Assembly: GCF_011516645.4 (NCBI RefSeq)
Contig: NZ_CP088285.1
Coordinates: 2,064,501 to 2,128,500, forward strand
From: Bradyrhizobium septentrionale
GTDB lineage: Bacteria; Pseudomonadota; Alphaproteobacteria; Rhizobiales; Xanthobacteraceae
Length of the DNA stretch: 64,000 nucleotides
Reading direction: 5' to 3'
A program made the translations under genes and the position numbers. Below are positions 1 to 64,000 of the stretch, piece by piece; position 1 is the first letter of the stretch, and every line of letters starts with the position of its first letter. The notes below the pieces were generated by a model. It was not told the origin of the DNA. It saw nothing but the letters and a program-made list of their open reading frames with translations, and did no database searches.

Positions 1-179
1 ATGATCTCGACCGCGACCTCCCAATAGGGACGGCCGAACAGCGCGGCGATGGTCTCGGGCGAAAGCTGCGGCCAGGTCTCGGGCACGTAGAGCCCGCCGT
101 CGCGGGCAAGCCCGGTCAGCATCACATCGCAGAAGCCAAGCACCGGGGCCTCGCCCCTGGTCGAAATATACCGCGTCAA
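1..179 (-). CDS. thrC: Threonine synthase, N-terminal part (runs off left edge)
   Basis: The reverse strand encodes an N-terminus beginning MTRYISTRGEAPVLGF and continuing through GLARDGGLYVPE, which is the characteristic start of threonine synthase. This PLP enzyme converts O-phosphohomoserine to threonine in the cytoplasm. Only about 59 residues lie in the window; the PLP lysine and the rest are beyond the left edge. The start is a TTG at 177-179, because no ATG precedes the conserved RYIS(T)RG motif. The identification rests on recognition of the conserved N-terminal block. It is the first gene of whatever lies to the left. Confidence 0.85.
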   Translation of the reverse strand, partial: MTRYISTRGEAPVLGFCDVMLTGLARDGGLYVPETWPQLSPETIAALFGRPYWEVAVEI

Positions 180-374
180 ACCGCCCTCCAAAGGCTTCGA
201 TCCGAGCCTTTAGCCTTTGATATCATGGAATTATCGAGTTCGCCGCATGCGAACCGGATGAGGTCACCATAGAAGATCGGGCCCCCAATGGGTAGCCCGA
301 AGCGCGCGTCCCCGGTGTCGCGCGGAGTGGTGTGGGGTTGCCGATGGAATGGACTGCGCGGATCTCTCTCCGTT

Positions 375-498
375 CGTCGTTCCGGCGAAAGCCGGGACCC
401 ATAACCACCGAAGTTGGATGGCGAACGAGGATCGTGGCCCCAGCGTCGTACAACAATTGAGATTTGGGGTAATGGGTCCTGGCTTTCGCCAGGACGAC
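375..498. repeat. Family A intergenic palindrome, copy 1
   Basis: The left arm contains GGCGAAAGCCGGGACCCATA and the right arm is its near reverse complement, ending at GGACGAC. The centre is variable. The same arms recur at 3525, 20043, 25680, 47432 and 62191, always between genes. Confidence 0.85.
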
Positions 499-554
499 AC
501 TGAGTGTGCTGCACGATCTGTGAGTCACACATCCGCGTTCTCGCGACATGATTT

Positions 555-905
555 GTCCGAGCTTTGCTCTTCGTTCCGCCGCTCTGGAAGCAGAGGGCGC
601 AGGGAAAGCCGGGTGCCGATCGCACCCATGGGCCCCGAGCAAAAGGTAGAAAGCTCGGGGGTAGGACCACAGGTGTCACCGGAAACGCCGGCTTTCCCTG
701 CGCGATGGGTTACGGCTTACTTCGTGCTCTCCCCGGCGAGACTGGGCTTGCTTGTCACCGCCTTCGCAAAAACGCTTGCGCGTTTTGCGAGGGGACACCG
801 GCCGCTAGGGCGTCAGGACCACACGACTTCACCGTCCGCTTCATGCGCATTCGTCAATCGCGCACTCGGCGTCCACCGCATCTCACACCGCGCTCGTGAC
901 GATCG
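555..905. repeat. Long genus-type dispersed repeat (single copy here)
   Basis: The block contains paired segments such as AGGGAAAGCCGG near 600 and CCGGCTTTCCCT near 688, and AGCTCGGGGGTAGGACCACA near 652. It occurs once in the window, so calling it a repeat depends on my memory of a very common Bradyrhizobium repeat of this sequence. No protein in it is credible. Confidence 0.45.
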
Positions 906-1039
906 CGAAGCGCCCCTCGATCGGGCGGGACGGCAAATCTATAACACTGAGTTGCATTTCTGATAAAGCGAAATATTTTTGCGTGAGGGGCTTGCGCCGT
1001 CGGGCAACTCAGTGGCAGGGGGCGCCACTCCATCCACTC

Positions 1040-1142
1040 GTCATTCCGGGGCAGCCCGAAGGGCTGAGCCCGGAATCCATCATGCCGCAGGGTTGGCGGC
1101 GAAATGGATTCCGGGCTCTCGCTTCGCGAGCCCCGGAATGAC
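1040..1142. repeat. Intergenic palindrome with ATTCCGGGG arms
   Basis: The left arm GTCATTCCGGGG and the right arm CCCCGGAATGAC are exact reverse complements. Inner segments GGATTCCGGG and CCCGGAATCC also pair. It lies just downstream of the convergent glutathione transferase gene and could act as a transcript end, but that is inference. Confidence 0.75.
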
Positions 1143-1168
1143 AGGTGGAAGGAGTTGCGCGATATCCC

Positions 1169-1795
1169 CTAACCGCTCGGCGGCGCCAGAGGCTGCACGA
1201 TCTCCCGGAACGGCGGCAGCGCCTCGCAGCGCGCGGCGTGGGCCTGCAGCGCAGGATAGCGCGCGTCGAACAGATGCGGATGCGCCTCGCCGGTGAAACG
1301 CAGCGCGCAGGCCACCGCGATGTCGGCATGGCCGATGCGATTCTCCAGCCAGTACGGCGCCGGCACCGCCGCTCGCTCCTTCTCCAGCACCGCGAGCACG
1401 CCTGATATCTGCGCCTCGCAACGCTCGACCCAAAGCTTGAGCTGCTCCTTGCGCAGCACGCGCTCGTAGATCAGGCTCACCGCCTTGTCGGCAAGCCCGG
1501 TCGCGAGCGCCGTGATGCGCAGATGCTTGCGCCGCTCAGGCCCGGAGCGGGCAATCATCGCCTTGTCCGGCCCGACCAGTTCATCGAGATAATCCAGGAT
1601 CGCGCTGCTCTCGATCAGCGCCTCGCCGTCGTCCAGCACCAGCGTCGGCACCCGCCGCACCGGATTGTAAGCGGCGACCTTCTCGGCATCTCCGAAAGTC
1701 GACCACGGTCTGTGCTCATAGGGCAGCCCATAGAGCCGCAGCGCGATCGCGGTGCGGCGGACAAAGGGCGAGTCGTACTGGCCGATCAGGAACAT
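1169..1795 (-). CDS. Glutathione S-transferase family protein
   Basis: The 208-residue product has the two-domain cytosolic GST layout. Residues 1-78 form a thioredoxin-like domain, with an N-terminal strand-turn ending in a possible catalytic Ser9 (YDSPF), a cis-Pro element VPTL at 49-52 and the glutathione-binding pair Glu62-Ser63 (ALIESSAI). The rest is the all-helical C-terminal domain. Such enzymes conjugate or reduce electrophiles with glutathione in the cytosol; the substrate cannot be read from sequence. The ATG at 1795 begins directly at the conserved first strand. The gene stands alone, divergent from the EF-hand gene. Confidence 0.85.
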   Translation of the reverse strand: MFLIGQYDSPFVRRTAIALRLYGLPYEHRPWSTFGDAEKVAAYNPVRRVPTLVLDDGEALIESSAILDYLDELVGPDKAMIARSGPERRKHLRITALATGLADKAVSLIYERVLRKEQLKLWVERCEAQISGVLAVLEKERAAVPAPYWLENRIGHADIAVACALRFTGEAHPHLFDARYPALQAHAARCEALPPFREIVQPLAPPSG

Positions 1796-1973
1796 GTTTC
1801 ACTCACGATTGCCGGATGAGCGCGAAGCGGAGCCGTTCACGTCTCGAAAACAATACTTTTTTGCTATGAGATGCACCAGCAGTCCACATCGATTTTCTAT
1901 CTCAACTCCGGCAGATGACCCGCGCAGACTCCATCAGAAGCCGATGCTCGCGGCTTGGAAGCGGGAGGAAGAT

Positions 1974-2444
1974 TTGTCGCGCGAAAAACTTCTATGCGTT
2001 ACGGCCTTGGGGCTGCTTCTGACGAGCAGCCTTCCACTTCTTGCGCAAACCGCCGCTTGTCCCGCGCAGGATGGCCTGCTCAAGAGCGGGCCGCCGATCT
2101 GGGACGCCAATCGTGACGGCGTCTACACCTGCGATGAATGGAAGAGTTTTGCCGATCGGATCTTTGCTTCGGCGGACCGCAATCGCGATGGCAGACTGGA
2201 TCCATCCGAGTTCGCAACGGTTCAGAAAGCCGACGCAACGTTGGCCGACGCGGATTTTGGCTACTTTGACGAGAATCAGGATGGCAAGATCACGCGCAAG
2301 GAGTTCGTGGAGAAACCGAACGCGTTCATCCTGCGCTTCGACAGCAATGGCGACTGCCGTGTCACCGCCGACGAGCTAAGAGCCGCGACCGCGCCAAAAG
2401 GTCCCCAGGGCCCGGCCGAGCGGCCGCGGGACAGATTCCACTGA
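1974..2444 (+). CDS. Secreted EF-hand calcium-binding protein
   Basis: The start chosen is a TTG at 1974 with a strong GGGAGGAAG just upstream. It gives a 156-residue protein with a clean signal peptide (residues 1-25, ending LLAQT). An in-frame ATG at 1944 is the alternative but puts charged residues ahead of the signal. The mature part carries four EF-hand loops, at 44-55, 68-79, 99-110 and 123-134, each of D-x-N/D-x-D/N-G type with Glu at position 12. The expected role is Ca2+ binding in the periplasm or outside the cell. The ligand and partner are unknown, and the gene has no operon partners. Confidence 0.8.
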   Translation: MSREKLLCVTALGLLLTSSLPLLAQTAACPAQDGLLKSGPPIWDANRDGVYTCDEWKSFADRIFASADRNRDGRLDPSEFATVQKADATLADADFGYFDENQDGKITRKEFVEKPNAFILRFDSNGDCRVTADELRAATAPKGPQGPAERPRDRFH

Positions 2445-2472
2445 GAGTCACGTCTCCACTGCCACAGCTCCG

Positions 2473-3066
2473 TTACGCAATCACCGGCACATGCCTCGCC
2501 GCATCGCGCGGCAATGTGCCGTCGAGGCGCGGATCGTCAGCCACTTCGATCTGCCGCTTGAACGGACGGAAGCCTGAGCGCTGGTAGAACGCGACGGCTG
2601 AAGGATGGTCGAAGGTGCAGGTGTGCACCCAGACACGACCGACGTCGCGCGACCAGGCGATCTCCAGCGCGCGGTTCATCAGGAAGCGCGCGGCGCCGGT
2701 GCCGATGAATTTTGCGGTGACGCCGAAATAGAGCAGCTCGCATTGGCCAGCCTCGCTGAAATCGAGTTCGAGCAGGCCTTCATCATGGTCCTCAACGGCC
2801 AGCCCGTAGAGCTCGATGCCGGGCGCGTGGATCCGCGCGGCGAGATCGGCGTCATCGAGCCCCGTGCGGGTGAACCACAGCCATTCCTCGCCGACGCGGC
2901 GGTAGAGATCGCGGTACCAGTCGAGCGCGGGCAGATCGACCCTGCGCAGGCGCAATGCGCCGGGCGGATCGTCGCGGCGCGGCGGGCGCTCGGTCATTTC
3001 CAGATGTGTGACGACGGCGGCGATCTTGCCGTGGGGGATGTCGGAGTACCCGTCGGGTAGCAGCAT
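2473..3066 (-). CDS. GNAT family N-acetyltransferase
   Basis: The 197-residue protein has a GNAT acetyl-CoA-binding signature in its second half. FGVTAKFIGTGAARFLM corresponds to motif A with the pyrophosphate-binding loop, followed by a later strand (VWVHTCTFDHPSA) and the typical terminal AVAFYQRSGF element. GNAT enzymes transfer an acetyl group from acetyl-CoA to an amine; the acceptor is not predictable here. The ATG at 3066 was chosen because an AAAGG lies 7 bases upstream and the extra upstream residues look non-coding. The gene is convergent with the EF-hand gene. Confidence 0.8.
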   Translation of the reverse strand: MLLPDGYSDIPHGKIAAVVTHLEMTERPPRRDDPPGALRLRRVDLPALDWYRDLYRRVGEEWLWFTRTGLDDADLAARIHAPGIELYGLAVEDHDEGLLELDFSEAGQCELLYFGVTAKFIGTGAARFLMNRALEIAWSRDVGRVWVHTCTFDHPSAVAFYQRSGFRPFKRQIEVADDPRLDGTLPRDAARHVPVIA

Positions 3067-3217
3067 CACGCGACCTTTGTTTCCAATTATCGGCGGGAAA
3101 TATCCGCGTGTCTCGCAGCAGATGCAATGCAACGCTGCGTAACAATGTTACCGATTTGTCAGTCGGCGTTTTGGCGAATCAGGCGCTCGATGTGGAGAGG
3201 CCACCGGAGCAGATACC

Positions 3218-3499
3218 GTGTCGCGCCACCACACGCTGCCGCCGATCATCTATACGCCGCCGCCACCGAAGCCGAAGCCAGCGCGACGGCGGCGCGGTGT
3301 CGGTTACGCCAATGTGACGGGTGCGGCTGGCGAGGCCGAGGACGTCGCGGATGGTGCGCCGGTGCGCAGCGCTCCGGTCATTCCACAGCATGCGCGCCCG
3401 GTCGAGGCTGCCGAGCGGCGCACGCCGTCACCGAACGGAAAGCTCAGCGACGACACGCTGCGCGCGATGCTGGAGTTGCAGGAGCAGCAGGTGAAGTAG
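3218..3499 (+). CDS. Small proline-rich conserved hypothetical protein
   Basis: This 93-residue protein starts at a GTG (3218) with CGGAG about 9 bases upstream. The N-terminus is a Pro/Lys/Arg-rich stretch (PPIIYTPPPPKPKPARRRR), the middle is Ala/Val-rich and low in complexity, and the C-terminus is a short amphipathic helix (DDTLRAMLELQEQQ). It has no signal peptide or membrane segment. I recall similar short proteins in Bradyrhizobium and relatives but know no function. Its codon character fits a real gene. Divergent from the GNAT gene; a family A palindrome follows it. Confidence 0.55.
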   Translation: MSRHHTLPPIIYTPPPPKPKPARRRRGVGYANVTGAAGEAEDVADGAPVRSAPVIPQHARPVEAAERRTPSPNGKLSDDTLRAMLELQEQQVK

Positions 3500-3524
3500 A
3501 GCGAGCGGCGGCCACATATTCGGT

Positions 3525-3654
3525 GTCGTCCCTGCGAAAGCAGGGACCCATAACCACCGTCGTCAGTTGTTGCGAAAGCTGTGGCCCAGCGTCGCAAAAC
3601 AATTCACTCTCGTGGTTATGGGTCCCGGGTCGCGCTGCGCTTGCCCGGGACGAC
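3525..3654. repeat. Family A intergenic palindrome, copy 2
   Basis: Arms GTCGTCCCTGCGAAAGCAGG and TTGCCCGGGACGAC enclose CCATAACCACC and its complement GGTGG(T)TATGGG-type segment. It sits between the small gene at 3218 and the penicillin acylase gene, which converge on it. Confidence 0.85.
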
Positions 3655-3677
3655 AGGGGAGTTTGGGGCGCGCATCT

Positions 3678-6122
3678 TCACCTTGGCGTCAGCGTGATCG
3701 CCTCCGCAGTCGCGGCTTCCACGGCCGGGCGGCTGTAGAGCAGCGGCACATACTGGCCGGTGGCCCACAGCGGCGCGAGGTCGCGGTAGTGGGCGCTGAA
3801 GGGATCGCCGGATTGGCCGGGGGTGTTGATGGTGCGGCTCGCATCCCAATTGCCGACATCGAGCACCATGCGGAACGAGGCGCCTGCGGTGAGGTGATAA
3901 TCGGAGCGGCGATAGGTGGCGGCGCGCGGCACGTTGGCGGCGCCGCCATAGGCGAGCGGACCGACCGACATCTGCGCCGCCGTGGCCTTGTCGGCGAGCG
4001 GTATCAGCGCGTGATCGAACTTTGCGACATGCAGCCGGCCCCAGCGCCAGGTCGAGGCATCGCCCCCGAGCTTTACGGTGACGTCGGCGACGGCCGCGCC
4101 GAGGCTGTCGCGCAGCACGCGGTCGCGTTCGGCGGCGGGATTGCTGCCGAGCGCAGCGTCAGGCTTTTCGAGATAGCCGACGATGGCAGAGATGCTGGAC
4201 GCCTCCGGCGCGATCAGCTCGGCCACTTTCGGCGCCGTGGTCTTGAGCAGGACGGGGCCGAGATGGTTGGCGATCCAAACCTCGTAGACCGCAGCGGCGG
4301 CGCTGTCGGCCGCGTCGCGCGCGTCCCACGGCTGCAACAGGTCGAGGCCCTTCTTGACGTTCGCATCGTCGGATGACAGCGGCTTCAAGAGCGCGACGAG
4401 GCGCCGCGCGAGCATGCCGGTGTCGTCGTTCTGCAGCGCCATCGCGTCCGCCAGCGTCACCTTGCTGTTGGCTTGCAGCACCTCGGTGATGCGCTGCCAG
4501 CGCGCGCTGTCGGACCATTCGAAGCCGACCCGGCGCTCATTGACCGGATAATCCGCCGGCAGGTTCATCTGGTTGGCGGTGGCGATAAAACCCTGCTTCG
4601 GCTGGTAGAGTTTCGGCAGCTCGTCGAGCGACAGGAAGCCCTGCCACTCGTAGCGGCCGTCGCCGGGCACCGGCATCAATCCATCGAAGCTGGTGCGGCG
4701 CGGCGTCTTGCCGGCGGCGACCCAGCCGATATTGCCTGACGTGTCGGCATAGACCTGGTTCTCCGACGGCGCGCCCCAGCGCCGCATCGCGCCGAGGAAA
4801 CTGTTCCAGCTCTTCGCGGTCATGTAGTCGGAGGAGCCGAAGTAGGCCGAGGTGCCCGGCTCGAACCAGATCGAGCGCACGGCGAAGGCGCGCTTCTTTG
4901 CATCGTCGGTGTAGATCACCGGGCCGTGGCGGGTGAACTTCAGCTCGAGGTCGCGGTCGGCCTCGCCCTTCACCGCTTCCTTCTCGTGCACGATGCGCAT
5001 GTCCGCCCAACCCGTGCCGTAGCGGTACTGGTTCGGATTGTCGGGATTGAGCTCGTAGACGTAGAGGTCTTCCTGGTCGACGTTGAAGATGGTCAGGCCG
5101 AACGCGATGGTGTCGTTGTGGCCGATCGAGATGCCCGGCAGCGCCGGCTCGCCGGCGCCGATCACGGAGATGCCGGGTGCGTTGAGGCCGACGATGTAGC
5201 GCAGCGACGGCACCGAGTGCTCGCGATGCGGATCGTTGGCGAGGATCGGACGTCCGGTCGCAGTGCGTGAGGCCGCGATCACCCAGTTGTTGGAGCCGAT
5301 GGTGTCGCGCTGCTGGTCGGCCTCGGCGAGGAATGTGTCAGGATCGTGCGCCAGCGCCGCCTTCTGGTCCTTCGGCGCGGCGAAAGCGACCGGGCGCGTG
5401 GCGAGGTCATAGGCCGCGAGCACGCCCTTCGGCACGCTGCAGGGGTCGAGCCCGTCGGGGATCTTCGTGGTCCATGCCGGCTCCAGCTTGACGCGGAAGC
5501 GATCGGCATCGAGGCCCGCGGCACATGCGACCTGCGAACGCTTCACCTCGGACGCGACGTTGCGGGTCAGGCCGTGACTGCGGACGCGCACGACATCCTC
5601 CGCCGACCACAGGTCCGGCATGGTGCCTGCGATCCTGAACTCGATCGGCAGCGGCCGCTTGCCGGCCTTGACGTCGGTGACATAGGCGTTGACGCCGGCG
5701 ACAAAGGCCTCCGCATACGATTTCGCCTTCGGACCATAGGCAGCCCACTCTGCATTCATGTCGCCGCGATAGAGGAACAGCCGCAGCGCCTTGTCCTGCT
5801 CGGCATAGGCGGGGCCGAAATCCTTCGCCAAGAGGCCGAGCCCGCGCTTGCGCCAGAGATCGATCTGCCAGAGCCGGTCGCGCGCGGCGTTGAAGCCCTG
5901 CAGGAAGAACAGGTCGTGCTCGTTGCCGGCATAGATGTGCGGGATGCCCCAGACGTCGACCAGGATCTGGCCCGGCGCCGTCAGCCCGGCAACGTCGCTC
6001 TTGACCTCGCGCGCCGCCACAAGCGGGCTCGGCTTCTCGCGCGCCGCGGCGGGAGCGGCCAGCAATGCCGCACAGAGTGCGGCGGTGAGCAGTCTGGTGA
6101 CCCGGTTGAAATCCGTGTTCAT
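3678..6122 (-). CDS. Penicillin acylase family protein (N-terminal-nucleophile hydrolase)
   Basis: The 814-residue precursor has a signal peptide (residues 1-27, ending PAAAR) and therefore acts in the periplasm. The alpha region has the family opening (VDVWGIPHIYAGNEHDLFFLQGF). Ser277 in TIGSNNWVIA is the expected N-terminal nucleophile of the beta chain, released by autoproteolytic cleavage between Gly276 and Ser277. Family members cleave amide bonds of penicillins, N-acyl-homoserine lactones or related acyl amides; the substrate here cannot be assigned. Length is typical. It lies downstream of glpK in the same direction, separated by a palindromic repeat, so co-transcription is uncertain. 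Confidence 0.9.
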   Translation of the reverse strand: MNTDFNRVTRLLTAALCAALLAAPAAAREKPSPLVAAREVKSDVAGLTAPGQILVDVWGIPHIYAGNEHDLFFLQGFNAARDRLWQIDLWRKRGLGLLAKDFGPAYAEQDKALRLFLYRGDMNAEWAAYGPKAKSYAEAFVAGVNAYVTDVKAGKRPLPIEFRIAGTMPDLWSAEDVVRVRSHGLTRNVASEVKRSQVACAAGLDADRFRVKLEPAWTTKIPDGLDPCSVPKGVLAAYDLATRPVAFAAPKDQKAALAHDPDTFLAEADQQRDTIGSNNWVIAASRTATGRPILANDPHREHSVPSLRYIVGLNAPGISVIGAGEPALPGISIGHNDTIAFGLTIFNVDQEDLYVYELNPDNPNQYRYGTGWADMRIVHEKEAVKGEADRDLELKFTRHGPVIYTDDAKKRAFAVRSIWFEPGTSAYFGSSDYMTAKSWNSFLGAMRRWGAPSENQVYADTSGNIGWVAAGKTPRRTSFDGLMPVPGDGRYEWQGFLSLDELPKLYQPKQGFIATANQMNLPADYPVNERRVGFEWSDSARWQRITEVLQANSKVTLADAMALQNDDTGMLARRLVALLKPLSSDDANVKKGLDLLQPWDARDAADSAAAAVYEVWIANHLGPVLLKTTAPKVAELIAPEASSISAIVGYLEKPDAALGSNPAAERDRVLRDSLGAAVADVTVKLGGDASTWRWGRLHVAKFDHALIPLADKATAAQMSVGPLAYGGAANVPRAATYRRSDYHLTAGASFRMVLDVGNWDASRTINTPGQSGDPFSAHYRDLAPLWATGQYVPLLYSRPAVEAATAEAITLTPR

Positions 6123-6194
6123 GTTGTTCTCTCCGATGGTTGTTATTGGTTGACGCTTTGTCGACGCGTGAGATCGTCACCGCGGAGAAAGTGC

Positions 6195-6328
6195 GCCCCC
6201 TCTCCCGCTTGCGGGGGAGGGCTGGGGTGGGGGTGTCGCCACAATGGGGCCGGTCATTATGCGGAGAGAGCCCCCACCCGCATTGCATCTACGATGCAAT
6301 GCGACCTCCCCCGCAAGCGGGAGAGGTG
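6195..6328. repeat. Family B intergenic palindrome, copy 1
   Basis: Arms CCCCCTCTCCCGCTTGCGGG and CCCGCAAGCGGGAGAGG flank an inner palindrome (GCATTGCATC/GATGCAATGC). Related units lie at 52831-53000 and 59883-60036. It separates glpK from the penicillin acylase gene. Confidence 0.8.
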
Positions 6329-6367
6329 CAGAGCGTCTGCCGCACGAGCGAGCAAACCTCACGCGTC

Positions 6368-7870
6368 CTACTCCCCCTCGTCGCTCGCCAGCACGCCCTT
6401 CACGGCGCGCGCCCAGCCGGCGAGCTTGCGGTCGCGGGTTGCCTCGCTCATCGCCGGCCTGAAGCGGTGCTCGAGCCGCCAATTGTCGGCGAATTTTGCG
6501 GGCTCCGGATAGACGCCGGCCTCGAGCCCGGCGAGATAGGCCGCGCCGAGCGCCGTGGTCTCCTGGATCATCGGACGGTCGACCGGCGCGTTGAGCAGAT
6601 CGGCGAGCCGCTGCATGGTCCAGTCGGATGCGGTCATGCCGCCGTCGACGCGCAGCACGGTGTTGGCGGCGTTGGCCTCCGGCCAGTCGGTGCGCATCGC
6701 GGCCCACAGATCGAAGGTCTGGTAGCAGACGCTTTCCAGCGTCGCATGCGCGAGCTCGGCCGGACCGGTGTTGCGGGTCAAGCCGAACAGCGCACCGCGC
6801 ACGCGCGGATTCCAGTACGGCGCGCCCATGCCGACGAAGGCGGGCACCAGATAGACGCTCTGCATCGAGTCGGATTTGTCGGCAAGCGGTCCGGTCTCGG
6901 CGGCATGCTTGATGATGCCGAGCCCGTCGCGCAGCCACTGCACCGCAGAGCCGGCGACGAAGATCGAGCCCTCGAGCGCGTAGGTGCGCTGGCCGTTGAG
7001 CTGATAGGCGATCGTGGTAAGCAGCTTGTGCTTCGAAGCCACCGGCGTGGTGCCGGTGTTGAGCAGCGCGAAGCAGCCGGTACCGTAGGTCGACTTCATC
7101 ATGCCGGGCTCGAAGCAGGCCTGGCCGATGATCGCGGCCTGCTGGTCGCCGGCGATGCCGGAGATCGCGATCGGACCACCAAACAGATCAGCCGTGCTCT
7201 CGCCGAACCGGGCGGAGGAATCCTTCACCTCTGGAAGCATCGAGCGCGGCACGCGCAGCAGCTTGATCAGATCGTCGTCCCACGCGCCGGTGTGGATATT
7301 GAACAGCAGCGTGCGCGAGGCATTGGTGGCGTCGGTGGCGTGCACCCGGCCGCCGGTGAGCCGCCACAACAGATAGCAGTCGACGGTGCCGAACAGCAGT
7401 TCGCCGCGCTCGGCACGTTCGCGCGCGCCCGGCACGTGATCGAGGATCCATGCGGCTTTAGTGCCGGAGAAATAGGGGTCGATGATCAACCCGGTCTTGG
7501 CCGAGATCGCCGGCTCATGGCCTTCGGCCTTCAATTTGGCGCAGATGTCGGCGGTGCGGCGGTCCTGCCAGACGATGGCGCGGTGCACCGCCTGTCCGGT
7601 GGCGCGGTCCCACACCACGGTGGTCTCGCGCTGATTGGTGATGCCGATCGCGGCGATGTCCCGCGCTTTAAGGCCGGCCTGCTCCAGCGCCTCGCGGCAC
7701 ACCATCACGGTCGAGGTCCAGATGTCTTCCGGCTCGTGCTCGACCCAGCCGGAGGCCGGGAAATGCTGCGGAAATTCCTGCTGCGCCACTGCGGCGATGG
7801 AGATGTCGCCGCGAAACACCATGGCGCGCGACGAAGTGGTGCCCTGATCGATGGCCAGCACGAAAGACAT
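6368..7870 (-). CDS. glpK: Glycerol kinase
   Basis: The 500-residue length and the FGGY-kinase blocks match glycerol kinase. The N-terminus has the phosphate-binding loop [12 protein letters not shown], followed by [11 protein letters not shown] and [20 protein letters not shown], and the C-terminal half carries [14 protein letters not shown] and the adenosine-binding region. The enzyme phosphorylates glycerol with ATP to sn-glycerol 3-phosphate in the cytoplasm, the first step of glycerol use. No glpF facilitator or glpD dehydrogenase lies next to it. A family C palindrome occupies its upstream region, so its promoter must lie within about 120 bases of the start. Confidence 0.95.
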
Positions 7871-7993
7871 GAGCGTTTCCCTTAAGGCGTGGTCCCGAGG
7901 GGGATCGGTTCAAGCGCCAAGGGAGCGGATTACCGCGGCGAGGTCAAGATTGAGGGCTAGTTGGCGTTAGACCCGTCTGAGGCTATCAGACCC

Positions 7994-8092
7994 GTCATCC
8001 TGAGGAGCGCGTAGCGCGTCTCGAAGGATGCACGGCCACACTCGGGCCGTCGACCCTTCGAGACGGCCGCTACGCGGCCTCCTCAGGGTGAC
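7994..8092. repeat. Family C intergenic palindrome, copy 1
   Basis: The left arm GTCATCCTGAGGAGCGCG is partly repeated as its reverse complement CCTCCTCAGGGTGAC at the right end. The middle arms TCGAAGGATGC and CCCTTCGAGA pair. A second copy lies at 56335-56434. Confidence 0.85.
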
Positions 8093-8116
8093 GGTGACAG
8101 AGCAACGACCGCCCGA

Positions 8117-9118
8117 TCACATCGGCCGGTAGGTCCGCACGTCGCCGGGGACGTTGACGCCGATCTTGATCGCGCCGACCGAGCGGATGATGTCGTCGCC
8201 GAGCAGCTGGGCGAAGCAGGCGTAGCCCCAGTCGTTCATATGCAGGCCGTCGGCGGTGACGAAATCGTTGATCGGGATCGCCTGCCGCTCGTGCCAGTCG
8301 CGCATCACCTCGAAGCGCGGGAAGATGCCGACATGGCGCAGCGCGGCGATGCGGCCGAGCAGCTTCACCATGCCGCGCGCACTTTCGGGACGCTCGGTGA
8401 CGCGCGGCGAATATTGCGGATCGACCAGCACGACGTCGGCGCCGGAGGCCTGCAGCCGCGCCACGCCGTCCTCGACCTGCTTGGCGGTCTCGGAAGGATC
8501 GAGGTTGCGCAGCACCGCGTTGGTGCCGACCTGCCAGATCACCATGTCCGGATGCACGTCGATCACTTCGGTCTGCAGCCGCGCCATCATCTCGGGCGCG
8601 TCCTCGCCGCCCTTGCCGCGGTTGAGCACGGTGATGTCGGCGGAGGGATATTGCCGGCGCAGCTGTCCGGCGAGCCGGTTCGGATAGGTGAATTGGGGCG
8701 CCGACGAACCATAACCTTCCGTCGAGGACGAGCCGAATGCGATGATGACGACCGGCTTGCCGGCGGCGAGCTTGGCCGCGACATGCGGCAGCGAGCCGGT
8801 CGAGCTCGGCACGCCCTTGGGCTGCTGGCAGGGCACGCGATGGAAAATGTCGCTGGCGGATTTGGCGACCTGCCTCACCTTGTCGAACGCCTTCGCGGCG
8901 ACGCCGGGCTGCTGATTGGCCGCATCGGCTTCGATCGCGGCGGGCTTGTCCGCATCAGGCCGTGCGGCCTCGGACTTCGCGCCGGGCGCGAGTGCCGCAT
9001 GCTGATCGCCCTGGCCGGTCTGCGCGCGCGACGGCGTAACCGCGATCGGCGCAAGCAACGCGAGCGCCGCAACGGCGCACCCTGCGATAGAGCAAAAAGG
9101 GAACGCAAAACGCATCAA
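8117..9118 (-). CDS. Secreted SGNH/GDSL hydrolase (catalytically complete)
   Basis: The 333-residue protein has a signal peptide (1-32). A linker of about 80 residues precedes an SGNH hydrolase domain. All four catalytic blocks are present: Ser131 in AFGSSSTEG, Gly in VLNRGKGGED, Asn200 in WQVGTN, and Asp290/His293 in DGLHMNDWG. Such enzymes are esterases or acyltransferases acting on O-acyl groups. It is the third gene of a tight operon opgC-SGNH2-SGNH1, which suggests a periplasmic role in editing acyl decorations on glucans or another envelope glycan. The function is inferred from context only. Confidence 0.8.
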   Translation of the reverse strand: MMRFAFPFCSIAGCAVAALALLAPIAVTPSRAQTGQGDQHAALAPGAKSEAARPDADKPAAIEADAANQQPGVAAKAFDKVRQVAKSASDIFHRVPCQQPKGVPSSTGSLPHVAAKLAAGKPVVIIAFGSSSTEGYGSSAPQFTYPNRLAGQLRRQYPSADITVLNRGKGGEDAPEMMARLQTEVIDVHPDMVIWQVGTNAVLRNLDPSETAKQVEDGVARLQASGADVVLVDPQYSPRVTERPESARGMVKLLGRIAALRHVGIFPRFEVMRDWHERQAIPINDFVTADGLHMNDWGYACFAQLLGDDIIRSVGAIKIGVNVPGDVRTYRPM

Positions 9119-9129
9119 CTCTGCTTCCT

Positions 9130-9897
9130 CTAATTCTGCTGCACCGGGCCCAGATGGGCCGCATCGATCACGAATTTCGCAAGGGCCCGGCCGAGACAGG
9201 CATGAACCTTCTTGGCCAGGTCGACACCATGCGAGGTGCTGAACAGGTCAAAGTATCCGGCGTCGCTCCATTGCTTCATGATCGCGAACCGGTCGAACAG
9301 CGGAACGTCATGCTGCTGCGCCACCACTTTCATATTGTCGAGATATGGCGGTGCAGAGATCATCGTCTCCGTACGCGGGCTGTATTGGAGATTGACCAGC
9401 ACCACGTCAGTCCCGGCGCCCCGCAACGCAACAACGCCGTCGTTGATGGCGGTACGGAAATCATCGGGATCGACTGCTCGCATAGCATCGACCGTGCCGG
9501 TCTGCCAGATAACCAAAGTAGGCTTTTTTGCTTCAACAAGCTTAACAAGGGTTCCCGCGGTCTCCTCGGCGGTGCTCTTTCCCTGTAATTCTACGGATAG
9601 ATCGATCACAGACGACGGCAACGCCTCCTTCAGCGCCGCCTGCAGCGTGGCCGGGTAGGCGCTCGCCTCGTTGCCGGGGATGGTCGAGGAGCGGCTGCCG
9701 ACTACCAGCACGTTGAGCGGCTGGTTGGCCTTCACGGCATCCATGACCTTCGGCAGCGAGCTTTCGGTTGTGAGGAGATAGGCGGGCACGTCGCAGGGCG
9801 GCGCCGGCGGCTCGGCGGCGTCGCCGGCGCGTGCGGGCGCCGCCGCCAAACAGGCGGCCAATAGCGTCAGGCCCAGCAGCGTCCGCGCGGACATCAT
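9130..9897 (-). CDS. Secreted SGNH-like paralogue with degenerate active site
   Basis: The 255-residue protein with a signal peptide (1-24) is clearly paralogous to the product of the next gene: LVIWQTGTVDAMRAVDP aligns with MVIWQVGTNAVLRNLDP, and DVVLVNLQYSPR with DVVLVDPQYSPR. However, the catalytic Asn is Val136, and the Asp of the D-x-x-H pair is missing (STSHGVD instead of TADGLHM). The Ser block is altered to VGSRSST. It may be a non-catalytic partner. The ATG at 9897 overlaps the opgC stop by ATGA, indicating translational coupling; the next gene starts 11 bases downstream. Confidence 0.75.
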   Translation of the reverse strand: MMSARTLLGLTLLAACLAAAPARAGDAAEPPAPPCDVPAYLLTTESSLPKVMDAVKANQPLNVLVVGSRSSTIPGNEASAYPATLQAALKEALPSSVIDLSVELQGKSTAEETAGTLVKLVEAKKPTLVIWQTGTVDAMRAVDPDDFRTAINDGVVALRGAGTDVVLVNLQYSPRTETMISAPPYLDNMKVVAQQHDVPLFDRFAIMKQWSDAGYFDLFSTSHGVDLAKKVHACLGRALAKFVIDAAHLGPVQQN

Positions 9898-11156
9898 GCT
9901 CCCCCTCCCGCCATATCGGCGTTGCCGCCGGCGCCTTTTTTCGAGGCGCCTTTGTCGGCGGAGTGCTTGTACCACGAAATAATCCACGCCATGCCGCACA
10001 TGATGAGGATGCCGCTGACGCTGATCAAGGCGTGCAGTGCGGCACCGCCAGATACTTCGGCAAGCACGAAGTGACCGGCAAAGGCGAGGAAGACCCCGAG
10101 ACAGAATATCTCAAGAGAATGCTGGCCACACAGGATCAAAGGTCGCAGCCAGGGCGATTTCAACCCCGGCCAATCCCGGGGCAGGAAGCGCACGGTGAGG
10201 GCTGCGAGCGCCAGGAAATGCGCGAACCGCAACACGTCCAGGTCGGTCTTGTTGATCGGATACATCCATTGCTCGATCACCTTGGGCATGATGTGGCCGA
10301 GCTGCGGCACGTACCAGGTCAGCGTCACGAAGAACGCGGCGACCAGATAGACGATGCAGATCCACATCGTGATGTTCGACGACAGGATCCGCGACATCCG
10401 CCGCGCGCCGCCCAGCGCACACCAGGCGCCGAACACGAACAGCAATTGCCAGGCGAACGGATTGAACGCCCAGAAGCCGTTCGGATAGGCCGACAAATAG
10501 AGGTCGAACTGCCAGGTCACCGCGTAGAGCACGACCGACAGGCCGAGCGTGACATCGGGCTTCCACTTCATCAGCCACAGGATCAGCGGCAGGAACAGCA
10601 TCAGGACGATATAGAGCGGCAGCACGTCCATGTTGACCGGACGGAAGCGCAGCAGCAGCGCCTGGACGATGGTGACGTCGGGCTGCTTGAGGAAGTCCAT
10701 GATCCCCATCTCTTCGGTGTAGAGCGGGTTCTCGAACGAGGTCGCCACATAGGAGATCTCGGCGAGGAAGATCGTGAACAGGAAGACATGCGCGACATAG
10801 ATCTGCCAGACCCGGCGCAGGATGCGCGCGGTCGCGATCACGAAGCCGCCCTCCAGCATGGCGCGGCCATAGACGAAGGCCGCGGTATAGCCGGAGATGA
10901 AGATGAAGATCTCGGTGGCGTCGGAGAAGCCGTAATTGCGGATGGTTAGCCAGGTCAGGAGATTGGTCGGCAGATGATCGATGAAGATCAGCCACAGCGC
11001 GAGCCCGCGGAACAGGTCGAGCCTGAGCTCGCGCTCGCCGGTCACCGGCAGCGTGATCGCAGGCGCCGCGGCCTTCACCTCGGCATCGGCTTTTGCCTCG
11101 GCCTTGGTCTCAGCCACCGGCGAACCGGCTATGGGATCGGCAATCGAGCTCATCAA
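9894..11156 (-). CDS. opgC: OpgC family membrane acyltransferase
   Basis: The 420-residue polytopic membrane protein begins with an acidic-alanine tail followed by ERELRLDLFRGLALWLIFIDH, the OpgC signature with its conserved Arg/Asp and His before the first helix. About ten hydrophobic helices follow. OpgC-type proteins are inner-membrane acyltransferases that add succinyl groups to osmoregulated periplasmic glucans. It heads a three-gene operon with two secreted SGNH-like proteins, which fits synthesis and trimming of O-acyl decorations. The start is the first of two adjacent ATG codons. Confidence 0.85.
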   Translation of the reverse strand: MMSSIADPIAGSPVAETKAEAKADAEVKAAAPAITLPVTGERELRLDLFRGLALWLIFIDHLPTNLLTWLTIRNYGFSDATEIFIFISGYTAAFVYGRAMLEGGFVIATARILRRVWQIYVAHVFLFTIFLAEISYVATSFENPLYTEEMGIMDFLKQPDVTIVQALLLRFRPVNMDVLPLYIVLMLFLPLILWLMKWKPDVTLGLSVVLYAVTWQFDLYLSAYPNGFWAFNPFAWQLLFVFGAWCALGGARRMSRILSSNITMWICIVYLVAAFFVTLTWYVPQLGHIMPKVIEQWMYPINKTDLDVLRFAHFLALAALTVRFLPRDWPGLKSPWLRPLILCGQHSLEIFCLGVFLAFAGHFVLAEVSGGAALHALISVSGILIMCGMAWIISWYKHSADKGASKKGAGGNADMAGGGA

Positions 11157-11429
11157 ACACCGTATCGGCTGCGGACGCCCCGCAGGCCGTGCTGAAAAGA
11201 TAATATCGGTCCACGACTTGCTGACAAAGCGGAGAGTGCGGCGGCATGCGGCCGCGCTTTAGAGCGGAACTATGTTGAAACCACGATGAACGGACGGCTC
11301 CCGGGGGACCGACTTTTTACGGCCCGCCCGGCGATTGGTTCCGGCGGATCAATTGGCTATGATAGGCGCCTGTTTGCGCACGATCCGGTCGAAAGCGGAT
11401 TGTGCGCCGAGATCATCGGATTGAGCCGT

Positions 11430-11828
11430 ATGTACCGCGCCGTTACCCGCCAGATCGAAGTCACCGTCGAGCCGAACTTCATGCCGGAGCGCTCATCGGT
11501 CGACCGGCGCGAGTATTTCTGGTCGTACAAGATCGTGATCGTCAATGCGGGCCCGGAAACGGTGCAACTGCGCACCCGGCACTGGATCATCACCGACGCC
11601 ACCGGCCGCCGCCAGGAGGTCCGCGGCGAGGGTGTGGTCGGCGAGCAGCCGGTGCTCGCGCCCGGCGAGCGCTTCGAATATACCTCAGGCGTGCCGCTGC
11701 CGACCGCCTCCGGCTTCATGACCGGCAGTTACCAGATGGTCACCGAAGCCGGCGAGCGCTTCGACATCGACGTGCCGACGTTCTCGCTGGACAGCCCGAG
11801 CCCGGACGGGAAAAGGGTGTTGAACTGA
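11430..11828 (+). CDS. apaG: ApaG protein
   Basis: The 132-residue protein starts MYRAVTRQIEVTVEPNFMPE and contains the ApaG fold elements FWSYKIVIVNAGPETVQLRTRHW and LPTASGFMTGSY. ApaG is a small fibronectin-III-like domain linked in enterobacteria to Co2+/Mg2+ phenotypes and diadenosine tetraphosphate metabolism; its biochemical role is unsettled. The ATG at 11430 is chosen because the conserved N-terminus begins there and upstream codons lack conservation. The gene stands alone. Confidence 0.9.
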   Translation: MYRAVTRQIEVTVEPNFMPERSSVDRREYFWSYKIVIVNAGPETVQLRTRHWIITDATGRRQEVRGEGVVGEQPVLAPGERFEYTSGVPLPTASGFMTGSYQMVTEAGERFDIDVPTFSLDSPSPDGKRVLN

Positions 11829-12169
11829 GACACTTCTTCCGGGCGACAATGTCGCGGCAAGGGTGCGCGTCCACGAGACTTCAGGGAGCCAGTCCGCACG
11901 CTCTCCGTCACCGTGGAGAGCGATCGCGACGAAGTAGTGACGGTCAAGCATGGGTTCGCACTCTCGCGGCGCAATCCAACACGTTGGTTTGCTTGCATCA
12001 ACGTGCGCGTGGGATAGTGCGTATCCGGACATTGCGCCCGGGGGATTGGCCCGGGCCGACCACGTTGCCCCTCCGGCAAAAATAGTATATTTTGTTGTTG
12101 CTCGGGCGGTTCAACGCGCCGGGCTTTCGGTCGATCCCTGCACCGCGCTGCGAATACAGGAGCGTGACC
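11829..12169. other. Gene-free interval before the RiPP precursor; hairpin and possible promoter
   Basis: About 340 bases carry no credible gene. An 8-bp perfect hairpin, CGCTCTCC with GGAGAGCG, spans 11899-11922 but lacks a T-tract. A possible sigma-70-like promoter is TTGCCC at 12065-12070 and TATTTT at 12088-12093, 17 bases apart, in an unusually AT-rich stretch just before the precursor gene. Confidence 0.4.
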
Positions 12170-12448
12170 ATGCCGATTACGACGCTGAAGGTTTTGGCGA
12201 GCCTCATCCAGCTCCATGGGCCCGACGCAACCATTCAAAGCGACCATCAGGGTATCGACGCATTGCTGAGCGATCTGCGCGGACAGGGTGTGCAGCAAGG
12301 GGTCGTCGCCGACGAAGCCGTGGTGACCCAAGCCGCTTTCAGACGTGGGGGTTTTGCCAAGGGGCCTAACGCAGGCGCGTTTCGCAGAGCGGGGTACGCT
12401 CCGGGCGTGGGCGCGTTTCGCCGAGGCGGATTTGTTCGAGGGTACTAG
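12170..12448 (+). CDS. Putative RiPP precursor peptide with three FRR repeats (AmcA-like)
   Basis: A 92-residue peptide starts at ATG 12170 behind AGGAG (12158-12162). Residues 1-55 look like a leader (MPITTLKVLASLIQLHG, then a polar stretch with DALLSDLRGQG). The C-terminal 37 residues are a core of three imperfect repeats, AFRRGGFAKG, AFRRAGYAPG and AFRRGGFVRG, ending in Tyr92. Phe57, Phe71 and Phe83 each start an FRR triad, and Phe62 and Phe88 start FAK and FVR. Aromatic-x-basic triads are the crosslink motif of three-residue cyclophane RiPPs. The radical SAM maturase follows at once, separated by a family E element whose first bases supply the TAG stop. I recall the AmcA family as the closest match but cannot verify it. 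Confidence 0.75.
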   Translation: MPITTLKVLASLIQLHGPDATIQSDHQGIDALLSDLRGQGVQQGVVADEAVVTQAAFRRGGFAKGPNAGAFRRAGYAPGVGAFRRGGFVRGY

Positions 12449-12551
12449 AGCATTTTCGGTTCTGATTGAATCAGAACCGAAGCTCCAGCTCTTTGTTTTG
12501 ACGCGTTTTCTTCACGCGAACCGGTATCCACTTCGCTCGAAAACGCTCTAG
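12444..12551. repeat. Family E palindromic element, copy 1
   Basis: The element begins CTAGAGC and ends GCTCTAG. Inside, GATTGAATC is flanked by GGTTCT and AGAACC, forming a central hairpin. It fills most of the gap between the precursor and its maturase and contains the precursor stop codon (12446-12448). A second copy starts at 17375. Confidence 0.8.
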
Positions 12552-12581
12552 CTAGCTCCTTCAACCAGTCTCGGTATCGGC

Positions 12582-13796
12582 ATGTCAGCGGACGGTGCAG
12601 ATTTTGCCGCTTTCCAGGATCAGCCGATCACGCAATTGCTGGTCAAGGTTGCAACGAGATGTAACATCGATTGCTCCTATTGTTACTGGTTCCGCGACGC
12701 GTCCGTTTACAGCAAGCCCAAGCTCATGAGCCCGGACGTGCAGCAGCAATTGCTGCAGCGCATAGAACAGCATGTTCTCAGATACGCCCTCGTCGATTTT
12801 CCCATCATTCTGCACGGGGGTGAGCCGCTGCTGTGGGGCGTGGAGAACTTCCACCGCTTTGCCGAGGCCTGCGAGGATATTTCATCACGGACCGGCTGCG
12901 AGATACCCATCGCGGTCACGACCAACGGCGTGTTGATCGATGACGATTGGCTGGCCTGCTTCGAGGCCCACAACATTTCGGTCGCGATTAGTCTGGATGG
13001 GCCGGCGCACATTCACGACACGCACCGCAAGACGTTCCAGGGTACGGGCACCCACGCCGCTGTCGAACGAGCCGCTCGCATGCTGGTGTCGCGCGAGATT
13101 GGCGTGATTGCCCTGGCAGTCTGCAATCCCGCCTATGCGCCGCAGCAATATGCCGATTTTTTCGCTGCGTGCGGGATCTCCAACTACGACATCATGATCC
13201 CCGACGCGACGGTGGACGAGCAGCCGCCATCCATTGCCGCGTTCTACAAGGGCTTGTTCGACGTGTGGCTGGATGCGAATCGCGCCGCACCGACGATCAA
13301 TATCCGCATCATTTCCGACATGATCACCGCCCTGCTCGACAACAATTCACCGACCGAGGGCGTCGGCCACAAACCCGTCGAGCTTTGCACCATCATGACC
13401 GATGGCACCGTGGAGGCGCACGATGTGCTGCGGATTGCGGGCGACGGCTTCACGAACACCAGCTTCAACATCTTCGATCATGCGATCGACGCGGTCAGGA
13501 ACGAGCCTCGCTGGAAAGCCGCGCGCGATGCTTCAATCAATCTTTGCGCGAAGTGTCGGCAATGCAAGTTCATGAACGCCTGCGGGGGCGGCTATCTACC
13601 GCACCGTTTCTCCAAGGCGAACGGCTACGATAATCCTTCGGTCTATTGCGACGATCTCTATGCGATGTTTGAGAACATGCAGTTCGTGCTGGAAAACCAT
13701 CTTTACGTCAGCAAGCCAGACGGCAGTCGCGTCAATGTGCGCGACACTTTGGCAGGCGCCATGCCCGTGAATGCGAGGCACTCTATTTCAGAATAA
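12582..13796 (+). CDS. Radical SAM/SPASM peptide maturase (cyclophane-type)
   Basis: The 404-residue protein has the radical SAM Cys27-x3-Cys31-x2-Cys34 motif (CNIDCSYCYWF) that holds the [4Fe-4S] cluster splitting S-adenosylmethionine, then HGGEPLLWG and TTNGVLI typical of SAM binding. Its SPASM region has Cys269, Cys322, Cys325, Cys328, Cys334 and Cys356 in the pattern LCAKCRQCKFMNACGGGYLP, seen in peptide maturases of the FxsB/GrrM/AmcB type. It should modify the upstream precursor, probably by crosslinking Phe/Tyr side chains to nearby residues. The ATG at 12582 has a poor ribosome-binding site. No exporter or protease lies beside it. Confidence 0.85.
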   Translation: MSADGADFAAFQDQPITQLLVKVATRCNIDCSYCYWFRDASVYSKPKLMSPDVQQQLLQRIEQHVLRYALVDFPIILHGGEPLLWGVENFHRFAEACEDISSRTGCEIPIAVTTNGVLIDDDWLACFEAHNISVAISLDGPAHIHDTHRKTFQGTGTHAAVERAARMLVSREIGVIALAVCNPAYAPQQYADFFAACGISNYDIMIPDATVDEQPPSIAAFYKGLFDVWLDANRAAPTINIRIISDMITALLDNNSPTEGVGHKPVELCTIMTDGTVEAHDVLRIAGDGFTNTSFNIFDHAIDAVRNEPRWKAARDASINLCAKCRQCKFMNACGGGYLPHRFSKANGYDNPSVYCDDLYAMFENMQFVLENHLYVSKPDGSRVNVRDTLAGAMPVNARHSISE

Positions 13797-13981
13797 TAGA
13801 AATAGGTCCCGAATTTTTCTGATTTGCTCGACGGCCAGTCAACTCGCCATCATTCAATATGAAATTGCGCGTTGGGGCGGCGCGGCCGCCACGCGATCAA
13901 TGGAATCGACCGGTCGGCACCCGGAACCAATGCCTCGCGAGACCATTGGCTTCCTGACACAAGCACTTTTGGAGGATTAGT

Positions 13982-14305
13982 ATGAAGAATCTCGCGATCT
14001 ATTTGACGGCCGGCGCAAGTGCCCTTGTCATGACTGCCACAACCACGGCTTACGCCGGACCGCTTTCGCTCGGCGCGTCCGTTACGCCGGCGAGCAACAT
14101 CCACAACGTTCGCATGGTTTGCCGCGAAGACGGCCGTTGCTGGCGTGAACGTGGCGAACGACGCGTCATCATCCGCGAGCGCGGTGATTCATACGGATAT
14201 GCGCCTCGCGAGCGCTACATCGAGCGCCATGACTATGAAGAGCGTGGTGGCATCGGGTTCCGCGCGCCGGGCGTGAGCGTCGGAATCGGGACCGACCGCT
14301 ACTGA
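13982..14305 (+). CDS. Small secreted protein, genus-type
   Basis: The 107-residue protein starts behind TGGAGGA and has a signal peptide (1-25, cleaved near TAYAG). The mature part has a short Cys pair (VCREDGRCW, a possible disulfide) and a repetitive basic/aromatic segment (RERGDSYGYAPRERYIERHDYEERGG). It ends with a Gly-rich tail. It is probably exported to the periplasm; function unknown. A clear terminator follows. It lies 185 bases after the RiPP maturase and its own terminator and ribosome-binding site suggest separate expression. Confidence 0.75.
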   Translation: MKNLAIYLTAGASALVMTATTTAYAGPLSLGASVTPASNIHNVRMVCREDGRCWRERGERRVIIRERGDSYGYAPRERYIERHDYEERGGIGFRAPGVSVGIGTDRY

Positions 14306-14325
14306 GGAAACGGAAAGCGCCAAAA

Positions 14326-14358
14326 AGGGCCGCGGAGAAATCCGCGGCTTTTCTTTTT
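14326..14358 (+). terminator. Rho-independent terminator
   Basis: Stem GCCGCGGA / TCCGCGGC (14329-14336 with 14341-14348), loop GAAA, followed by TTTTCTTTTT. It ends transcription of the secreted-protein gene at 13982. Confidence 0.9.
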
Positions 14359-14408
14359 GGCGGCCCTGCAAACGGCGTGGACATGGTCCGCCGGCCAACT
14401 GCCCGCCT

Positions 14409-14531
14409 TCACATGTGAGGGGCACTGGCGCCCCGCATGCGCTCCAGGAACCAGAAAGCCCCGATCGCAACGAACGAGAGAACGAAGATTCCTCCACACG
14501 CCAAGAAAGTCTGTACGAAACTCGTATCCAT
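14409..14531 (-). CDS. 40-residue single-pass membrane miniprotein
   Basis: The reverse strand encodes a 40-residue protein with a strong GGAGG five bases before ATG 14531. The sequence opens MDTSFVQTFLACGG, continues with a hydrophobic helix (IFVLSFVAIGAFWFL, residues 15-29) and ends with a short basic tail (ERMRGASAPHM). The helix and positive C-terminal side predict one membrane span with the tail inside. I know no function. It lies between the convergent secreted-protein gene and the DUF1488 gene, and the same strand downstream runs into the terminator at 14326. Confidence 0.5.
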   Translation of the reverse strand: MDTSFVQTFLACGGIFVLSFVAIGAFWFLERMRGASAPHM

Positions 14532-14618
14532 GACATCCTCCAGTTGATCGCTTGCAAGCTCGACCAACGCGCTCAATCTGCCAGATTGTCTCGCGTGATC
14601 GGATCGACGGCGCCGATT

Positions 14619-14879
14619 TCAGAAATTCGCAGCGACCAGATCGTAAGACCCCCTACTTCCGCGAACATAGACCCTGGCAGCGGCGGCACAGATCAGATCG
14701 CGGTTGGCATCGAACGCGTTCAGAAGGCCCGGCTCGTCGAGGTAGGCATCCGATTGAATGCGTTTCAAGGCGCCTTCGGTGACGAAGAATGATGCCTCAA
14801 TAGCACTGTCATATCCCCAAAACCGCACGGCGCGCCGCGTCTGGTCGTATGAACGACTATGATTTGGAAACTCAATCAT
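14619..14879 (-). CDS. DUF1488 family small protein
   Basis: The 86-residue protein begins MIEFPNHSRSYDQTRRAVRFWGYD and has the pattern F-x-V, AL-x-x-I and YDL at the end that I associate with DUF1488, small proteins common in alphaproteobacteria with no known role. It contains no signal peptide or membrane segment. The family assignment is by recognition only. The 40-residue membrane gene lies about 90 bases downstream on the same strand, so they may share a transcript. Confidence 0.65.
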   Translation of the reverse strand: MIEFPNHSRSYDQTRRAVRFWGYDSAIEASFFVTEGALKRIQSDAYLDEPGLLNAFDANRDLICAAAARVYVRGSRGSYDLVAANF

Positions 14880-15216
14880 GGATAAGGCCTATCAGGTTGA
14901 TGCCATGGCGTGCCGTGCCCCGTGACGCGCACATTGAAGCGACGTGACGTCGGTCGATATCGGGGGCAAGATTTGGCGGCTAAGGCTTCGCGCTTCCGCA
15001 AAGGGGATGCTGTAACAATACAGTTGCGCTACCGCTTACGTGGCTACTCCACTAACCAATGACAAGCCCACTCGCACCAGGCCCCCACAAATAGATCGCG
15101 ATTCGCCTTGTTGTCGGGCGGAAGGATCGCTACGTGTTCAGTATCACCGCGCGCCCCGGGCTGTTACCGGTGACTGAGAGTGTTGCGCTCCCGCCTTGAC
15201 CAAAACAGGCGGTTAC
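14880..15216. other. Gene-free interval ending in a leader motif
   Basis: About 340 bases without a credible gene. The last 75 bases carry the inverted repeat TCACCG (15144-15149) / CGGTGA (15168-15173) and the block GGTGACTGAGAGTG, which recur before the small gene at 17178. I see nothing else in it. Confidence 0.5.
15144..15194 (+). promoter_or_regulatory. Duplicated 5' leader motif, copy 1
   Basis: TCACCG-N18-CGGTGA followed by CTGAGAGTG and GCTCCCGCC, with the GAGAGTG block ending 35 bases before ATG 15217. The same arrangement and distance occur before ATG 17178. It could be a promoter or an RNA leader; the sequence does not decide. Confidence 0.45.
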
Positions 15217-15324
15217 ATGTCAGATATCTCCAAATTCGATCTTCGCGGGTTGCTCGTACCACCGGTGCTGCTGCCGATCTTCTTTGTGCTGCTGGTCGCC
15301 GCCGTGGTCGTCATTCAATGGTGA
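15217..15324 (+). CDS. 35-residue single-pass membrane miniprotein
   Basis: ATG 15217, preceded by ACAGGCGG, opens a 35-residue frame. The N-terminus MSDISKFDLRGLLVPP is polar, followed by one hydrophobic helix (VLLPIFFVLLVAAVVVIQW, about residues 17-35) that runs to the C-terminus. It looks like a tail-anchored inner-membrane peptide. I recall near-identical short proteins in Bradyrhizobium but no function. It has the same upstream leader motif as the unrelated small gene at 17178, which argues that it is expressed. Confidence 0.55.
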   Translation: MSDISKFDLRGLLVPPVLLPIFFVLLVAAVVVIQW

Positions 15325-15753
15325 TCCAACGCTGCGCGCTTTCGCCGCAGGCCGGATCGCCTCGGATGAAACAAACCCAATCAACGCTGGCTCACGATCT
15401 CGATGATCCGAGCGGTGGCCGCCGTGGACGAGGCGCGCGAAATGCCGCCGAAATGCAGGAGCTTCTCTGCGGTAAAACGCGGCGGAGCAGCCGATTGAAC
15501 GGCCTAAGAGGGCGGTGCGCTGCTGTGTGCTCGCTCCCGACTGAGAACCAACACGCTAGTGACACGCAGGAGCAAGCGCGCCGTTTGTCGCCGGCGCGAG
15601 ATGGCAACGTGCATTCGCGGCGAGCTTATATCATTTATCAGCTGGCCGGGGATCGAATGGGCACCGAGACGCTTGTCCCAGATCGACTGCCTCGTCCGGT
15701 TCAGGGCAGCTTCGATCTCTCAAATCGCTGCGAGCGGCGTTCCAGGCGTTCTA
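15325..15753. other. Gene-free interval before the response regulator
   Basis: About 430 bases. Open frames cross it in two phases, but their translations are Arg/Ser-rich with no recognisable domain, so I treat them as chance. No clear repeat or terminator was seen. It may contain a decayed gene; I cannot show one. Confidence 0.4.
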
Positions 15754-16137
15754 ATGGTACTCGATCATTCAGGCATTCCAGCTGTTGTGCTCATTGTCGA
15801 GGACGAGATGCTGCTTCGCATGCGCGCGGTAGAAATGGTGGAAGACGCCGGCTATACGCCACTTGAGGCCATGGATGCCGATGAGGCTGTCGCCATCCTG
15901 GAATCCAGGTCCGATATCGCGCTGGTATGCACCGACATCCAGATGCCCGGCAGCATGGACGGCCTTGAACTCGCACATGCCGTGCACGGGCGTTGGCCGT
16001 CGATCAAGATCATCGTGGTATCGGGGCAATCGAACCTGCCGAGCCTTGATATTCCCGCCTGCAGCAGGTCCTTCGCCAAGCCACTCGATGCCGGGGAAGT
16101 GATAGCTGAGATGCATGGCATGATCGGCCGGGCCTGA
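15754..16137 (+). CDS. Single-domain response regulator
   Basis: The 127-residue protein is only a receiver domain. The acidic pair Glu16-Asp17 (LIVEDE), phospho-acceptor Asp61 (CTDIQMPG), switch Ser90 (VVSGQS) and Lys109 (FAKPLD) are all in place. There is no output domain, so it acts by protein contact or as a phosphate relay. The ATG at 15754 places the first beta strand eleven residues in, which is normal. The HWE-type histidine kinase follows about 80 bases downstream in the same direction and is the likely partner. Confidence 0.85.
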   Translation: MVLDHSGIPAVVLIVEDEMLLRMRAVEMVEDAGYTPLEAMDADEAVAILESRSDIALVCTDIQMPGSMDGLELAHAVHGRWPSIKIIVVSGQSNLPSLDIPACSRSFAKPLDAGEVIAEMHGMIGRA

Positions 16138-16216
16138 TGCCCTCGCGTTTTTCGTGCCGGATACGTCCAGATTCGCCTGATTGCGCAGAAAACATTCGCC
16201 GAAGAGCCAGCTTCTA

Positions 16217-17011
16217 ATGATATGGTCGATGATGTCTCCAGCCGACCTCCGCACAGACCCGCGTGCTGCAAGCCGCTTAGCACCGCAGCAAGACGTTCTG
16301 GCGGAAGAGAATGTCAGCCTTCGGCTTCTCCTCGCGCAGGCCGAGATCGATGCGCAGAGTTTGCTGACCGCGGCCGGCATTGACGCCAAGGAGCGCGAAG
16401 CGGCCGACAAGCTGCAGAAGGTGATCCTCGAGGAGCTTCACCACCGCATCAAGAACACGCTCGCAACCGTCGGTGCCATCGTCTCCCAGAGCCTGCGCAA
16501 CCTGGAAGGAGCTGAACACGCGCAGCACGCCATCGCGGGCCGGCTGCTGGCGCTCGGGCGGGCGCACGATCTCCTGCTGCAGGCAAGATGGAGCAGCGCG
16601 GATCTTGGCACGGTCGTCCGCGGCGCCACCGAAGCATTCAACAATCCGGATGAGCCGAAGTTCTCCATTTCAGGACCCGATATTCGCATGACGTCGGGCG
16701 CCGTCATCGCCATCGCAATGACGCTCAACGAGCTCTGCACGAACACCACGAAGTTCGGTGCCCTGTCCGCTCCACAAGGGCGGATCGACATCAGTTGGAC
16801 GCTGGATCAACCAGCACAGCGCTTGCATCTGACATGGATCGAGAAGAACGGTCCGGCAGTCCACCCTCCCGAAAAGCGCGGTTTCGGGACACGGCTGATC
16901 GAGACGCTTGGCAGGCAACTGCGCGGCGACGTGCGGCTAAGCTATGAGCCGACCGGTTTCGTGTACGCATTCAATGCACCATTGGCTTCTCTGACATCGT
17001 CAACCGCATAG
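16217..17011 (+). CDS. HWE-family sensor histidine kinase, soluble
   Basis: The product of about 264 residues has a short N-terminal coiled coil (residues 25-70), then the HWE/HisKA_2 phospho-acceptor box LEELHHRIKNTLA with phospho-His76. An ATPase domain follows, with the N box MTLNELCTNTTKFGALS and the G box KRGFGTRLIE. It has no membrane helix and no clear sensor domain, so it probably takes a signal from a partner protein. In alphaproteobacteria such kinases often feed the general stress response. The start is uncertain: a TTG at 16181 or an ATG at 16232 are alternatives. Confidence 0.8.
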   Translation: MIWSMMSPADLRTDPRAASRLAPQQDVLAEENVSLRLLLAQAEIDAQSLLTAAGIDAKEREAADKLQKVILEELHHRIKNTLATVGAIVSQSLRNLEGAEHAQHAIAGRLLALGRAHDLLLQARWSSADLGTVVRGATEAFNNPDEPKFSISGPDIRMTSGAVIAIAMTLNELCTNTTKFGALSAPQGRIDISWTLDQPAQRLHLTWIEKNGPAVHPPEKRGFGTRLIETLGRQLRGDVRLSYEPTGFVYAFNAPLASLTSSTA

Positions 17012-17104
17012 TGGACGTCCCCAACCCACCCGCCAAAGTTGGGATATGACCCTCGATGACGAATTAAGTCGACTACCGGGCATAAGGGGTATCTACTGCA
17101 GTCA

Positions 17105-17157
17105 TCACCGCTCCGCCTCTGGCCGATATCGGTGACTGAGAGTGCTCCAAGCTCCCG
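17105..17157 (+). promoter_or_regulatory. Duplicated 5' leader motif, copy 2
   Basis: TCACCG (17105-17110), N19, CGGTGA (17130-17135), then CTGAGAGTG and GCTCCCGCC. The GAGAGTG block ends 34 bases before ATG 17178, matching the copy before ATG 15217. The intervening bases differ, which argues for selection on the shared blocks. Confidence 0.45.
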
Positions 17158-17177
17158 CCAGTAATCAGGAGAGCTTT

Positions 17178-17378
17178 ATGCCGATTGCCCAACACAGCCA
17201 GCCTGAACCGCCGCCTCATGATCTGCTGGCGTTAGAGGCGGTGAGGATAAGGGATGCTGCGAAGCCATTGCTGCCCAGCCTTCAGCGCGATGCGATGCTT
17301 CGCAAGGCGCGCCTGATCGAGACCGCCTCGCACATCAATGATTGGCTGACATCTCCCGGCCTGCGAACGCCCTGCTAG
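17178..17378 (+). CDS. Small conserved hypothetical protein
   Basis: The 66-residue protein starts at ATG 17178 behind AGGAGA. It is soluble, with a Pro-rich start (MPIAQHSQPEPPPHDLL) and two predicted amphipathic helices (LEAVRIRDAAKPLLPSL and DAMLRKARLIETASHINDWL). I recall homologues in Bradyrhizobium without function. It carries the duplicated leader motif upstream. Its TAG stop (17376-17378) lies inside the start of a family E palindromic element. Confidence 0.6.
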   Translation: MPIAQHSQPEPPPHDLLALEAVRIRDAAKPLLPSLQRDAMLRKARLIETASHINDWLTSPGLRTPC

Positions 17379-17480
17379 AGCGTCGAGCGAAGGGGACCGG
17401 TTCGCGTGAAGAAAACGTGTCACACTGACAAACTGGAGCTTCGCTTCTGATTCAATCAGAACCGAAGCTCTGGCTGCCGA
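17375..17480. repeat. Family E palindromic element, copy 2
   Basis: The element starts CTAGAGCG and contains GCTTCTGATTCAATCAGAACC, the same central hairpin as the copy at 12444. As in that copy, the stop codon of the gene before it is formed by the first bases of the element. Confidence 0.75.
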
Positions 17481-17526
17481 CCTTGAGGAAAAGCCGCCCC
17501 ATGACGAGGCGGACTGAGGCCGCCAT

Positions 17527-17724
17527 TCATCGGATGCCGAAGGGCATGGCCTCCGGTCGTCTCTCACCAGGCAACGGCGTCGACATCGGCTCTGACCTGT
17601 CCTTCAGGAACAGGCGACCGCGGTGAACGTTGTCGCGGTGCAGATATTCACGCGCGCCATCCGATTTTGTTGTGCTCGGTGATTTGTGGCCTTGGTGCTC
17701 GTTATTCGACCCATTGCTTCCCAT
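17527..17724 (-). CDS. Doubtful small open frame
   Basis: A 65-codon reverse-strand frame starts MGSNGSNNEHQGHKSP. Its composition is polar and not typical of a shadow frame, but no ribosome-binding site fits well and I recognise nothing in it. It overlaps the possible EcfG promoter on the other strand. I list it as a weak possibility only. Confidence 0.2.
   Translation of the reverse strand: MGSNGSNNEHQGHKSPSTTKSDGAREYLHRDNVHRGRLFLKDRSEPMSTPLPGERRPEAMPFGIR
17607..17631 (+). promoter_or_regulatory. Possible EcfG (general stress sigma) promoter
   Basis: GGAAC at 17607-17611 and CGTT at 17628-17631 are separated by exactly 16 bases, the alphaproteobacterial EcfG consensus GGAAC-N16-17-CGTT. 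It points at the genes from 17796 onward, about 160 bases downstream. Confidence 0.5.
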
Positions 17725-17795
17725 ATAAAAGATCATCCTCGTCGGCCATCGAGATTGGCCGGAATGCGCGGAGACCTCCAACGAAAGGGCCCGCC

Positions 17796-18290
17796 ATGTT
17801 CAAATCTCAGCAGTATCGTGCCAAGGCAGCCGCATATGGCGAACTGATCAAGCGTTCGAGCGGTCAGGGCGAAAGCCGCAAGTTTCAGGAGCAGCAAGAC
17901 CGCCTCGCTTCGCTCGCGGACAACGAGCAGCAACTGGCGGACAATTTTGACGACGCAGTGAACGTTGCGGAGCAGGACCGCTCCCGCGGCGCGGCCCTTG
18001 CCGCCGAAGAGGAGTACGTACTGCGGTGTCTCGGCGCGGCCGTCATCATGCAATGGAACGTCCTGCCGAAGACGCTACAGCGGGAAATCTTCGACACCGC
18101 CGGATCGGTCGGAAAGCTGCTGGAGACGGCGGCGCTCCGCGGGCAGATCGCTCGCTTCCTGCACAAGCACAAGGATGATGCCGATCGCAACAAGGTTCTG
18201 GAGGCGCGTCAGGATGCGAGATCGCGCGCTGCGGCTTTGTCGCGATGGGACAATGAAGGAGGCGCAGTCCCCGAGGGACTGCCGATGTAA
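17796..18290 (+). CDS. Conserved hypothetical helical protein
   Basis: The 164-residue protein starts at ATG 17796 with GAAAGGG upstream. It is soluble and almost entirely helical: residues 5-70 (YRAKAAAYGELIKRSSGQ, then REFQEQQDRLASLADNEQQL-like segments) predict a coiled-coil hairpin, and the C-terminal third is rich in Ala/Arg/Lys. No catalytic motif is visible. It is followed within 30 bases by two more small genes with good ribosome-binding sites, suggesting a three-gene operon, possibly under the EcfG-type promoter at 17607. Confidence 0.65.
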   Translation: MFKSQQYRAKAAAYGELIKRSSGQGESRKFQEQQDRLASLADNEQQLADNFDDAVNVAEQDRSRGAALAAEEEYVLRCLGAAVIMQWNVLPKTLQREIFDTAGSVGKLLETAALRGQIARFLHKHKDDADRNKVLEARQDARSRAAALSRWDNEGGAVPEGLPM

Positions 18291-18317
18291 GCAAACTGCA
18301 ACAATAGGAGATTCGTT

Positions 18318-18689
18318 ATGTCACTCACCCAATTCGGCGTCGATGACGGACCGCACAGCATGGACGGGCTGCGGCTTCTCACCCGGGACGGAAATGAACG
18401 GATCGAGGCATTCATCGGCCGCAAGGTGATGGACGTCTGGGCCGAGTCTGTCGAGCACCGCGGCGGACACCGAAGCCTGTTCCGCGATCAATACAATGCG
18501 CTTGGCAGACTTAACCTGGCGGCGATCGAGCGGATCGTCAGTGCGAAATACCAACGCGGTGCTGCGTTCAACCGCCAACACCCCTATGTCGAGGTGCTGT
18601 TCTCGGACATCACCGACAGCGGGGAGACGCTGAATCTGAGCGAACTCGTTCGTGAAGTCTTGCCGCCGGCGTTCCACCGGCTGAGTTGA
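18318..18689 (+). CDS. Conserved hypothetical protein
   Basis: The 123-residue protein starts behind AGGAG (TAGGAGATTCGTT). It is soluble. A central block (EAFIGRKVMDVWAES, then YNALGRLNLAAIERIVSAKY) resembles the small DUF1488-like or stress-linked proteins of rhizobia, but I cannot assign a family. It ends in a helix NLSELVREVLPPAF. It is the middle gene of a probable three-gene operon. Confidence 0.6.
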   Translation: MSLTQFGVDDGPHSMDGLRLLTRDGNERIEAFIGRKVMDVWAESVEHRGGHRSLFRDQYNALGRLNLAAIERIVSAKYQRGAAFNRQHPYVEVLFSDITDSGETLNLSELVREVLPPAFHRLS

Positions 18690-18712
18690 AGGTCGATCCA
18701 GGAGGAATTCCC

Positions 18713-18943
18713 ATGATGAAGAAATCCCCACCGTCCACTGACGAGCCAGAGCCGAAGAAACCACTGCGCGCCGACCGGCCTCCCGCCGAAGGTTTCGTGA
18801 TCATTGTCGACAAACATTTCAAGTCGGAGTTCGACACGGTCGAGGCAGCTGAAACGTCCGGCCGACAACTGAAGGCGGCTTATCCGATGCTTCAGATCGA
18901 AATCTATGACGCCGTCAGCAAGACCCGCACCTTGCTGAGCTGA
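18713..18943 (+). CDS. Small conserved hypothetical protein
   Basis: A perfect AGGAGG at 18700-18705, 7 bases before ATG 18713, fixes this start. The 76-residue product opens with a Pro/Lys/Glu-rich disordered stretch (about 1-25). A compact alpha/beta segment follows (FVIIVDKHFKSEFDTVEAAETSG, then AYPMLQIEIYDAV), which looks like a small folded domain. It has no signal peptide. Function unknown. Last gene of the 17796-18943 group. Confidence 0.65.
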   Translation: MMKKSPPSTDEPEPKKPLRADRPPAEGFVIIVDKHFKSEFDTVEAAETSGRQLKAAYPMLQIEIYDAVSKTRTLLS

Positions 18944-18980
18944 CAGGCCTGGTTACCGGGCCTCGTGGACAGGTTGCCGC

Positions 18981-19985
18981 CTACTCCGCGCCGGCTTCCT
19001 GCGGCGTGAATTCATACACCGACGAGCAGAACTCGCAGGTGACGACGACCTTGCCGTCCTTGACCATCTCGGCGCGATCGTTCGGCGCAAAGCTCTTCAG
19101 CATCGACGACACCGCATCGCGCGAGCAGGAGCACTGCGCGCGCAACGTCTGCGGGTTGAAGACGCGAACGCCGCGTTCGTGGAACAGCCGGTACAGCAGC
19201 CGTTCGCCGGAGAGATCGGGATCGATCAGTTCGACATCCTCGACGGTCGAGATCAGCGATTGTCCCTCGACCCAGGCGTCATCATCAGGCACGTGATGCG
19301 TGGCCGTCCCCTCCGGCGCATCGCCGGGGTGCAGATCCGCCTGCTTGGCGCGCTCGGGCGCTTTGGGCAGGAATTGCAGCAGGATGCCGCCGGCGCGCCA
19401 GTGCAGCTTGCCGCCCTCGCCACCGCGCATCTCCTCACCGACCGCAAGCCGCACCCGCGTCGGGATCTGCTCGGAGCGCAGGAAATATTCATGGGCCGCC
19501 TCTTCGAGGCCGCCGCCGTCGAGCGCGACCAGTCCCTGGTAGCGGCTGGTGGTGTTCGCGCCCTGGTCGATGGTCATCGCGAGATGGCCTTTGCCGAGCA
19601 GCTCGCCCGAGCTCTGGCCAGTCTTGAGGCGCGCCTCGTCGTAACGCGCATAGGCACGCAGCCGGTCGGGCGCCTGGAAATCGACGATCAGCAGCGAGAC
19701 CGGACCGTCGGTCCGGGTCTGCAGGATGAAGCGGCCCTCGAACTTGACCGACGAGCCGAGCAGCGTGGTCAGCACAATGGCCTCGCCGAGCAGCTTGCCC
19801 ACCGCCGGCGGATAATCGTGCTTGTGCAGGATCTCGTCGAGCGCAGGGCCGAGCCGGGTCAGCCGGCCGCGCAGATCCAGCGCGCCGACCTCGAAGGCCA
19901 GCACGGCATCGTCGACAGGAACCGCTGACGGCGCGCGAACCGGCGCCTCGGGCGTGATTTTGATGTCGGGGGATTGTGAAACCAT
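18981..19985 (-). CDS. hslO: Hsp33 redox-regulated chaperone
   Basis: The 334-residue protein has the Hsp33 holdase body and the C-terminal zinc redox switch. Cys-x-Cys (AQCSCSRD) and Cys-x-x-Cys (TCEFCSSV) lie about 30 residues apart. Under oxidative stress these thiols form disulfides, zinc is released and the protein dimerises into an active holdase that protects unfolding cytoplasmic proteins. It follows argD-argF in the same direction, the usual alphaproteobacterial order, but a family A palindrome lies between argF and hslO. The extreme N-terminus (about 25 residues) is Pro/Ala-rich. Confidence 0.95.
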   Translation of the reverse strand: MVSQSPDIKITPEAPVRAPSAVPVDDAVLAFEVGALDLRGRLTRLGPALDEILHKHDYPPAVGKLLGEAIVLTTLLGSSVKFEGRFILQTRTDGPVSLLIVDFQAPDRLRAYARYDEARLKTGQSSGELLGKGHLAMTIDQGANTTSRYQGLVALDGGGLEEAAHEYFLRSEQIPTRVRLAVGEEMRGGEGGKLHWRAGGILLQFLPKAPERAKQADLHPGDAPEGTATHHVPDDDAWVEGQSLISTVEDVELIDPDLSGERLLYRLFHERGVRVFNPQTLRAQCSCSRDAVSSMLKSFAPNDRAEMVKDGKVVVTCEFCSSVYEFTPQEAGAE

Positions 19986-20042
19986 GGCGCTCTATCTGGG
20001 GTCTCGAACCATGAAATAAAGGGGTTCACTCAACGAGAGATG

Positions 20043-20174
20043 CGTCGTCCCTGCGAAAGCAGGGACCCATAACCACCACTGTCGGTTGATGCATCCAGCT
20101 GAGGCCCCAGCCTTCACAACAATTGACAGCGGTGGTTATGGGTCCCGGGTCGCGCTGCGCTTGCCCGGGACGAC
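20043..20174. repeat. Family A intergenic palindrome, copy 3
   Basis: Arms GTCGTCCCTGCGAAAGCAGG and TTGCCCGGGACGAC, with CCATAACCACC and GGTGGTTATGGG inside. Its arms are nearly identical to copy 2 while the centre differs. It lies between argF and hslO. Confidence 0.85.
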
Positions 20175-20193
20175 AACACTTGCTGACCTACGA

Positions 20194-21123
20194 CTACGCG
20201 ACCGCGTCGAAACACCAGGCCAGAATGCCCTTCTGCGCATGCAGGCGGTTTTCCGCCTCGTCGAACACCACGGATTGCGGGCCGTCGATCACCTCGTCGG
20301 TGACCTCCTCGCCGCGATGCGCGGGCAGGCAGTGCATGAACAGCGCATCCGGCTTGGCGAGCGACATCAGCTTGGCATTGACCTGATAGGGCTTCAGCAC
20401 ATTGTGGCGGTGCTCGCCCTCCTTGTCGCCCATCGACACCCAGGTATCGGTGACGACGCAGTCGGCGCCACGCACGGCGGCTTCCGGATCGGTGCCGAGC
20501 ATGATCGGCGCACCGGTCGCCTTGATCCAGTCGCGCATCGGCTTCTTCGGCGAGAGCTCCGGCGGGGTCGCGACATTGAGCTGGAACTTGAAGCGCTCTG
20601 CTGCGTGTGCCCAGGAGGCCAGCACGTTGTTGTCGTCGCCGGTCCAGGCCACCGTCTTGCCCTCGATCGAGCCGCGGTTTTCCTCATAGGTCATGAGGTC
20701 GGCCATCACCTGGCAGGGATGCGAACGGCGGGTCAGGCCGTTGATGACGGGAACGGTGGCGTGGGCGGCGAGCTCGAGCAGCGCGTCATGGTTGAGGATG
20801 CGGATCATGATCGCATCGACATAGCGCGACAGCACGCGCGCGGTGTCGGCAATGGTCTCGCCGCGGCCGAGCTGCATCTCGGCGCCGGTCAGCATGATGG
20901 CTTCACCGCCGAGCTGGCGCATGCCGACGTCGAACGACACCCTTGTGCGGGTCGACGGGCGCTCGAAGATCATCGCCAGCGTCTTGCCCTCGAGCGGCTT
21001 CCCGCCCTTCTCATGGGCCTTCAGCTTCGCCTTCATGGCGGCGCCGGCGGACAGCATGTTGCGCAGCTCGGCGAGCGGCAGCTCGTTGATATCGAGGAAG
21101 TGACGGACCGGCTTGCTCATCAT
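20194..21123 (-). CDS. argF: Ornithine carbamoyltransferase
   Basis: The 309-residue enzyme has the carbamoyl-phosphate-binding motif [11 protein letters not shown], the [13 protein letters not shown] block ([16 protein letters not shown]) and the [11 protein letters not shown] ornithine-binding motif. It condenses ornithine with carbamoyl phosphate to citrulline in arginine synthesis. The ATG at 21123 overlaps the argD stop codon by ATGA, so the two are translationally coupled. A second ATG lies one codon in. Confidence 0.97.
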
Positions 21124-22328
21124 CCCGCCGCCTTCTTCGGCTGGGCCGCCGCCAGCGCAGAGCAGGCGCGCTCGAGCGAGCCGATCGACTGGTCGATCTC
21201 GGCCTCGGTCACGATCAGGGGCGCCAGGAAGCGCACCACATTGTCGCCGGCACCGACGGTGAGCAGCTTCTCGTTGCGCAGCGCGGCGACGAGGTCGCCC
21301 GAGGGCACCACAGCCTTGACGCCGATCAAAAGGCCCTCGCCGCGCACTTCCGCCAGCACGGACGGATAGCGGTCGACGACGGAGGCGAGCTTCTGCTTGA
21401 GCAGCAGCGACATCTTCTGCACGTGCTCGAAGAAGCCGGGCTTCAGCATCACGTCGAGCACGGCATTGGCCGCGGCGACCGCGAGCGGATTGCCGCCGAA
21501 GGTCGAGCCGTGCGAACCCGGCGCCATGCCCTCAGCGGCCTTGGCGCTCGCCAGCACCGCGCCGATCGGGAAGCCGCCACCGAGCGCCTTCGCCAGCGAC
21601 ATCACGTCAGGGGTCACGCCGGTGCGCTTGTAGGCGAACAGGTCGCCGGTGCGGCCCATACCGGTCTGCACCTCGTCGAATGCCAGCAGCAGGCCATGCT
21701 CGTCGCAGAGCGCGCGCAGCGCCTTGAAGAACGCCTGCGGCGCCGAGCGCACGCCGCCCTCGCCCTGCACCGGCTCGATCAGGATGCCGGCAGTGTGCGG
21801 GCCGATCGCTTTCTTGACGGCCTCGATGTCGCCATGCGGCACCTGGTCGAAGCCGTCCATCGGCGGGCCAAAACCCTCGAGATATTTTGGCGAGCCGGTC
21901 GCAGCCAGCGTGCCCAGCGTGCGGCCGTGGAAGGCGCCTTCGAAGGTGATGATGCGGTAGCGCTCGGGATGGCCCTTGGAGAAGTGATAATGGCGGACGA
22001 GCTTGATCACGCCCTCCATCGCCTCCGCGCCGGAATTGCAGAAGAACACGAAGTCGGCAAAGCTCTGCTCGCACAGCCGGGCGGCCAGCACCTCGCCGTC
22101 CGGGCTCTTGAACAGGTTGGACATGTGCCAGAGCTTGGTCGCCTGTTCCTGCAGCGCCTTGACCAGATGCGGATGCGCGTGCCCGAGTGCGTTCACCGCA
22201 ACGCCCGAGGTGAAGTCGAGATAGCGGTCGCCGTTGGTTGCGATCAGCCAGGCGCCCTCACCGCGCTCGAAGCCGAGATCGACCCTGGCGAAGACGGGGA
22301 GCAGATGCGACGAGGCGCTGTTGGTCAT
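21120..22328 (-). CDS. argD: Acetylornithine aminotransferase
   Basis: The 402-residue class-III PLP aminotransferase has [17 protein letters not shown], the cofactor-binding [11 protein letters not shown], the [13 protein letters not shown] block and the PLP lysine in [14 protein letters not shown]. It converts N-acetylglutamate semialdehyde to N-acetylornithine in arginine synthesis. The start at 22328 ([15 protein letters not shown]) matches family N-termini; further upstream codons are not conserved. Its promoter (22442-22469) and a terminator-like leader hairpin lie upstream. Confidence 0.95.
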
Positions 22329-22400
22329 GGCGTTCACTGCCGGTTTGAAGCCGACAATTGCCGTGCGCGCCTTGACGCCAGTGCAGCAACGGCCAGCTTC

Positions 22401-22431
22401 GGAAAACAAAACGGCCGCCTTTGCGGGCGGC
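22401..22431 (-). promoter_or_regulatory. Terminator-like hairpin in the argD leader
   Basis: On the reverse strand GCCGCC, loop CGCAAA, GGCGGC is followed by CGTTTTGTTTT. It lies only a few bases after the predicted transcription start of argD and about 70 bases before ATG 22328. It could be an attenuator or a 5' stability hairpin. Confidence 0.6.
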
Positions 22432-22441
22432 ACGTGCAGGC

Positions 22442-22469
22442 ATTCTATGCTGCGGCCAGTAGGTGTCAA
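22442..22469 (-). promoter_or_regulatory. Sigma-70-type promoter of argD
   Basis: On the reverse strand TTGACA (22464-22469) and TAGAAT (22442-22447) are 16 bases apart, close to the vegetative consensus. Transcription should start near 22435 and run into argD-argF. Confidence 0.75.
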
Positions 22470-22826
22470 TCGCCAGCAGCCGGCCTTTGCCGGCCTTCCT
22501 GCGATGCGGAACGAGCGCAATCCGGAGCATTCCGGTGCGGTGGAAAAGCCTCATTGTAGTGCTTAACTTTGTGGGAACATGTGGACGCACGGCCGCGGAC
22601 TCTTGCGCCAGAGTCACGCCATATTGTAGCGTTTGGCCTGTCGGGTACGACATCTCGTGCGGCAGTACTGGACCCTCTAAGTAGCCTTCGTGTCACACGT
22701 AAACGTTCGGGCGCAAGACCGCGCCCGGCGAGGGCTAAGGGATTCTGGCCGCTGGGATTTTGACCCGGATTTGGCTCGCAGCGTCGCTCCAATGACTGGC
22801 CGGCGCCATGCGAAAGGAAGAATGCG

Positions 22827-23339
22827 ATGACTGTATTGACCTGGTCCGACGATCGCGTCGAGCAGCTGAAGAAGCTCTGGGAGTCTGGCCTGTCGGCCAG
22901 CCAGATCGCCGCGGAACTTGGCAATGTGACGCGAAACGCCGTGATCGGCAAAGTGCATCGGCTCGGCCTCTCCGGCCGCGCCAAGGCCCCCTCCACGGCC
23001 GCGCCGCGGCAGCGCAAGGCCCGCCCCGCCCAGCACATGATGCGGGTGGCGCGTCCGGTCTCGCGCGGCAACACCGCGCTGGCGCACGCCTTCGAGGTCG
23101 AGATGGAGCCCGATCCGATCTCCTACGACAACGTTGTGCCGATGAGCCAGCGGCTGTCGCTGCTCGAGCTGAACGAGGCCACCTGCCACTGGCCGGTCGG
23201 TGATCCCTCGAGCCCGGAATTCTTCTTCTGCGGCGGCAAGGCGCTCGGCGGCCTGCCCTATTGCGCGCACCACTCGCGCGTCGCCTACCAGCCCGCCGGC
23301 GATCGCCGCCGGCCGTCGGCGAAACCGCAGATCAAGTGA
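22827..23339 (+). CDS. gcrA: GcrA cell cycle regulator
   Basis: The 170-residue protein begins with the hallmark MTVLTWSDDRVEQLKKLWE and SASQIAAELGNVTRNAVIGKVHRLGLSGR, the GcrA helix-turn-helix. The conserved C-terminal sigma-70-binding domain includes CHWPVGDPSSPEFFFCGG and LPYCAHHSRVAY. GcrA is an alphaproteobacterial transcription co-activator that binds RNA polymerase sigma-70 and CcrM-methylated GANTC promoters. Three GANTC sites lie upstream (22598, 22611, 22741). A strong terminator follows. Confidence 0.95.
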   Translation: MTVLTWSDDRVEQLKKLWESGLSASQIAAELGNVTRNAVIGKVHRLGLSGRAKAPSTAAPRQRKARPAQHMMRVARPVSRGNTALAHAFEVEMEPDPISYDNVVPMSQRLSLLELNEATCHWPVGDPSSPEFFFCGGKALGGLPYCAHHSRVAYQPAGDRRRPSAKPQIK

Positions 23340-23371
23340 GCACTCGGGAAACCGGCGTAGACTTGAAAAAC

Positions 23372-23399
23372 AAATCCCCGCGAAAGCGGGGATTTTTTT
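23372..23399 (+). terminator. Rho-independent terminator of gcrA
   Basis: ATCCCCGC (23374-23381), loop GAAA, GCGGGGAT (23386-23393), then seven T residues. Confidence 0.95.
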
Positions 23400-23531
23400 G
23401 TGGCAGTCTCGACCTGGCTTCGCAACCAATCGGTGCGGACCGTTTCCTAAAATTTTATCGCTGATGGCGAGCCATTCGCAACGTTACAATTGTATCGGTG
23501 CTGGATCACACGCAGATCGAGCATCCATCAC

Positions 23532-24133
23532 ATGGCAAGCGAACAGACTGACCTGACACAGGCGTCCAGGGACACGCCCGTTAGAGGCGCAGCCAAGATG
23601 ACGTATCGCGACGAAATCGTGTTCGAGCTTTGGCGAGCACCGCGGGTGCTGCTCTTCGGCTTCCTGGCACCCTTCGGCGCCTTCTTCTTGTGGGCGGTCT
23701 ATCTCTTCGTTTCTTGTCTCCCCAATAGTTGGACCTATGCGGTCGCGCACCCCGGTGTGGCAATACAATGGTATTTTGCCTCCATCTGGCATTACGCCGT
23801 GAGCTGGCTTCCGTTCACGCTGTCTGTCTATTTCTTTCGCCGGCAAGCTATTTGGCTGTGGTACCGGCTCAGCGTCGGTCGCACAGGGATCACGTATGAG
23901 GTCACCGAAAGCGGCATCACCAACGATATGGCAAAGGTCCCACCATCCTAATGCCTTGGGCCAACGTCAAATCGCTAGCTCGAACGAACAGATTGCTGTT
24001 GCTGCGCTCCGATTATCAGGGCTGGTGGTATCTGCCGTGGCAAGCTTTCGATGCCGCAAGCCAAGAGCAGCTTTGGGCCTATGCGCAGCAACATGTTGCC
24101 GGCGCAAGCAAGAGCCCAACAGCTTCGGTTTGA
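23532..24133 (+). pseudogene. YcxB-like membrane protein, frameshifted
   Basis: The first frame (23532-23951) encodes an N-terminal cytosolic stretch (MASEQTDLTQASRD), two membrane helices (about FGFLAPFGAFFLWAVYLFV and a second one before SVYFFRRQ) and TYEVTESGITNDMAK, then stops after three aberrant residues. The second frame continues the same domain at once as TILMPWANVKSLARTNRLLL and RSDYQGWWYLPWQAF, a typical YcxB-like C-terminus. One base appears to be lost near 23930-23940. The stop and next ATG overlap as TAATG, so translation of two pieces is formally possible. It could also be a sequencing error. Confidence 0.65.
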
Positions 24134-24476
24134 CCGATAGCGCGGCGAAGCGAGGTCTACCCGACGCACACCGCCAAACTTTGGGGAGGCGATTGTGGAT
24201 TTTCGTTTAGCTGCATCCGGGCTTCTGTAACGGGCCTTGGTAAGTCAATCCCTTTTTGCGTGATCCAGTCGCCGGGCACTTGCTTCTGTACGGGATCGGC
24301 GCGGTGGCCGTCGCCTGATGGGGTGCATTGAGGAGCCGGCCGGCCAATCTACGGAAGCGTGGTTGTGAGCCACTTCCCGGATGGCGGCCTGACCGGATCC
24401 ATCGTCCCGGCGAAGGGACCTCGCTCAGGGAGAGCCTGGTGTCGTGGCCCGCCCGGAACCGATTGCTGCTCCTTGC
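24134..24476. other. Non-coding flank downstream of the IS110 transposase
   Basis: About 340 bases without a credible gene, reading as the 3' flank of the transposase gene on the reverse strand. It includes small hairpins such as GTCCCGGCGAAGGGAC near 24405. In the IS1111 branch of this family the guide RNA lies on this side, so part of this stretch may belong to the mobile element. Its outer boundary cannot be set. Confidence 0.4.
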
Positions 24477-25511
24477 TTAGGTTGCCGAGGCCTTGGCCAT
24501 CGGGTTGAACGGTTTGGCGTCGGCGAGCATGCGATGCAGGATCACGGCGAGCTTGCGTGCAAGCGCCACCTTGGCCTTGCGCATGCCTGCGCGCCGGGCG
24601 ATCCGCATCGCCCAGCCCTTCAGCGCCGAGCAGTTCCTGACCGGCTTGGTCAGCATGACATGAGCCGCCTGATAGAGCGCCTCGCGCACGGAGGCATCGC
24701 CGATCTTGCTGATGCGGCCGGTATAGTCGGTTTCGCCCGATTGGTACTTCTTCGGGGTGAGGCCAAAATGCGCTCCCGTCGCCTTCGATGACCGGAAGCG
24801 CTTCGGGTCGTCGATCGCCGAGGCATAGGTGAGCGCCACGATCGGGCCGACGGACGGTGTCGTCATCAAGAGCTTCGCCTGCGGGTGCGACCTGGCGAGC
24901 CTTTGGGTGTGCTTATCCAGGCCATTGAACTCGCGCCGCAGCACGGCGTGGGCTTCGAGCAGTGCCTGGGCCACCACCTCAAGTCCAGGATGGCCCGCTA
25001 CGAGCTCCCGGATGCGTTCGGCGAACGTGCGCTCGGTGGTCGGGCCGACCTTCAGACCGAAGCCGCGGAGCACGCCGCGCAGGCTGTTCTCGATGTCGCG
25101 CAGCTTCGACTGCAGCAGCTTGCGTGCCGTCAGAACCGCCCGCGTCTCCTGCGCTTCGATCGACTTGCAGTGCACCGGCCGGAACCAGCCCAGCCGCATC
25201 AGTTGCGCGATCCCGCGGGCATCGTTGCGGTCCGACTTCACCGGCATCGCCTTGAAGGCATCGCGGACGTGCCGCGTCTCCAACAGTTCGACTGCCAGGC
25301 CCGCATCCCGCATCGCTGCGTAGAGCCATTGCGACAGCGGACCAGCCTCCAGCCCGATCCGTTCCAGCACCAACCCCAGCGACCGGAACCAGCCGATCAA
25401 GGCCTCCGGCTCGCTCGCAACCTTCGCCTCGCGCAAAATCTTACCCGTCCCATCGACAAGGCAGACGCTCGAGCATTCCAAAGACACGTCGATTCCTGCA
25501 TAGTGGTACAT
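24477..25511 (-). mobile_element. IS110-family transposase
   Basis: The 344-residue protein has the IS110 DEDD RuvC-like domain: Asp8 (YAGIDVSLE), Glu55 (IGLEAGPLSQW), Asp94 and Asp97 (VKSDRNDARG). The C-terminal Transposase_20 domain follows, with TPSVGPIVALTYASAI and FGLTPKKYQSGET, the latter carrying the candidate catalytic Ser. These enzymes recombine DNA guided by a structured RNA made from the element's own end. The frame is intact and full length, so it may be active. A hairpin covers the ribosome-binding site immediately upstream. Confidence 0.9.
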
Positions 25512-25583
25512 GGTCGTCCCTTAATGATGCTTGGAGCGGGCTTGCCCGACTCCGTTGACACCATCAGTTTGAGGGACGACCGC
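25512..25583 (-). promoter_or_regulatory. Hairpin sequestering the transposase ribosome-binding site
   Basis: On the reverse strand GGTCGTCCCT pairs perfectly with AGGGACGACC, which ends directly before ATG 25511. Within the roughly 50-base loop TGATG/CATCA and GGAG/CTCC with GGGC/GCCC also pair. The only purine-rich ribosome-binding site (AAGGGA) lies inside the closing stem. Confidence 0.7.
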
Positions 25584-25655
25584 CTTCCAACCAACAGGCC
25601 GCTCGCGAGCGCGCTTCCAAAGCGCGCCGTAGCGAGCGGGCGGCCGGCCCGTTAC
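25584..25655. other. Possible IS110 guide-RNA (bridge RNA) segment
   Basis: This segment upstream of the transposase carries a long interrupted stem (GGCCGCTCGC / GCGAGCGGGCGGCC, with AAGCGCGC in the middle, about 25600-25648). IS110 elements proper express a guide RNA from this end. The assignment is inference from position and structure. Confidence 0.35.
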
Positions 25656-25679
25656 CCCATCTACGTCTGCATCACCGGT

Positions 25680-25805
25680 GTCGTCCCGCCGCAGGCCGGG
25701 ACCCATCATAACCACCGGCGCAGGTGGTCAGGCCGGGCTGCGGCCCCCAGCGCGTTCCAACAATCAAGATTCGTGGTTATGGGTCCCGGCTTTCGCCGGG
25801 ACGAC
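25680..25805. repeat. Family A intergenic palindrome, copy 4
   Basis: Arms GTCGTCCCGCCGCAGGCCGG and CCGGCTTTCGCCGGGACGAC enclose ATAACCACC and GTGGTTAT. It lies between the IS element flank and the phoB stop. Confidence 0.85.
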
Positions 25806-25831
25806 GCTGTAGTTTATTTGCGGCTCCGCGG

Positions 25832-26542
25832 CTACGGCTGCGGCTCGGCCTTCGCGAAGCGGTCGTCGAGCGCGTAGCCGGCGCCGCGCACGGTGCGGAT
25901 CGGATCCTGCTCGCGGCCCGGATTGAGCAGCTTGCGCAGGCGGCCGATATGCACGTCGACGGTGCGCTCATCGATATAGATGTCGCGGCCCCAGACGCTG
26001 TCGAGCAGCTGCTCGCGGCTGAACACCCGGCCGGGATGTTCGAGGAAGAATTCGAGCAGGCGATATTCGGTCGGCCCGAGATCGATCGGGCGGCCCGAGC
26101 GCGCCACGCGGCGCTTCTCGCGGTCGAGCTCGATGTCGCCATAGGTCAGCACGGTGGCAAGCCGCTCCGGGCTCGCACGGCGCAGCAGGCCCTTCACCCG
26201 CGCCAGCAGCTCGGGCACCGAGAACGGCTTGACGATGTAGTCGTCGGCGCCGGTGGCAAGCCCGCGCACGCGCTCACTCTCCTCGCCGCGCGCGGTCAGC
26301 ATGATGATCGGAAGCTGCTTGGTCTCCGGCCGCGCCCGCAGGCGGCGGCACAGCTCGATGCCGGACAGGCCCGGCAGCATCCAGTCGAGCACAACGAGGT
26401 CGGGGATGCGCTCCTTCAGCCTGGTGTCGGCGTCGTCGCCGCGTCCCACCGTTTCGACATCGTAGCCTTCCGCATCGAGGTTGTAGCGCAACAGTGTCGT
26501 CAGCGCTTCCTCGTCTTCGACTACCAGAATGCGTGCGCTCAT
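25832..26542 (-). CDS. phoB: Phosphate regulon response regulator PhoB
   Basis: The 236-residue OmpR-family regulator has a receiver domain with acidic Glu9-Asp10-Glu11, phospho-acceptor Asp53 (VVLDWMLPG) and DDYIVKPFS. The C-terminal winged helix contains RVFSREQLLDSVWGRD and ERTVDVHIGRLRKLL. Phosphorylated by PhoR when phosphate is scarce, it binds Pho boxes such as the one upstream of pstS. The ATG at 26542 begins the conserved MSARILVVEDE; upstream codons are not conserved. It is the last gene of the pst operon. Confidence 0.97.
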   Translation of the reverse strand: MSARILVVEDEEALTTLLRYNLDAEGYDVETVGRGDDADTRLKERIPDLVVLDWMLPGLSGIELCRRLRARPETKQLPIIMLTARGEESERVRGLATGADDYIVKPFSVPELLARVKGLLRRASPERLATVLTYGDIELDREKRRVARSGRPIDLGPTEYRLLEFFLEHPGRVFSREQLLDSVWGRDIYIDERTVDVHIGRLRKLLNPGREQDPIRTVRGAGYALDDRFAKAEPQP

Positions 26543-26671
26543 CGGTCTAAGTTCTTTCTCTGTGGTGATCCGTTGCCCAAACGCAAACCGAAACACTCAA
26601 CCCCTGAGCATATTCCCCGTGGAAACGGTTTGTCGCGACGACAATCCGGTTCCGCCGATGCGGATCATGCC

Positions 26672-27388
26672 CTAGTTACCCGGCACCGTGGTGGCGAAAT
26701 TGGTCATATCGCCCTTCGGACGCTTGTCGGTGATCTGCTGGCCCTCGATCATATAGAACACGGTCTCAGCGATATTGGTGGCGTGGTCGCCGATCCGCTC
26801 GATGTTCTTGGCGCAGAACATCAGATGGATGCAGAACGAGATGTTGCGCGGATCTTCCATCATGTAGGTCAAGAGCTCGCGGAACAGCGAGGTGCAGATC
26901 GCATCGACCTCCTCGTCGCCCTTCCAGACGTTCATCGCCGCCGGCAGATCGTGCGCGGCATAGGCGTCAAGCACCGACTTGACCTGCGACAGCACGAGGT
27001 CGGTCATGTGCTCGAGGCCGCGGATCAGCTTCAGCGGCTGGAAATCGCTCTCCAGCGCCGCGACGCGCTTGCCCATGTTCTTGGCGAGGTCACCGATCCG
27101 CTCGAGGTCGGTGGCGACCCGCATCGCGCTGACGATCTCGCGCAGGTCGATCGCCATCGGCTGGCGGCGGGCGATCGTCAGCACCGCGCGCTCTTCGATG
27201 ACGCGCTGCAGATTGTCGATCTCGATGTCGGCGGCGACCACGCGCTTGCCGAGCGCGACGTCGCGCCGGATCAGCGCGTCGACCGACTCGGTGATCATGC
27301 GCTCGACGAGGCCGCCCATCTCGGCGACCAGGCGGGTCAACTCCTGCAGGTCGCTGTCGAATGCCTTGGCGGTATGTTCAGAAGCCAT
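26672..27388 (-). CDS. phoU: Phosphate signalling protein PhoU
   Basis: The 238-residue all-helical protein has the two PhoU repeats and their metal-cluster motifs (DLERIGDLAKNMGKR and KNIERIGDHATNIAE). PhoU links the PstSCAB transporter to the PhoR kinase and silences the regulon when phosphate is plentiful. It lies between pstB and phoB on the same strand; a family F element sits in the pstB-phoU gap. Confidence 0.97.
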   Translation of the reverse strand: MASEHTAKAFDSDLQELTRLVAEMGGLVERMITESVDALIRRDVALGKRVVAADIEIDNLQRVIEERAVLTIARRQPMAIDLREIVSAMRVATDLERIGDLAKNMGKRVAALESDFQPLKLIRGLEHMTDLVLSQVKSVLDAYAAHDLPAAMNVWKGDEEVDAICTSLFRELLTYMMEDPRNISFCIHLMFCAKNIERIGDHATNIAETVFYMIEGQQITDKRPKGDMTNFATTVPGN

Positions 27389-27409
27389 CGCTTGTCTCCC
27401 TCAATCATG

Positions 27410-27492
27410 ATCCCGGGGATCATGATTTCGTGTCCTCAGTTTCGCATGATCCAATCGGAAAACCGGTGCCCACTTTTCCGGATCATGCGCTA
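27410..27492. repeat. Family F palindromic element, copy 1
   Basis: It contains the GGAAAACCG/CACTTTTCCGGATCATGC signature and repeated GATCATG arms. On the reverse strand the pstB stop TAG (27490-27492) merges directly into TAGCGCATGATCCGG. A second copy lies at 39059-39111. Confidence 0.75.
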
Positions 27493-28308
27493 GCCGAACC
27501 GGCCGGTGATGTAGTCCTGGGTGCGTCGATCGCTCGGCGAGGTGAAGATCTTGTTGGTGTCGTCGAACTCGATCAGCTCGCCGAGATACATGAAGGCGGT
27601 CTTGTCGGAGACGCGCGCCGCCTGCTGCATGTTGTGGGTGACGATCGCGATCGTGTAGTCCTCGGAGAGCTCCTGGATCAGCTCCTCGACCTTGGCGGTC
27701 GAGATCGGGTCGAGCGCCGAGCACGGCTCGTCGAACAGGATCACCTCGGGACGCACCGCCACGGTGCGCGCGATGCACAGCCGCTGCTGCTGGCCTCCGG
27801 AGAGCGACAGGCCGGAAGCGTTCAGCTTGTCCTTGACCTCGTTCCACAGCGCGCCGCCGCGCAGCGCCTTCTCGACCCGGTCGTCCATCTCGGACTTCGA
27901 GATCTTCTCGTAGAGGCGGATGCCGAAGGCGATGTTCTCGTAGATCGTCATCGGGAACGGCGTCGGCTTCTGGAACACCATGCCGACCCGCGCACGCAGC
28001 AGATTGAGGTCGAGCTTGGGATCGAGAATGTTGGTCTGGTCCAGCATCAGCTGACCGACCGCGCGCTGGCCCGGATAGAGATCGTACATCCGGTTGAAGA
28101 TACGCAGCAGGGTCGACTTGCCGCAGCCGGACGGACCGATGAACGCCGTGACGCGGTTGGTGCCGAGCGTCAGGTTGATGTTCTTCAGCGCGTGGTGCTC
28201 GCCGTAATAGAAGTTGAGGTTGCGCACCGTGACTTTCGGCGGCGCTTCCGGCAACGGCACCTGGGGAACGTGGCTCGCGGCGGTCGTGGAGACGGAAAGC
28301 TCGGTCAT
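27490..28308 (-). CDS. pstB: Phosphate ABC transporter ATP-binding protein PstB
   Basis: The 272-residue ATPase has Walker [10 protein letters not shown] (58-66), the signature [20 protein letters not shown] and Walker [14 protein letters not shown], followed by the switch His in IAIVTHNM. It powers high-affinity phosphate import. The ATG at 28308 overlaps the pstA stop by ATGA. About 25 extra N-terminal residues precede the core, common in this group. Confidence 0.97.
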
Positions 28309-29150
28309 TTTGCGGCCCTTTCGGCACCAAGGATGCGCGCGCCGATGTTCAGCGCGAGCACAGTGAATGTGATGAGCAGCGCACCGCTCCACGCCAGCTC
28401 TTTCCAGTAGGCGTAGGGGCTCTGCACGAAGTTGTTGATGGTCACCGGCAGGTTGGCCATGGTCTTGGTCAAATCCCAGCTGAAGAACTGGTTCGACAGC
28501 GCGGTGAACAGCAGCGGCGCGGTTTCGCCGGCGACGCGGGCGGTCGCCAGCAGCACGCCGGTGATCAGACCGGATCGCGCTGCACGATAAGCGATCCGCT
28601 TGATCACCAGCGAACGCGGCAGGCCGAGCGCGGAGGCCGCCTCGCGCAGCGGATTGGGCACCAGCAGCAGCATGTCCTCGGTGGTGCGCAGCACCACCGG
28701 GATCACGATCACGGCGAGCGCGAGCGCGCCCGCGATCGCCGAGAAGCCGCGCATCGGCACCACCACCGCACCATAGATGAACAGGCCGATGATGATCGAC
28801 GGCGCGCTGAGCAGGATGTCGTTGATGAAGCGGATCACCGAGGTGAGCTTGTCGTTCTTGCCGTATTCGGCGAGGTAGGTGCCGGCGAACAGGCCGAGCG
28901 GCGCGCCGATGCCAACGCCGATCACGGTCATGATGACCGAACCGACGATGGCGTTGAGCAGACCGCCTTCGGTCGAGCCGGGCGGCGGCGTGTTCTGGGT
29001 GAACAGTTGCACGCTGAGGCCGGCGAGGCCGTTGTAGAGCAGCGTGAACAGGATCAGCGCCAGCCAGGTGACGCCGAACAGCGCCGCACCGACGCAGAGT
29101 GCGCGGATGACGATGTCGCTGCGGCGGCGGGATTTGTAGATCGGGTTCAT
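28305..29150 (-). CDS. pstA: Phosphate ABC transporter permease PstA
   Basis: The 281-residue membrane protein has six predicted helices and the ABC permease EAA-like loop ([23 protein letters not shown]). It pairs with PstC to form the inner-membrane phosphate channel. The ATG at 29150 follows GGGGAAG and lies four bases after the pstC stop; an earlier in-frame start would overlap pstC and lacks support. Confidence 0.95.
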
Positions 29151-29154
29151 GGCG

Positions 29155-30153
29155 TTACTTCCCCGCCTTCGTTTCAAGCCGCATCAGCATCAATCGCGCG
29201 GCGGCGAGCACGAAGAAGGTCAGCACGAACAGCAGCAGGCCGAGCAGGATCAGGCCGGACTGGTGCAGGCCGTCGCTCTCGGCGAATTCGGAGGCGATCG
29301 CGGCCGAGATCGTGGTGCCCGGCGCGAAGATCGACGCCGAGATGCGGAACGAGTTGCCGATGATGAAGGTGACCGCCATGGTCTCGCCGAGCGCGCGGCC
29401 GAGCGCCAGCATGATGCCGCCGATCACGCCGACCCGGGTGTAGGGGATCACGACGCTGCGGACGACTTCCCAGGTGGTGCAGCCCATGCCGTAGGCGGCC
29501 TCTTTCAGCACCGGCGGTACGGTCTTGAACACGTCGACCGAGATCGCGGTGATGAAGGGCAGCACCATGATCGCAAGGATCAGCGCGGCGTTGAACAGGC
29601 TGAGATAGGACGGCGGGCCTCCGAACACCGCACCCAAGACGGGCACACCTTCGAAGATCCGGATCATGAACGGCTGGAACGTGTTGGCCAGGAACGGGCC
29701 GAGCACGAAGAAGCCCCACATGCCGTAGATGATCGAGGGAATGCCGGCCAGCAGCTCGATGGCGATGCCGATCGGGCGGCGCAGCATTTGCGGGCAGAGC
29801 TCGGTGAGGAAGATGGCGATACCGATGCCGACCGGGATCGCGATCATCATCGCGATGACCGAGGTGATCAGCGTGCCATAGATCGGGCCGAGCGCGCCGA
29901 GCACCGGCGGATCGGCCGAGGGCGCCCAGCGCTGCGTCCAGAGGAAGGCGAAACCGTATTCCTTCATCGCCGGCCAGGCGCCGACGATCAGCGACAGGAT
30001 GATGCCGCCGAGGATCAACAGAACCGAAATCGCCGAGATGCGGGTAATCCAATAGAAGGTGAGATCACCCAGCTTGAAGGCGCTGAGGGCCTTGGCGCGA
30101 TCGTACGGTCCCGCGGCTTCCATCACATCGCTCTGAACAGCCATGTCTGCCAC
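29155..30153 (-). CDS. pstC: Phosphate ABC transporter permease PstC
   Basis: The 332-residue membrane protein has a cytosolic N-terminus, about six helices and the permease loop [21 protein letters not shown]. With PstA it forms the transmembrane pore. The GTG at 30153 is preferred because AGGGG lies six bases upstream; an ATG three codons in is the alternative. It is separated from pstS by about 220 bases containing a strong hairpin. Confidence 0.95.
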
Positions 30154-30323
30154 GCCAATCCCCTCTTTACTATGTGAAAGCCACGCAAACCGCTACGCCC
30201 CGAAGCGATCTTCACTGACGCATTTAACCGGCGCCGTTCCGGCTTGCGCCTGTTTGGGGCGCGAAACCCGGTCGCCATCCACGTTTCTTGCCGCGTGATG
30301 GAGCCCGGGTCTTGATCGTTCGA

Positions 30324-30352
30324 CCTGTGCCGCGCTTGGAAGGCGGCACAGG
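30324..30352 (-). promoter_or_regulatory. Strong hairpin in the pstS-pstC gap
   Basis: A perfect 10-bp stem (CCTGTGCCGC with GCGGCACAGG) and 9-base loop lie just after the pstS stop, with no T-tract. Such structures commonly protect the 3' end of a highly expressed binding-protein message or cause partial termination. Confidence 0.7.
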
Positions 30353-30372
30353 CCGTGTCCGAAATATCGAAC

Positions 30373-31383
30373 TTAGCTCTTGATGTCCGACGACCAGGTC
30401 TTCTCGATCAGCTTGACGACCGAGTCCGGCATCGGGATGTAGTCGAGCTCTTCGGCCGCCTTGTCACCCTTCTCGAAGGCGTACTTGAAGAACTTGAGCG
30501 CTTCCTGCGAGGCCGCCTTGTCGGTCGAGTCCTTGTGCATCAGGATGAAGGTCGCCGCGGTGATCGGCCAGGAGGCTTCGCCCGGCTGGTCGGTCAGGAT
30601 CACGTAGTACCCGGGAGCCTTGGCCCAGTCGGCATTCGACGCAGCGGCCTGGAAGGCGGCGATGGTCGGCTGCACGGTCTTGCCGGCCTTGTTGACCAGC
30701 GCGGTGTAGGTCAGCTTGTTCTGCTTGGCATAGGCGTACTCGACATAGCCGATCGCGTTCTTGGTCTGGCCGATGTTGCCGGCAACGCCTTCGTTGCCCT
30801 TGGCGCCGACGCCGACCGGCCATTCGACCGCGGTGCCGGAACCGACCTTGGACTTCCAGTCGGCATTCGACTTGGCGAGATAGTCGGTGAAGTTGAAGGT
30901 GGTGCCCGAACCGTCCGAACGGCGCACGACGGTGATGGCGTCGGCCGGCAGGGTCAGCTTCGGATTGAGCTTGGCGATCGCCGCGTCATTCCACTTGGTG
31001 ATCTTGCCGAGGTAGATGTCGCCGAGCACTTCGCCCGACAGAACGAGGTCGCCCGGCTTGATGCCCTCGACGTTCACGACCGGAACGATCGCGCCCATCA
31101 CCATCGGCCACTGGACGAGGCCGTCCTTCTCGAGCTGCTCGGCCTTGAGCGGCGCGTCGGTGGCGCCGAAGGTCACGGTCTTGGCCTGGATCTGCTTGAT
31201 GCCGGCGCCGGAACCGATCGACTGGTAGTTCAGGCCATTGCCGGTGTCCTTCTTGTAGGCGTCAGCCCACTTCGAATAGATCGGGAACGGAAACGTCGCG
31301 CCCGCGCCGGTAATATCGGCAGCAAAGGCTGACGTCGAAGCGGCGACCATGCCGGCAGCGACGATTGCTTTGATGAAATTCAT
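30373..31383 (-). CDS. pstS: Phosphate-binding periplasmic protein PstS
   Basis: The 336-residue protein has a signal peptide (1-22, ending SAFAA) and the PstS opening [20 protein letters not shown]. The phosphate-site elements [18 protein letters not shown] and [15 protein letters not shown] follow. It captures phosphate in the periplasm and delivers it to PstCA. A Pho box lies about 100 bases upstream. It is the first gene of the pst operon. Confidence 0.97.
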
Positions 31384-31479
31384 GGGGTGGTCTCCATCTT
31401 GTGAGCGAAGCGCCGAACGCGCCCGATTGCGCTCACGCCGGTCCATCTAGGAGCGGTCGGTGCTGCTTTTACGAAGGTT

Positions 31480-31501
31480 GGATGACAGTTGGATGACAGA
31501 G
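31480..31501 (-). promoter_or_regulatory. Pho box upstream of pstS
   Basis: On the reverse strand two direct repeats CTGTCAT lie 11 bases apart (31493-31499 and 31482-31488), matching the PhoB-binding consensus. It should activate pstSCAB-phoU-phoB under phosphate limitation. Confidence 0.9.
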
Positions 31502-31519
31502 CTAAGCAGCTGAAAGTGC

Positions 31520-32833
31520 TTAGCTTTGGGTCGGTATCGGGGTCTTCGGCCGGGGAAAACAGGCGGTAAAAGTGGCGCCGTTTTTCGGCACGCTCTCGAT
31601 CAAAAGACGCCCGCGATGACGGTTAAGAATATGTTTCACCAGCGATAATCCGAGACCGGTTCCGCCCTGGTTACGGCTATCGCCGACGTCGACCCGGTAG
31701 AACCGCTCGGTCAGCCGCGGCAGGTGCTCCGGGGCGATGCCGGGGCCGAAATCCCGCACCAAAACCCGGATTTCGGGGCTTCCTTCGCCCGATGCGCCCG
31801 AAACGGTCTGATTGAGCGACACTATGACGCGGCCACCCGAGGCGCCGTATTTGAGGGCATTCTCGATCAGGTTCTCGAACAGGCGGAGCAGTTCCTCGCG
31901 GTCGCCGGCGATCGTGACCGGGGTCTGCGGCAGGTCGACGTCGATCTCGACCTGGCGCTCGCTGGCCAGCGCCTCGAGCCCGTCGGCGACCTGACGGATG
32001 ATCGGCACGATATCGATCGAGGCCTCGGGCCGCACATGGGCGGACAACTCGACCCGCGACAGCGACAGCAGATCGTCGATCAGCCGCGCCATGCGGGTGG
32101 CCTGGGTGTGCATGATGCCGAGGAACCGCTCGCGCGCCCGCGCGTCGTCGCGCGCCGGCCCCTGCAGCGTGTCGATGAAACCGGACAAAGCGGCGAGCGG
32201 CGTGCGCAGCTCATGGCTAGCATTGGCGACGAAGTCGGCGCGCATCTCCTCGACCCGACGCAGCGGCGTCAGGTCGTGGAAGGTCATCAGCATACATTTC
32301 TCGGTGCCACCGAACTGGGTCGGCACTGGAACCGGCGTGATCACCAGTTCCATCCAGCGATCGACCGGGACGTGGTCGGTGTAGGTGGCTCGCCGCGGCT
32401 CGGTGGTCGCGATCGCCTCGCGCAGCGCGGTGATGATCTCCGGCGAACGCAGGGCAAATTGCGCCAGTTCGTTCCGGCGCAGCGCCGGCGCGAGTTCGGC
32501 CGCGGCGGTGTTGAGGTGGATGACGCGGCCGGCGCGATCGAGCAGCACGGCCGGATCCGGCATGCCGGCGACCACCGCGCTGACGGAGGCAGCCTCGACC
32601 GGATTGCCACTGCGGACATCCTCGCGCGAGGTCCCGGCATCATGCAGCCGCCATGGCACCAGCGCCGCGGCCGCGATGCAGGCGAATACCGCGCAGGCGC
32701 GCACCAGCGACAGCTCGCCGAGTGAAACCACCACGCTCAGCGCCAGCGCCGCGGCGAGCAGGATCAGCGCGGCATGACGCAACCGGTCGGGCCAGGGCGA
32801 GAAGATGGAGGAATGCGAATCGTCAATTGCCAT
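31520..32833 (-). CDS. phoR: Phosphate regulon sensor histidine kinase PhoR
   Basis: The 437-residue kinase has two N-terminal membrane helices (about 20-60), a PAS-like region (about 90-190), and the HisKA box FVANASHELRTPLAALSGF with its phospho-His. The HATPase domain has ENALKYGASGG, VRDFGPGIAPEH and GTGLGLSLVKHI. It phosphorylates PhoB. It lies upstream of the Pho box and pstS, so it is probably transcribed separately and may partly read into the operon. Confidence 0.93.
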   Translation of the reverse strand: MAIDDSHSSIFSPWPDRLRHAALILLAAALALSVVVSLGELSLVRACAVFACIAAAALVPWRLHDAGTSREDVRSGNPVEAASVSAVVAGMPDPAVLLDRAGRVIHLNTAAAELAPALRRNELAQFALRSPEIITALREAIATTEPRRATYTDHVPVDRWMELVITPVPVPTQFGGTEKCMLMTFHDLTPLRRVEEMRADFVANASHELRTPLAALSGFIDTLQGPARDDARARERFLGIMHTQATRMARLIDDLLSLSRVELSAHVRPEASIDIVPIIRQVADGLEALASERQVEIDVDLPQTPVTIAGDREELLRLFENLIENALKYGASGGRVIVSLNQTVSGASGEGSPEIRVLVRDFGPGIAPEHLPRLTERFYRVDVGDSRNQGGTGLGLSLVKHILNRHRGRLLIESVPKNGATFTACFPRPKTPIPTQS

Positions 32834-32917
32834 CGCGGCGGCTTTCTTCCCGTCGGTTCATGTCTCGCCCAGGCGCGGTCACATCGACCTTCCCTCGGGA
32901 GGCATCGGGCCGCTTCG

Positions 32918-33973
32918 TCAGACGCCGGAGTCACCGCGCTTGCGGACCAGAACCGCCTCATGATGCGGCTCAGCGCGGGGACCCGAATCAGCCTGCGGCG
33001 GCCGTTTGAGTCGGGCGCCGACGATAACCTCCCGAAACGTCAGCAAGATTACAGATATGACGAACGGCGCAATATAGTAGAGCAGGCGGAACAGCAGCAT
33101 GCCGCCGAGCAGGTCCTCGCGGTCCATCTGCCAGAGGCCGACCAGCATGGCGGCGTCGAACACCCCAAGGCCGCCCGGGGAGTGGCTGGCGAAGCCGAGC
33201 AGGGTCGCCGACACGAAGATGACGGCGACCACGACGAAGCCGAGATTGGGCTCGTCCGGCACCAGCACGTACATCGCCAGCGCGCAGAAGCCGAGGTCGA
33301 CGATGCCGATTGCGATCTGCAGCAGCGTCAGCGGACCGCCCGGCAAGGTCACCGTCCACGGGCCGCGGCCGACCACCCGCGGCTGGGTCCAGACCCAGAC
33401 CACATAGGCGACCAGCGCGATGATGATGCCGAACGCCAGCGTGCGGTTGAGCCAGGGCGGCAGCTGGTCGATGTTGGCGGCGGCCTCCGGGTGGTAGGCG
33501 ATGCCGAGCCCGAGCACCGCTGCATTGCCGAGCCAGAAGGTGAGGCCGGCGAGAAAGCAGATCTTGGCGACGTCGATCGCGTTTAGTCCCCAGGCCGAAT
33601 AGATCCGGTAGCGCACCGCGCCGCCGGTGAAGACGCTGGCGCCGACATTGTGGCCGATCGAATAGGAGGTGAAGGCCGCGAGCGCGTTGATGCGATAGGG
33701 CACGTGGGCGTGGCCGATCGCACGCACCGCGAACAGATCGTAGAAGGTCAGCGTGAAATAGCCGGCTGTGACAAACAGCCCCGCCAGCGCGATTTGCCGC
33801 GGCTCGGTGCTCTTGATGGCCTCGAGCACCTCGTTGGTGTCGATGCCGCGCAGCATGTGATAGAGGACGTAGCAGGCGATGCCGATGACGGCGATGCTGA
33901 TCACAACACCCAGCCGATGCAGGATTTGCTTCTGGCGCAGAAACGCCATCGCCCTGCGTATTGCTTCCAGCAT
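32918..33973 (-). CDS. Lysylphosphatidylglycerol-synthase-type membrane protein (flippase-like)
   Basis: The 351-residue polytopic protein has about eight helices and the family blocks YSIGHNVGASVFTGGAVRYR and SHSPGGLGVFDAAML of the MprF N-terminal domain (LPG_synthase_TM, COG0392). Members are lipid flippases or related transporters; this one lacks the aminoacyl-transferase domain. The substrate is unknown. It is downstream of phoR on the same strand with an 84-base gap. Confidence 0.8.
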   Translation of the reverse strand: MLEAIRRAMAFLRQKQILHRLGVVISIAVIGIACYVLYHMLRGIDTNEVLEAIKSTEPRQIALAGLFVTAGYFTLTFYDLFAVRAIGHAHVPYRINALAAFTSYSIGHNVGASVFTGGAVRYRIYSAWGLNAIDVAKICFLAGLTFWLGNAAVLGLGIAYHPEAAANIDQLPPWLNRTLAFGIIIALVAYVVWVWTQPRVVGRGPWTVTLPGGPLTLLQIAIGIVDLGFCALAMYVLVPDEPNLGFVVVAVIFVSATLLGFASHSPGGLGVFDAAMLVGLWQMDREDLLGGMLLFRLLYYIAPFVISVILLTFREVIVGARLKRPPQADSGPRAEPHHEAVLVRKRGDSGV

Positions 33974-34263
33974 CTAGACCTCGAATTGCGATCCCGCGAC
34001 GACGGCTCCCGGGCGAACTCCGCCGGCGCTTCGCTGTGTCCTGCCCCGTGTAGCGCGTTTTAAGCCGGAGTGGAATTCGTCGAAGGACAATAAAACGCGC
34101 ATCTTCAAGATATTAGGGATGATTCATGACAGCGGATGCACAAATATGCGCGTTTCTCGCCACCTTCGACAAGACTTGACATTCCCGTGCGGCAGTTAGC
34201 CCGCCGAACGGCCCGCGAGGCATCCGGAATACTACGGGGAGGAAGCCGCGAGCGGCGGCACGG
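33974..34263. other. Interval with no recognised feature
   Basis: About 290 bases between the flippase-like gene and the SelW-like gene. I see no gene, repeat copy or clear terminator in it. Confidence 0.5.
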
Positions 34264-34491
34264 TCATGCCCGCGCCGACGCTACCGCGGTGACGATTTCC
34301 GAGGCACCGGGGAAATGCCCCTTGACGCGGCGGGCGATCACCTTGCCGTCAAGCCGGACCTCGAAGATGCCGCCCTTGCCGGGCACCAGCGCCGCATCGA
34401 GCCCAAAGCGTTCGCGCAGCAGCGCGGCCGCCTCCCTGGCGCGCTTCTCGTAACCGCAGGGACGGCAATAAATGATCGAGAGATCGATCAT
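34264..34491 (-). CDS. SelW/Rdx-type thioredoxin-like protein
   Basis: The 75-residue protein has a thioredoxin-like fold opener with Cys9-x-x-Cys12 (IIYCRPCGYEKRA) and the Rdx signature in its end (FEVRLDGKVIARRVKGHFPGA). In eukaryotes the equivalent position holds selenocysteine; here it is Cys. Such proteins are small redox proteins of unknown partner. The ATG at 34491 is the conserved start. It lies 19 bases after the dehalogenase stop and may be co-transcribed. Confidence 0.8.
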   Translation of the reverse strand: MIDLSIIYCRPCGYEKRAREAAALLRERFGLDAALVPGKGGIFEVRLDGKVIARRVKGHFPGASEIVTAVASARA

Positions 34492-34510
34492 GGCGTGCGC
34501 TCCCGTCCGC

Positions 34511-35419
34511 TCATGCCGCGCGGCGTTGCGCGCTCGCGGCCTCGATCCCGGCGATCCACCCTGCGACCGAGCGGCCGATCGCCTCCGGATGATCCTCCTG
34601 CAGATAGTGCGCGCCGGCGCCGAGCTGAATGACCGCGCAATGCTGCAGCGTCGCCGCGAATTCGGCGGCGAAGGCCGGCGACACCAGCGCCCCGGGCGAC
34701 GCCGCAAACAACAGCTTCGGATAGGTCGATGCCGCAAGCGCCGCGTGTGCTGCGGCGAGCGCCTGATCGACATCATCAGGTTCGCCTGCGATGGGCAACT
34801 CGCGGGGCAGCATCAATGTCGGCTTGCGGCTCTCGCGCGTCGCAAACGGCGCGCGGTAGGCGGCCATCTCCTCCTCGCTGAGCTTGCGCAGGATCGAGCC
34901 GGGCAGCACGCGTTCGACGAACGCATTGTTGTCGAGGATCATCGCTTCGCCCTCGCCCGGTGTCCTGAACTTCTTGAACGTCTCCCGTGCCGCGTCGTGC
35001 TGGTGGAAGTCGGACCAGTCCCGCATCGGGCGGATGAACTCCATGAAAGCCAGCCCGCGCACGAGTTGCGGACGGCGCGCCGCGAGATGGAACGCGAGCG
35101 CCGTGCCCCAATCCTGCGCGACGAGATACGCCGAGTTGATGCCGAGCGCGTCGATCAGCGCGTCGAGATAGTCGGCATGCTCGAAGAAGCGATAGGCGAT
35201 GTCGGGCTTGCCGGACTGGCCGTAGCCGATCAGGTCGGGCGCGATGCAGTGCCCGACCGGCGCGACCAGCGGCATGATGTTGCGCCAGATAAAGGATGAC
35301 GTCGGATTGCCGTGCAGGAACAGCACATGCGGCGCGTCGCTGCGTCCGGTCTCGCGATAGGCCATCGTGGTCCCGAACACGGAACGATGATGCAGGCTGA
35401 TCTCGACGGACAGGGTCAT
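34511..35419 (-). CDS. dhaA: Haloalkane dehalogenase (DbjA-like)
   Basis: The 302-residue alpha/beta hydrolase has nucleophile Asp103 followed by halide-binding Trp104 (AQDWGTALAF), the second halide ligand Asn38 (HGNPTSS), acid Glu127 (FMEFIRP) and base His271 (GAGAHYLQED). It splits carbon-halogen bonds hydrolytically. The blocks match what I recall of DbjA of Bradyrhizobium, with Asp103 and Glu127 at the same positions, but the loop near residue 140 is about nine residues shorter. The start overlaps the TetR regulator stop by ATGA. Confidence 0.9.
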   Translation of the reverse strand: MTLSVEISLHHRSVFGTTMAYRETGRSDAPHVLFLHGNPTSSFIWRNIMPLVAPVGHCIAPDLIGYGQSGKPDIAYRFFEHADYLDALIDALGINSAYLVAQDWGTALAFHLAARRPQLVRGLAFMEFIRPMRDWSDFHQHDAARETFKKFRTPGEGEAMILDNNAFVERVLPGSILRKLSEEEMAAYRAPFATRESRKPTLMLPRELPIAGEPDDVDQALAAAHAALAASTYPKLLFAASPGALVSPAFAAEFAATLQHCAVIQLGAGAHYLQEDHPEAIGRSVAGWIAGIEAASAQRRAA

Positions 35420-36006
35420 GGCAACTCCTTGAACACGGTTTGGAATGCGATCGTCTTGAAGCGCGTCAGCGCGGCTTCGCTGCGTTCAACCTTCATGCGC
35501 AGCATCGCGCCCTGCCAGGATGCGAGCAGGAAATCGGCAAGCGCGTCGGGATCGAAGTCGGAGGCGATCTCGCGCTTGGCCTGGGCTTCGGCGATGCAGG
35601 CTGCGAACGGCACACGCCACTCCCGGAAGATGTCGTCGAGCTGCGCGCGCAGCATCTCGCTGGAGCCTGACGCCTCGAGGCTGAAATCGCCGATCAGGCA
35701 GCCGCGGGTGAAGCCGTCATACGCAAGCTTGCCGGTGATGAGATCGAGATAGCGCCGCAGCCTTTCGCGCGGCGGCAGCGTAGTGTCATCGAGTGCTTCC
35801 GCGACGAGGCCGCGCACATAGAGGAAGTAGCGGTCGAGCACCTCGGCCGCGAACAGCTCCTTGGAGCGGAAATGGTTGGTGAACGAGCCCTGCGGGGCGC
35901 CGGCGGCGGCCGTGACGTCGCGCACGCTGGTGCCGTGATAGCCGGTGCGGAACATCGCCTTCAGGCCGGCGTCGAGGATGGCATCGCGGAGAGAGGGTTT
36001 CGGCAT
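35416..36006 (-). CDS. TetR-family regulator of the dehalogenase operon
   Basis: The 196-residue protein has an N-terminal TetR helix-turn-helix (SVRDVTAAAGAPQGSFTNHFRSKELF) and a helical ligand domain (LITGKLAYDGFTRGCLIGDFSLE). The ATG at 36006 is chosen because the conserved helix follows directly. It precedes and overlaps dhaA, so it most likely autoregulates and controls the dehalogenase. Its operator is the palindrome at 36017-36034. The inducer is unknown. Confidence 0.88.
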   Translation of the reverse strand: MPKPSLRDAILDAGLKAMFRTGYHGTSVRDVTAAAGAPQGSFTNHFRSKELFAAEVLDRYFLYVRGLVAEALDDTTLPPRERLRRYLDLITGKLAYDGFTRGCLIGDFSLEASGSSEMLRAQLDDIFREWRVPFAACIAEAQAKREIASDFDPDALADFLLASWQGAMLRMKVERSEAALTRFKTIAFQTVFKELP

Positions 36007-36016
36007 AGGTGTATTT

Positions 36017-36034
36017 AATACGTACGTACGTATT
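36017..36034. promoter_or_regulatory. 18-bp perfect operator palindrome
   Basis: AATACGTACGTACGTATT is an exact palindrome ending ten bases before the TetR start codon. Its position and size are as expected for the binding site of the adjacent TetR repressor. Confidence 0.8.
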
Positions 36035-36112
36035 GATGTCAACGACAATATCAAGTGGGCCGGCGCCGCGCATGGCGGCGTCGTTCAGGCCCAAAGGATC
36101 AAGGGCTTGGGG

Positions 36113-36409
36113 TCAGCTCGCGGGCTTGCTGCGGGAAACCACCCAGTCGCGCAACCAGGAGCCGATGGCGCAGCCGACGAGATAGAGCGCGAACATGAGC
36201 AGGACCAGATCGAGCCAGTAACCGAAGCGGCCGGGCACGACCCGCGCGAACGACGCCGCGACCAGCGCGGCGGCAAGCAGCGACAGCCAACCGATCCAGA
36301 CCTTCGAGACGCCCTGCGCCCGATGCACCACCGCGATCCAGCCCATGCCGAAGCCGAGCAGCGCTGCGCCGAGCAGCCAACCCCAGAAGAATGTCGCGAG
36401 CACGGTCAT
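36113..36409 (-). CDS. Small integral membrane protein linked to OmpA-family gene
   Basis: The 98-residue protein has three hydrophobic helices (about 4-26, 39-55, 65-85) and a basic C-terminus. I recognise no family. It starts two bases after the stop of the OmpA-family gene, so the two are co-transcribed and probably work together at the envelope, for example as a channel partner. Function unknown. Confidence 0.65.
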   Translation of the reverse strand: MTVLATFFWGWLLGAALLGFGMGWIAVVHRAQGVSKVWIGWLSLLAAALVAASFARVVPGRFGYWLDLVLLMFALYLVGCAIGSWLRDWVVSRSKPAS

Positions 36410-36411
36410 CG

Positions 36412-37806
36412 CTACTTCACCACGAATTCGATGCGGCGGTTCTGCGCCTTGCCATCTTCACTGTCGTTGCCGGCGAGCGGCTGCGTGCTGCCATAGCCGA
36501 TCGGCGTGAAGCGATTGGCGGGCAGCCCGGCGCGCACCAGGTAATCGACCACGGCCAGCGCCCGACGTTCCGACAGCGCCTGGTTGGCGGCTTCCTCACC
36601 GTCGCTGTCGGTATGGCCGACGACCTCGATCGTGGCATTCGGGCAGCGCATCGCGGTCTCGATCAGGCGGTCGATCAGACCGGCGGAGTCAGGCACGATG
36701 TCGGCCTTGCCGGATTCGAAGCGGATCTTGCCTTTCGCGAGGATCTCGGAAAACAGCTGCTGGCACACGGTGGGATCGACCGGCGCCGCCGCCGGCTTGA
36801 CCGTGACCTCGGCCTTGTACTGCCAGCCCTGCGGGAAGTCCTTGCCGAGCCCGTCGCGGATCTGGCCGGCCGCGGCATCATAGAGCGCATCGCCCGACAG
36901 CTTCACCTCGCGGTCCGAGACGACAAGCGTTCCGGTCGACAGCCGCGACAGCGCGCCGAGCGCAGGCGCCACCGCCGCCGCAAAACCCGATGGCGCGCCG
37001 AGGCTGGCCTTGAGATTGTCGACCACCTTCTCGCTGAAGAACTTGCGGCCGGCGGCCGCGACCAGCGCGGCATGCACGTTGTTGTCAGGCACGTATCCGG
37101 TCAGCGTCAGCGTCACCGCGACCGGGTCCTTGTAGGCCTGGAACACGTAAGGCGGCGCCTTGATGTCGTTGGCGGCGACCGAATAGCCTTCCGGCAGGTT
37201 CTTCAGCGCGGCCGCGACCGCTTCGCGGCCGCCGAGCTCGCGCGCCATGCCGGCGAGGTTAACCTTGCTGTCGGTCAGCGTGATCTTGCCGTCCTTCAGC
37301 TTGCTGATCTGGTCGAGCAGCAGCAGCGCGGCCGCGTCGAACCGCGACGGTGCGCCGCGGGCGAGCGCCATCTGATCCACCACCTCGACACCACCGAGGC
37401 TGGCCTTCGCGGCCTCGGTCAACTTGCTCTTGCTCGACGGCAGCGGCGCATTGCCGCCAAGCGTGACCCGCACCACGTCGCGTTCGGCGGACCAGACATA
37501 GGGCTTGGCCTCGGCAACAAGCCGGGTCTCGTCGTTGACCAGTCGCACGCCCGGCACCGCCTCGACCGACGCCACCGCGCTGAGCCGGCCGTCTTCGGAG
37601 AAGGCGTTGGCGGCAAACGTCACGTCGCGGCCGTCGACGCTGATGCGGCGCTTGTCGAGCACGGTGTCCTTGAGTGCGGCATTAGAGCGCGCAGCAAGAT
37701 CGGCTTCGACCGTTGCCGTGCTGGTCCAGGCCGCGATACCCCAAAGGACGACCAGTGGAATCACGCCCGGCCACCACTTGCTACTCCACTTGAAAAGTCC
37801 GTGCAT
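36412..37806 (-). CDS. OmpA-family peptidoglycan-associating protein with BON-like repeats
   Basis: The 464-residue protein has one N-terminal membrane anchor (about 12-30) and a long periplasmic region with BON-like repeats (LTLTGYVPDNNVHAALVAAA and a second one earlier). The C-terminal OmpA domain has IEVVGHTDSDGEEAANQALSERRA and YGSTQPLAGNDSEDGKAQNR, the peptidoglycan-binding motifs. It should tether the inner membrane to peptidoglycan. Related proteins occur in Rhizobiales and mycobacteria (ArfA type). It forms a pair with the small membrane gene after it. Confidence 0.85.
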   Translation of the reverse strand: MHGLFKWSSKWWPGVIPLVVLWGIAAWTSTATVEADLAARSNAALKDTVLDKRRISVDGRDVTFAANAFSEDGRLSAVASVEAVPGVRLVNDETRLVAEAKPYVWSAERDVVRVTLGGNAPLPSSKSKLTEAAKASLGGVEVVDQMALARGAPSRFDAAALLLLDQISKLKDGKITLTDSKVNLAGMARELGGREAVAAALKNLPEGYSVAANDIKAPPYVFQAYKDPVAVTLTLTGYVPDNNVHAALVAAAGRKFFSEKVVDNLKASLGAPSGFAAAVAPALGALSRLSTGTLVVSDREVKLSGDALYDAAAGQIRDGLGKDFPQGWQYKAEVTVKPAAAPVDPTVCQQLFSEILAKGKIRFESGKADIVPDSAGLIDRLIETAMRCPNATIEVVGHTDSDGEEAANQALSERRALAVVDYLVRAGLPANRFTPIGYGSTQPLAGNDSEDGKAQNRRIEFVVK

Positions 37807-37975
37807 TCAGGGTCCTGCGGGCTCGGGAACCAGAGAGAAAACAAACCCTTGGCTGACTGTCAAACCCCAAATCAAGCATCATGGCGGGGGCGCCATGTCG
37901 GACCGGAATAACAGTTTCTTCAGTGGTCTTTCGCTAAGTTTGCCGCGGAATGCAAATCGGCCGGCCGGCGCCCTC

Positions 37976-39034
37976 ATGAAACAACTCCGCAACACCGTGA
38001 TCCGTGCCGGGCTGGCGGCGTTGTATTTTTCGGGCGCGCATCATTTGCTGCGGCCGATCTTCGCCGGCGTCGGCGCCATCTTCATGCTGCACCATGTGCG
38101 CCCGCGGCGCGGCGACGCGTTCCAGCCCAACCATCATCTCGAGGTCACGCCCGACTTCCTGCGCGCGATGCTGACGCATCTGCGCGCGCTCGACGTCGAC
38201 GTCGTCAGCATGGACGAGGCGCATCGCCGTCTCACCGAACGGAACTTCGCGCGGCGCTTCGCATGCTTCACCTTCGACGACGGCTATCGCGACAACCGCG
38301 ATTTCGCGCTGCCCGTCATGCGCGAGTTCGGCGCGCCGTTCACGGTCTATGTCGCGAGCGATTTCGCCGAGGGCTGCGGCAGGCTGTGGTGGATCGCACT
38401 GGAGCGGGTGATATCGGCAGCGTCCGCGATCGAGGTGCCGATCGATGGCGCGATGACGAAGATCGACACCGCGACGCCACAGGCCAAACGCACAGCCTTC
38501 GGCCGCATGCATGACTGGCTGCGTTCGCTGCCGGGCGAGCAGGAGATGCAGGCGGAGATATCAGCGCTTAGCGCCCGCCATGGCGTCGACGAGGCCGGCA
38601 TCGCGCGCGAGCTGTGCATGTCATGGGACGAGTTGCGCGGCTTTGCCGACGACCCGCTCGTCACCATCGGCGCGCACACCATCACCCATTGCAATCTCGC
38701 CAAGCAGAGCGAGACCATCGCATCGTTCGAGCTCGCGACCAGCCGGGCGCGGATCGAGCAAGCCCTGCAGCGGCAGGTCGCGCACCTCGCCTATCCCTAT
38801 GGCGACCGGATCGCTGCCGGGCAGCGCGAATTCGCGCTCGCCAGGTCAATCGGCTTCAAGACCGCGGTGACGACGCGGCCCGGCATGCTGTTTGCCGAAA
38901 GCGCCGACCACATGACCGCATTGCAGCGCGTCTCGCTGAACGGCAATTACCAGGAAGCGCGGCTGTTGCCGGTCCTGACCTCGGGCGCCGCCACCGCGGT
39001 GTGGAACGGCTTTCGCCGCATCGACGCGGCGTGA
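37976..39034 (+). CDS. Polysaccharide deacetylase family protein
   Basis: The 352-residue protein has the NodB-homology motifs: catalytic-base block FTFDDGYRDN, a metal-binding HTITHCNL (the S/T-H-x3-H equivalent) and YPYGDRIAAG. These CE4 enzymes remove acetyl groups from GlcNAc polymers or modify surface polysaccharides using a divalent metal. Residues 1-40 contain a hydrophobic stretch. The start at 37976 (MKQLRN) is preferred; an in-frame ATG at 37895 would add 27 residues. It diverges from the OmpA gene. Confidence 0.85.
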   Translation: MKQLRNTVIRAGLAALYFSGAHHLLRPIFAGVGAIFMLHHVRPRRGDAFQPNHHLEVTPDFLRAMLTHLRALDVDVVSMDEAHRRLTERNFARRFACFTFDDGYRDNRDFALPVMREFGAPFTVYVASDFAEGCGRLWWIALERVISAASAIEVPIDGAMTKIDTATPQAKRTAFGRMHDWLRSLPGEQEMQAEISALSARHGVDEAGIARELCMSWDELRGFADDPLVTIGAHTITHCNLAKQSETIASFELATSRARIEQALQRQVAHLAYPYGDRIAAGQREFALARSIGFKTAVTTRPGMLFAESADHMTALQRVSLNGNYQEARLLPVLTSGAATAVWNGFRRIDAA

Positions 39035-39058
39035 TCGAGCGACGTCCCTAAAATTGTT

Positions 39059-39111
39059 TGAGCATGATCTCTTCGGAAAACCGCTTCGCACTTTTCCGGA
39101 TCATGCTCTCA
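39059..39111. repeat. Family F palindromic element, copy 2
   Basis: Arms GAGCATGATC and GATCATGCTC enclose CGGAAAACCG and CACTTTTCCG. The TGA stop of the TauE-type gene (39109-39111, reverse strand) is directly joined to its GAGCATGATC arm. Confidence 0.85.
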
Positions 39112-39834
39112 GATCACCAGCAACAGCCCCGACACCAGCAACAGGCTGAGGATCACGCGCCTGAAATTGGCCTCGTTGATGTTGCGGAAGGCAAAGATGC
39201 CGAGCCACGAACCGGCCAGCAGCGCCGGGGCGCCCAGGACGACGTCGTAGGCGACCTTCATCGACAGGTCGCGATGCAGCAGCATCATCACGAGCGCGGA
39301 GATCTGCATCGCGGCGATGAAGGGTTGCACGAGGCCGCGCTGCTGCTGCTTCGGCACGCCATGGATGTCGCACCAGATCGTCGGCAGCGCGCCGGGCATC
39401 GCGGTCAACCCGCCGATCAGGCCGCCGCCAAACCCGACCAGCGCGTTGCGCCCTTCCGGCAACCGGCCGTAGCCGATCGCCGGCCTGAACAGCATGTAGC
39501 CGGCATAGAGCGCGACCATGACGCCGAAGCCTTCGCGGAAGGTCCGGCTATCGGTGTTGTGCAACAGCCAGAGCGCGAGCGGCACGCCAAGCAGTCCGCC
39601 TGAAATCAGCGACAGGCTCTCCTTCCACTGAATGTGGTGCCGAAGCGCCCACAGATTGGCGCCCTGCACGCCGACGCTGCAGGCCATCATCAGCGGCACC
39701 GCCTCGGTCGGCGGCATCGCATGCAGCAGGATGGCGCCGGCGATCGCCGAAAAGGCAAAGCCGGCAAGACCGGATACGAAGGCGCCGCAAAACACCGCCG
39801 CGCTGAGCACGAGAAATGACGTGACGTCGGCCAC
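39109..39834 (-). CDS. TauE/SafE-family anion permease
   Basis: The 241-residue membrane protein has about seven helices with the family pattern GAFVSGLAGFAFSAIAGAIL in the first repeat and GLIGGLTAMPGALPTIW in the second. Members export sulfite or organosulfonates or move related anions. The substrate cannot be read. It ends in the family F element and is convergent with the deacetylase gene. Confidence 0.85.
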   Translation of the reverse strand: MADVTSFLVLSAAVFCGAFVSGLAGFAFSAIAGAILLHAMPPTEAVPLMMACSVGVQGANLWALRHHIQWKESLSLISGGLLGVPLALWLLHNTDSRTFREGFGVMVALYAGYMLFRPAIGYGRLPEGRNALVGFGGGLIGGLTAMPGALPTIWCDIHGVPKQQQRGLVQPFIAAMQISALVMMLLHRDLSMKVAYDVVLGAPALLAGSWLGIFAFRNINEANFRRVILSLLLVSGLLLVI

Positions 39835-39882
39835 GAGCGGACCTCCGTTGATGAGAGCGATGATGAATGAATTGGGAGAGCG

Positions 39883-40089
39883 CTAGTCGGTGTGAACCGC
39901 TCTCACCTCTTGCGGCACGGCTGGCTGGGGCTCGGCCGGATCGCCTGCGGCCGCAGGCATCAAAAGCGTCGCAGTAAGGATATGCAGAACAAGAAATCCG
40001 ATCGCGATGACGATCAGCAGCGTGATCTCGCTGATCTCAGGGAGACGGATGATCGATTTGCGCGTCGTCGACCGCTCACCGATGGACAT
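39883..40089 (-). CDS. Small single-pass membrane protein
   Basis: A GGAGG six bases before ATG 40089 supports this 68-residue frame. It has a basic N-terminus (MSIGERSTTRKSIIRLPEIS), one helix (ITLLIVIAIGFLVLHILTA, about 22-40) and a Pro/Ala-rich tail. Function unknown. Its start lies inside the end of the gene before it, so the two form an operon. Confidence 0.6.
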   Translation of the reverse strand: MSIGERSTTRKSIIRLPEISEITLLIVIAIGFLVLHILTATLLMPAAAGDPAEPQPAVPQEVRAVHTD

Positions 40090-40288
40090 GAGCGCCCTCC
40101 AGATTGGTACGGTGCCGATCGGCGCGGTCGATCAGATGCCGATACTGCTTCAGAACGCGGCGCGTCTGGATCCGTCGCGAGAGATGAATTGCGCCAAGGA
40201 TTGCTGCGAAGAGACCCTTCCGCCTTCGGCCCGATTGAATGAGGGTGACAGGCGTCACACCCGTCACCGGCAATGAAATGTGCTTCAT
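40076..40288 (-). CDS. Small basic conserved hypothetical protein
   Basis: The 70-residue protein starts at ATG 40288 behind AAGGAG. It has a short N-terminal part (MKHISLPVTGVTPVTL) and a basic helical segment (FAAILGAIHLSRRIQTRRVL, then KQYRHLIDR). That pattern resembles the short arginine-rich DUF1127-like proteins of alphaproteobacteria. It overlaps the following membrane-protein gene by 14 bases. Function unknown. Confidence 0.6.
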   Translation of the reverse strand: MKHISLPVTGVTPVTLIQSGRRRKGLFAAILGAIHLSRRIQTRRVLKQYRHLIDRADRHRTNLEGAHVHR

Positions 40289-40527
40289 TCTTGGAACTCC
40301 TTGTCCTGGAATTCCACCCCACGTGCTTGATACGTCAAAGCGGCTGACCCGTTTGTTCAATGCCTCACATCTCAACAAAGCTTGATCGAATCGACGCACG
40401 ATCTCTGCGGGCATATCGATCAAGACAATTCCTTGGATTGATCGGGCAGCAGGTTCGTCCGCCGCGGCGGTTCCTTGACTAGCTCCGCCAACACGGCCAG
40501 AACGCTTGCCACAGCAAGGGAGGCAAC

Positions 40528-41328
40528 ATGTTCAAGGATCTATTCTCACTGAAAGGACGCGTCGCGCTGGTCACCGGAGGATCGCGCGGCATCGGCAAGA
40601 TGATCGCGGCCGGCTTCCTCGCGCAGGGCGCCGCCAAGGTCTACATCACCGCGCGCAAGGCCGGGCCGTGCGAAGCTACCGCCCAGGAGCTCTCTGCCGA
40701 ATATGACGGCGAGTGCATCGCGCTGCCGATCGACATCTCAACCGTCGAGGGCTGTGAAAAGCTCGCCAGCGAGATCATCAAGCGCGAGCCGAAGCTCGAC
40801 ATCCTGGTCAACAATGCCGGTGCGGCATGGGGCGCGGATTTCGACGAATTCCCGGAGAGCGGCTGGGACAAGGTGATGAACCTCAACGTCAAGTCGATCT
40901 TCTTCCTGACCAAGGCGCTGGCCAAGCCGCTGCGCGCGGCGGCGACGCATGACAAGCCCGGCAAGGTGATCAACATCGCCTCGATCGACGGCATCTTCGT
41001 CAACCCGATGGAGACCTATTCCTATGCCGCGAGCAAGGCTGCGGTGATCCACCTGACGCGGCGGATGGCGACGCGGCTGATCAAGGACAACATCAACGTC
41101 ACCGCGATCGCGCCGGGTGCCTTCAAGTCGGACATGAACAAGGCCGCGCGCGACCACGCCGACGAGGTCGCCAAGCGCGTTCCGGCGAAGCGCGTCGGCA
41201 CCGACGAGGATATGGCGGGTGTTGCGATCTACCTCGCCTCGCGCGCCGGCGACTACGTGGTCGGGAACACGATCGCCGTCGATGGCGGCGTGGTCTACGC
41301 GACCGCGGGGCTGGAGATCGCGGGGTAG
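40528..41328 (+). CDS. SDR-family oxidoreductase
   Basis: The 266-residue short-chain dehydrogenase has the cofactor loop TGGSRGIGK, NNAG (LVNNAGAAWG), and the catalytic Ser and Tyr-x3-Lys in NIASIDGI and YSYAASKAA. Basic residues after the second strand (ITARKAG) favour NADPH. It ends with the usual VDGGVVYATAG. The substrate is unknown. A strong terminator follows about 100 bases downstream. Confidence 0.9.
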   Translation: MFKDLFSLKGRVALVTGGSRGIGKMIAAGFLAQGAAKVYITARKAGPCEATAQELSAEYDGECIALPIDISTVEGCEKLASEIIKREPKLDILVNNAGAAWGADFDEFPESGWDKVMNLNVKSIFFLTKALAKPLRAAATHDKPGKVINIASIDGIFVNPMETYSYAASKAAVIHLTRRMATRLIKDNINVTAIAPGAFKSDMNKAARDHADEVAKRVPAKRVGTDEDMAGVAIYLASRAGDYVVGNTIAVDGGVVYATAGLEIAG

Positions 41329-41426
41329 GCGACCAGCCTCTCACGCGCAGCAGAGTAGTACCGCGCGGGACTGACAGCCTTTGACTCATCTGGTCCCATC
41401 CGAACCGGAATCGAGGGCCGGCGGCA

Positions 41427-41455
41427 ACGGCCTCGCCGAAAGGCGGGGCCGTTTT
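41427..41455 (+). terminator. Rho-independent terminator after the SDR gene
   Basis: A ten-base-pair stem (CGGCCTCGCC with GGCGGGGCCG), GAAA loop and TTTT tail. Confidence 0.85.
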
Positions 41456-41542
41456 GGCTTGCTGACCTCCGGTCACGGGGTGGCGACGCCTCTGGCAGAT
41501 GTCATTCAAATGCATTACATTGGCGGCGAATAGGAGGTCGCT

Positions 41543-41851
41543 ATGGCTTCGAATGCCCTAGTCCAAACCCGCATCGATGCGGACGTAAAGGAAAAGGCCA
41601 CCGCGGTTCTGGAAAACATGGGTCTCACGGTATCCGACGCCGTGCGGATCCTGCTGACACGCACGGCCAACGAGGGGGCGCTTCCACTGGAGCTCGTGAG
41701 CAACAGCCAAGCTTACGACAGCTGGTTTGGTGAGAAGGTGCGCCATGCGCTGGCGGATACCCGGCCCAATCTCGATGATTCCGAGGTCGAAGCGCATTTC
41801 GCGCAACGCCGCACCGCTGCGCTTCGAAAAGCGGCGGAGCGTAAACGTTGA
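41543..41851 (+). CDS. RelB/DinJ-family antitoxin
   Basis: The 102-residue protein has the ribbon-helix-helix start NALVQTRIDADVKEKATAVLE and GLTVSDAVRILLTRTANEGALP, diagnostic of RelB/DinJ. It should repress its own promoter and neutralise the following toxin. Its stop overlaps the toxin start by ATGA. The AT-rich region just upstream (CAAATGCATTACATT near 41507) contains the palindrome AATGCATT, a possible operator. Confidence 0.9.
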   Translation: MASNALVQTRIDADVKEKATAVLENMGLTVSDAVRILLTRTANEGALPLELVSNSQAYDSWFGEKVRHALADTRPNLDDSEVEAHFAQRRTAALRKAAERKR

Positions 41852-42144
41852 AACTCGTCTGGTCGCGCTTCGCGTTGTCCGATCGCGACGACATTTTCAG
41901 CTACATCGAAGCCGAGAATCCCCGCGCTGCGGTTCATGTCGACGAACAGATCGCCGACGCCGCGCGGCGCCTGCTCGACTTTCCTGACAGTGGCCGGCCC
42001 GGGCGTGTCGCCGGCACGCGCGAGTTGGTCATCCCGCGCACACCTTATATCGCGGCGTACCTGGTCGACGGCGAGACTGGCCGCATCTTGCGCGTGCTTC
42101 ACGGCGCGCAGATGTGGCCCGACGAACTTACAAATGACGATTAA
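41848..42144 (+). CDS. RelE/ParE-family toxin
   Basis: The 98-residue protein has the ParE/RelE pattern WSRFALSDRDDIFSYIEAENP, a middle block with RLLDFPDSGRPGRVAGTREL, and IPRTPYIAAYLVDG followed by ILRVLHGAQMWP. RelE members cut mRNA in the ribosome and ParE members poison gyrase; the sequence looks closer to ParE. The gene is translationally coupled to the antitoxin gene. Confidence 0.88.
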   Translation: MKLVWSRFALSDRDDIFSYIEAENPRAAVHVDEQIADAARRLLDFPDSGRPGRVAGTRELVIPRTPYIAAYLVDGETGRILRVLHGAQMWPDELTNDD

Positions 42145-42192
42145 GGTCGGCTGAGCGACGAACCGCGAGCAGCCGACCCCTTTTCGCCCTCC

Positions 42193-43032
42193 TCAAAGGC
42201 TCGAAGCAAACGCGTCGAGGGTCCGGTCGAAGGCTTCGGCCTGCTCCCATTGCGTGGCATGGCCCGCGCCTTCGATCACCTGAACCTGTCCGCGCCACAG
42301 CGTCGGCGCGGACAGCCGCTGCAGATAGCCGAGATCGACGATCTGTTCCTCGCTGCCCTGCACGATCGCGAACGGAATCTTGAGATTGCGCACGATCTCG
42401 ACCTCGTCGGCGAAGCGGCCGGCCTGCACGCTGGCACCGAGATAGCCCCGCGCATTGCCGTCAGTGCGGCGGAAATCAGCTTCGAGGAAGGACGGGCGGG
42501 CCGCATAGCCCGGCGCAAAGGCCGACTGTCCCCACTCCTCGATCTCGGCGTCGCTCGGCGCCGGCGTGAAGATGGTGGCCGACAGCCCCTTGAAGCCGGA
42601 AAATCCATCCGGCGTCTTGCTGATCGGCGGTGTACCGAAGATCATCAGTCCGGACGCCATCGGCAGCGATGCGGCCGCATTCAGCACGGCGTGTCCGCCG
42701 AGACTCCAGCCCACCACGACCGCATCCTTCAGGCCGAGCTCGCGCGCGACGGCAGCGATGCAATCCGCATAGCCCGCACCGGAATAGCCGTGCCCCGGAT
42801 CCGGCGCCGGCGATGATGCGCCATGGCCGGGAAGGTCGATCGCAACCAGCCGGTATTTGGCGCCGAGCGGTCCCTGAAGCTGCTTCTGCCAGATCCGCGA
42901 CGACGACGAATTGCCGTGGACGAGCAGGATGTGGCGGCCGGTGCCGCCACTCTCGAAACCTGCGATCGTCTGCGCCCCAATTCGAAGCTGTAGCGGACGC
43001 AGCGCCGGACCCGGAAAACTCTCTTCACTCAT
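42193..43032 (-). CDS. Alpha/beta hydrolase downstream of boxB
   Basis: The 279-residue alpha/beta hydrolase has the oxyanion block LLVHGNSSSSRIW, nucleophile Ser in VVGWSLGGHAV and the base His in IEGAGHATQWEQ. It is the last gene of the box group on the same strand, suggesting thioester or ester hydrolysis in the benzoyl-CoA route, but this is inference. The ATG at 43032 is used because the conserved region starts there; a hairpin lies between it and boxB. Confidence 0.8.
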   Translation of the reverse strand: MSEESFPGPALRPLQLRIGAQTIAGFESGGTGRHILLVHGNSSSSRIWQKQLQGPLGAKYRLVAIDLPGHGASSPAPDPGHGYSGAGYADCIAAVARELGLKDAVVVGWSLGGHAVLNAAASLPMASGLMIFGTPPISKTPDGFSGFKGLSATIFTPAPSDAEIEEWGQSAFAPGYAARPSFLEADFRRTDGNARGYLGASVQAGRFADEVEIVRNLKIPFAIVQGSEEQIVDLGYLQRLSAPTLWRGQVQVIEGAGHATQWEQAEAFDRTLDAFASSL

Positions 43033-43090
43033 GACAGCACCCCGAAATCCGAAGCCACGACGACACAAGCAAGCGCACTGCTCTCGACGA

Positions 43091-43133
43091 GGAAAAGGGG
43101 CGAGCCTGGGACCTTTTCGGCTCACCCCTTTCC
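43091..43133. terminator. Hairpin between boxB and the hydrolase gene
   Basis: GGAAAAGGGGCGAGCC (43091-43106) pairs with GGCTCACCCCTTTCC. The stem is about 15 bp; no long T-tract follows. It may reduce transcription into the last gene. Confidence 0.55.
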
Positions 43134-43155
43134 TGCTCTCTCCGTCCGGAGAGAA

Positions 43156-44601
<1,446 letters not shown>

Positions 44602-44624
44602 GGCCGTGCTCCTTGCTGGCTCTC

Positions 44625-44745
44625 GTGTCCCGGACGCGGTGCAGCGCGAAGCGGTGCGCCGCAGGGCCGGGACCCATTCAGTCGTGGTCCATATGGGTCC
44701 CGGTTCTGCAGCGCGTCACTCGCGTGCCCGCTGCGCCCGGGACAC
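44625..44745. repeat. Variant intergenic palindrome between boxC and boxB
   Basis: The arms GTGTCCCGGACGCGG and GCGCCCGGGACAC are inverted, with GGGACCCAT and ATGGGTCCC inside. It resembles family A but with altered arms. Confidence 0.75.
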
Positions 44746-44749
44746 AAAG

Positions 44750-46438
<1,689 letters not shown>

Positions 46439-46489
46439 GGGCCACCCTTATCTGTTGTTCGTTTTGAAGGTTCGTCGTCTCAGTCCTCA

Positions 46490-46543
46490 TGCACAATAAT
46501 GCATGTTTTTGATCTGGTCCAGTTCAAAACGAAAAAACATGCA
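46490..46543. promoter_or_regulatory. TGCA-motif cluster, possible BoxR operator
   Basis: TGCA occurs at 46490, 46500 and 46540 in an AT-rich region upstream of boxC; the first two form TGCA-N6-TGCA. BzdR/BoxR-type regulators bind repeats containing TGCA. Position between the hydrolase and boxC suits a promoter for boxC-boxB. Confidence 0.5.
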
Positions 46544-46604
46544 TTTTGTTTCATGTTCATGAAATTCACTCGCTCGGCCAATGACCTGGCACCGGCACCA
46601 AATG

Positions 46605-47414
46605 TCAGGCGGCCAAGGTCCGGTCGTCGCGGAGTGCCGCCCGGGCGAATTCGGTGACCGCGTCCAGCGTCACTGCCGGCGCCTCGCGATGCGGCGAATG
46701 GCCGGCGCCTTCGATGACCGCGACGTCGACCGGGCAGTAGCATTCGTCCTCGGCGATCTCGACCTGGCGCATCGTGCCGTATTGATCTTCCGCGCCCTGC
46801 ACGATCAGCACGGGAACGCGGATATAGGCGAGATAGTCTGAGATATCCCAGTCGCGGAATTTCGGATCGAGCCAGGCGTCGTTCCAGCCATAGAAGGTGC
46901 TGTCGACATCCTGGTGCCAGCGCGCCAGCCTCTCCTTCAGGTTGGTGGTCTCATACGCCGTCTTGGTCTCGGCGATCGATTTGACCGAGATGTCCTCGAC
47001 GATGAAATGCGGCGCGATCAATGCGAGCCCATGCAGGCGATGATCCTGATGCGAGCCGGCATAGATCGCCGCGATCGATCCACCATCGGAATGCCCGAGC
47101 AAGAGGCCGCGGCGGAAGCCGATCCGATCGAGCAGCTTCGGCAGCACGTCGAGCGCCTCGCGATGCATGTAGTCGACCGGACGCGGCAGCCTGGCCGGCG
47201 ACGACGCGCCATAGCCCGCGCGCGAATAGGCGAACACGCCGGCGCCGGTTGCCGCCTGCAGCTTCTCGGGGAAATCGCCCCACAGGCCGACGCAGCCGAG
47301 GCCTTCATGCAGCATCACGATGGTCGGCACTTTCTCGGGCATTGGGCCGATCATGCGGTATTCGAGCTCGGCACCGTCGATGGTGAGGAAGCCTGAAGGG
47401 TTCAAATTCTGCAT
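46605..47414 (-). CDS. Alpha/beta hydrolase of the box cluster
   Basis: The 269-residue protein has the nucleophile Ser in LLGHSDGGSIAAIYAGS, an Asp in IRVPVLIVQGAEDQYG and the base His in IEGAGHSPHREAP. The SDGG elbow is the variant seen in some CoA-pathway or C-C hydrolases. It lies between benzoate-CoA ligase and boxC, so it probably acts on a pathway intermediate or as a proof-reading thioesterase. No function is proven from sequence. Confidence 0.8.
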   Translation of the reverse strand: MQNLNPSGFLTIDGAELEYRMIGPMPEKVPTIVMLHEGLGCVGLWGDFPEKLQAATGAGVFAYSRAGYGASSPARLPRPVDYMHREALDVLPKLLDRIGFRRGLLLGHSDGGSIAAIYAGSHQDHRLHGLALIAPHFIVEDISVKSIAETKTAYETTNLKERLARWHQDVDSTFYGWNDAWLDPKFRDWDISDYLAYIRVPVLIVQGAEDQYGTMRQVEIAEDECYCPVDVAVIEGAGHSPHREAPAVTLDAVTEFARAALRDDRTLAA

Positions 47415-47431
47415 GATGGGCCTTCCTCACT

Positions 47432-47572
47432 CGTCGTCCCGGCGAAAGCCGGGACCCATAACCACAGGCGTTAGTTGTTGCGCAAAAGCCGTTGAACAGC
47501 GTCTCTCAAAACGAAAGCCCCGGCGTATGGGTCCCGGCTCCCGTGCGCAATTGCGCACTAGGCCGGGACGAC
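47432..47572. repeat. Family A intergenic palindrome, copy 5
   Basis: The left arm GTCGTCCCGGCGAAAGCCGG and a right arm ending GGCCGGGACGAC flank CCATAACCAC and its partial complement. It lies between benzoate-CoA ligase and the hydrolase gene. Confidence 0.85.
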
Positions 47573-47582
47573 GCGTGGGGAG

Positions 47583-49106
47583 CTATTGCGCACCGTCGCG
47601 CAATTTGAACCGCTGGATCTTGCCGGTTGCCGTCTTCGGCAGATTGTCGACCACATCGATCCAGCGCGGATATTTCCACGGACCGATCTTCTGCTTGACG
47701 TGCTCCTTCAGCGCCTCATTCAGACCGTCGGCTGAGCTGCCGGGCCGCAGCACCACATAGGCCTTCGGCTTCAAGAGCCCTTCCGGATCGGCCTCCGGCA
47801 CCACGGCGGCTTCCAGCACCGCGGGATGGGTGATCAGCGCGCTCTCGACCTCGAACGGCGAGACCCAGATGCCGGAGACCTTGAACATGTCGTCGGCGCG
47901 GCCGCAGAAGGTGTAACGGCCGTCGCTGTCGCGCGTGTATTTGTCGCCGGTGCGGGTCCACGCGCCCTCGAAGGTGGCGCGGCTCTTGGCGCGCTGGTTC
48001 CAGTAGCTCTCGCCGGCCGAGGGCGCATCGACCAGGAGCTCGCCGTCGGCGACATCGGCGCCGATCTCGTTGACCAGCCGCACCTTGTAGCCGGGCACCG
48101 GACGGCCGGACGAGCCGTACTTGATGTCGCCGGGCGCGTTCGACAGGAAGATGTGCAAAAGCTCGGTCGAGCCGACGCCGTCGAGGATGTCGACGCCGAA
48201 CCGCGCCTTCCAGGCATTGCCGACCGATTCCGGCAGCGCCTCGCCGGCCGAGGTACAGACGCGCAAGCGGTTGCCGCCGGACTGCGCCTTGGTCGCCTCG
48301 TCGTTGAGCATCGCCGCGAACAGCGTCGGCACGCCGAAGAAGATGCTCGGATGATATCTGTTCATCAGCGCGAACATCACCGCCGGCGTCGGACGTTCCG
48401 AATTGAGCACCGTGGTGGCGCCGACCGACATCGGGAAGGTCAGCGCATTGCCGAGCCCGTAGGCGAAGAACAGCTTTGCCGCCGACAGGCCGACATCGTC
48501 CTCGCGGATGCCGAGCACCTGTTTGGCGTAGGTCTCCGCGGTCGCGGCGAGATTGGAATGCAGATGGCGCACGCCCTTCGGCATGCCGGTCGAGCCCGAG
48601 GAATAGAGCCAGAACGCCGGCTCGTCGGCATGGGTCGGCGCGGTGGCAAACACATCGCACTCGCGCGCGATCTCGTCGGACAGTTTCTTGTGGCCGTGCG
48701 CGTCCTTGCCGGAGACCACGACATGCTCGAGGTCGGGCATGCGAGCGATGATGTCCTTCACCACCGGCAGCAGCGCCTCGGAGACGAACAGCACACGCGC
48801 GCGGCAGTCGCCGAGGATGTAGGCGTATTGCTCCGCGGTCAGCAGCGTATTGAGCGGCACCGGCACCACGCCGGCACGGATCGCGCCCAGGAACACGACC
48901 GGGAAATCGACCGTATCCAGCATGATCATGGCGACCCGCTCCTCGCGGCGCACGCCGAGCCGGCGCAGCATGTTGCCGAGGCGGCGGGTCTGCTGCTGCA
49001 GCTGGCCATAGGTGATTTGCGACACCGTGTCGTCGAACACGACCTTGTCGCCGCGGCCTTCATCGACATTGCGGTCGAGCAGCCAGGTAACCGCGTTGTA
49101 AGTCAT
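47583..49106 (-). CDS. bclA: Benzoate-CoA ligase
   Basis: The 507-residue AMP-forming ligase has the P-loop FWLYSSGSTGMPKGVRHLH, the adenylate block TRTGDKYTRDSDGRY and the catalytic Lys at KTATGKIQRFKLRD. It resembles benzoate-CoA ligases (BclA/BadA) in its aromatic-pocket sequence. It converts benzoate, ATP and CoA to benzoyl-CoA, the substrate of BoxB. The ATG at 49106 was preferred over one six codons upstream. It is divergent from boxR. Confidence 0.93.
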   Translation of the reverse strand: MTYNAVTWLLDRNVDEGRGDKVVFDDTVSQITYGQLQQQTRRLGNMLRRLGVRREERVAMIMLDTVDFPVVFLGAIRAGVVPVPLNTLLTAEQYAYILGDCRARVLFVSEALLPVVKDIIARMPDLEHVVVSGKDAHGHKKLSDEIARECDVFATAPTHADEPAFWLYSSGSTGMPKGVRHLHSNLAATAETYAKQVLGIREDDVGLSAAKLFFAYGLGNALTFPMSVGATTVLNSERPTPAVMFALMNRYHPSIFFGVPTLFAAMLNDEATKAQSGGNRLRVCTSAGEALPESVGNAWKARFGVDILDGVGSTELLHIFLSNAPGDIKYGSSGRPVPGYKVRLVNEIGADVADGELLVDAPSAGESYWNQRAKSRATFEGAWTRTGDKYTRDSDGRYTFCGRADDMFKVSGIWVSPFEVESALITHPAVLEAAVVPEADPEGLLKPKAYVVLRPGSSADGLNEALKEHVKQKIGPWKYPRWIDVVDNLPKTATGKIQRFKLRDGAQ

Positions 49107-49161
49107 GGCCCGCTCCTCAGGCAAAAGCGCGTCGCGCCTGCCCTCTCCCGTCGAGTTTTAA

Positions 49162-49173
49162 GAATTATAATTC
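49162..49173. promoter_or_regulatory. Palindrome in the bclA-boxR control region
   Basis: GAATTATAATTC is a perfect 12-bp palindrome in an AT-rich island between the divergent bclA and boxR genes. It is a candidate operator, but no TGCA motif occurs here. Confidence 0.4.
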
Positions 49174-49280
49174 ATACAAAGCCACCACATTGGCTTGCTG
49201 TCAATCCTCATCGGCACTATGTTTCCTAAAGCTTGGGTCTGATTCCCGCCTGAACAGAACCCGCACGTCGCACAGGGATC

Positions 49281-50189
49281 ATGACCGCAGCCAACGATCC
49301 GGAAACCGACTTCCTCGAGCAGCTCGGCCAGCGTGTGCGCACGACCCGCGGCCTGGCCGGCATGTCGCGCAAGGTGCTCGCCAAGGTCTCCGGCATTTCC
49401 GAACGCTACATCGCCCAGCTCGAGAGCGGCAAAGGCAATGTCTCGATCGTGCTGCTGCGCCGTGTCGCAGGTGCGATGGGCGCGCATCTCGAGGACCTGA
49501 TTCCCTCGAGCGAACCGATCCCGGATTGGGCTGTCATCCGCGACTTCTTGCGCAAAGCGTCGCCGATCCAGATCGCGCAGGCCAAGGACATCCTCGCCGG
49601 CAGCAGCCCGCTGGCACCGCGCCGCGCCTCGTTCTCCGGCATCGCGCTGATCGGCCTGCGCGGCGCCGGCAAGACCACGCTGGGCCGGATGCTGGCGAAG
49701 AAGATCGGCTGGAGCTTTGTCGAGCTCAACAAGGAGATCGAGGCACAGAACGGCCTCTCGGTCGCCGAGATCATCGCGCTGTACGGCCAGGAAGGCTTTC
49801 GCAGGATGGAGCAGGCCGCGCTGACGCAGCTGCTGGCACGCAACGAATTGATGGTGCTGGCGACCGGCGGCGGCATCGTCTCCGAGGCCCTGACCTTCGA
49901 CCTGATCCTGTCGTCGTTCTACACGATCTGGCTGAAGGCCGAGCCGGAAGAGCACATGGCGCGCGTCCGCCGCCAAGGCGATCTGCGCCCGATGGCCGAC
50001 GACCGCTCGGCGATGGCCGAACTGCGCAACATCCTGGTCAGCCGCGAACCGCTTTATGCGCGCGCATCGGCGGTGGTCGACACCGCCGGCCTCTCGGTCG
50101 ACGCCGCCGCGGCCCGGCTGATCGACCAGGTGCGGCCGGTGCTGCAGAACGAGGCGCGCTCGTTCGGGCTGCGCAGCGTGGCGCTTTGA
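49281..50189 (+). CDS. boxR: BoxR/BzdR-type regulator with shikimate-kinase-like sensor
   Basis: The 302-residue protein has an XRE-type helix-turn-helix (residues 17-71, SRKVLAKVSGISERYIAQLE). A shikimate-kinase-like domain follows, with P-loop GLRGAGKT at 125-132, the Asp/Arg region LNKEIEAQNGLSVAEI and ATGGGIVSE. That fusion is diagnostic of BoxR and BzdR, which repress benzoyl-CoA pathway genes until benzoyl-CoA binds the kinase-like domain. It is divergent from bclA and close to the box genes. Confidence 0.93.
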   Translation: MTAANDPETDFLEQLGQRVRTTRGLAGMSRKVLAKVSGISERYIAQLESGKGNVSIVLLRRVAGAMGAHLEDLIPSSEPIPDWAVIRDFLRKASPIQIAQAKDILAGSSPLAPRRASFSGIALIGLRGAGKTTLGRMLAKKIGWSFVELNKEIEAQNGLSVAEIIALYGQEGFRRMEQAALTQLLARNELMVLATGGGIVSEALTFDLILSSFYTIWLKAEPEEHMARVRRQGDLRPMADDRSAMAELRNILVSREPLYARASAVVDTAGLSVDAAAARLIDQVRPVLQNEARSFGLRSVAL

Positions 50190-50204
50190 TCTGGGTGCCC
50201 CCTA

Positions 50205-50531
50205 TCAATGCCTGGACCGCGCACTTCCGAAAACCGCGCGATACCAATACGTCCGTGAATCGCGAAACCAACTCTGGTTTTTGTCCGTCTCGAATTTCGC
50301 CAACTGCCGCATGTCGACGCCGTAGCGAAAGCAGAGTGCGAGGAGCTGCCGAAGATCGTCCTGGCTAGGCCTTCGTTTCAGGCGAACGACCAACCCGTTC
50401 TCGCGATTGCCGGCGTAACTTTTCACGCAGGGAATCCGCGCCAACCATTCGAAGAAGGCCCGCTCGTCGTTCAGATGATAGAAACGTACGCCGGTGTCCA
50501 TGTGCGTCAGCGTCAGAAGCGGCGTGGTCAT
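50205..50531 (-). CDS. Conserved hypothetical protein
   Basis: The 108-residue soluble protein starts MTTPLLTLTHMDTGVRFYHL behind AAAGGG. It is alpha/beta in character with the block GLVVRLKRRPSQDDLRQLLALC and an aromatic tail (DSRTYWYRAVFG). I recognise no family. It converges with boxR and lies 11 bases after the stop of the IclR regulator on the same strand, so it may share that transcript. Confidence 0.55.
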   Translation of the reverse strand: MTTPLLTLTHMDTGVRFYHLNDERAFFEWLARIPCVKSYAGNRENGLVVRLKRRPSQDDLRQLLALCFRYGVDMRQLAKFETDKNQSWFRDSRTYWYRAVFGSARSRH

Positions 50532-50542
50532 CGTCGGCCCTT

Positions 50543-51328
50543 TCACAGCAACCGGCTCTTCACATCATCCGCCCCTTTGCGCAGCAGCGGCAGGAAGCGA
50601 TCGATCAGTTCCTGCTTCGGCACGCGATCGACGTGCGCGCCCATGTTGATCGCGGCGACGATGGTGCCGTCGTAGCGGCGCACCGGCACCGAGATGGAAC
50701 GGAAATGCGGCTCGGCCTCGCGGTCGACCAGTGAATAGCCCTGCGCGCGATCGGCGATGATGACGGCGAGCAGTTTCTTCGGATCGGTGACCGTCTGCGG
50801 CGTGACGGGATCGCGGCGCATCGCCTTCAGCCGCGCCGCCAATTCTTCATCACCGAGCCGGCCGAGCATGGCGCGGCCGACCGAGGTGCAGAACGCCGGC
50901 AGCCGGTAGCCGATATCGAGCCCGGCGGAGAACACCCGCGTCGGGCTCGAACGCGCGACGAACACGACGTCGTCGCCGTCGAGCAATGCGAGCGACGCGA
51001 TCTCCTGGGCCGCGGTCGCGATGCGATCGAGCACCGGCTGCAGCACCGTCACCACCTGGTTGGATTGCAGGAAGGAGCCCGCCAGCGTCAGCACATGCGG
51101 CGTCAGCGTGAACAGCTTGCCGTCGGTCGCGACAAAACCGCCATGCGCCAGCGTGAACAGGATGCGGCGCGCTGTGGCACGCGGCAGGTCGGCGGCGCGC
51201 GCCAGATCGCTCAAGGTCGCCGGACCGGAGACGGTGCCGAACACCTGCAACAGCCGCAGACCGCGATCGAGGGCCTCGACGAAATCGGTGGCGCGTTCGT
51301 CCTGATCGTTGCGCTTCAGCTTGGGCAT
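50543..51328 (-). CDS. IclR-family regulator (PcaR/PobR type)
   Basis: The 261-residue protein has an N-terminal winged helix (ATLSDLARAADLPRATARRILFTL) and the IclR effector domain (SVGRAMLGRLGDEELAARL, VDREAEPHFRSISVPVRR). The opening DFVEALDRGLRLLQVF resembles aromatic-pathway regulators such as PcaR, PobR and PcaU. It diverges from the Rieske oxygenase gene, which it probably controls. The effector is unknown. Confidence 0.88.
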   Translation of the reverse strand: MPKLKRNDQDERATDFVEALDRGLRLLQVFGTVSGPATLSDLARAADLPRATARRILFTLAHGGFVATDGKLFTLTPHVLTLAGSFLQSNQVVTVLQPVLDRIATAAQEIASLALLDGDDVVFVARSSPTRVFSAGLDIGYRLPAFCTSVGRAMLGRLGDEELAARLKAMRRDPVTPQTVTDPKKLLAVIIADRAQGYSLVDREAEPHFRSISVPVRRYDGTIVAAINMGAHVDRVPKQELIDRFLPLLRKGADDVKSRLL

Positions 51329-51438
51329 GGGTCGGGCTTTGAACGGTTCAAAAATTGCGCTTGCTGTTGGAATTAGACATGGCATAATTCGCACATACGT
51401 TCAATAGGCGAACAAGTCCAAATCCGGGAGACGCCGCC

Positions 51439-52797
51439 ATGATGAGCCAGGAAGCGAACGATCTGATCACCCGCACCGGCCGCAAAGACCCCTGCGGAAA
51501 GCTGATGCGGATGTACTGGCAGCCGGCGGCGCTGGTCGACGAGCTGGAGGGACCGCGCCCGGTGCGGCCGGTCAAGCTGCTCGGCGAAAACCTGGTGCTG
51601 TTCCGCGCCGAGGACGGAAGCTACGGGCTGATCGACCGCCACTGCGCGCATCGCGGCGCCGACCTCGCCTTCGGCCGGCTCGAGAATGGCGGGTTGCGCT
51701 GTGCCTTCCATGGCTGGCTGTTCGATGCGACCGGTCAGTGCATCGAGACGCCGGCCGAGCCCGCCGGCTCGCAGCTCTGCAAGGGCATCAGGCAGCGCTC
51801 CTATCCAGTGATCGAGAAGAGCGGCATCCTGTGGGCCTATCTCGGCGAAGGCACCCCGCCAGCATTTCCGGAGCTCGACTGCTTCGTCGCACCCGGAAGC
51901 CACACGTTCGCGTTCAAGGGCCACATGAACTGCAACTGGCTGCAGGCGCTCGAGGTCGGCATCGATCCGGCACACGCCTCCTTCCTGCATCGCTTCTTCG
52001 AGGACGAGGACACCTCGGCCGCCTACGGCAAGCAGTTCCGCGGCGCATCCGCCGGCTCTGACATGCCGATGACCAAAATCCTGCGCGAATATGACCGGCC
52101 GATCATCAATGTCGAGCACACCGAATACGGCCTGCGCCTGATCGCGCTGCGCGAGCTCGACGAGGAGCGCACCCATGTGCGGGTGACAAATCAGCTGTTC
52201 CCGCACGGCTTCGTCATTCCGATGTCGACCGAGATGACGATCACGCAGTGGCACGTGCCGGTCGATGACGAGAACTGCTACTGGTATGCGATCTTCACCA
52301 GCTACGCGGCGCCGGTCGACAAGCAGAAGATGCGCGACCAGCGGCTCGAGCTCTACACGCTGCCCGACTACAAGTCGCGCAAGAACCGCAGCAACGACTA
52401 CGGCTTCGACCCGCACGAGCAGGCGACCGAGACCTATACCGGCATGGGCACCGACATCAACGTCCACGACCAGTGGGCGGTGGAATCGATGGGGGCGATC
52501 CAGGACCGCACCAACGAGCATCTCGGCCAGAGCGACAAGGCGATCGTGCAGTATCGCCGCCTGCTGCGGCAAGAGATCGAGAAGGTTGCCGGCGGCGAGA
52601 AGCCGATGCTGTTCCTAGACGACGCCTCCGCGCGCAGTATCCAGGGCCCGGCGACAATGGACGGCATCGGGCCGACGCTAGGCTGGGAGCTCTACTGGAT
52701 GGAGGTCGACGTCAAGCGCCGCCGCGGCGCGCCGTGGGCCGCTCCAGTGCCGCGCGAGATCGCAGGCAAGGTGCATCATCTGACGGCGGCGGAATGA
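51439..52797 (+). CDS. Rieske-type aromatic oxygenase, terminal subunit
   Basis: The 452-residue protein has a Rieske [2Fe-2S] site with Cys69-x-His71 and Cys88-x2-His91 (CAHRGADLAF, CAFHGWLFD). The mononuclear iron site is Asp176, His179 and His184 (GIDPAHASFLH). The layout follows single-subunit phthalate-dioxygenase-like enzymes; no small subunit or reductase gene is adjacent, so electrons must come from elsewhere. The GS-like gene follows about 220 bases downstream. The substrate is unknown. Confidence 0.88.
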   Translation: MMSQEANDLITRTGRKDPCGKLMRMYWQPAALVDELEGPRPVRPVKLLGENLVLFRAEDGSYGLIDRHCAHRGADLAFGRLENGGLRCAFHGWLFDATGQCIETPAEPAGSQLCKGIRQRSYPVIEKSGILWAYLGEGTPPAFPELDCFVAPGSHTFAFKGHMNCNWLQALEVGIDPAHASFLHRFFEDEDTSAAYGKQFRGASAGSDMPMTKILREYDRPIINVEHTEYGLRLIALRELDEERTHVRVTNQLFPHGFVIPMSTEMTITQWHVPVDDENCYWYAIFTSYAAPVDKQKMRDQRLELYTLPDYKSRKNRSNDYGFDPHEQATETYTGMGTDINVHDQWAVESMGAIQDRTNEHLGQSDKAIVQYRRLLRQEIEKVAGGEKPMLFLDDASARSIQGPATMDGIGPTLGWELYWMEVDVKRRRGAPWAAPVPREIAGKVHHLTAAE

Positions 52798-52830
52798 TGG
52801 TGGTTTCAATGACGCCACATTGTATCCTTC

Positions 52831-53000
52831 ACCTCGCCCCGCTTGCGGGGAGAGGTCGGATCGCATCGCCAGATGCGATCCGGGTGAGGGGGTACAGGCC
52901 TATCGACACATTCAATCGGCGGAGAGAGCCCCTCACCCCAACCCTCCCAGGGCGAGCTTTGCTCGTCCCGGCCCCGCGAAGAGCAGGGCGAGGGAGAAGT
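52831..53000. repeat. Family B intergenic palindrome, copy 2
   Basis: The arms CCTCGCCCCGCTTGCGGGGA and a right end with GGGCGAGGG flank GATCGCATCGC/GCGATC. It fills the gap between the oxygenase and the GS-like gene. Confidence 0.75.
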
Positions 53001-53014
53001 GAAGGAGTGACGCG

Positions 53015-54463
53015 GTGAGCTTTGTCGAGCGTCACGGCCTGTGGTCGGGTGAGCAGAAGGAGGCCGCGAATCGCCTCCGCCGCATCGTCGAGGAGAAGAA
53101 CCTCGAGGTCATCCGCCTGTCGTTCCCGGACCAGCACGGCATCCCGCGCGGCAAGACGCTGATCGCCGGCGAAGCGGTGCGCTCGCTGGAGGGTGGTTGC
53201 TCGATCACCACGACGATGCTCGCCAAGGACACCTCGCACAAGACCGTGTTTCCGGTGTTCACCGCCGGCGGCGGTTTTGGCATGAAGGAGATGGAGGGCG
53301 CGGCCGACGTGCTGATGGTCGCCGATCCCACCACGTTCCGCGTGCTGCCCTGGGCGGAGAACACCGGCTGGGTGCTCTGCGATCTCTACTTCAGCGACGG
53401 GCGGCCGGTGCCGTTCGCGACCCGCAACCTCTATCGCAAGGTGCTCGATCAGCTCGCAGGCCGCGGCTACGATTTCGTCGCAGGCCTCGAGGTCGAATTC
53501 CATCTGTTCAAGCTCGACGACGCGCATATGGCGCCGGAAGATGCCGGCCAGCCCGGACGGCCGCCGTCGGTGAGCCTGCTGTCGCACGGCTATCAGTACC
53601 TCACCGAACAGCGCTACGATTTGATGGAGCCGGCGCTCGAGATCATCCGACGCGACATCCTCGCGCTTGACCTGCCGTTGCGCTCGGTCGAGGTCGAGTT
53701 CGGCCCGAGCCAGTGCGAATTCACCTTCGCGCCGACTGTCGGGCTCGCACCGGCCGATACCATGGTGCTGTTCCGCTCCGCGGTGAAGCAGATCGCGCGC
53801 CGCCACGGCTATCACGCGACCTTCATGTGCCGGCCGAAGCTGCCGAACGTGTTTGCCTCGGGCTGGCACTTGCACCAGTCGCTGGTGTCGCGCGCCGATG
53901 GCGAAAACGTCTTCATGGCCAAGGAAACCGGCAAGGAAACCGGCGAGCCGCTCAGCCCGCTCGGCCGCGCCTGGCTCGCCGGCCTGATCGAGCACGCGCG
54001 GGCCTCGACCGTGTTCACGACGCCAACCATCAACGGCTACAAGCGCTACCGCTCCTATTCGCTTGCGCCGGACCGCGCCATCTGGGGCCGCGACAACCGC
54101 GGCGTGATGATCCGCGTGCTCGGCGGTGCCGGCGATCCGGCGACGCGGCTGGAGAACCGGATCGGTGAGCCGGCCGCCAACCCCTATCTCTATATGGCTT
54201 CGCAGATCCTCTCCGGCCTCGACGGCGTCGACCGCAAGCTCGATCCCGGCCCGTCCGCCGACACGCCCTACGAGACCAAGGCCGCGCTGCTACCGAAGTC
54301 TTTGCGCGAAGCCGTGTACGCGCTCAACGACGATCCGTTCTTCCGCGGGGCGCTCGGACCAGAGTTCGTCGACTATTACGTCTTCATCAAGAACGCGGAG
54401 ATCGAGCGCTTCCAGGCCGAGGTGTCGGACTGGGAGCACCGCGAGTATTTCGAGATGTTTTGA
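53015..54463 (+). CDS. Glutamine-synthetase-like amide ligase
   Basis: The 482-residue protein has the GS fold with metal ligands Glu159 and Glu161 (GLEVEFHLF), Glu228/Glu235 (VEVEFGPSQCEF), His285/His287 (SGWHLHQSL) and RIGEPAANPYLY. The usual adenylylation-site motif is not seen. Relatives such as AtdA1 and IpuC make gamma-glutamyl amides of aniline or alkylamines. The GTG start at 53015 has AAGGAG upstream. Pairing with a Rieske oxygenase suggests degradation of an aromatic amine. Confidence 0.85.
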   Translation: MSFVERHGLWSGEQKEAANRLRRIVEEKNLEVIRLSFPDQHGIPRGKTLIAGEAVRSLEGGCSITTTMLAKDTSHKTVFPVFTAGGGFGMKEMEGAADVLMVADPTTFRVLPWAENTGWVLCDLYFSDGRPVPFATRNLYRKVLDQLAGRGYDFVAGLEVEFHLFKLDDAHMAPEDAGQPGRPPSVSLLSHGYQYLTEQRYDLMEPALEIIRRDILALDLPLRSVEVEFGPSQCEFTFAPTVGLAPADTMVLFRSAVKQIARRHGYHATFMCRPKLPNVFASGWHLHQSLVSRADGENVFMAKETGKETGEPLSPLGRAWLAGLIEHARASTVFTTPTINGYKRYRSYSLAPDRAIWGRDNRGVMIRVLGGAGDPATRLENRIGEPAANPYLYMASQILSGLDGVDRKLDPGPSADTPYETKAALLPKSLREAVYALNDDPFFRGALGPEFVDYYVFIKNAEIERFQAEVSDWEHREYFEMF

Positions 54464-54512
54464 GGGGAGCGGCCAAGCGCGGGACAAACCCTCGGACCGA
54501 CCCACTCTGCGG

Positions 54513-55610
54513 CTAGAGACTCGCGAGGTTTGCAGCAACAGCCCGTTCGTTCCATTCCAGGCCGAGGCCGGGCGCGTCGGGAATATGCAAAAGGCCATCC
54601 TTTATTTCATATGGCCGTTCGAGAATCGGATCGGCCCAATCCTGCCACTCCAGCCAATGTGCGGTCTCCGTTGCGCGCATGACGTGAGCGGCGACTTCCG
54701 GATAAAGATGCGTTGACATCGGTATGCCCGCTGCGCCGGCGATCGCCGCCGCGCGCATCCAGCCCGTCACTCCGCCAATGCGCATGAAATCGGGCATCAC
54801 CAGGTCACAAGCCTTTTTGGCGATCGCCTTGTGCATCTCCCTCGGGCCATAGAAGTTCTCCCCGATCTGGATTGGCGTCTTCAGCTCTGCCGCAAGCTGG
54901 GCGTGCCCGTCGAGATTGTCGTAGAGCACGGGTTCTTCGATCCAGTCGAGGCCGTGGTCGTCGATCATGTGGCAGCGCTCGATGGCCTCGGCGAGATTTA
55001 GCCCCTGGTTGTAGTCGACCATCAGATGCATGCGCTCACCGACCGCTTTGCGGACAGCGTCGAGCGTCGCCAGATCTTCGCGCGGATCGCTTCGGCCGAG
55101 CCGCAATTTCAGGGCGGAGAATCCTCCTTCGTCCCGCAACTCCAAGGCTTCGGCTGCGATGGCGGCCGGCTCTTTCAACCAAAGGCCGTTGCTGTTGTAG
55201 GATTTCACGGCGCCGACCGTAGCGCCCAACAGCACGCATAGCGGCTTGTTTGCGGCCTTCGCCAACGCATCCCACGCAGCCATGTCGAGACCCGACGCGG
55301 CGATCATCGACAATCCCTCGTAGCCGACAAAGTGCAGGGATCTGCGCGCGGCCTCGAAGAGCTCGACCGGCGCCACGGTTCGACCTCTGAGCAATTCGCT
55401 GAGGTCGTGAAGTGCGGGAACCAGATATCGCATCGATTTCACGATATAGGGCTCTAGATAGCTTCGCCCGACGATGCCCTCCTCGGTCACGAGATCGATG
55501 AGAACGAGCGGCCACTCCGATATCGTGACAATGCGCGCGACCACAGGCCGCTTCAGCTTGAGCACCACGGGACGGGCTCTGATTTCTCTGAGCGTCAATG
55601 GGTCGGGCAT
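54513..55610 (-). CDS. Mandelate-racemase-type enolase-superfamily enzyme
   Basis: The 365-residue protein aligns with Pseudomonas mandelate racemase at a constant offset of four residues: Lys168, Asp199, Glu225, Glu251, Asp274, His301 and Glu321 match Lys164, Asp195, Glu221, Glu247, Asp270, His297 and Glu317. The second basic residue, Lys166 in the racemase, is Arg170 here (ALKLRLGR). The metal site and the R-specific base pair are thus intact, while the S-specific base is changed. Mandelate chemistry would fit the neighbouring benzoate genes, but a dehydratase or epimerase is possible. Confidence 0.85.
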   Translation of the reverse strand: MPDPLTLREIRARPVVLKLKRPVVARIVTISEWPLVLIDLVTEEGIVGRSYLEPYIVKSMRYLVPALHDLSELLRGRTVAPVELFEAARRSLHFVGYEGLSMIAASGLDMAAWDALAKAANKPLCVLLGATVGAVKSYNSNGLWLKEPAAIAAEALELRDEGGFSALKLRLGRSDPREDLATLDAVRKAVGERMHLMVDYNQGLNLAEAIERCHMIDDHGLDWIEEPVLYDNLDGHAQLAAELKTPIQIGENFYGPREMHKAIAKKACDLVMPDFMRIGGVTGWMRAAAIAGAAGIPMSTHLYPEVAAHVMRATETAHWLEWQDWADPILERPYEIKDGLLHIPDAPGLGLEWNERAVAANLASL

Positions 55611-55735
55611 GACGATTGCCTTCGCAGCGCGAGGGAAGAAACTGATTACAGCGGGCTGAAAAAGTCACAGATACCATTCCAATCGGTTTTTCGACCGGTG
55701 TAAATTCACTACCTGGTATACTCAGGGGTGACTGC

Positions 55736-56311
55736 ATGGCACGATCTGCAGAACCGACACGACAGCGCATCCTTGCTGCCGCATACGTCCTGTTTCGCCA
55801 GCGCGGATATAGCCGCGTGAGCATGGACGAAATCGCAGCGGCGACGAGGGTTACGAAGCGCACGCTCTACAATCATTTTCAAAGCAAGGATCAGCTGCTC
55901 GCCTTCGTGCTGGAAGCCCAGAACGAATTGGCCTTGGCCGCGTTCGCCACATTCGGCGACAAGCTGTCCGGCTCGCCGGCGGCGATCATTGACGGCCTAT
56001 TCCGCGACCTCGCGGTCTGGGCGGACCGGCCGCGATGGGCCGGCTCGGGATTTACCAGGCTGGTCATCGAACTGGCCGATCTCCCCGGCCATCCCGCACG
56101 CGCAATTGCGCGTCGGCACAAGGCATTGCTTGAAACCCATCTCGGCGACTTGCTGAAGCGGGCTGGCGTCCGCGAGGCTCACCGCTGTGCGCGCGAGATC
56201 TGGCTGCTCTCCGAGGGAGCGATCTCCTTGATGCTGGTGCATGGCGATCGGGCCTATGCGGCGGCCGCGGCCGATGCGGCAAAACGACTGCTGCGAAGCT
56301 CTTCGCGGTGA
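55736..56311 (+). CDS. TetR-family regulator
   Basis: The 191-residue protein has an N-terminal TetR helix-turn-helix (SMDEIAAATRVTKRTLYNHFQSKDQL) and an all-helical effector domain. It is divergent from the mandelate-racemase-type gene with a 125-base control region, in which ATACCA (near 55671) and TGGTAT (near 55714) are inverted. It probably regulates that gene. The inducer is unknown. Confidence 0.85.
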   Translation: MARSAEPTRQRILAAAYVLFRQRGYSRVSMDEIAAATRVTKRTLYNHFQSKDQLLAFVLEAQNELALAAFATFGDKLSGSPAAIIDGLFRDLAVWADRPRWAGSGFTRLVIELADLPGHPARAIARRHKALLETHLGDLLKRAGVREAHRCAREIWLLSEGAISLMLVHGDRAYAAAAADAAKRLLRSSSR

Positions 56312-56334
56312 GGCGGCAGACGCCTCTCTGATCC

Positions 56335-56434
56335 GTCATCCTGAGGAGCGCGTAGCGCGTCTCGAAGGATGCACGGCCACCAGCCGGGCCACCGATCCTT
56401 CGAGACGCCTGCTACGCAGGCTCCTCAGGATGAC
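56335..56434. repeat. Family C intergenic palindrome, copy 2
   Basis: Left arm GTCATCCTGAGGAGCGCG and right arm CTCCTCAGGATGAC are inverted. The left 40 bases match copy 1 (7994) almost exactly. It lies between the TetR gene and livF, which converge on it. Confidence 0.85.
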
Positions 56435-56457
56435 GGCTATACGGCAATGCTTGCTGC

Positions 56458-57178
56458 TCAAATCCCGAGATACTTGTGCTGCAGCTCCGGCTCGGCGATC
56501 AGCTGCTCGCTGGTGCCGCTCCACACCGCCTTGCCGCGCTCGATGATGTAGTGGCGGTCAGCGATGCGGGCGAGGTTTCCGACGTTCTTGTCGATCACCA
56601 GCACCGACTGCCCGCGTCCCTTCAGCATCGACAGGCAGCTCCAGATCTCGTCGCGAATCAGCGGCGCAAGACCTTCGGTGGCCTCGTCGAGGATCAGCAG
56701 CTTCGGGTTGGTCATCAGCGCGCGGCCGATCGCGAGCATCTGCTGCTCGCCGCCGGACAGCGTGACACCCATATTGCCTGTGCGTTCGGCGAGCCGCGGA
56801 AACAGCGCATGGATCTTGTCGATGGTCCAGGGATCGGAGGCGCCGAACCGATTGCCCGAGGCAGCGATGAGGTTTTCGCGCACCGTCAGGTTCGGAAAGA
56901 TCTGGCGTCCCTCGGGCACCAGGCCGATGCCGAGCTTTGCGATCTTGTAGGACGCCAGGCCGCGCACCGCCTCGCCGGCGAAACGGATGGCGCCTGATCG
57001 CGCCGGCGTCAGGCCCATGATCGAGCGGATGGTCGTGGTCTTGCCCATGCCGTTGCGGCCCATCAGCGCGACCATCTCGCCCGACCTGATCTGCAGCGAC
57101 AGGCCGAACAGCACCTGGCTCAACCCGTAGCAGGTCTCGATGCCATCGACTTCGAGCAGGGTTTCAGCGGTTTTGGTC

Positions 57179-57186
<8 letters not shown>
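56458..57186 (-). CDS. livF: Branched-chain-type ABC transporter ATPase (LivF)
   Basis: The 242-residue ATPase has Walker A GRNGMGKTT, signature TLSGGEQQMLAIGRALM and Walker B LLILDEATEGLAP. The final hydrophobic residues suit a HAAT-family ATPase. It couples ATP hydrolysis to import by LivMH. Its start overlaps the livG end by several bases. The substrate class is hydrophobic amino acids or, in this context, aromatic acids. Confidence 0.92.
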
Positions 57187-57950
<764 letters not shown>

Positions 57951-57958
<8 letters not shown>

Positions 57959-58898
57959 GGCGCATCCTCCCGAGCAGGCCCATGATGCCGCCGCGCGCGA
58001 ACAGCACGATCAACAGCAGCACCGGACCGAGGATCAGTCCCGAATATTCGGTGACCTGCGACAGCAGCTCCTCGAGCAAGAGATAGACGATCGCGCCGAT
58101 CACCGGGCCGAACAGCGAACCCATGCCGCCCAGGATCACCATCACCATGAGGTCGCCGGAGCGGGTCCAGTACATCACGGCGGGGCTGACGAAGTCGGTG
58201 TTGTTGGCGAGCAGCGCGCCGGCAAGGCCGCAGATGGTGCCCGCGATCACGAAGCAGACCAGGCGATAGCGGTTGGCATGGAAGCCGATCGCCTGCATGC
58301 GCTGCTCGTTGGAGCGGACACCCTGCACCACGAGACCGAAGCGCGAATTGACGATGCGCCAGATCAGATAGAGGCCGCCGAACAGGCAGGCCAGGCAGAG
58401 GTAATAGAACTGGGTGCGGTTCGAGAGGTCGATCAGGCCGGCGAAATCGCTGCGCTTGTAGACGGTGAGGCCGTCGTCGCCGCCGTAACGCGACAGGCCG
58501 GATGTGATGTAATAGGCCATCTGCGCGAAGGCGAGCGTGATCATGATGAAGTAGACGCCGCGGGTGCGCAGGCTGAGCGCGCCGATCACCAGCGCAAACA
58601 GCGCCGAGACCGCGAGCGCCACCGGCCACTGGATGAAGCCGGAGCCGATGCCTTCAGTGGCGAGGATGCCGACGGCATAGCCGCCGATGCCGAGATAGGC
58701 GGCGTGGCCAAAACTCATCATGCCGCCGTAGCCCATGATCAAGTTCAGGCTGGCGGCGGCCAGCGCAAAGATCACGATGCGGGTGAACAGCGTCAGGATG
58801 AAGATGTTGCCGGTCACCGCCGAATAGACCGGCAGCAAGACCAGGGCGGCACAGAGCAGCGCCACGACGGAATTGGAGGCGTTGAGCTTGGGCATCAT
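57951..58898 (-). CDS. livM: Branched-chain-type ABC transporter permease (LivM)
   Basis: The 315-residue membrane protein has about nine helices, the LivM motif LNLIMGYGGMMSFGHAAYLGIGGY and the SNEQRMQAIGF coupling region. It forms the inner-membrane channel with LivH and overlaps livH by four bases. Confidence 0.92.
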
Positions 58899-59812
58899 CG
58901 TTTGGCCACCGGGAACAGCCCTTCAGGCCGCAGCACAAGGATGATGGCCATCAAGAGATAGATCAGCATCGAGGACAGCGCCGGCGCCGCGGTGGAGGCC
59001 GCCGCCCCGCTCAAGACCTTGCGCAGCAGGTCGGGCAGGAAGGCGCGGCCCATCGTGTCGATGATGCCGACGAAGACCGCGGCCATGAACGCGCCGCGGA
59101 TCGAGCCGATGCCGCCGATCACGATGATGACGAAAGCGAGGATCAGGATGTTCTCGCCCATGCCGATCTGCACGGTGAGGATCGGCGCCTGCATCAGCCC
59201 GGCGAGCCCGGCGAGCGCGGCGCCAAGGCCGAACACCAGCGTGAACAGCAGCTTGATGTTGATGCCGAGCGCCCCGATCATCTCGCGGTTGGAGGCGCCG
59301 GCGCGGATCAGCATGCCGACGCGGGTGCGCATCACGACCAGATAGAGCAATGCTGCGACCGCCAGCGCGACCACGATGATCATCAGCCGGTAGGCCGGAT
59401 AGTACACGCCGGGAATGATCTGCACCGGCACGGTCAGCCAGACCGGCAGCGGCAGCGCGAGACCGGCCGGGCCCCAGATCAGCCGGACGGCGTCGTTGAA
59501 GAACAGGATCAGGCCGAACGTCGCCAAGACCTGGTCGAGATGGTCGCGGCCGTAGAGATGCCTCAGCGCGGCATATTCGAGCGCGATGCCGAGCAGCAGC
59601 GTGGCGCCCAGCGCCATCAGCGCGCCAAGCACGAAACTGCCGGTCCAGGCCACGAAGGTCGCCGCGAAATAGGCGCCCATCATGTAGAGCGAACCGTGCG
59701 CCAGATTGACGAAGTCCATGATGCCGAACACCAGCGTCAACCCGGCTGCCAGCAGGAACAGCAGCAGGCCGAATTGCAGGCCGTTCAGCAGTTGTTCGAC
59801 GACGAGATACAT
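58895..59812 (-). CDS. livH: Branched-chain-type ABC transporter permease (LivH)
   Basis: The 305-residue membrane protein has about eight helices, the LivH motif FGIMDFVNLAHGSLYMMGAY and GASNREMIGALGINI. It forms the channel with LivM. A family B palindrome lies between it and the binding-protein gene. Confidence 0.92.
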   Translation of the reverse strand: MYLVVEQLLNGLQFGLLLFLLAAGLTLVFGIMDFVNLAHGSLYMMGAYFAATFVAWTGSFVLGALMALGATLLLGIALEYAALRHLYGRDHLDQVLATFGLILFFNDAVRLIWGPAGLALPLPVWLTVPVQIIPGVYYPAYRLMIIVVALAVAALLYLVVMRTRVGMLIRAGASNREMIGALGINIKLLFTLVFGLGAALAGLAGLMQAPILTVQIGMGENILILAFVIIVIGGIGSIRGAFMAAVFVGIIDTMGRAFLPDLLRKVLSGAAASTAAPALSSMLIYLLMAIILVLRPEGLFPVAKR

Positions 59813-59882
59813 CGTGGGTCTACATCATCCCTAAAAAAACAGCGGCAGTGCATGCCCACCGCCGCATTGCTCGCTGCGTGTT

Positions 59883-60036
59883 CTCCCTCGCCCCGCTCTT
59901 GCGGGGCCGGGACGAGCAAAGCTCGCCCTGAGAGGGTTGGGGTGAGCGGCCATCTCCACGAATCGAACTCGTGGAAGGAGCCCCTCACCCAATCGCTTCG
60001 CGATTGACCTCTCCCCGCAGGAGCGGGGCGAGGTGA
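59883..60036. repeat. Family B intergenic palindrome, copy 3
   Basis: The arms CTCCCTCGCCCCGCTCTTGC and CAGGAGCGGGGCGAGG are inverted, with nested hairpins such as TCCACGAATCGA / ATTCGTGGA and CAATCGCTTCGCGATTG. It lies between the binding-protein gene and livH. Confidence 0.8.
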
Positions 60037-60072
60037 ATGAAAAGCAAGGCTCGGGCCAAGATTGCCCAAGAG

Positions 60073-61245
60073 TTATTTCATCGCGCACTTGTCGTGGAAG
60101 CGATCCTGGTCGTCCTTGACGATGGTCGCGACCGTCTTCAGCGAGAGCTGGCCGTCCGCGTCCTTGACCACGTCCTGCAGATAGAAGTTCTGGACCGGAA
60201 TGTGGTTGTTGCCGTACTTGAACGGGCCGCGCACCGATTTGAAGTTCACCTTCTCCATCTCGGCCTTCATCGCGTCCTTTTTCGTCAGGTCGCCCTTCAC
60301 CGCGACCACCGCGCTGTTGATGAGGTTGGCGGCGTCATAGGACTGCGCGCCGTAGAAGGTCGGGCGCAGGCCCGGATACTTCTTGCGGTAGTCGGCGACG
60401 AACTTCTTGTTCTCCTCGTTGGGCAGATCGTTGACCCATTGCTGCGCACCGGGAACGCCGAGCGCATTGTCCTTCTGCAGCGGCAGCGACAATTCGTCGA
60501 TGGTGAAGGCGGTATAGAGCGGGATCTGCTGCTTGATGCCGGCCTGCGCATACTGGTTCAGGAACTGCACGCCGGCCGCGCCCGGATAGAACACGAAGAT
60601 CGACTCGGCCTTGGAGTTCTTCGCCTTGGTGAGCTCGGCGGAGAAATCGAGCTGGCTCGGCCACACCGTGTATTCCTCGCCGACCACCTCGCCCTTGAAG
60701 GTGCTCTTGACGCCGGCCAGCATGTCCTTGCCCGCGGCGTAGTTCGGGCCGATCAGGAATACCGACTTGACGCCCTTCTGGTTCATGTAGGTGCCGACCG
60801 CCTGCGGGGTCTGGTCGTTCTGCCAGGAGGTCGAGAACACATAGGGCGAGCACAGTTCGCCGGCGAGCTGCGACGGACCGGCATTGGCCGAGATCAGGAA
60901 GGTTTTCGAATCGACCGCGGTCTTCAGCGACGCCAGCAGCACGTTCGACCAGATGTAGCCGACGATGAAGTCGACCTTGTCGGACTGCACCAGCTTTTCG
61001 GTCTTCTGCTTGCCGACATCGGGCTTCTGCTGGTCGTCCTCGTAGATCACCTCGACCGGCTTGCCGTCGATCTTGCGGCCGAGATGGTCGAGCGCGAGCT
61101 CGAACGAATTGCGCATATCGTTGCCGATCACGGCGGTCGGACCGCTGAAGGTCGAGACAAAGCCGATCTTGACGCTGTCAGCCGCCGTCGCGGGCTGCGC
61201 CAGCGCCAAAGCCATGGCGCCTGCCAGCCAAAATGCCTTTTTCAT
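60073..61245 (-). CDS. ABC transporter substrate-binding protein, Leu/Ile/Val-type
   Basis: The 390-residue protein has a signal peptide (1-21, ending ATAA) and the type-I periplasmic fold with VKIGFVSTFSGPTAVIGNDM and YEDDQQKPDVGKQKTEKL. It should bind the substrate of the following permeases. In rhodopseudomonad-type genomes close relatives bind aromatic acids or amides rather than amino acids; the box genes nearby suggest benzoate or a related acid, which is inference. The ATG at 61245 is used since it begins a good signal peptide. Confidence 0.88.
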   Translation of the reverse strand: MKKAFWLAGAMALALAQPATAADSVKIGFVSTFSGPTAVIGNDMRNSFELALDHLGRKIDGKPVEVIYEDDQQKPDVGKQKTEKLVQSDKVDFIVGYIWSNVLLASLKTAVDSKTFLISANAGPSQLAGELCSPYVFSTSWQNDQTPQAVGTYMNQKGVKSVFLIGPNYAAGKDMLAGVKSTFKGEVVGEEYTVWPSQLDFSAELTKAKNSKAESIFVFYPGAAGVQFLNQYAQAGIKQQIPLYTAFTIDELSLPLQKDNALGVPGAQQWVNDLPNEENKKFVADYRKKYPGLRPTFYGAQSYDAANLINSAVVAVKGDLTKKDAMKAEMEKVNFKSVRGPFKYGNNHIPVQNFYLQDVVKDADGQLSLKTVATIVKDDQDRFHDKCAMK

Positions 61246-61635
61246 ATTCACTCCCCTCCTCAACCAAAGATCCCGCCAGGCTCGATCACGAGGGCCCGGG
61301 GGTCACGCTTTACGCGCGTCGTTCTGTGACGTGTTTTGTGCGCGATATCGCAAGTCTGCAGCAAGCATGAACCGACGGCACCCTATTAGAACCTTCGGCG
61401 CATACCCGAGCACCGTGCACCATAATTCGTCTAAACCGGGCAAGGCAAGAAATATAATGCCGGTTGCGTAGGCAACGATTGTCGCACCCCGCTCCCCTCG
61501 AGAGACCCCCGCCGCACTGCAGCAGGCTTTAAGGATTCGGTAAAGCGCTCGGAAACCACGTCCCGGGGAGCCGTCCCGGACTTCATGCTCTCGAAAGCAT
61601 CGCCGGGCGAGGCTCGGTCCAAAGGGACGCGTCGC
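61246..61635. other. Long gap before the DUF805 gene
   Basis: About 390 bases between the divergent binding-protein and DUF805 genes. I see no credible gene. Several TGCA tetranucleotides occur near 61360, 61410 and 61514, but not in the TGCA-N6-TGCA spacing found before boxC. It must hold promoters for both directions. Confidence 0.45.
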
Positions 61636-62175
61636 ATGTTGTTGAACTACGTCTTCGGCTTCAACGCCCGGCTCGGCCGGCTGGCCTATTTCTTCTTCAG
61701 CTTCGTGGTCGGCTGCGGCTACCTGATGCTGGTGTTCGGCATCACCGGCAATGCACCGGCGAGCGGCCGGACGGATGTGCTGCTGGCGCAGGCCGCCAAC
61801 AGCATGCCGCTCCTGATCGGCTTCTATGTCGTGCTTGCCATGACCTTCATGCTGCAATCGATGCGTATCCGCGACATCGGATGGGACCCGGTCTGCATGA
61901 TGGTGGGTTGGATCGCGCTCGTCGTGATCGACCGGATCGTCGCCGGCAAATATCCGGAATACGCGCTGACCTACCAACACACCGGCACGACGGTCGGCGC
62001 GCTCGTCAACCTTGCGCTGATGCTGGCCCTGACGTTCTGGCCCGGCAGCCGCCCCGGCGAAGCGCCGCATGAGACGGGCGATGACGGCTTCTCAAGCAGG
62101 GGCAGCACCCCGGCCGCAGCCGGCAACCGCGTTGCACGTATCGCCAGCGGCGAGTTCGGCGGCAAGACGCGGTAG
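61636..62175 (+). CDS. DUF805-family membrane protein
   Basis: The 179-residue protein starts at ATG 61636 behind AAAGGGA. It opens MLLNYVFGFNARLGRLAYFF, the DUF805 signature, and has four helices (about 12-35, 55-80, 88-108, 120-140) then a polar tail of about 35 residues. Its role is unknown; family members are inner-membrane proteins found in many bacteria. Confidence 0.8.
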   Translation: MLLNYVFGFNARLGRLAYFFFSFVVGCGYLMLVFGITGNAPASGRTDVLLAQAANSMPLLIGFYVVLAMTFMLQSMRIRDIGWDPVCMMVGWIALVVIDRIVAGKYPEYALTYQHTGTTVGALVNLALMLALTFWPGSRPGEAPHETGDDGFSSRGSTPAAAGNRVARIASGEFGGKTR

Positions 62176-62190
62176 CGACCGCCTCGCGGC

Positions 62191-62312
62191 CGTCGTCCCG
62201 GCGAAGGCCGGGACCCATAACCACGGACGCAATTGTCGAAGCACGCTGAGGCCACAACCTTCGCCAAACGAGCGACTGTGGTTATGGGTCCCGGCTCGGG
62301 GGCCGGGACGAC
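62191..62312. repeat. Family A intergenic palindrome, copy 6
   Basis: The arms CGTCGTCCCGGCGAAGGCCG and CTCGGGGGCCGGGACGAC enclose CCATAACCAC and GTGGTTATGG. It lies between the convergent DUF805 gene and the sigma factor gene. Confidence 0.85.
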
Positions 62313-62360
62313 ACCGAGTTTGTGGCGCGGTCAGCGAGCCACAAGCTAAGCAGCGGCCAC

Positions 62361-63257
62361 TCACCCTCCATCCACCGCCCATTCGGCGCCGTCGATCGCA
62401 TAGGCCGCGTGGCGGAAATCCCTGATCGTCGCAACCTTGTCGGCCGACCAGTCGAGCAGCATGAACGAGCGCGGCGGCGCGCCTTTTGCGTCCGGGTCGA
62501 ACACCAGGATCGCAGGACGTCCCTCGACCTGTCCGGTCACCAGGTGCCAATCGTGGATCTTCGAATAATTGCCGAAGTAGCGCGACACCTCGGCCTTGCC
62601 GTTCAGCCGTGTCCGGTTGACGAGCTCGAGCCTGACGTCATCGGCGATCATGGCGCGGATGGCGTCGAAGTCGCGGGCGTTGAAGCGGCCGACATAGGCA
62701 TTCAGCCTGTTGCGATCGGCCGGCGACAGCCCTGGCCGCGGCGCATCGTCGGGCTCGCGGGCGAATTCCCGCAACTGCGTCCGTCCGCGGTGCAGCGCCG
62801 CCTTCACCGCGGGCAGGCTGAAATCCATGATGCCGCAGACCTCCTGCAGCGAGCAGCCGAGCACGTCCATCAGGATCACGCTGGAGCGCTGCGCCACCGG
62901 CAGCCGCATGAACGTGCGCAGGCTCGCCGCTGCAATCTCGCGGCGGCTGACATCATCGAGCTCTCCGGCCATCATGTCCACCTCCTCCGAAGAGTGGAGC
63001 GCGTCCTGGCGGTTGCGCCGCCTGAGGAAATCGAGCGCGGTGTTGTGCGCGACCCGGAACAGCCAGGCTTCCACGTTCTGGATTGGAGCTGCGGACGCGA
63101 AGGCCTCCACCGCCTTGATCAGCGCGTCCTGCAGCACGTCCTCGCCATCGATCACCGATCCGACCATGCGGGCGCAGTAGCGATGCAGTCTGGGCCGCAT
63201 CGCCGCCAAGAGCGCGTCGACCTCGGTCACGGCCGGCGCTTGGGGTGGTGACGTCAT
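62361..63257 (-). CDS. ECF sigma factor with SnoaL-like C-terminal domain
   Basis: The 298-residue protein has sigma region 2 (VIDGEDVLQDALIKAVEAF and NVEAWLFRVAHNTALDFLRR) and region 4 (LMDVLGCSLQEVCGIMDFSL, AVKAALHRGRTQLRE). A SnoaL-like NTF2-fold domain of about 110 residues follows (FNARDFDAIRAMIADDVRLEL). In related ECF groups the tail regulates the sigma factor in place of an anti-sigma protein. The ATG at 63257 has GGCGGAG upstream; a GTG at 63290 overlapping the preceding stop is the alternative. Confidence 0.85.
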   Translation of the reverse strand: MTSPPQAPAVTEVDALLAAMRPRLHRYCARMVGSVIDGEDVLQDALIKAVEAFASAAPIQNVEAWLFRVAHNTALDFLRRRNRQDALHSSEEVDMMAGELDDVSRREIAAASLRTFMRLPVAQRSSVILMDVLGCSLQEVCGIMDFSLPAVKAALHRGRTQLREFAREPDDAPRPGLSPADRNRLNAYVGRFNARDFDAIRAMIADDVRLELVNRTRLNGKAEVSRYFGNYSKIHDWHLVTGQVEGRPAILVFDPDAKGAPPRSFMLLDWSADKVATIRDFRHAAYAIDGAEWAVDGG

Positions 63258-63286
63258 GATGGCTCCGCCAAGTCGGTTCACTCGGT

Positions 63287-63595
63287 TCACGGCTCATCCA
63301 GCATACGATAATTGCCGACAATCACAGCACTGCGAACCTGCGGCGGCTCGGCGCAACGATCGCGGATGCCGTCCTGGAAGGCCTGGAACGCCGCGAGCTT
63401 CGGGATCGGGCTCGAGCCGTCTTCGGCCACGGTCTCGACCATGTGGATGAAGGTGTCGTCCTCCAGCCGCAGGGTCAGATAGCGCACGCCGTCCGGGTTC
63501 GCCGCCTTCAGTTCGGCAAACACGGCCGAAACCAGCTCGGCATTCTTCTCGGCCATCTCCGGCTTCGCCTTGTACCTGATCAGGGTCCGTCTCAT
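63287..63595 (-). CDS. Small conserved hypothetical protein paired with the ECF sigma factor
   Basis: The 102-residue protein starts at ATG 63595 (MRRTLIRYKAKPEMAEKNAE). It has the alternating strand-helix pattern of the dimeric alpha/beta-barrel fold (FAELKAANPDGVRYLTLRLE, DTFIHMVETV), resembling small monooxygenase-like or DUF proteins. It has no signal peptide. It is transcribed just ahead of the sigma factor gene, with stop and start overlapping or nearly so, so they form an operon. The role is unknown. Confidence 0.65.
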   Translation of the reverse strand: MRRTLIRYKAKPEMAEKNAELVSAVFAELKAANPDGVRYLTLRLEDDTFIHMVETVAEDGSSPIPKLAAFQAFQDGIRDRCAEPPQVRSAVIVGNYRMLDEP

Positions 63596-63777
63596 CGCAA
63601 CCTCCTTGGCTCGATCTCTGCGGCCGGAACAGGCCGCGTCAGACCCAAGGACGTTTGCCGACCGCCAAAGGATGCGGTCCGGCAAAAAATATTCTCGTCC
63701 GCATCCTTTGCCGGTCCCGGTTCGTCCTGGCCTGCGAAGCGCGCCGCAACCTTGCGGCACGCCAACGGAGAACGACC

Positions 63778-64000
63778 ATGCAGACCCCTCGAGAGCGCGC
63801 CGACCAGCGCTGGGTGCTCGGCCTCACCGCGCTGGCATCCTTCATGATGGCGCTGGACGCCATGATCATGACCACGGCCTTCGCGACCATCCGCTCCGAT
63901 TTTGGCAGCCCGGTGGAGACGCTGCAATGGACCGTCAACGCCTTCAATCTGACCTTCGCGGTGCTGTTGTTGACAGGCGCGGCGCTCGGCGACCGCTTCG
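63778..64000 (+). CDS. MFS transporter of the EmrB/QacA type, N-terminal part
   Basis: The visible 74 residues from ATG 63778 (CGGAG upstream) form two helices with the MFS motif TALASFMMALDAMIMTTAFA and a second helix ending VLLLTGAALGDRF, which begins motif A (G-x-L-x-D-R). The Met-Ala-Leu-Asp motif in helix 1 is typical of the 14-helix DHA2 drug exporters. The rest lies beyond the right edge. It is divergent from the ECF sigma factor operon, which may control it. Confidence 0.85.
   Translation, partial: MQTPRERADQRWVLGLTALASFMMALDAMIMTTAFATIRSDFGSPVETLQWTVNAFNLTFAVLLLTGAALGDRF

Follow-up and report, generated by a model that had tools for sequence, protein, structure and literature searches.

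Among the cyclophane-forming radical SAM/SPASM peptide maturases, the accessible part of a review describes YhhB as linking Tyr or His to the C-beta of Arg, MscB as linking Phe to the C-beta of Ser, and XncB as joining Trp to the C-beta of Arg or Asn (PMC11002830). The pairings given in that part for XncB, OscB, MscB, YxdB, HaaB and YhhB include Trp, Tyr and His with Arg, and Phe only with Asn or Ser; rings joining Phe to Arg or Lys are not among them (PMC11002830). In the accessible parts of two further sources, ChlB is described as a multiple cyclophane synthase in which the radical SAM domain is fused to an alpha-KG HExxH hydroxylase (PMC12636437), and xenorceptides as BamA inhibitors (PMC12971899). 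Darobactin, as far as the accessible text on it goes, contains ether and C-C links.

The window analysed here, a stretch of 64,000 nucleotides of Bradyrhizobium septentrionale DNA (contig NZ_CP088285.1; genome of about 10.4 Mb), carries a small peptide gene and a radical SAM maturase gene which, judged from their sequences, most probably form a self-contained two-gene RiPP cassette of the triceptide type, with the maturase making Phe to Arg/Lys cyclophanes. We are less sure of the exact set of five rings than of the reaction itself. A literature search, which left most subscription papers outside its reach, found no published description of such a RiPP/SPASM/triceptide cassette from Bradyrhizobium, and one may be in print.

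Gene organization and upstream region

The elements of the locus and of its upstream region are as follows:

12065..12091, + strand, promoter-like element TTGCCC-N15-TATATT, conserved in position, recognised by visual inspection of the upstream alignment
12170..12448, + strand, precursor peptide gene, 92 aa (ORF; ATG preceded by an AGGAG sequence)
12449..12550, no strand assigned, interspersed palindromic repeat (about 100 bp) in the intergenic region of the two genes
12582..13796, + strand, radical SAM/SPASM maturase gene, 404 aa (ORF; Pfam Radical_SAM, 5e-13)

Both reading frames are intact in the window. The precursor consists of a leader (approximately residues 1-38), a variable linker (39-55) and a core (56-92). 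A 92-residue precursor gene with three copies of AFRR(G/A)G(F/Y) had been proposed in a first-pass annotation, and both points were confirmed, the copies lying at residues 56-62, 70-76 and 82-88. The same annotation had the maturase following directly; the order, shared strand and adjacency stand, but 133 bases lie between the two genes and are mostly occupied by a palindromic repeat found throughout the genome, with at least 40 near-full-length copies, the one in the window included, at 88-100% identity (40 of 217 candidates scored). Intergenic gaps in some relatives also measure 88-154 bp, and one of them (L021) has a different palindrome-like sequence there.

The region upstream of the precursor (12060-12169) is conserved in relatives, with the block CCGGCCTTTCGTTCGAT...GTCGCGAAAAGAGGAGCA directly before the start. 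The promoter-like element is not listed by a consensus promoter scan, which requires a spacing of 16-18 nt. A structured RNA leader was also considered and rejected, as a hairpin is predicted but only 1 of its 14 predicted pairs shows a two-sided change, so that covariation is weak; Rfam gave no match within 9000-18000. Two related strains have a fluoride riboswitch close to the cassette (L001:7792-7868 and L002:10138-10215).

Comparison of the maturase with described families

We take MscB to be a member of the FxsB family and XncB to be of the XyeB type. The best NCBIfam match of the maturase is YhhB (NF041707), yet with 301.7 bits against a cut-off of 445, followed by FxsB (TIGR04269; 273.8, cut-off 370), XyeB/XncB (TIGR04496; 182.1, cut-off 450) and an anaerobic sulfatase-maturase model. 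GrrM/OscB (TIGR04261) and AmcB (NF041718), both cyclophane-forming SPASM maturases, are far off, at 125.7 bits (cut-off 310) and 111.1 bits (cut-off 425), and among the 25 family matches listed the maturase exceeds no curated cut-off. The earlier assignment to an FxsB/GrrM/AmcB type needs correction: YhhB is the nearest family, FxsB the second nearest, and GrrM and AmcB are distant.

The substrates differ as well. YhhB puts Tyr or His at the ring position, whereas the window precursor has Phe, with Arg or Lys as the partner, and matches no NCBIfam family; the third residue is basic, unlike the Ser of MscB, and although XyeB/XncB belongs to the same reaction class, the window carries Phe-x-Arg/Lys repeats. 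The name of the GrrM model refers to a precursor with glycine-rich repeats. The window precursor has no match to GrrA (TIGR04260), and for one of its homologues the GrrA/OscA1 model gives just 10.9 bits against a cut-off of 31. In Pfam only one sub-threshold match of the window precursor, to a plant domain, was found.

The maturase has the expected make-up of a radical SAM/SPASM peptide maturase, namely a CX3CX2C motif, auxiliary cysteines and a Pfam Radical_SAM domain:

12660..12683, + strand, radical SAM motif Cys27-x3-Cys31-x2-Cys34, invariant in 23/23 aligned maturases
13554..13649, + strand, SPASM-like auxiliary-cluster region with Cys325, Cys328, Cys334 and Cys356, the only Cys of the region invariant in 23/23
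13761..13796, + strand, 11-residue C-terminal tail and stop of the maturase, extending past the end of most relatives

Cys27, Cys31 and Cys34 had been pointed out before and are borne out by the alignment. The SPASM region had been described as having six Cys; six are present at 269-356, but beyond the four invariant ones Cys269 is confined to the 16 rows of the Bradyrhizobium clade and Cys322 to 13 of those 16. The seven invariant Cys would fit one radical SAM cluster plus a single auxiliary cluster coordinated by four Cys.

ChlB (PDB 9gm3, 9gmc) is the closest solved structure both by sequence (191 bits, 32-33% identity) and by fold. A model of the maturase predicted with AlphaFold2 from the 23-row alignment (pLDDT 87.3) gave 9gmc/9gm3 as its top Foldseek matches (E 3.9e-35 to 2.6e-34, TM 0.82-0.90), and against 9gmc_A (E 3.9e-35, TM 0.82/0.89, 33% identity) the predicted fold is of the ChlB type; the next matches were anaerobic sulfatase maturases. 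The same four auxiliary Cys are shared in the ChlB alignment, and 9gm3/9gmc were solved with leader or precursor. The alpha-KG HExxH hydroxylase fusion of ChlB is absent from the window maturase, in which Radical_SAM is the sole Pfam domain over the cut-off along its 404 residues.

The Phe-x-Arg/Lys code of the precursor core

The triads at Phe57, Phe62, Phe71, Phe83 and Phe88 of the window precursor read FRR, FAK, FRR, FRR and FVR, and that at Tyr76 reads YAP. We compared the five Phe triads over 35 distinct precursor genes:

12338..12346, + strand, predicted ring 1, Phe57-Arg58-Arg59: F, R and R in 35/35, with 1, 3 and 4 different codons
12353..12361, + strand, predicted ring 2, Phe62-Ala63-Lys64: Phe 35/35; middle A/V/G/I; third K 19, R 16 of 35
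12380..12388, + strand, predicted ring 3, Phe71-Arg72-Arg73: Phe and middle Arg 35/35; third R 33, K 2
12416..12424, + strand, predicted ring 4, Phe83-Arg84-Arg85: Phe and middle Arg 35/35; third R 34, K 1
12431..12439, + strand, predicted ring 5, Phe88-Val89-Arg90: Phe 35/35; middle V/I/A/G; third Arg 35/35

When the 37 residues of the core in the window (56-92, bounds which we chose) were shuffled, at least five Phe-x-(R/K) arose in 5 of 100,000 trials and at least three FRR in 2 of 100,000. One search returned 741 precursor homologues at E<=1e-3, and those named by their source among the best 120 of the 741 are called hypothetical or uncharacterised proteins. In a 27-member alignment the leader is conserved, the linker is variable, and the core keeps Phe57, 62, 71, 83 and 88 invariant.

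The best 120 of the 741 homologues were pooled with the precursors of 41 loci into 129 distinct cores, many of them from close relatives, and in these a basic residue, Arg or Lys, stands at i+2 for 649 of the 651 Phe (R 590, K 59, G 1, A 1). Both exceptions sit in homologues with frameshifted-looking tails (P0029 and P0054). Five Phe motifs are found in 113 of the cores, six in 11 and four in 5. In the cores of the best 120 homologues, Arg and Lys together make up 99.6% of the residues at i+2 after Phe, against 61% at i+1 and 0.4% at i+3. An aromatic-x-X core motif with a constrained third residue, as in a triceptide precursor, is therefore present, the middle position being free outside FRR. 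The first-pass annotation's proposal of five Phe sites, all with a basic residue in third place, is well supported by this comparison, the rings themselves being predicted. A possible sixth ring at Tyr76 was rejected as unlikely, since the residue at i+2 after Tyr is Gly (106), Pro (89) or Ala (13) in all 208 cases over the 129 cores.

The pN/pS ratio over the 35 distinct genes is 0.18 for the leader (2-38), 0.51 for the linker (39-55) and 0.26 for the core (56-92). The five ring Phe codons show silent changes only (pN 0.000, pS 0.63), the exchange of R and K is the sole change at the i+2 positions, and the middle position of the two non-FRR Phe motifs has a pN/pS of 0.49. The middle Arg of all three FRR motifs is invariant in 35/35, beyond what a simple i to i+2 ring explains, and may reflect charge.

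Co-occurrence of the two genes and borders of the cassette

The precursor was found in 33 of 195 genomes of the genus, and a close maturase (at least 77% identity) in the same 33, where the two are adjacent in each, within about 210 bases by coordinates; in one carrier (G790) the maturase is split over two contigs. A SPASM maturase thus has a precursor gene beside it in 33/33 carriers, and neither a precursor without maturase nor a close maturase without precursor was found in the 195 genomes, a search in which up to 25 precursor candidates were scored per genome, so that a weakly scoring additional copy may have escaped detection. The maturase relatives accordingly do have precursor homologues beside them, the lack of which the first-pass annotation had held would speak against its reading. 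In five further genomes (G681, G711, G639, G780 and G783) the only maturases are distant ones (30-43% identity), and the window-type precursor is absent. Among 391 genomes of the family, with up to 12 candidates scored per genome and the same limit for weak copies, the same 18 have both precursor and maturase, and all 18 are Bradyrhizobium, as are 25 of 25 named loci with close maturases. A link to nodulation was rejected (nodC over cut-off in 20/33 carriers vs 85/162 non-carriers, Fisher p 0.45).

Three relatives with the same flanks lack the following segment:

11825..13784, no strand assigned, about 1960 bp, absent from L106, L107 and L108, which align up to 11824 and again from 13785

In these relatives 59 bp stand in place of the missing sequence, which contains the upstream region, the precursor, nearly all of the maturase and nothing else. 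The simplest reading of this comparison would be an insertion of the cassette; alternatively, the three relatives may have lost the segment by deletion. Six other genomes keep the left flank, with the right flank reduced or absent in the stretch examined. At least one other carrier has the cassette at a different place: in G686 the left flank of the window lies at 8.28 Mb but the cassette at 2.35 Mb. The gene pair seems to travel between genomes as an independent unit.

The final 12 bases of the maturase gene align with the flank of the cassette-free genomes. Among 40 relatives, the maturase has 393 residues in 25, with a range of 384-408 and four reaching 407-408; the window maturase is 11 residues longer than the 393-residue relatives, which may be because the gene end runs into flank sequence.

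Apart from the precursor (with its antisense frame) and the maturase, every neighbour cluster is limited to at most 10 of the 44 loci compared, a set which includes the same strains from two collections and three loci with distant maturases only. No exporter or protease had been seen nearby in the first reading of the window; this was upheld, none being common to the neighbourhoods of the 44 loci. OpgC-type and ApaG-domain genes were considered as partners and rejected, as they extend into the left flank (10900-11824), which is also present in cassette-free genomes.

Several other features surround the cassette. At 9897-11156 and 8117-9999, both on the - strand, an OpgC-type protein adjoins two GDSL-like lipase family proteins. 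Downstream, 13982-14305 encodes a small Arg-rich protein with a signal-peptide-like start and no Pfam match; this gene is aligned in the cassette-free L106-L108 and missing in L109, L110 and L114, where the right flank resumes at about 14570-14600. At 15559-17011 lie a response regulator and, after it, an HWE histidine kinase.

A sister clade with Tyr-x-Arg repeats

The nearest enzyme relatives found outside the close maturases form a sister group of five (L074-L077 and L103) with 38-44% identity to the window maturase. The joint branch is supported at 100/96 and the sister group at 100/99; seven outgroup rows on long branches make the deeper order of the tree unsure. A nearby precursor that combines a different leader with aromatic-x-Arg repeats accompanies four of the five enzymes, and in the short stretch examined for the fifth (L074) no precursor was seen.

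L103:6642-7205, L075:2631-3080, L076:2422-2736 and L077:105-530, sister precursors with dense Tyr/Phe-x-Arg repeats and a Tat-like leader

BLASTP of the window precursor against the L077 and L103 precursors gave no alignment. The L077 precursor has 141 homologues at E<=1e-3, and 90 of the best 120 carry the leader pattern [ST]RRx[FL], which we take to be of the Tat type. The NCBIfam TAT model falls narrowly under its cut-off on two of the four sister precursors (16.1 and 14.6 vs 16.7), and none of the four reaches any NCBIfam cut-off. Over 112 distinct tails from the best 120 of the 141 homologues, the residue at i+2 is Arg after Tyr in 862 of 900 cases and after Phe in 307 of 463 (66%), compared with an Arg content of 31%. 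The sister clade and the window thus share Omega-x-Arg repeats but differ in the leader and in the aromatic residue, which is mainly Tyr instead of Phe in the former. That two dissimilar leaders converge on aromatic-x-Arg is the strongest indirect sign that this group of enzymes would act on the triad.

Proposed mechanism and alternative explanations

Radical SAM superfamily enzymes form a 5'-deoxyadenosyl radical at a Cys cluster. In the scheme that we propose, the conserved leader (TLKVLASLLQLHGPGATIQSDHQGIDALL type) would recruit the maturase, which would form this radical at the Cys27/31/34 cluster. In each Phe-x-(Arg/Lys) triad the third residue would lose a hydrogen at its beta carbon, which would then be bonded to the Phe ring; by analogy with characterised relatives, the Cys325/328/334/356 cluster would probably serve as electron acceptor. 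Up to five three-residue cyclophanes would result (Phe57-Arg59, Phe62-Lys64, Phe71-Arg73, Phe83-Arg85 and Phe88-Arg90), and the product would be a rigid Gly-rich peptide with a charge of about +8. As no protease or exporter travels with the cassette, a general host protease may remove the leader, or the modified peptide may stay whole in the cell.

We favour Phe to Arg/Lys cyclophanes because of the pairing of the two genes, the i+2 code, the silent changes at the Phe codons, the Tyr-x-Arg repeats of the sister clade and the ChlB fold. On the other hand, the maturase lies below the family cut-offs, only 66% of the Phe in the sister clade have Arg at i+2, and the middle Arg of FRR is invariant. 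Some of these points would also suit a maturase that modifies the precursor otherwise, through a C-N or ether link, an i+1 link (Phe-Arg in FRR), hydroxylation or epimerisation, or one that acts on some of the five sites only. The invariance of that middle Arg in 35/35, set against a variable middle residue in the two remaining Phe motifs, is what such an i+1 link could leave, and the related SPASM enzymes DarE, DynA and PapB, which make other bonds, are among the NCBIfam matches of a maturase under every cut-off among the families listed. We nevertheless regard this as improbable, given that the two Phe motifs with a free middle keep positions i and i+2 only, that the sister clade retains Tyr-x-Arg, and that the nearest characterised relatives, YhhB and ChlB, form three-residue or multiple cyclophanes in the accessible accounts of them.

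FRRGGF resembles RGG boxes, and Gly and Arg account for 30% and 21% of the residues in the 129 cores, so the peptide might be imagined as an RGG/FG-like nucleic-acid-binding or structural peptide in which Phe and Arg serve binding, the neighbouring enzyme acting elsewhere. This seems very unlikely in view of the strict pairing with the maturase in 33/33 carriers, neither gene occurring alone in 195 genomes, the segment made of these two genes only, the strict i+2 spacing, and the second, dissimilar precursor type beside the sister enzymes. Least credible of all is that the pair is a decaying relic or an annotation artefact. Its patchy presence (33/195 genomes of the genus), the repeat between the genes, the unusual tail on the window maturase and the altered C-terminal ends in 4 of the best 120 homologues (P0024, P0029, P0054 and P0073) would agree with decay, but a pN/pS of 0.18 in the leader and 0.26 in the core, zero nonsynonymous change at the ring Phe, two intact frames in the window and the presence of all seven invariant Cys speak against it.

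For the cyclophane product, our best guess, and a tentative one, is a role in multivalent binding of an anionic partner. A wider conjecture, which we consider rather doubtful when taken as a whole, is that the cassette is a mobile minimal RiPP with five or six Phe-C-beta(Arg/Lys) rings, whose highly cationic product would not be an exported antibiotic but would act whole, within the producing cell or on its surface, where it would bind an anionic polymer as a rigid multivalent ligand, while the sister clade would export its Tyr-x-Arg versions via Tat already crosslinked.

Implications

The locus defines a precursor family without an NCBIfam name (741 homologues) and with a simple Phe-x-Arg/Lys code. 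Together with the sister clade, in which the aromatic residue is mostly swapped and Arg is kept, the window offers a natural experiment on how cyclophane synthases choose their partner residues. A cassette that lacks a neighbouring exporter, protease or immunity gene also raises the question of how the cell uses a RiPP of this kind.
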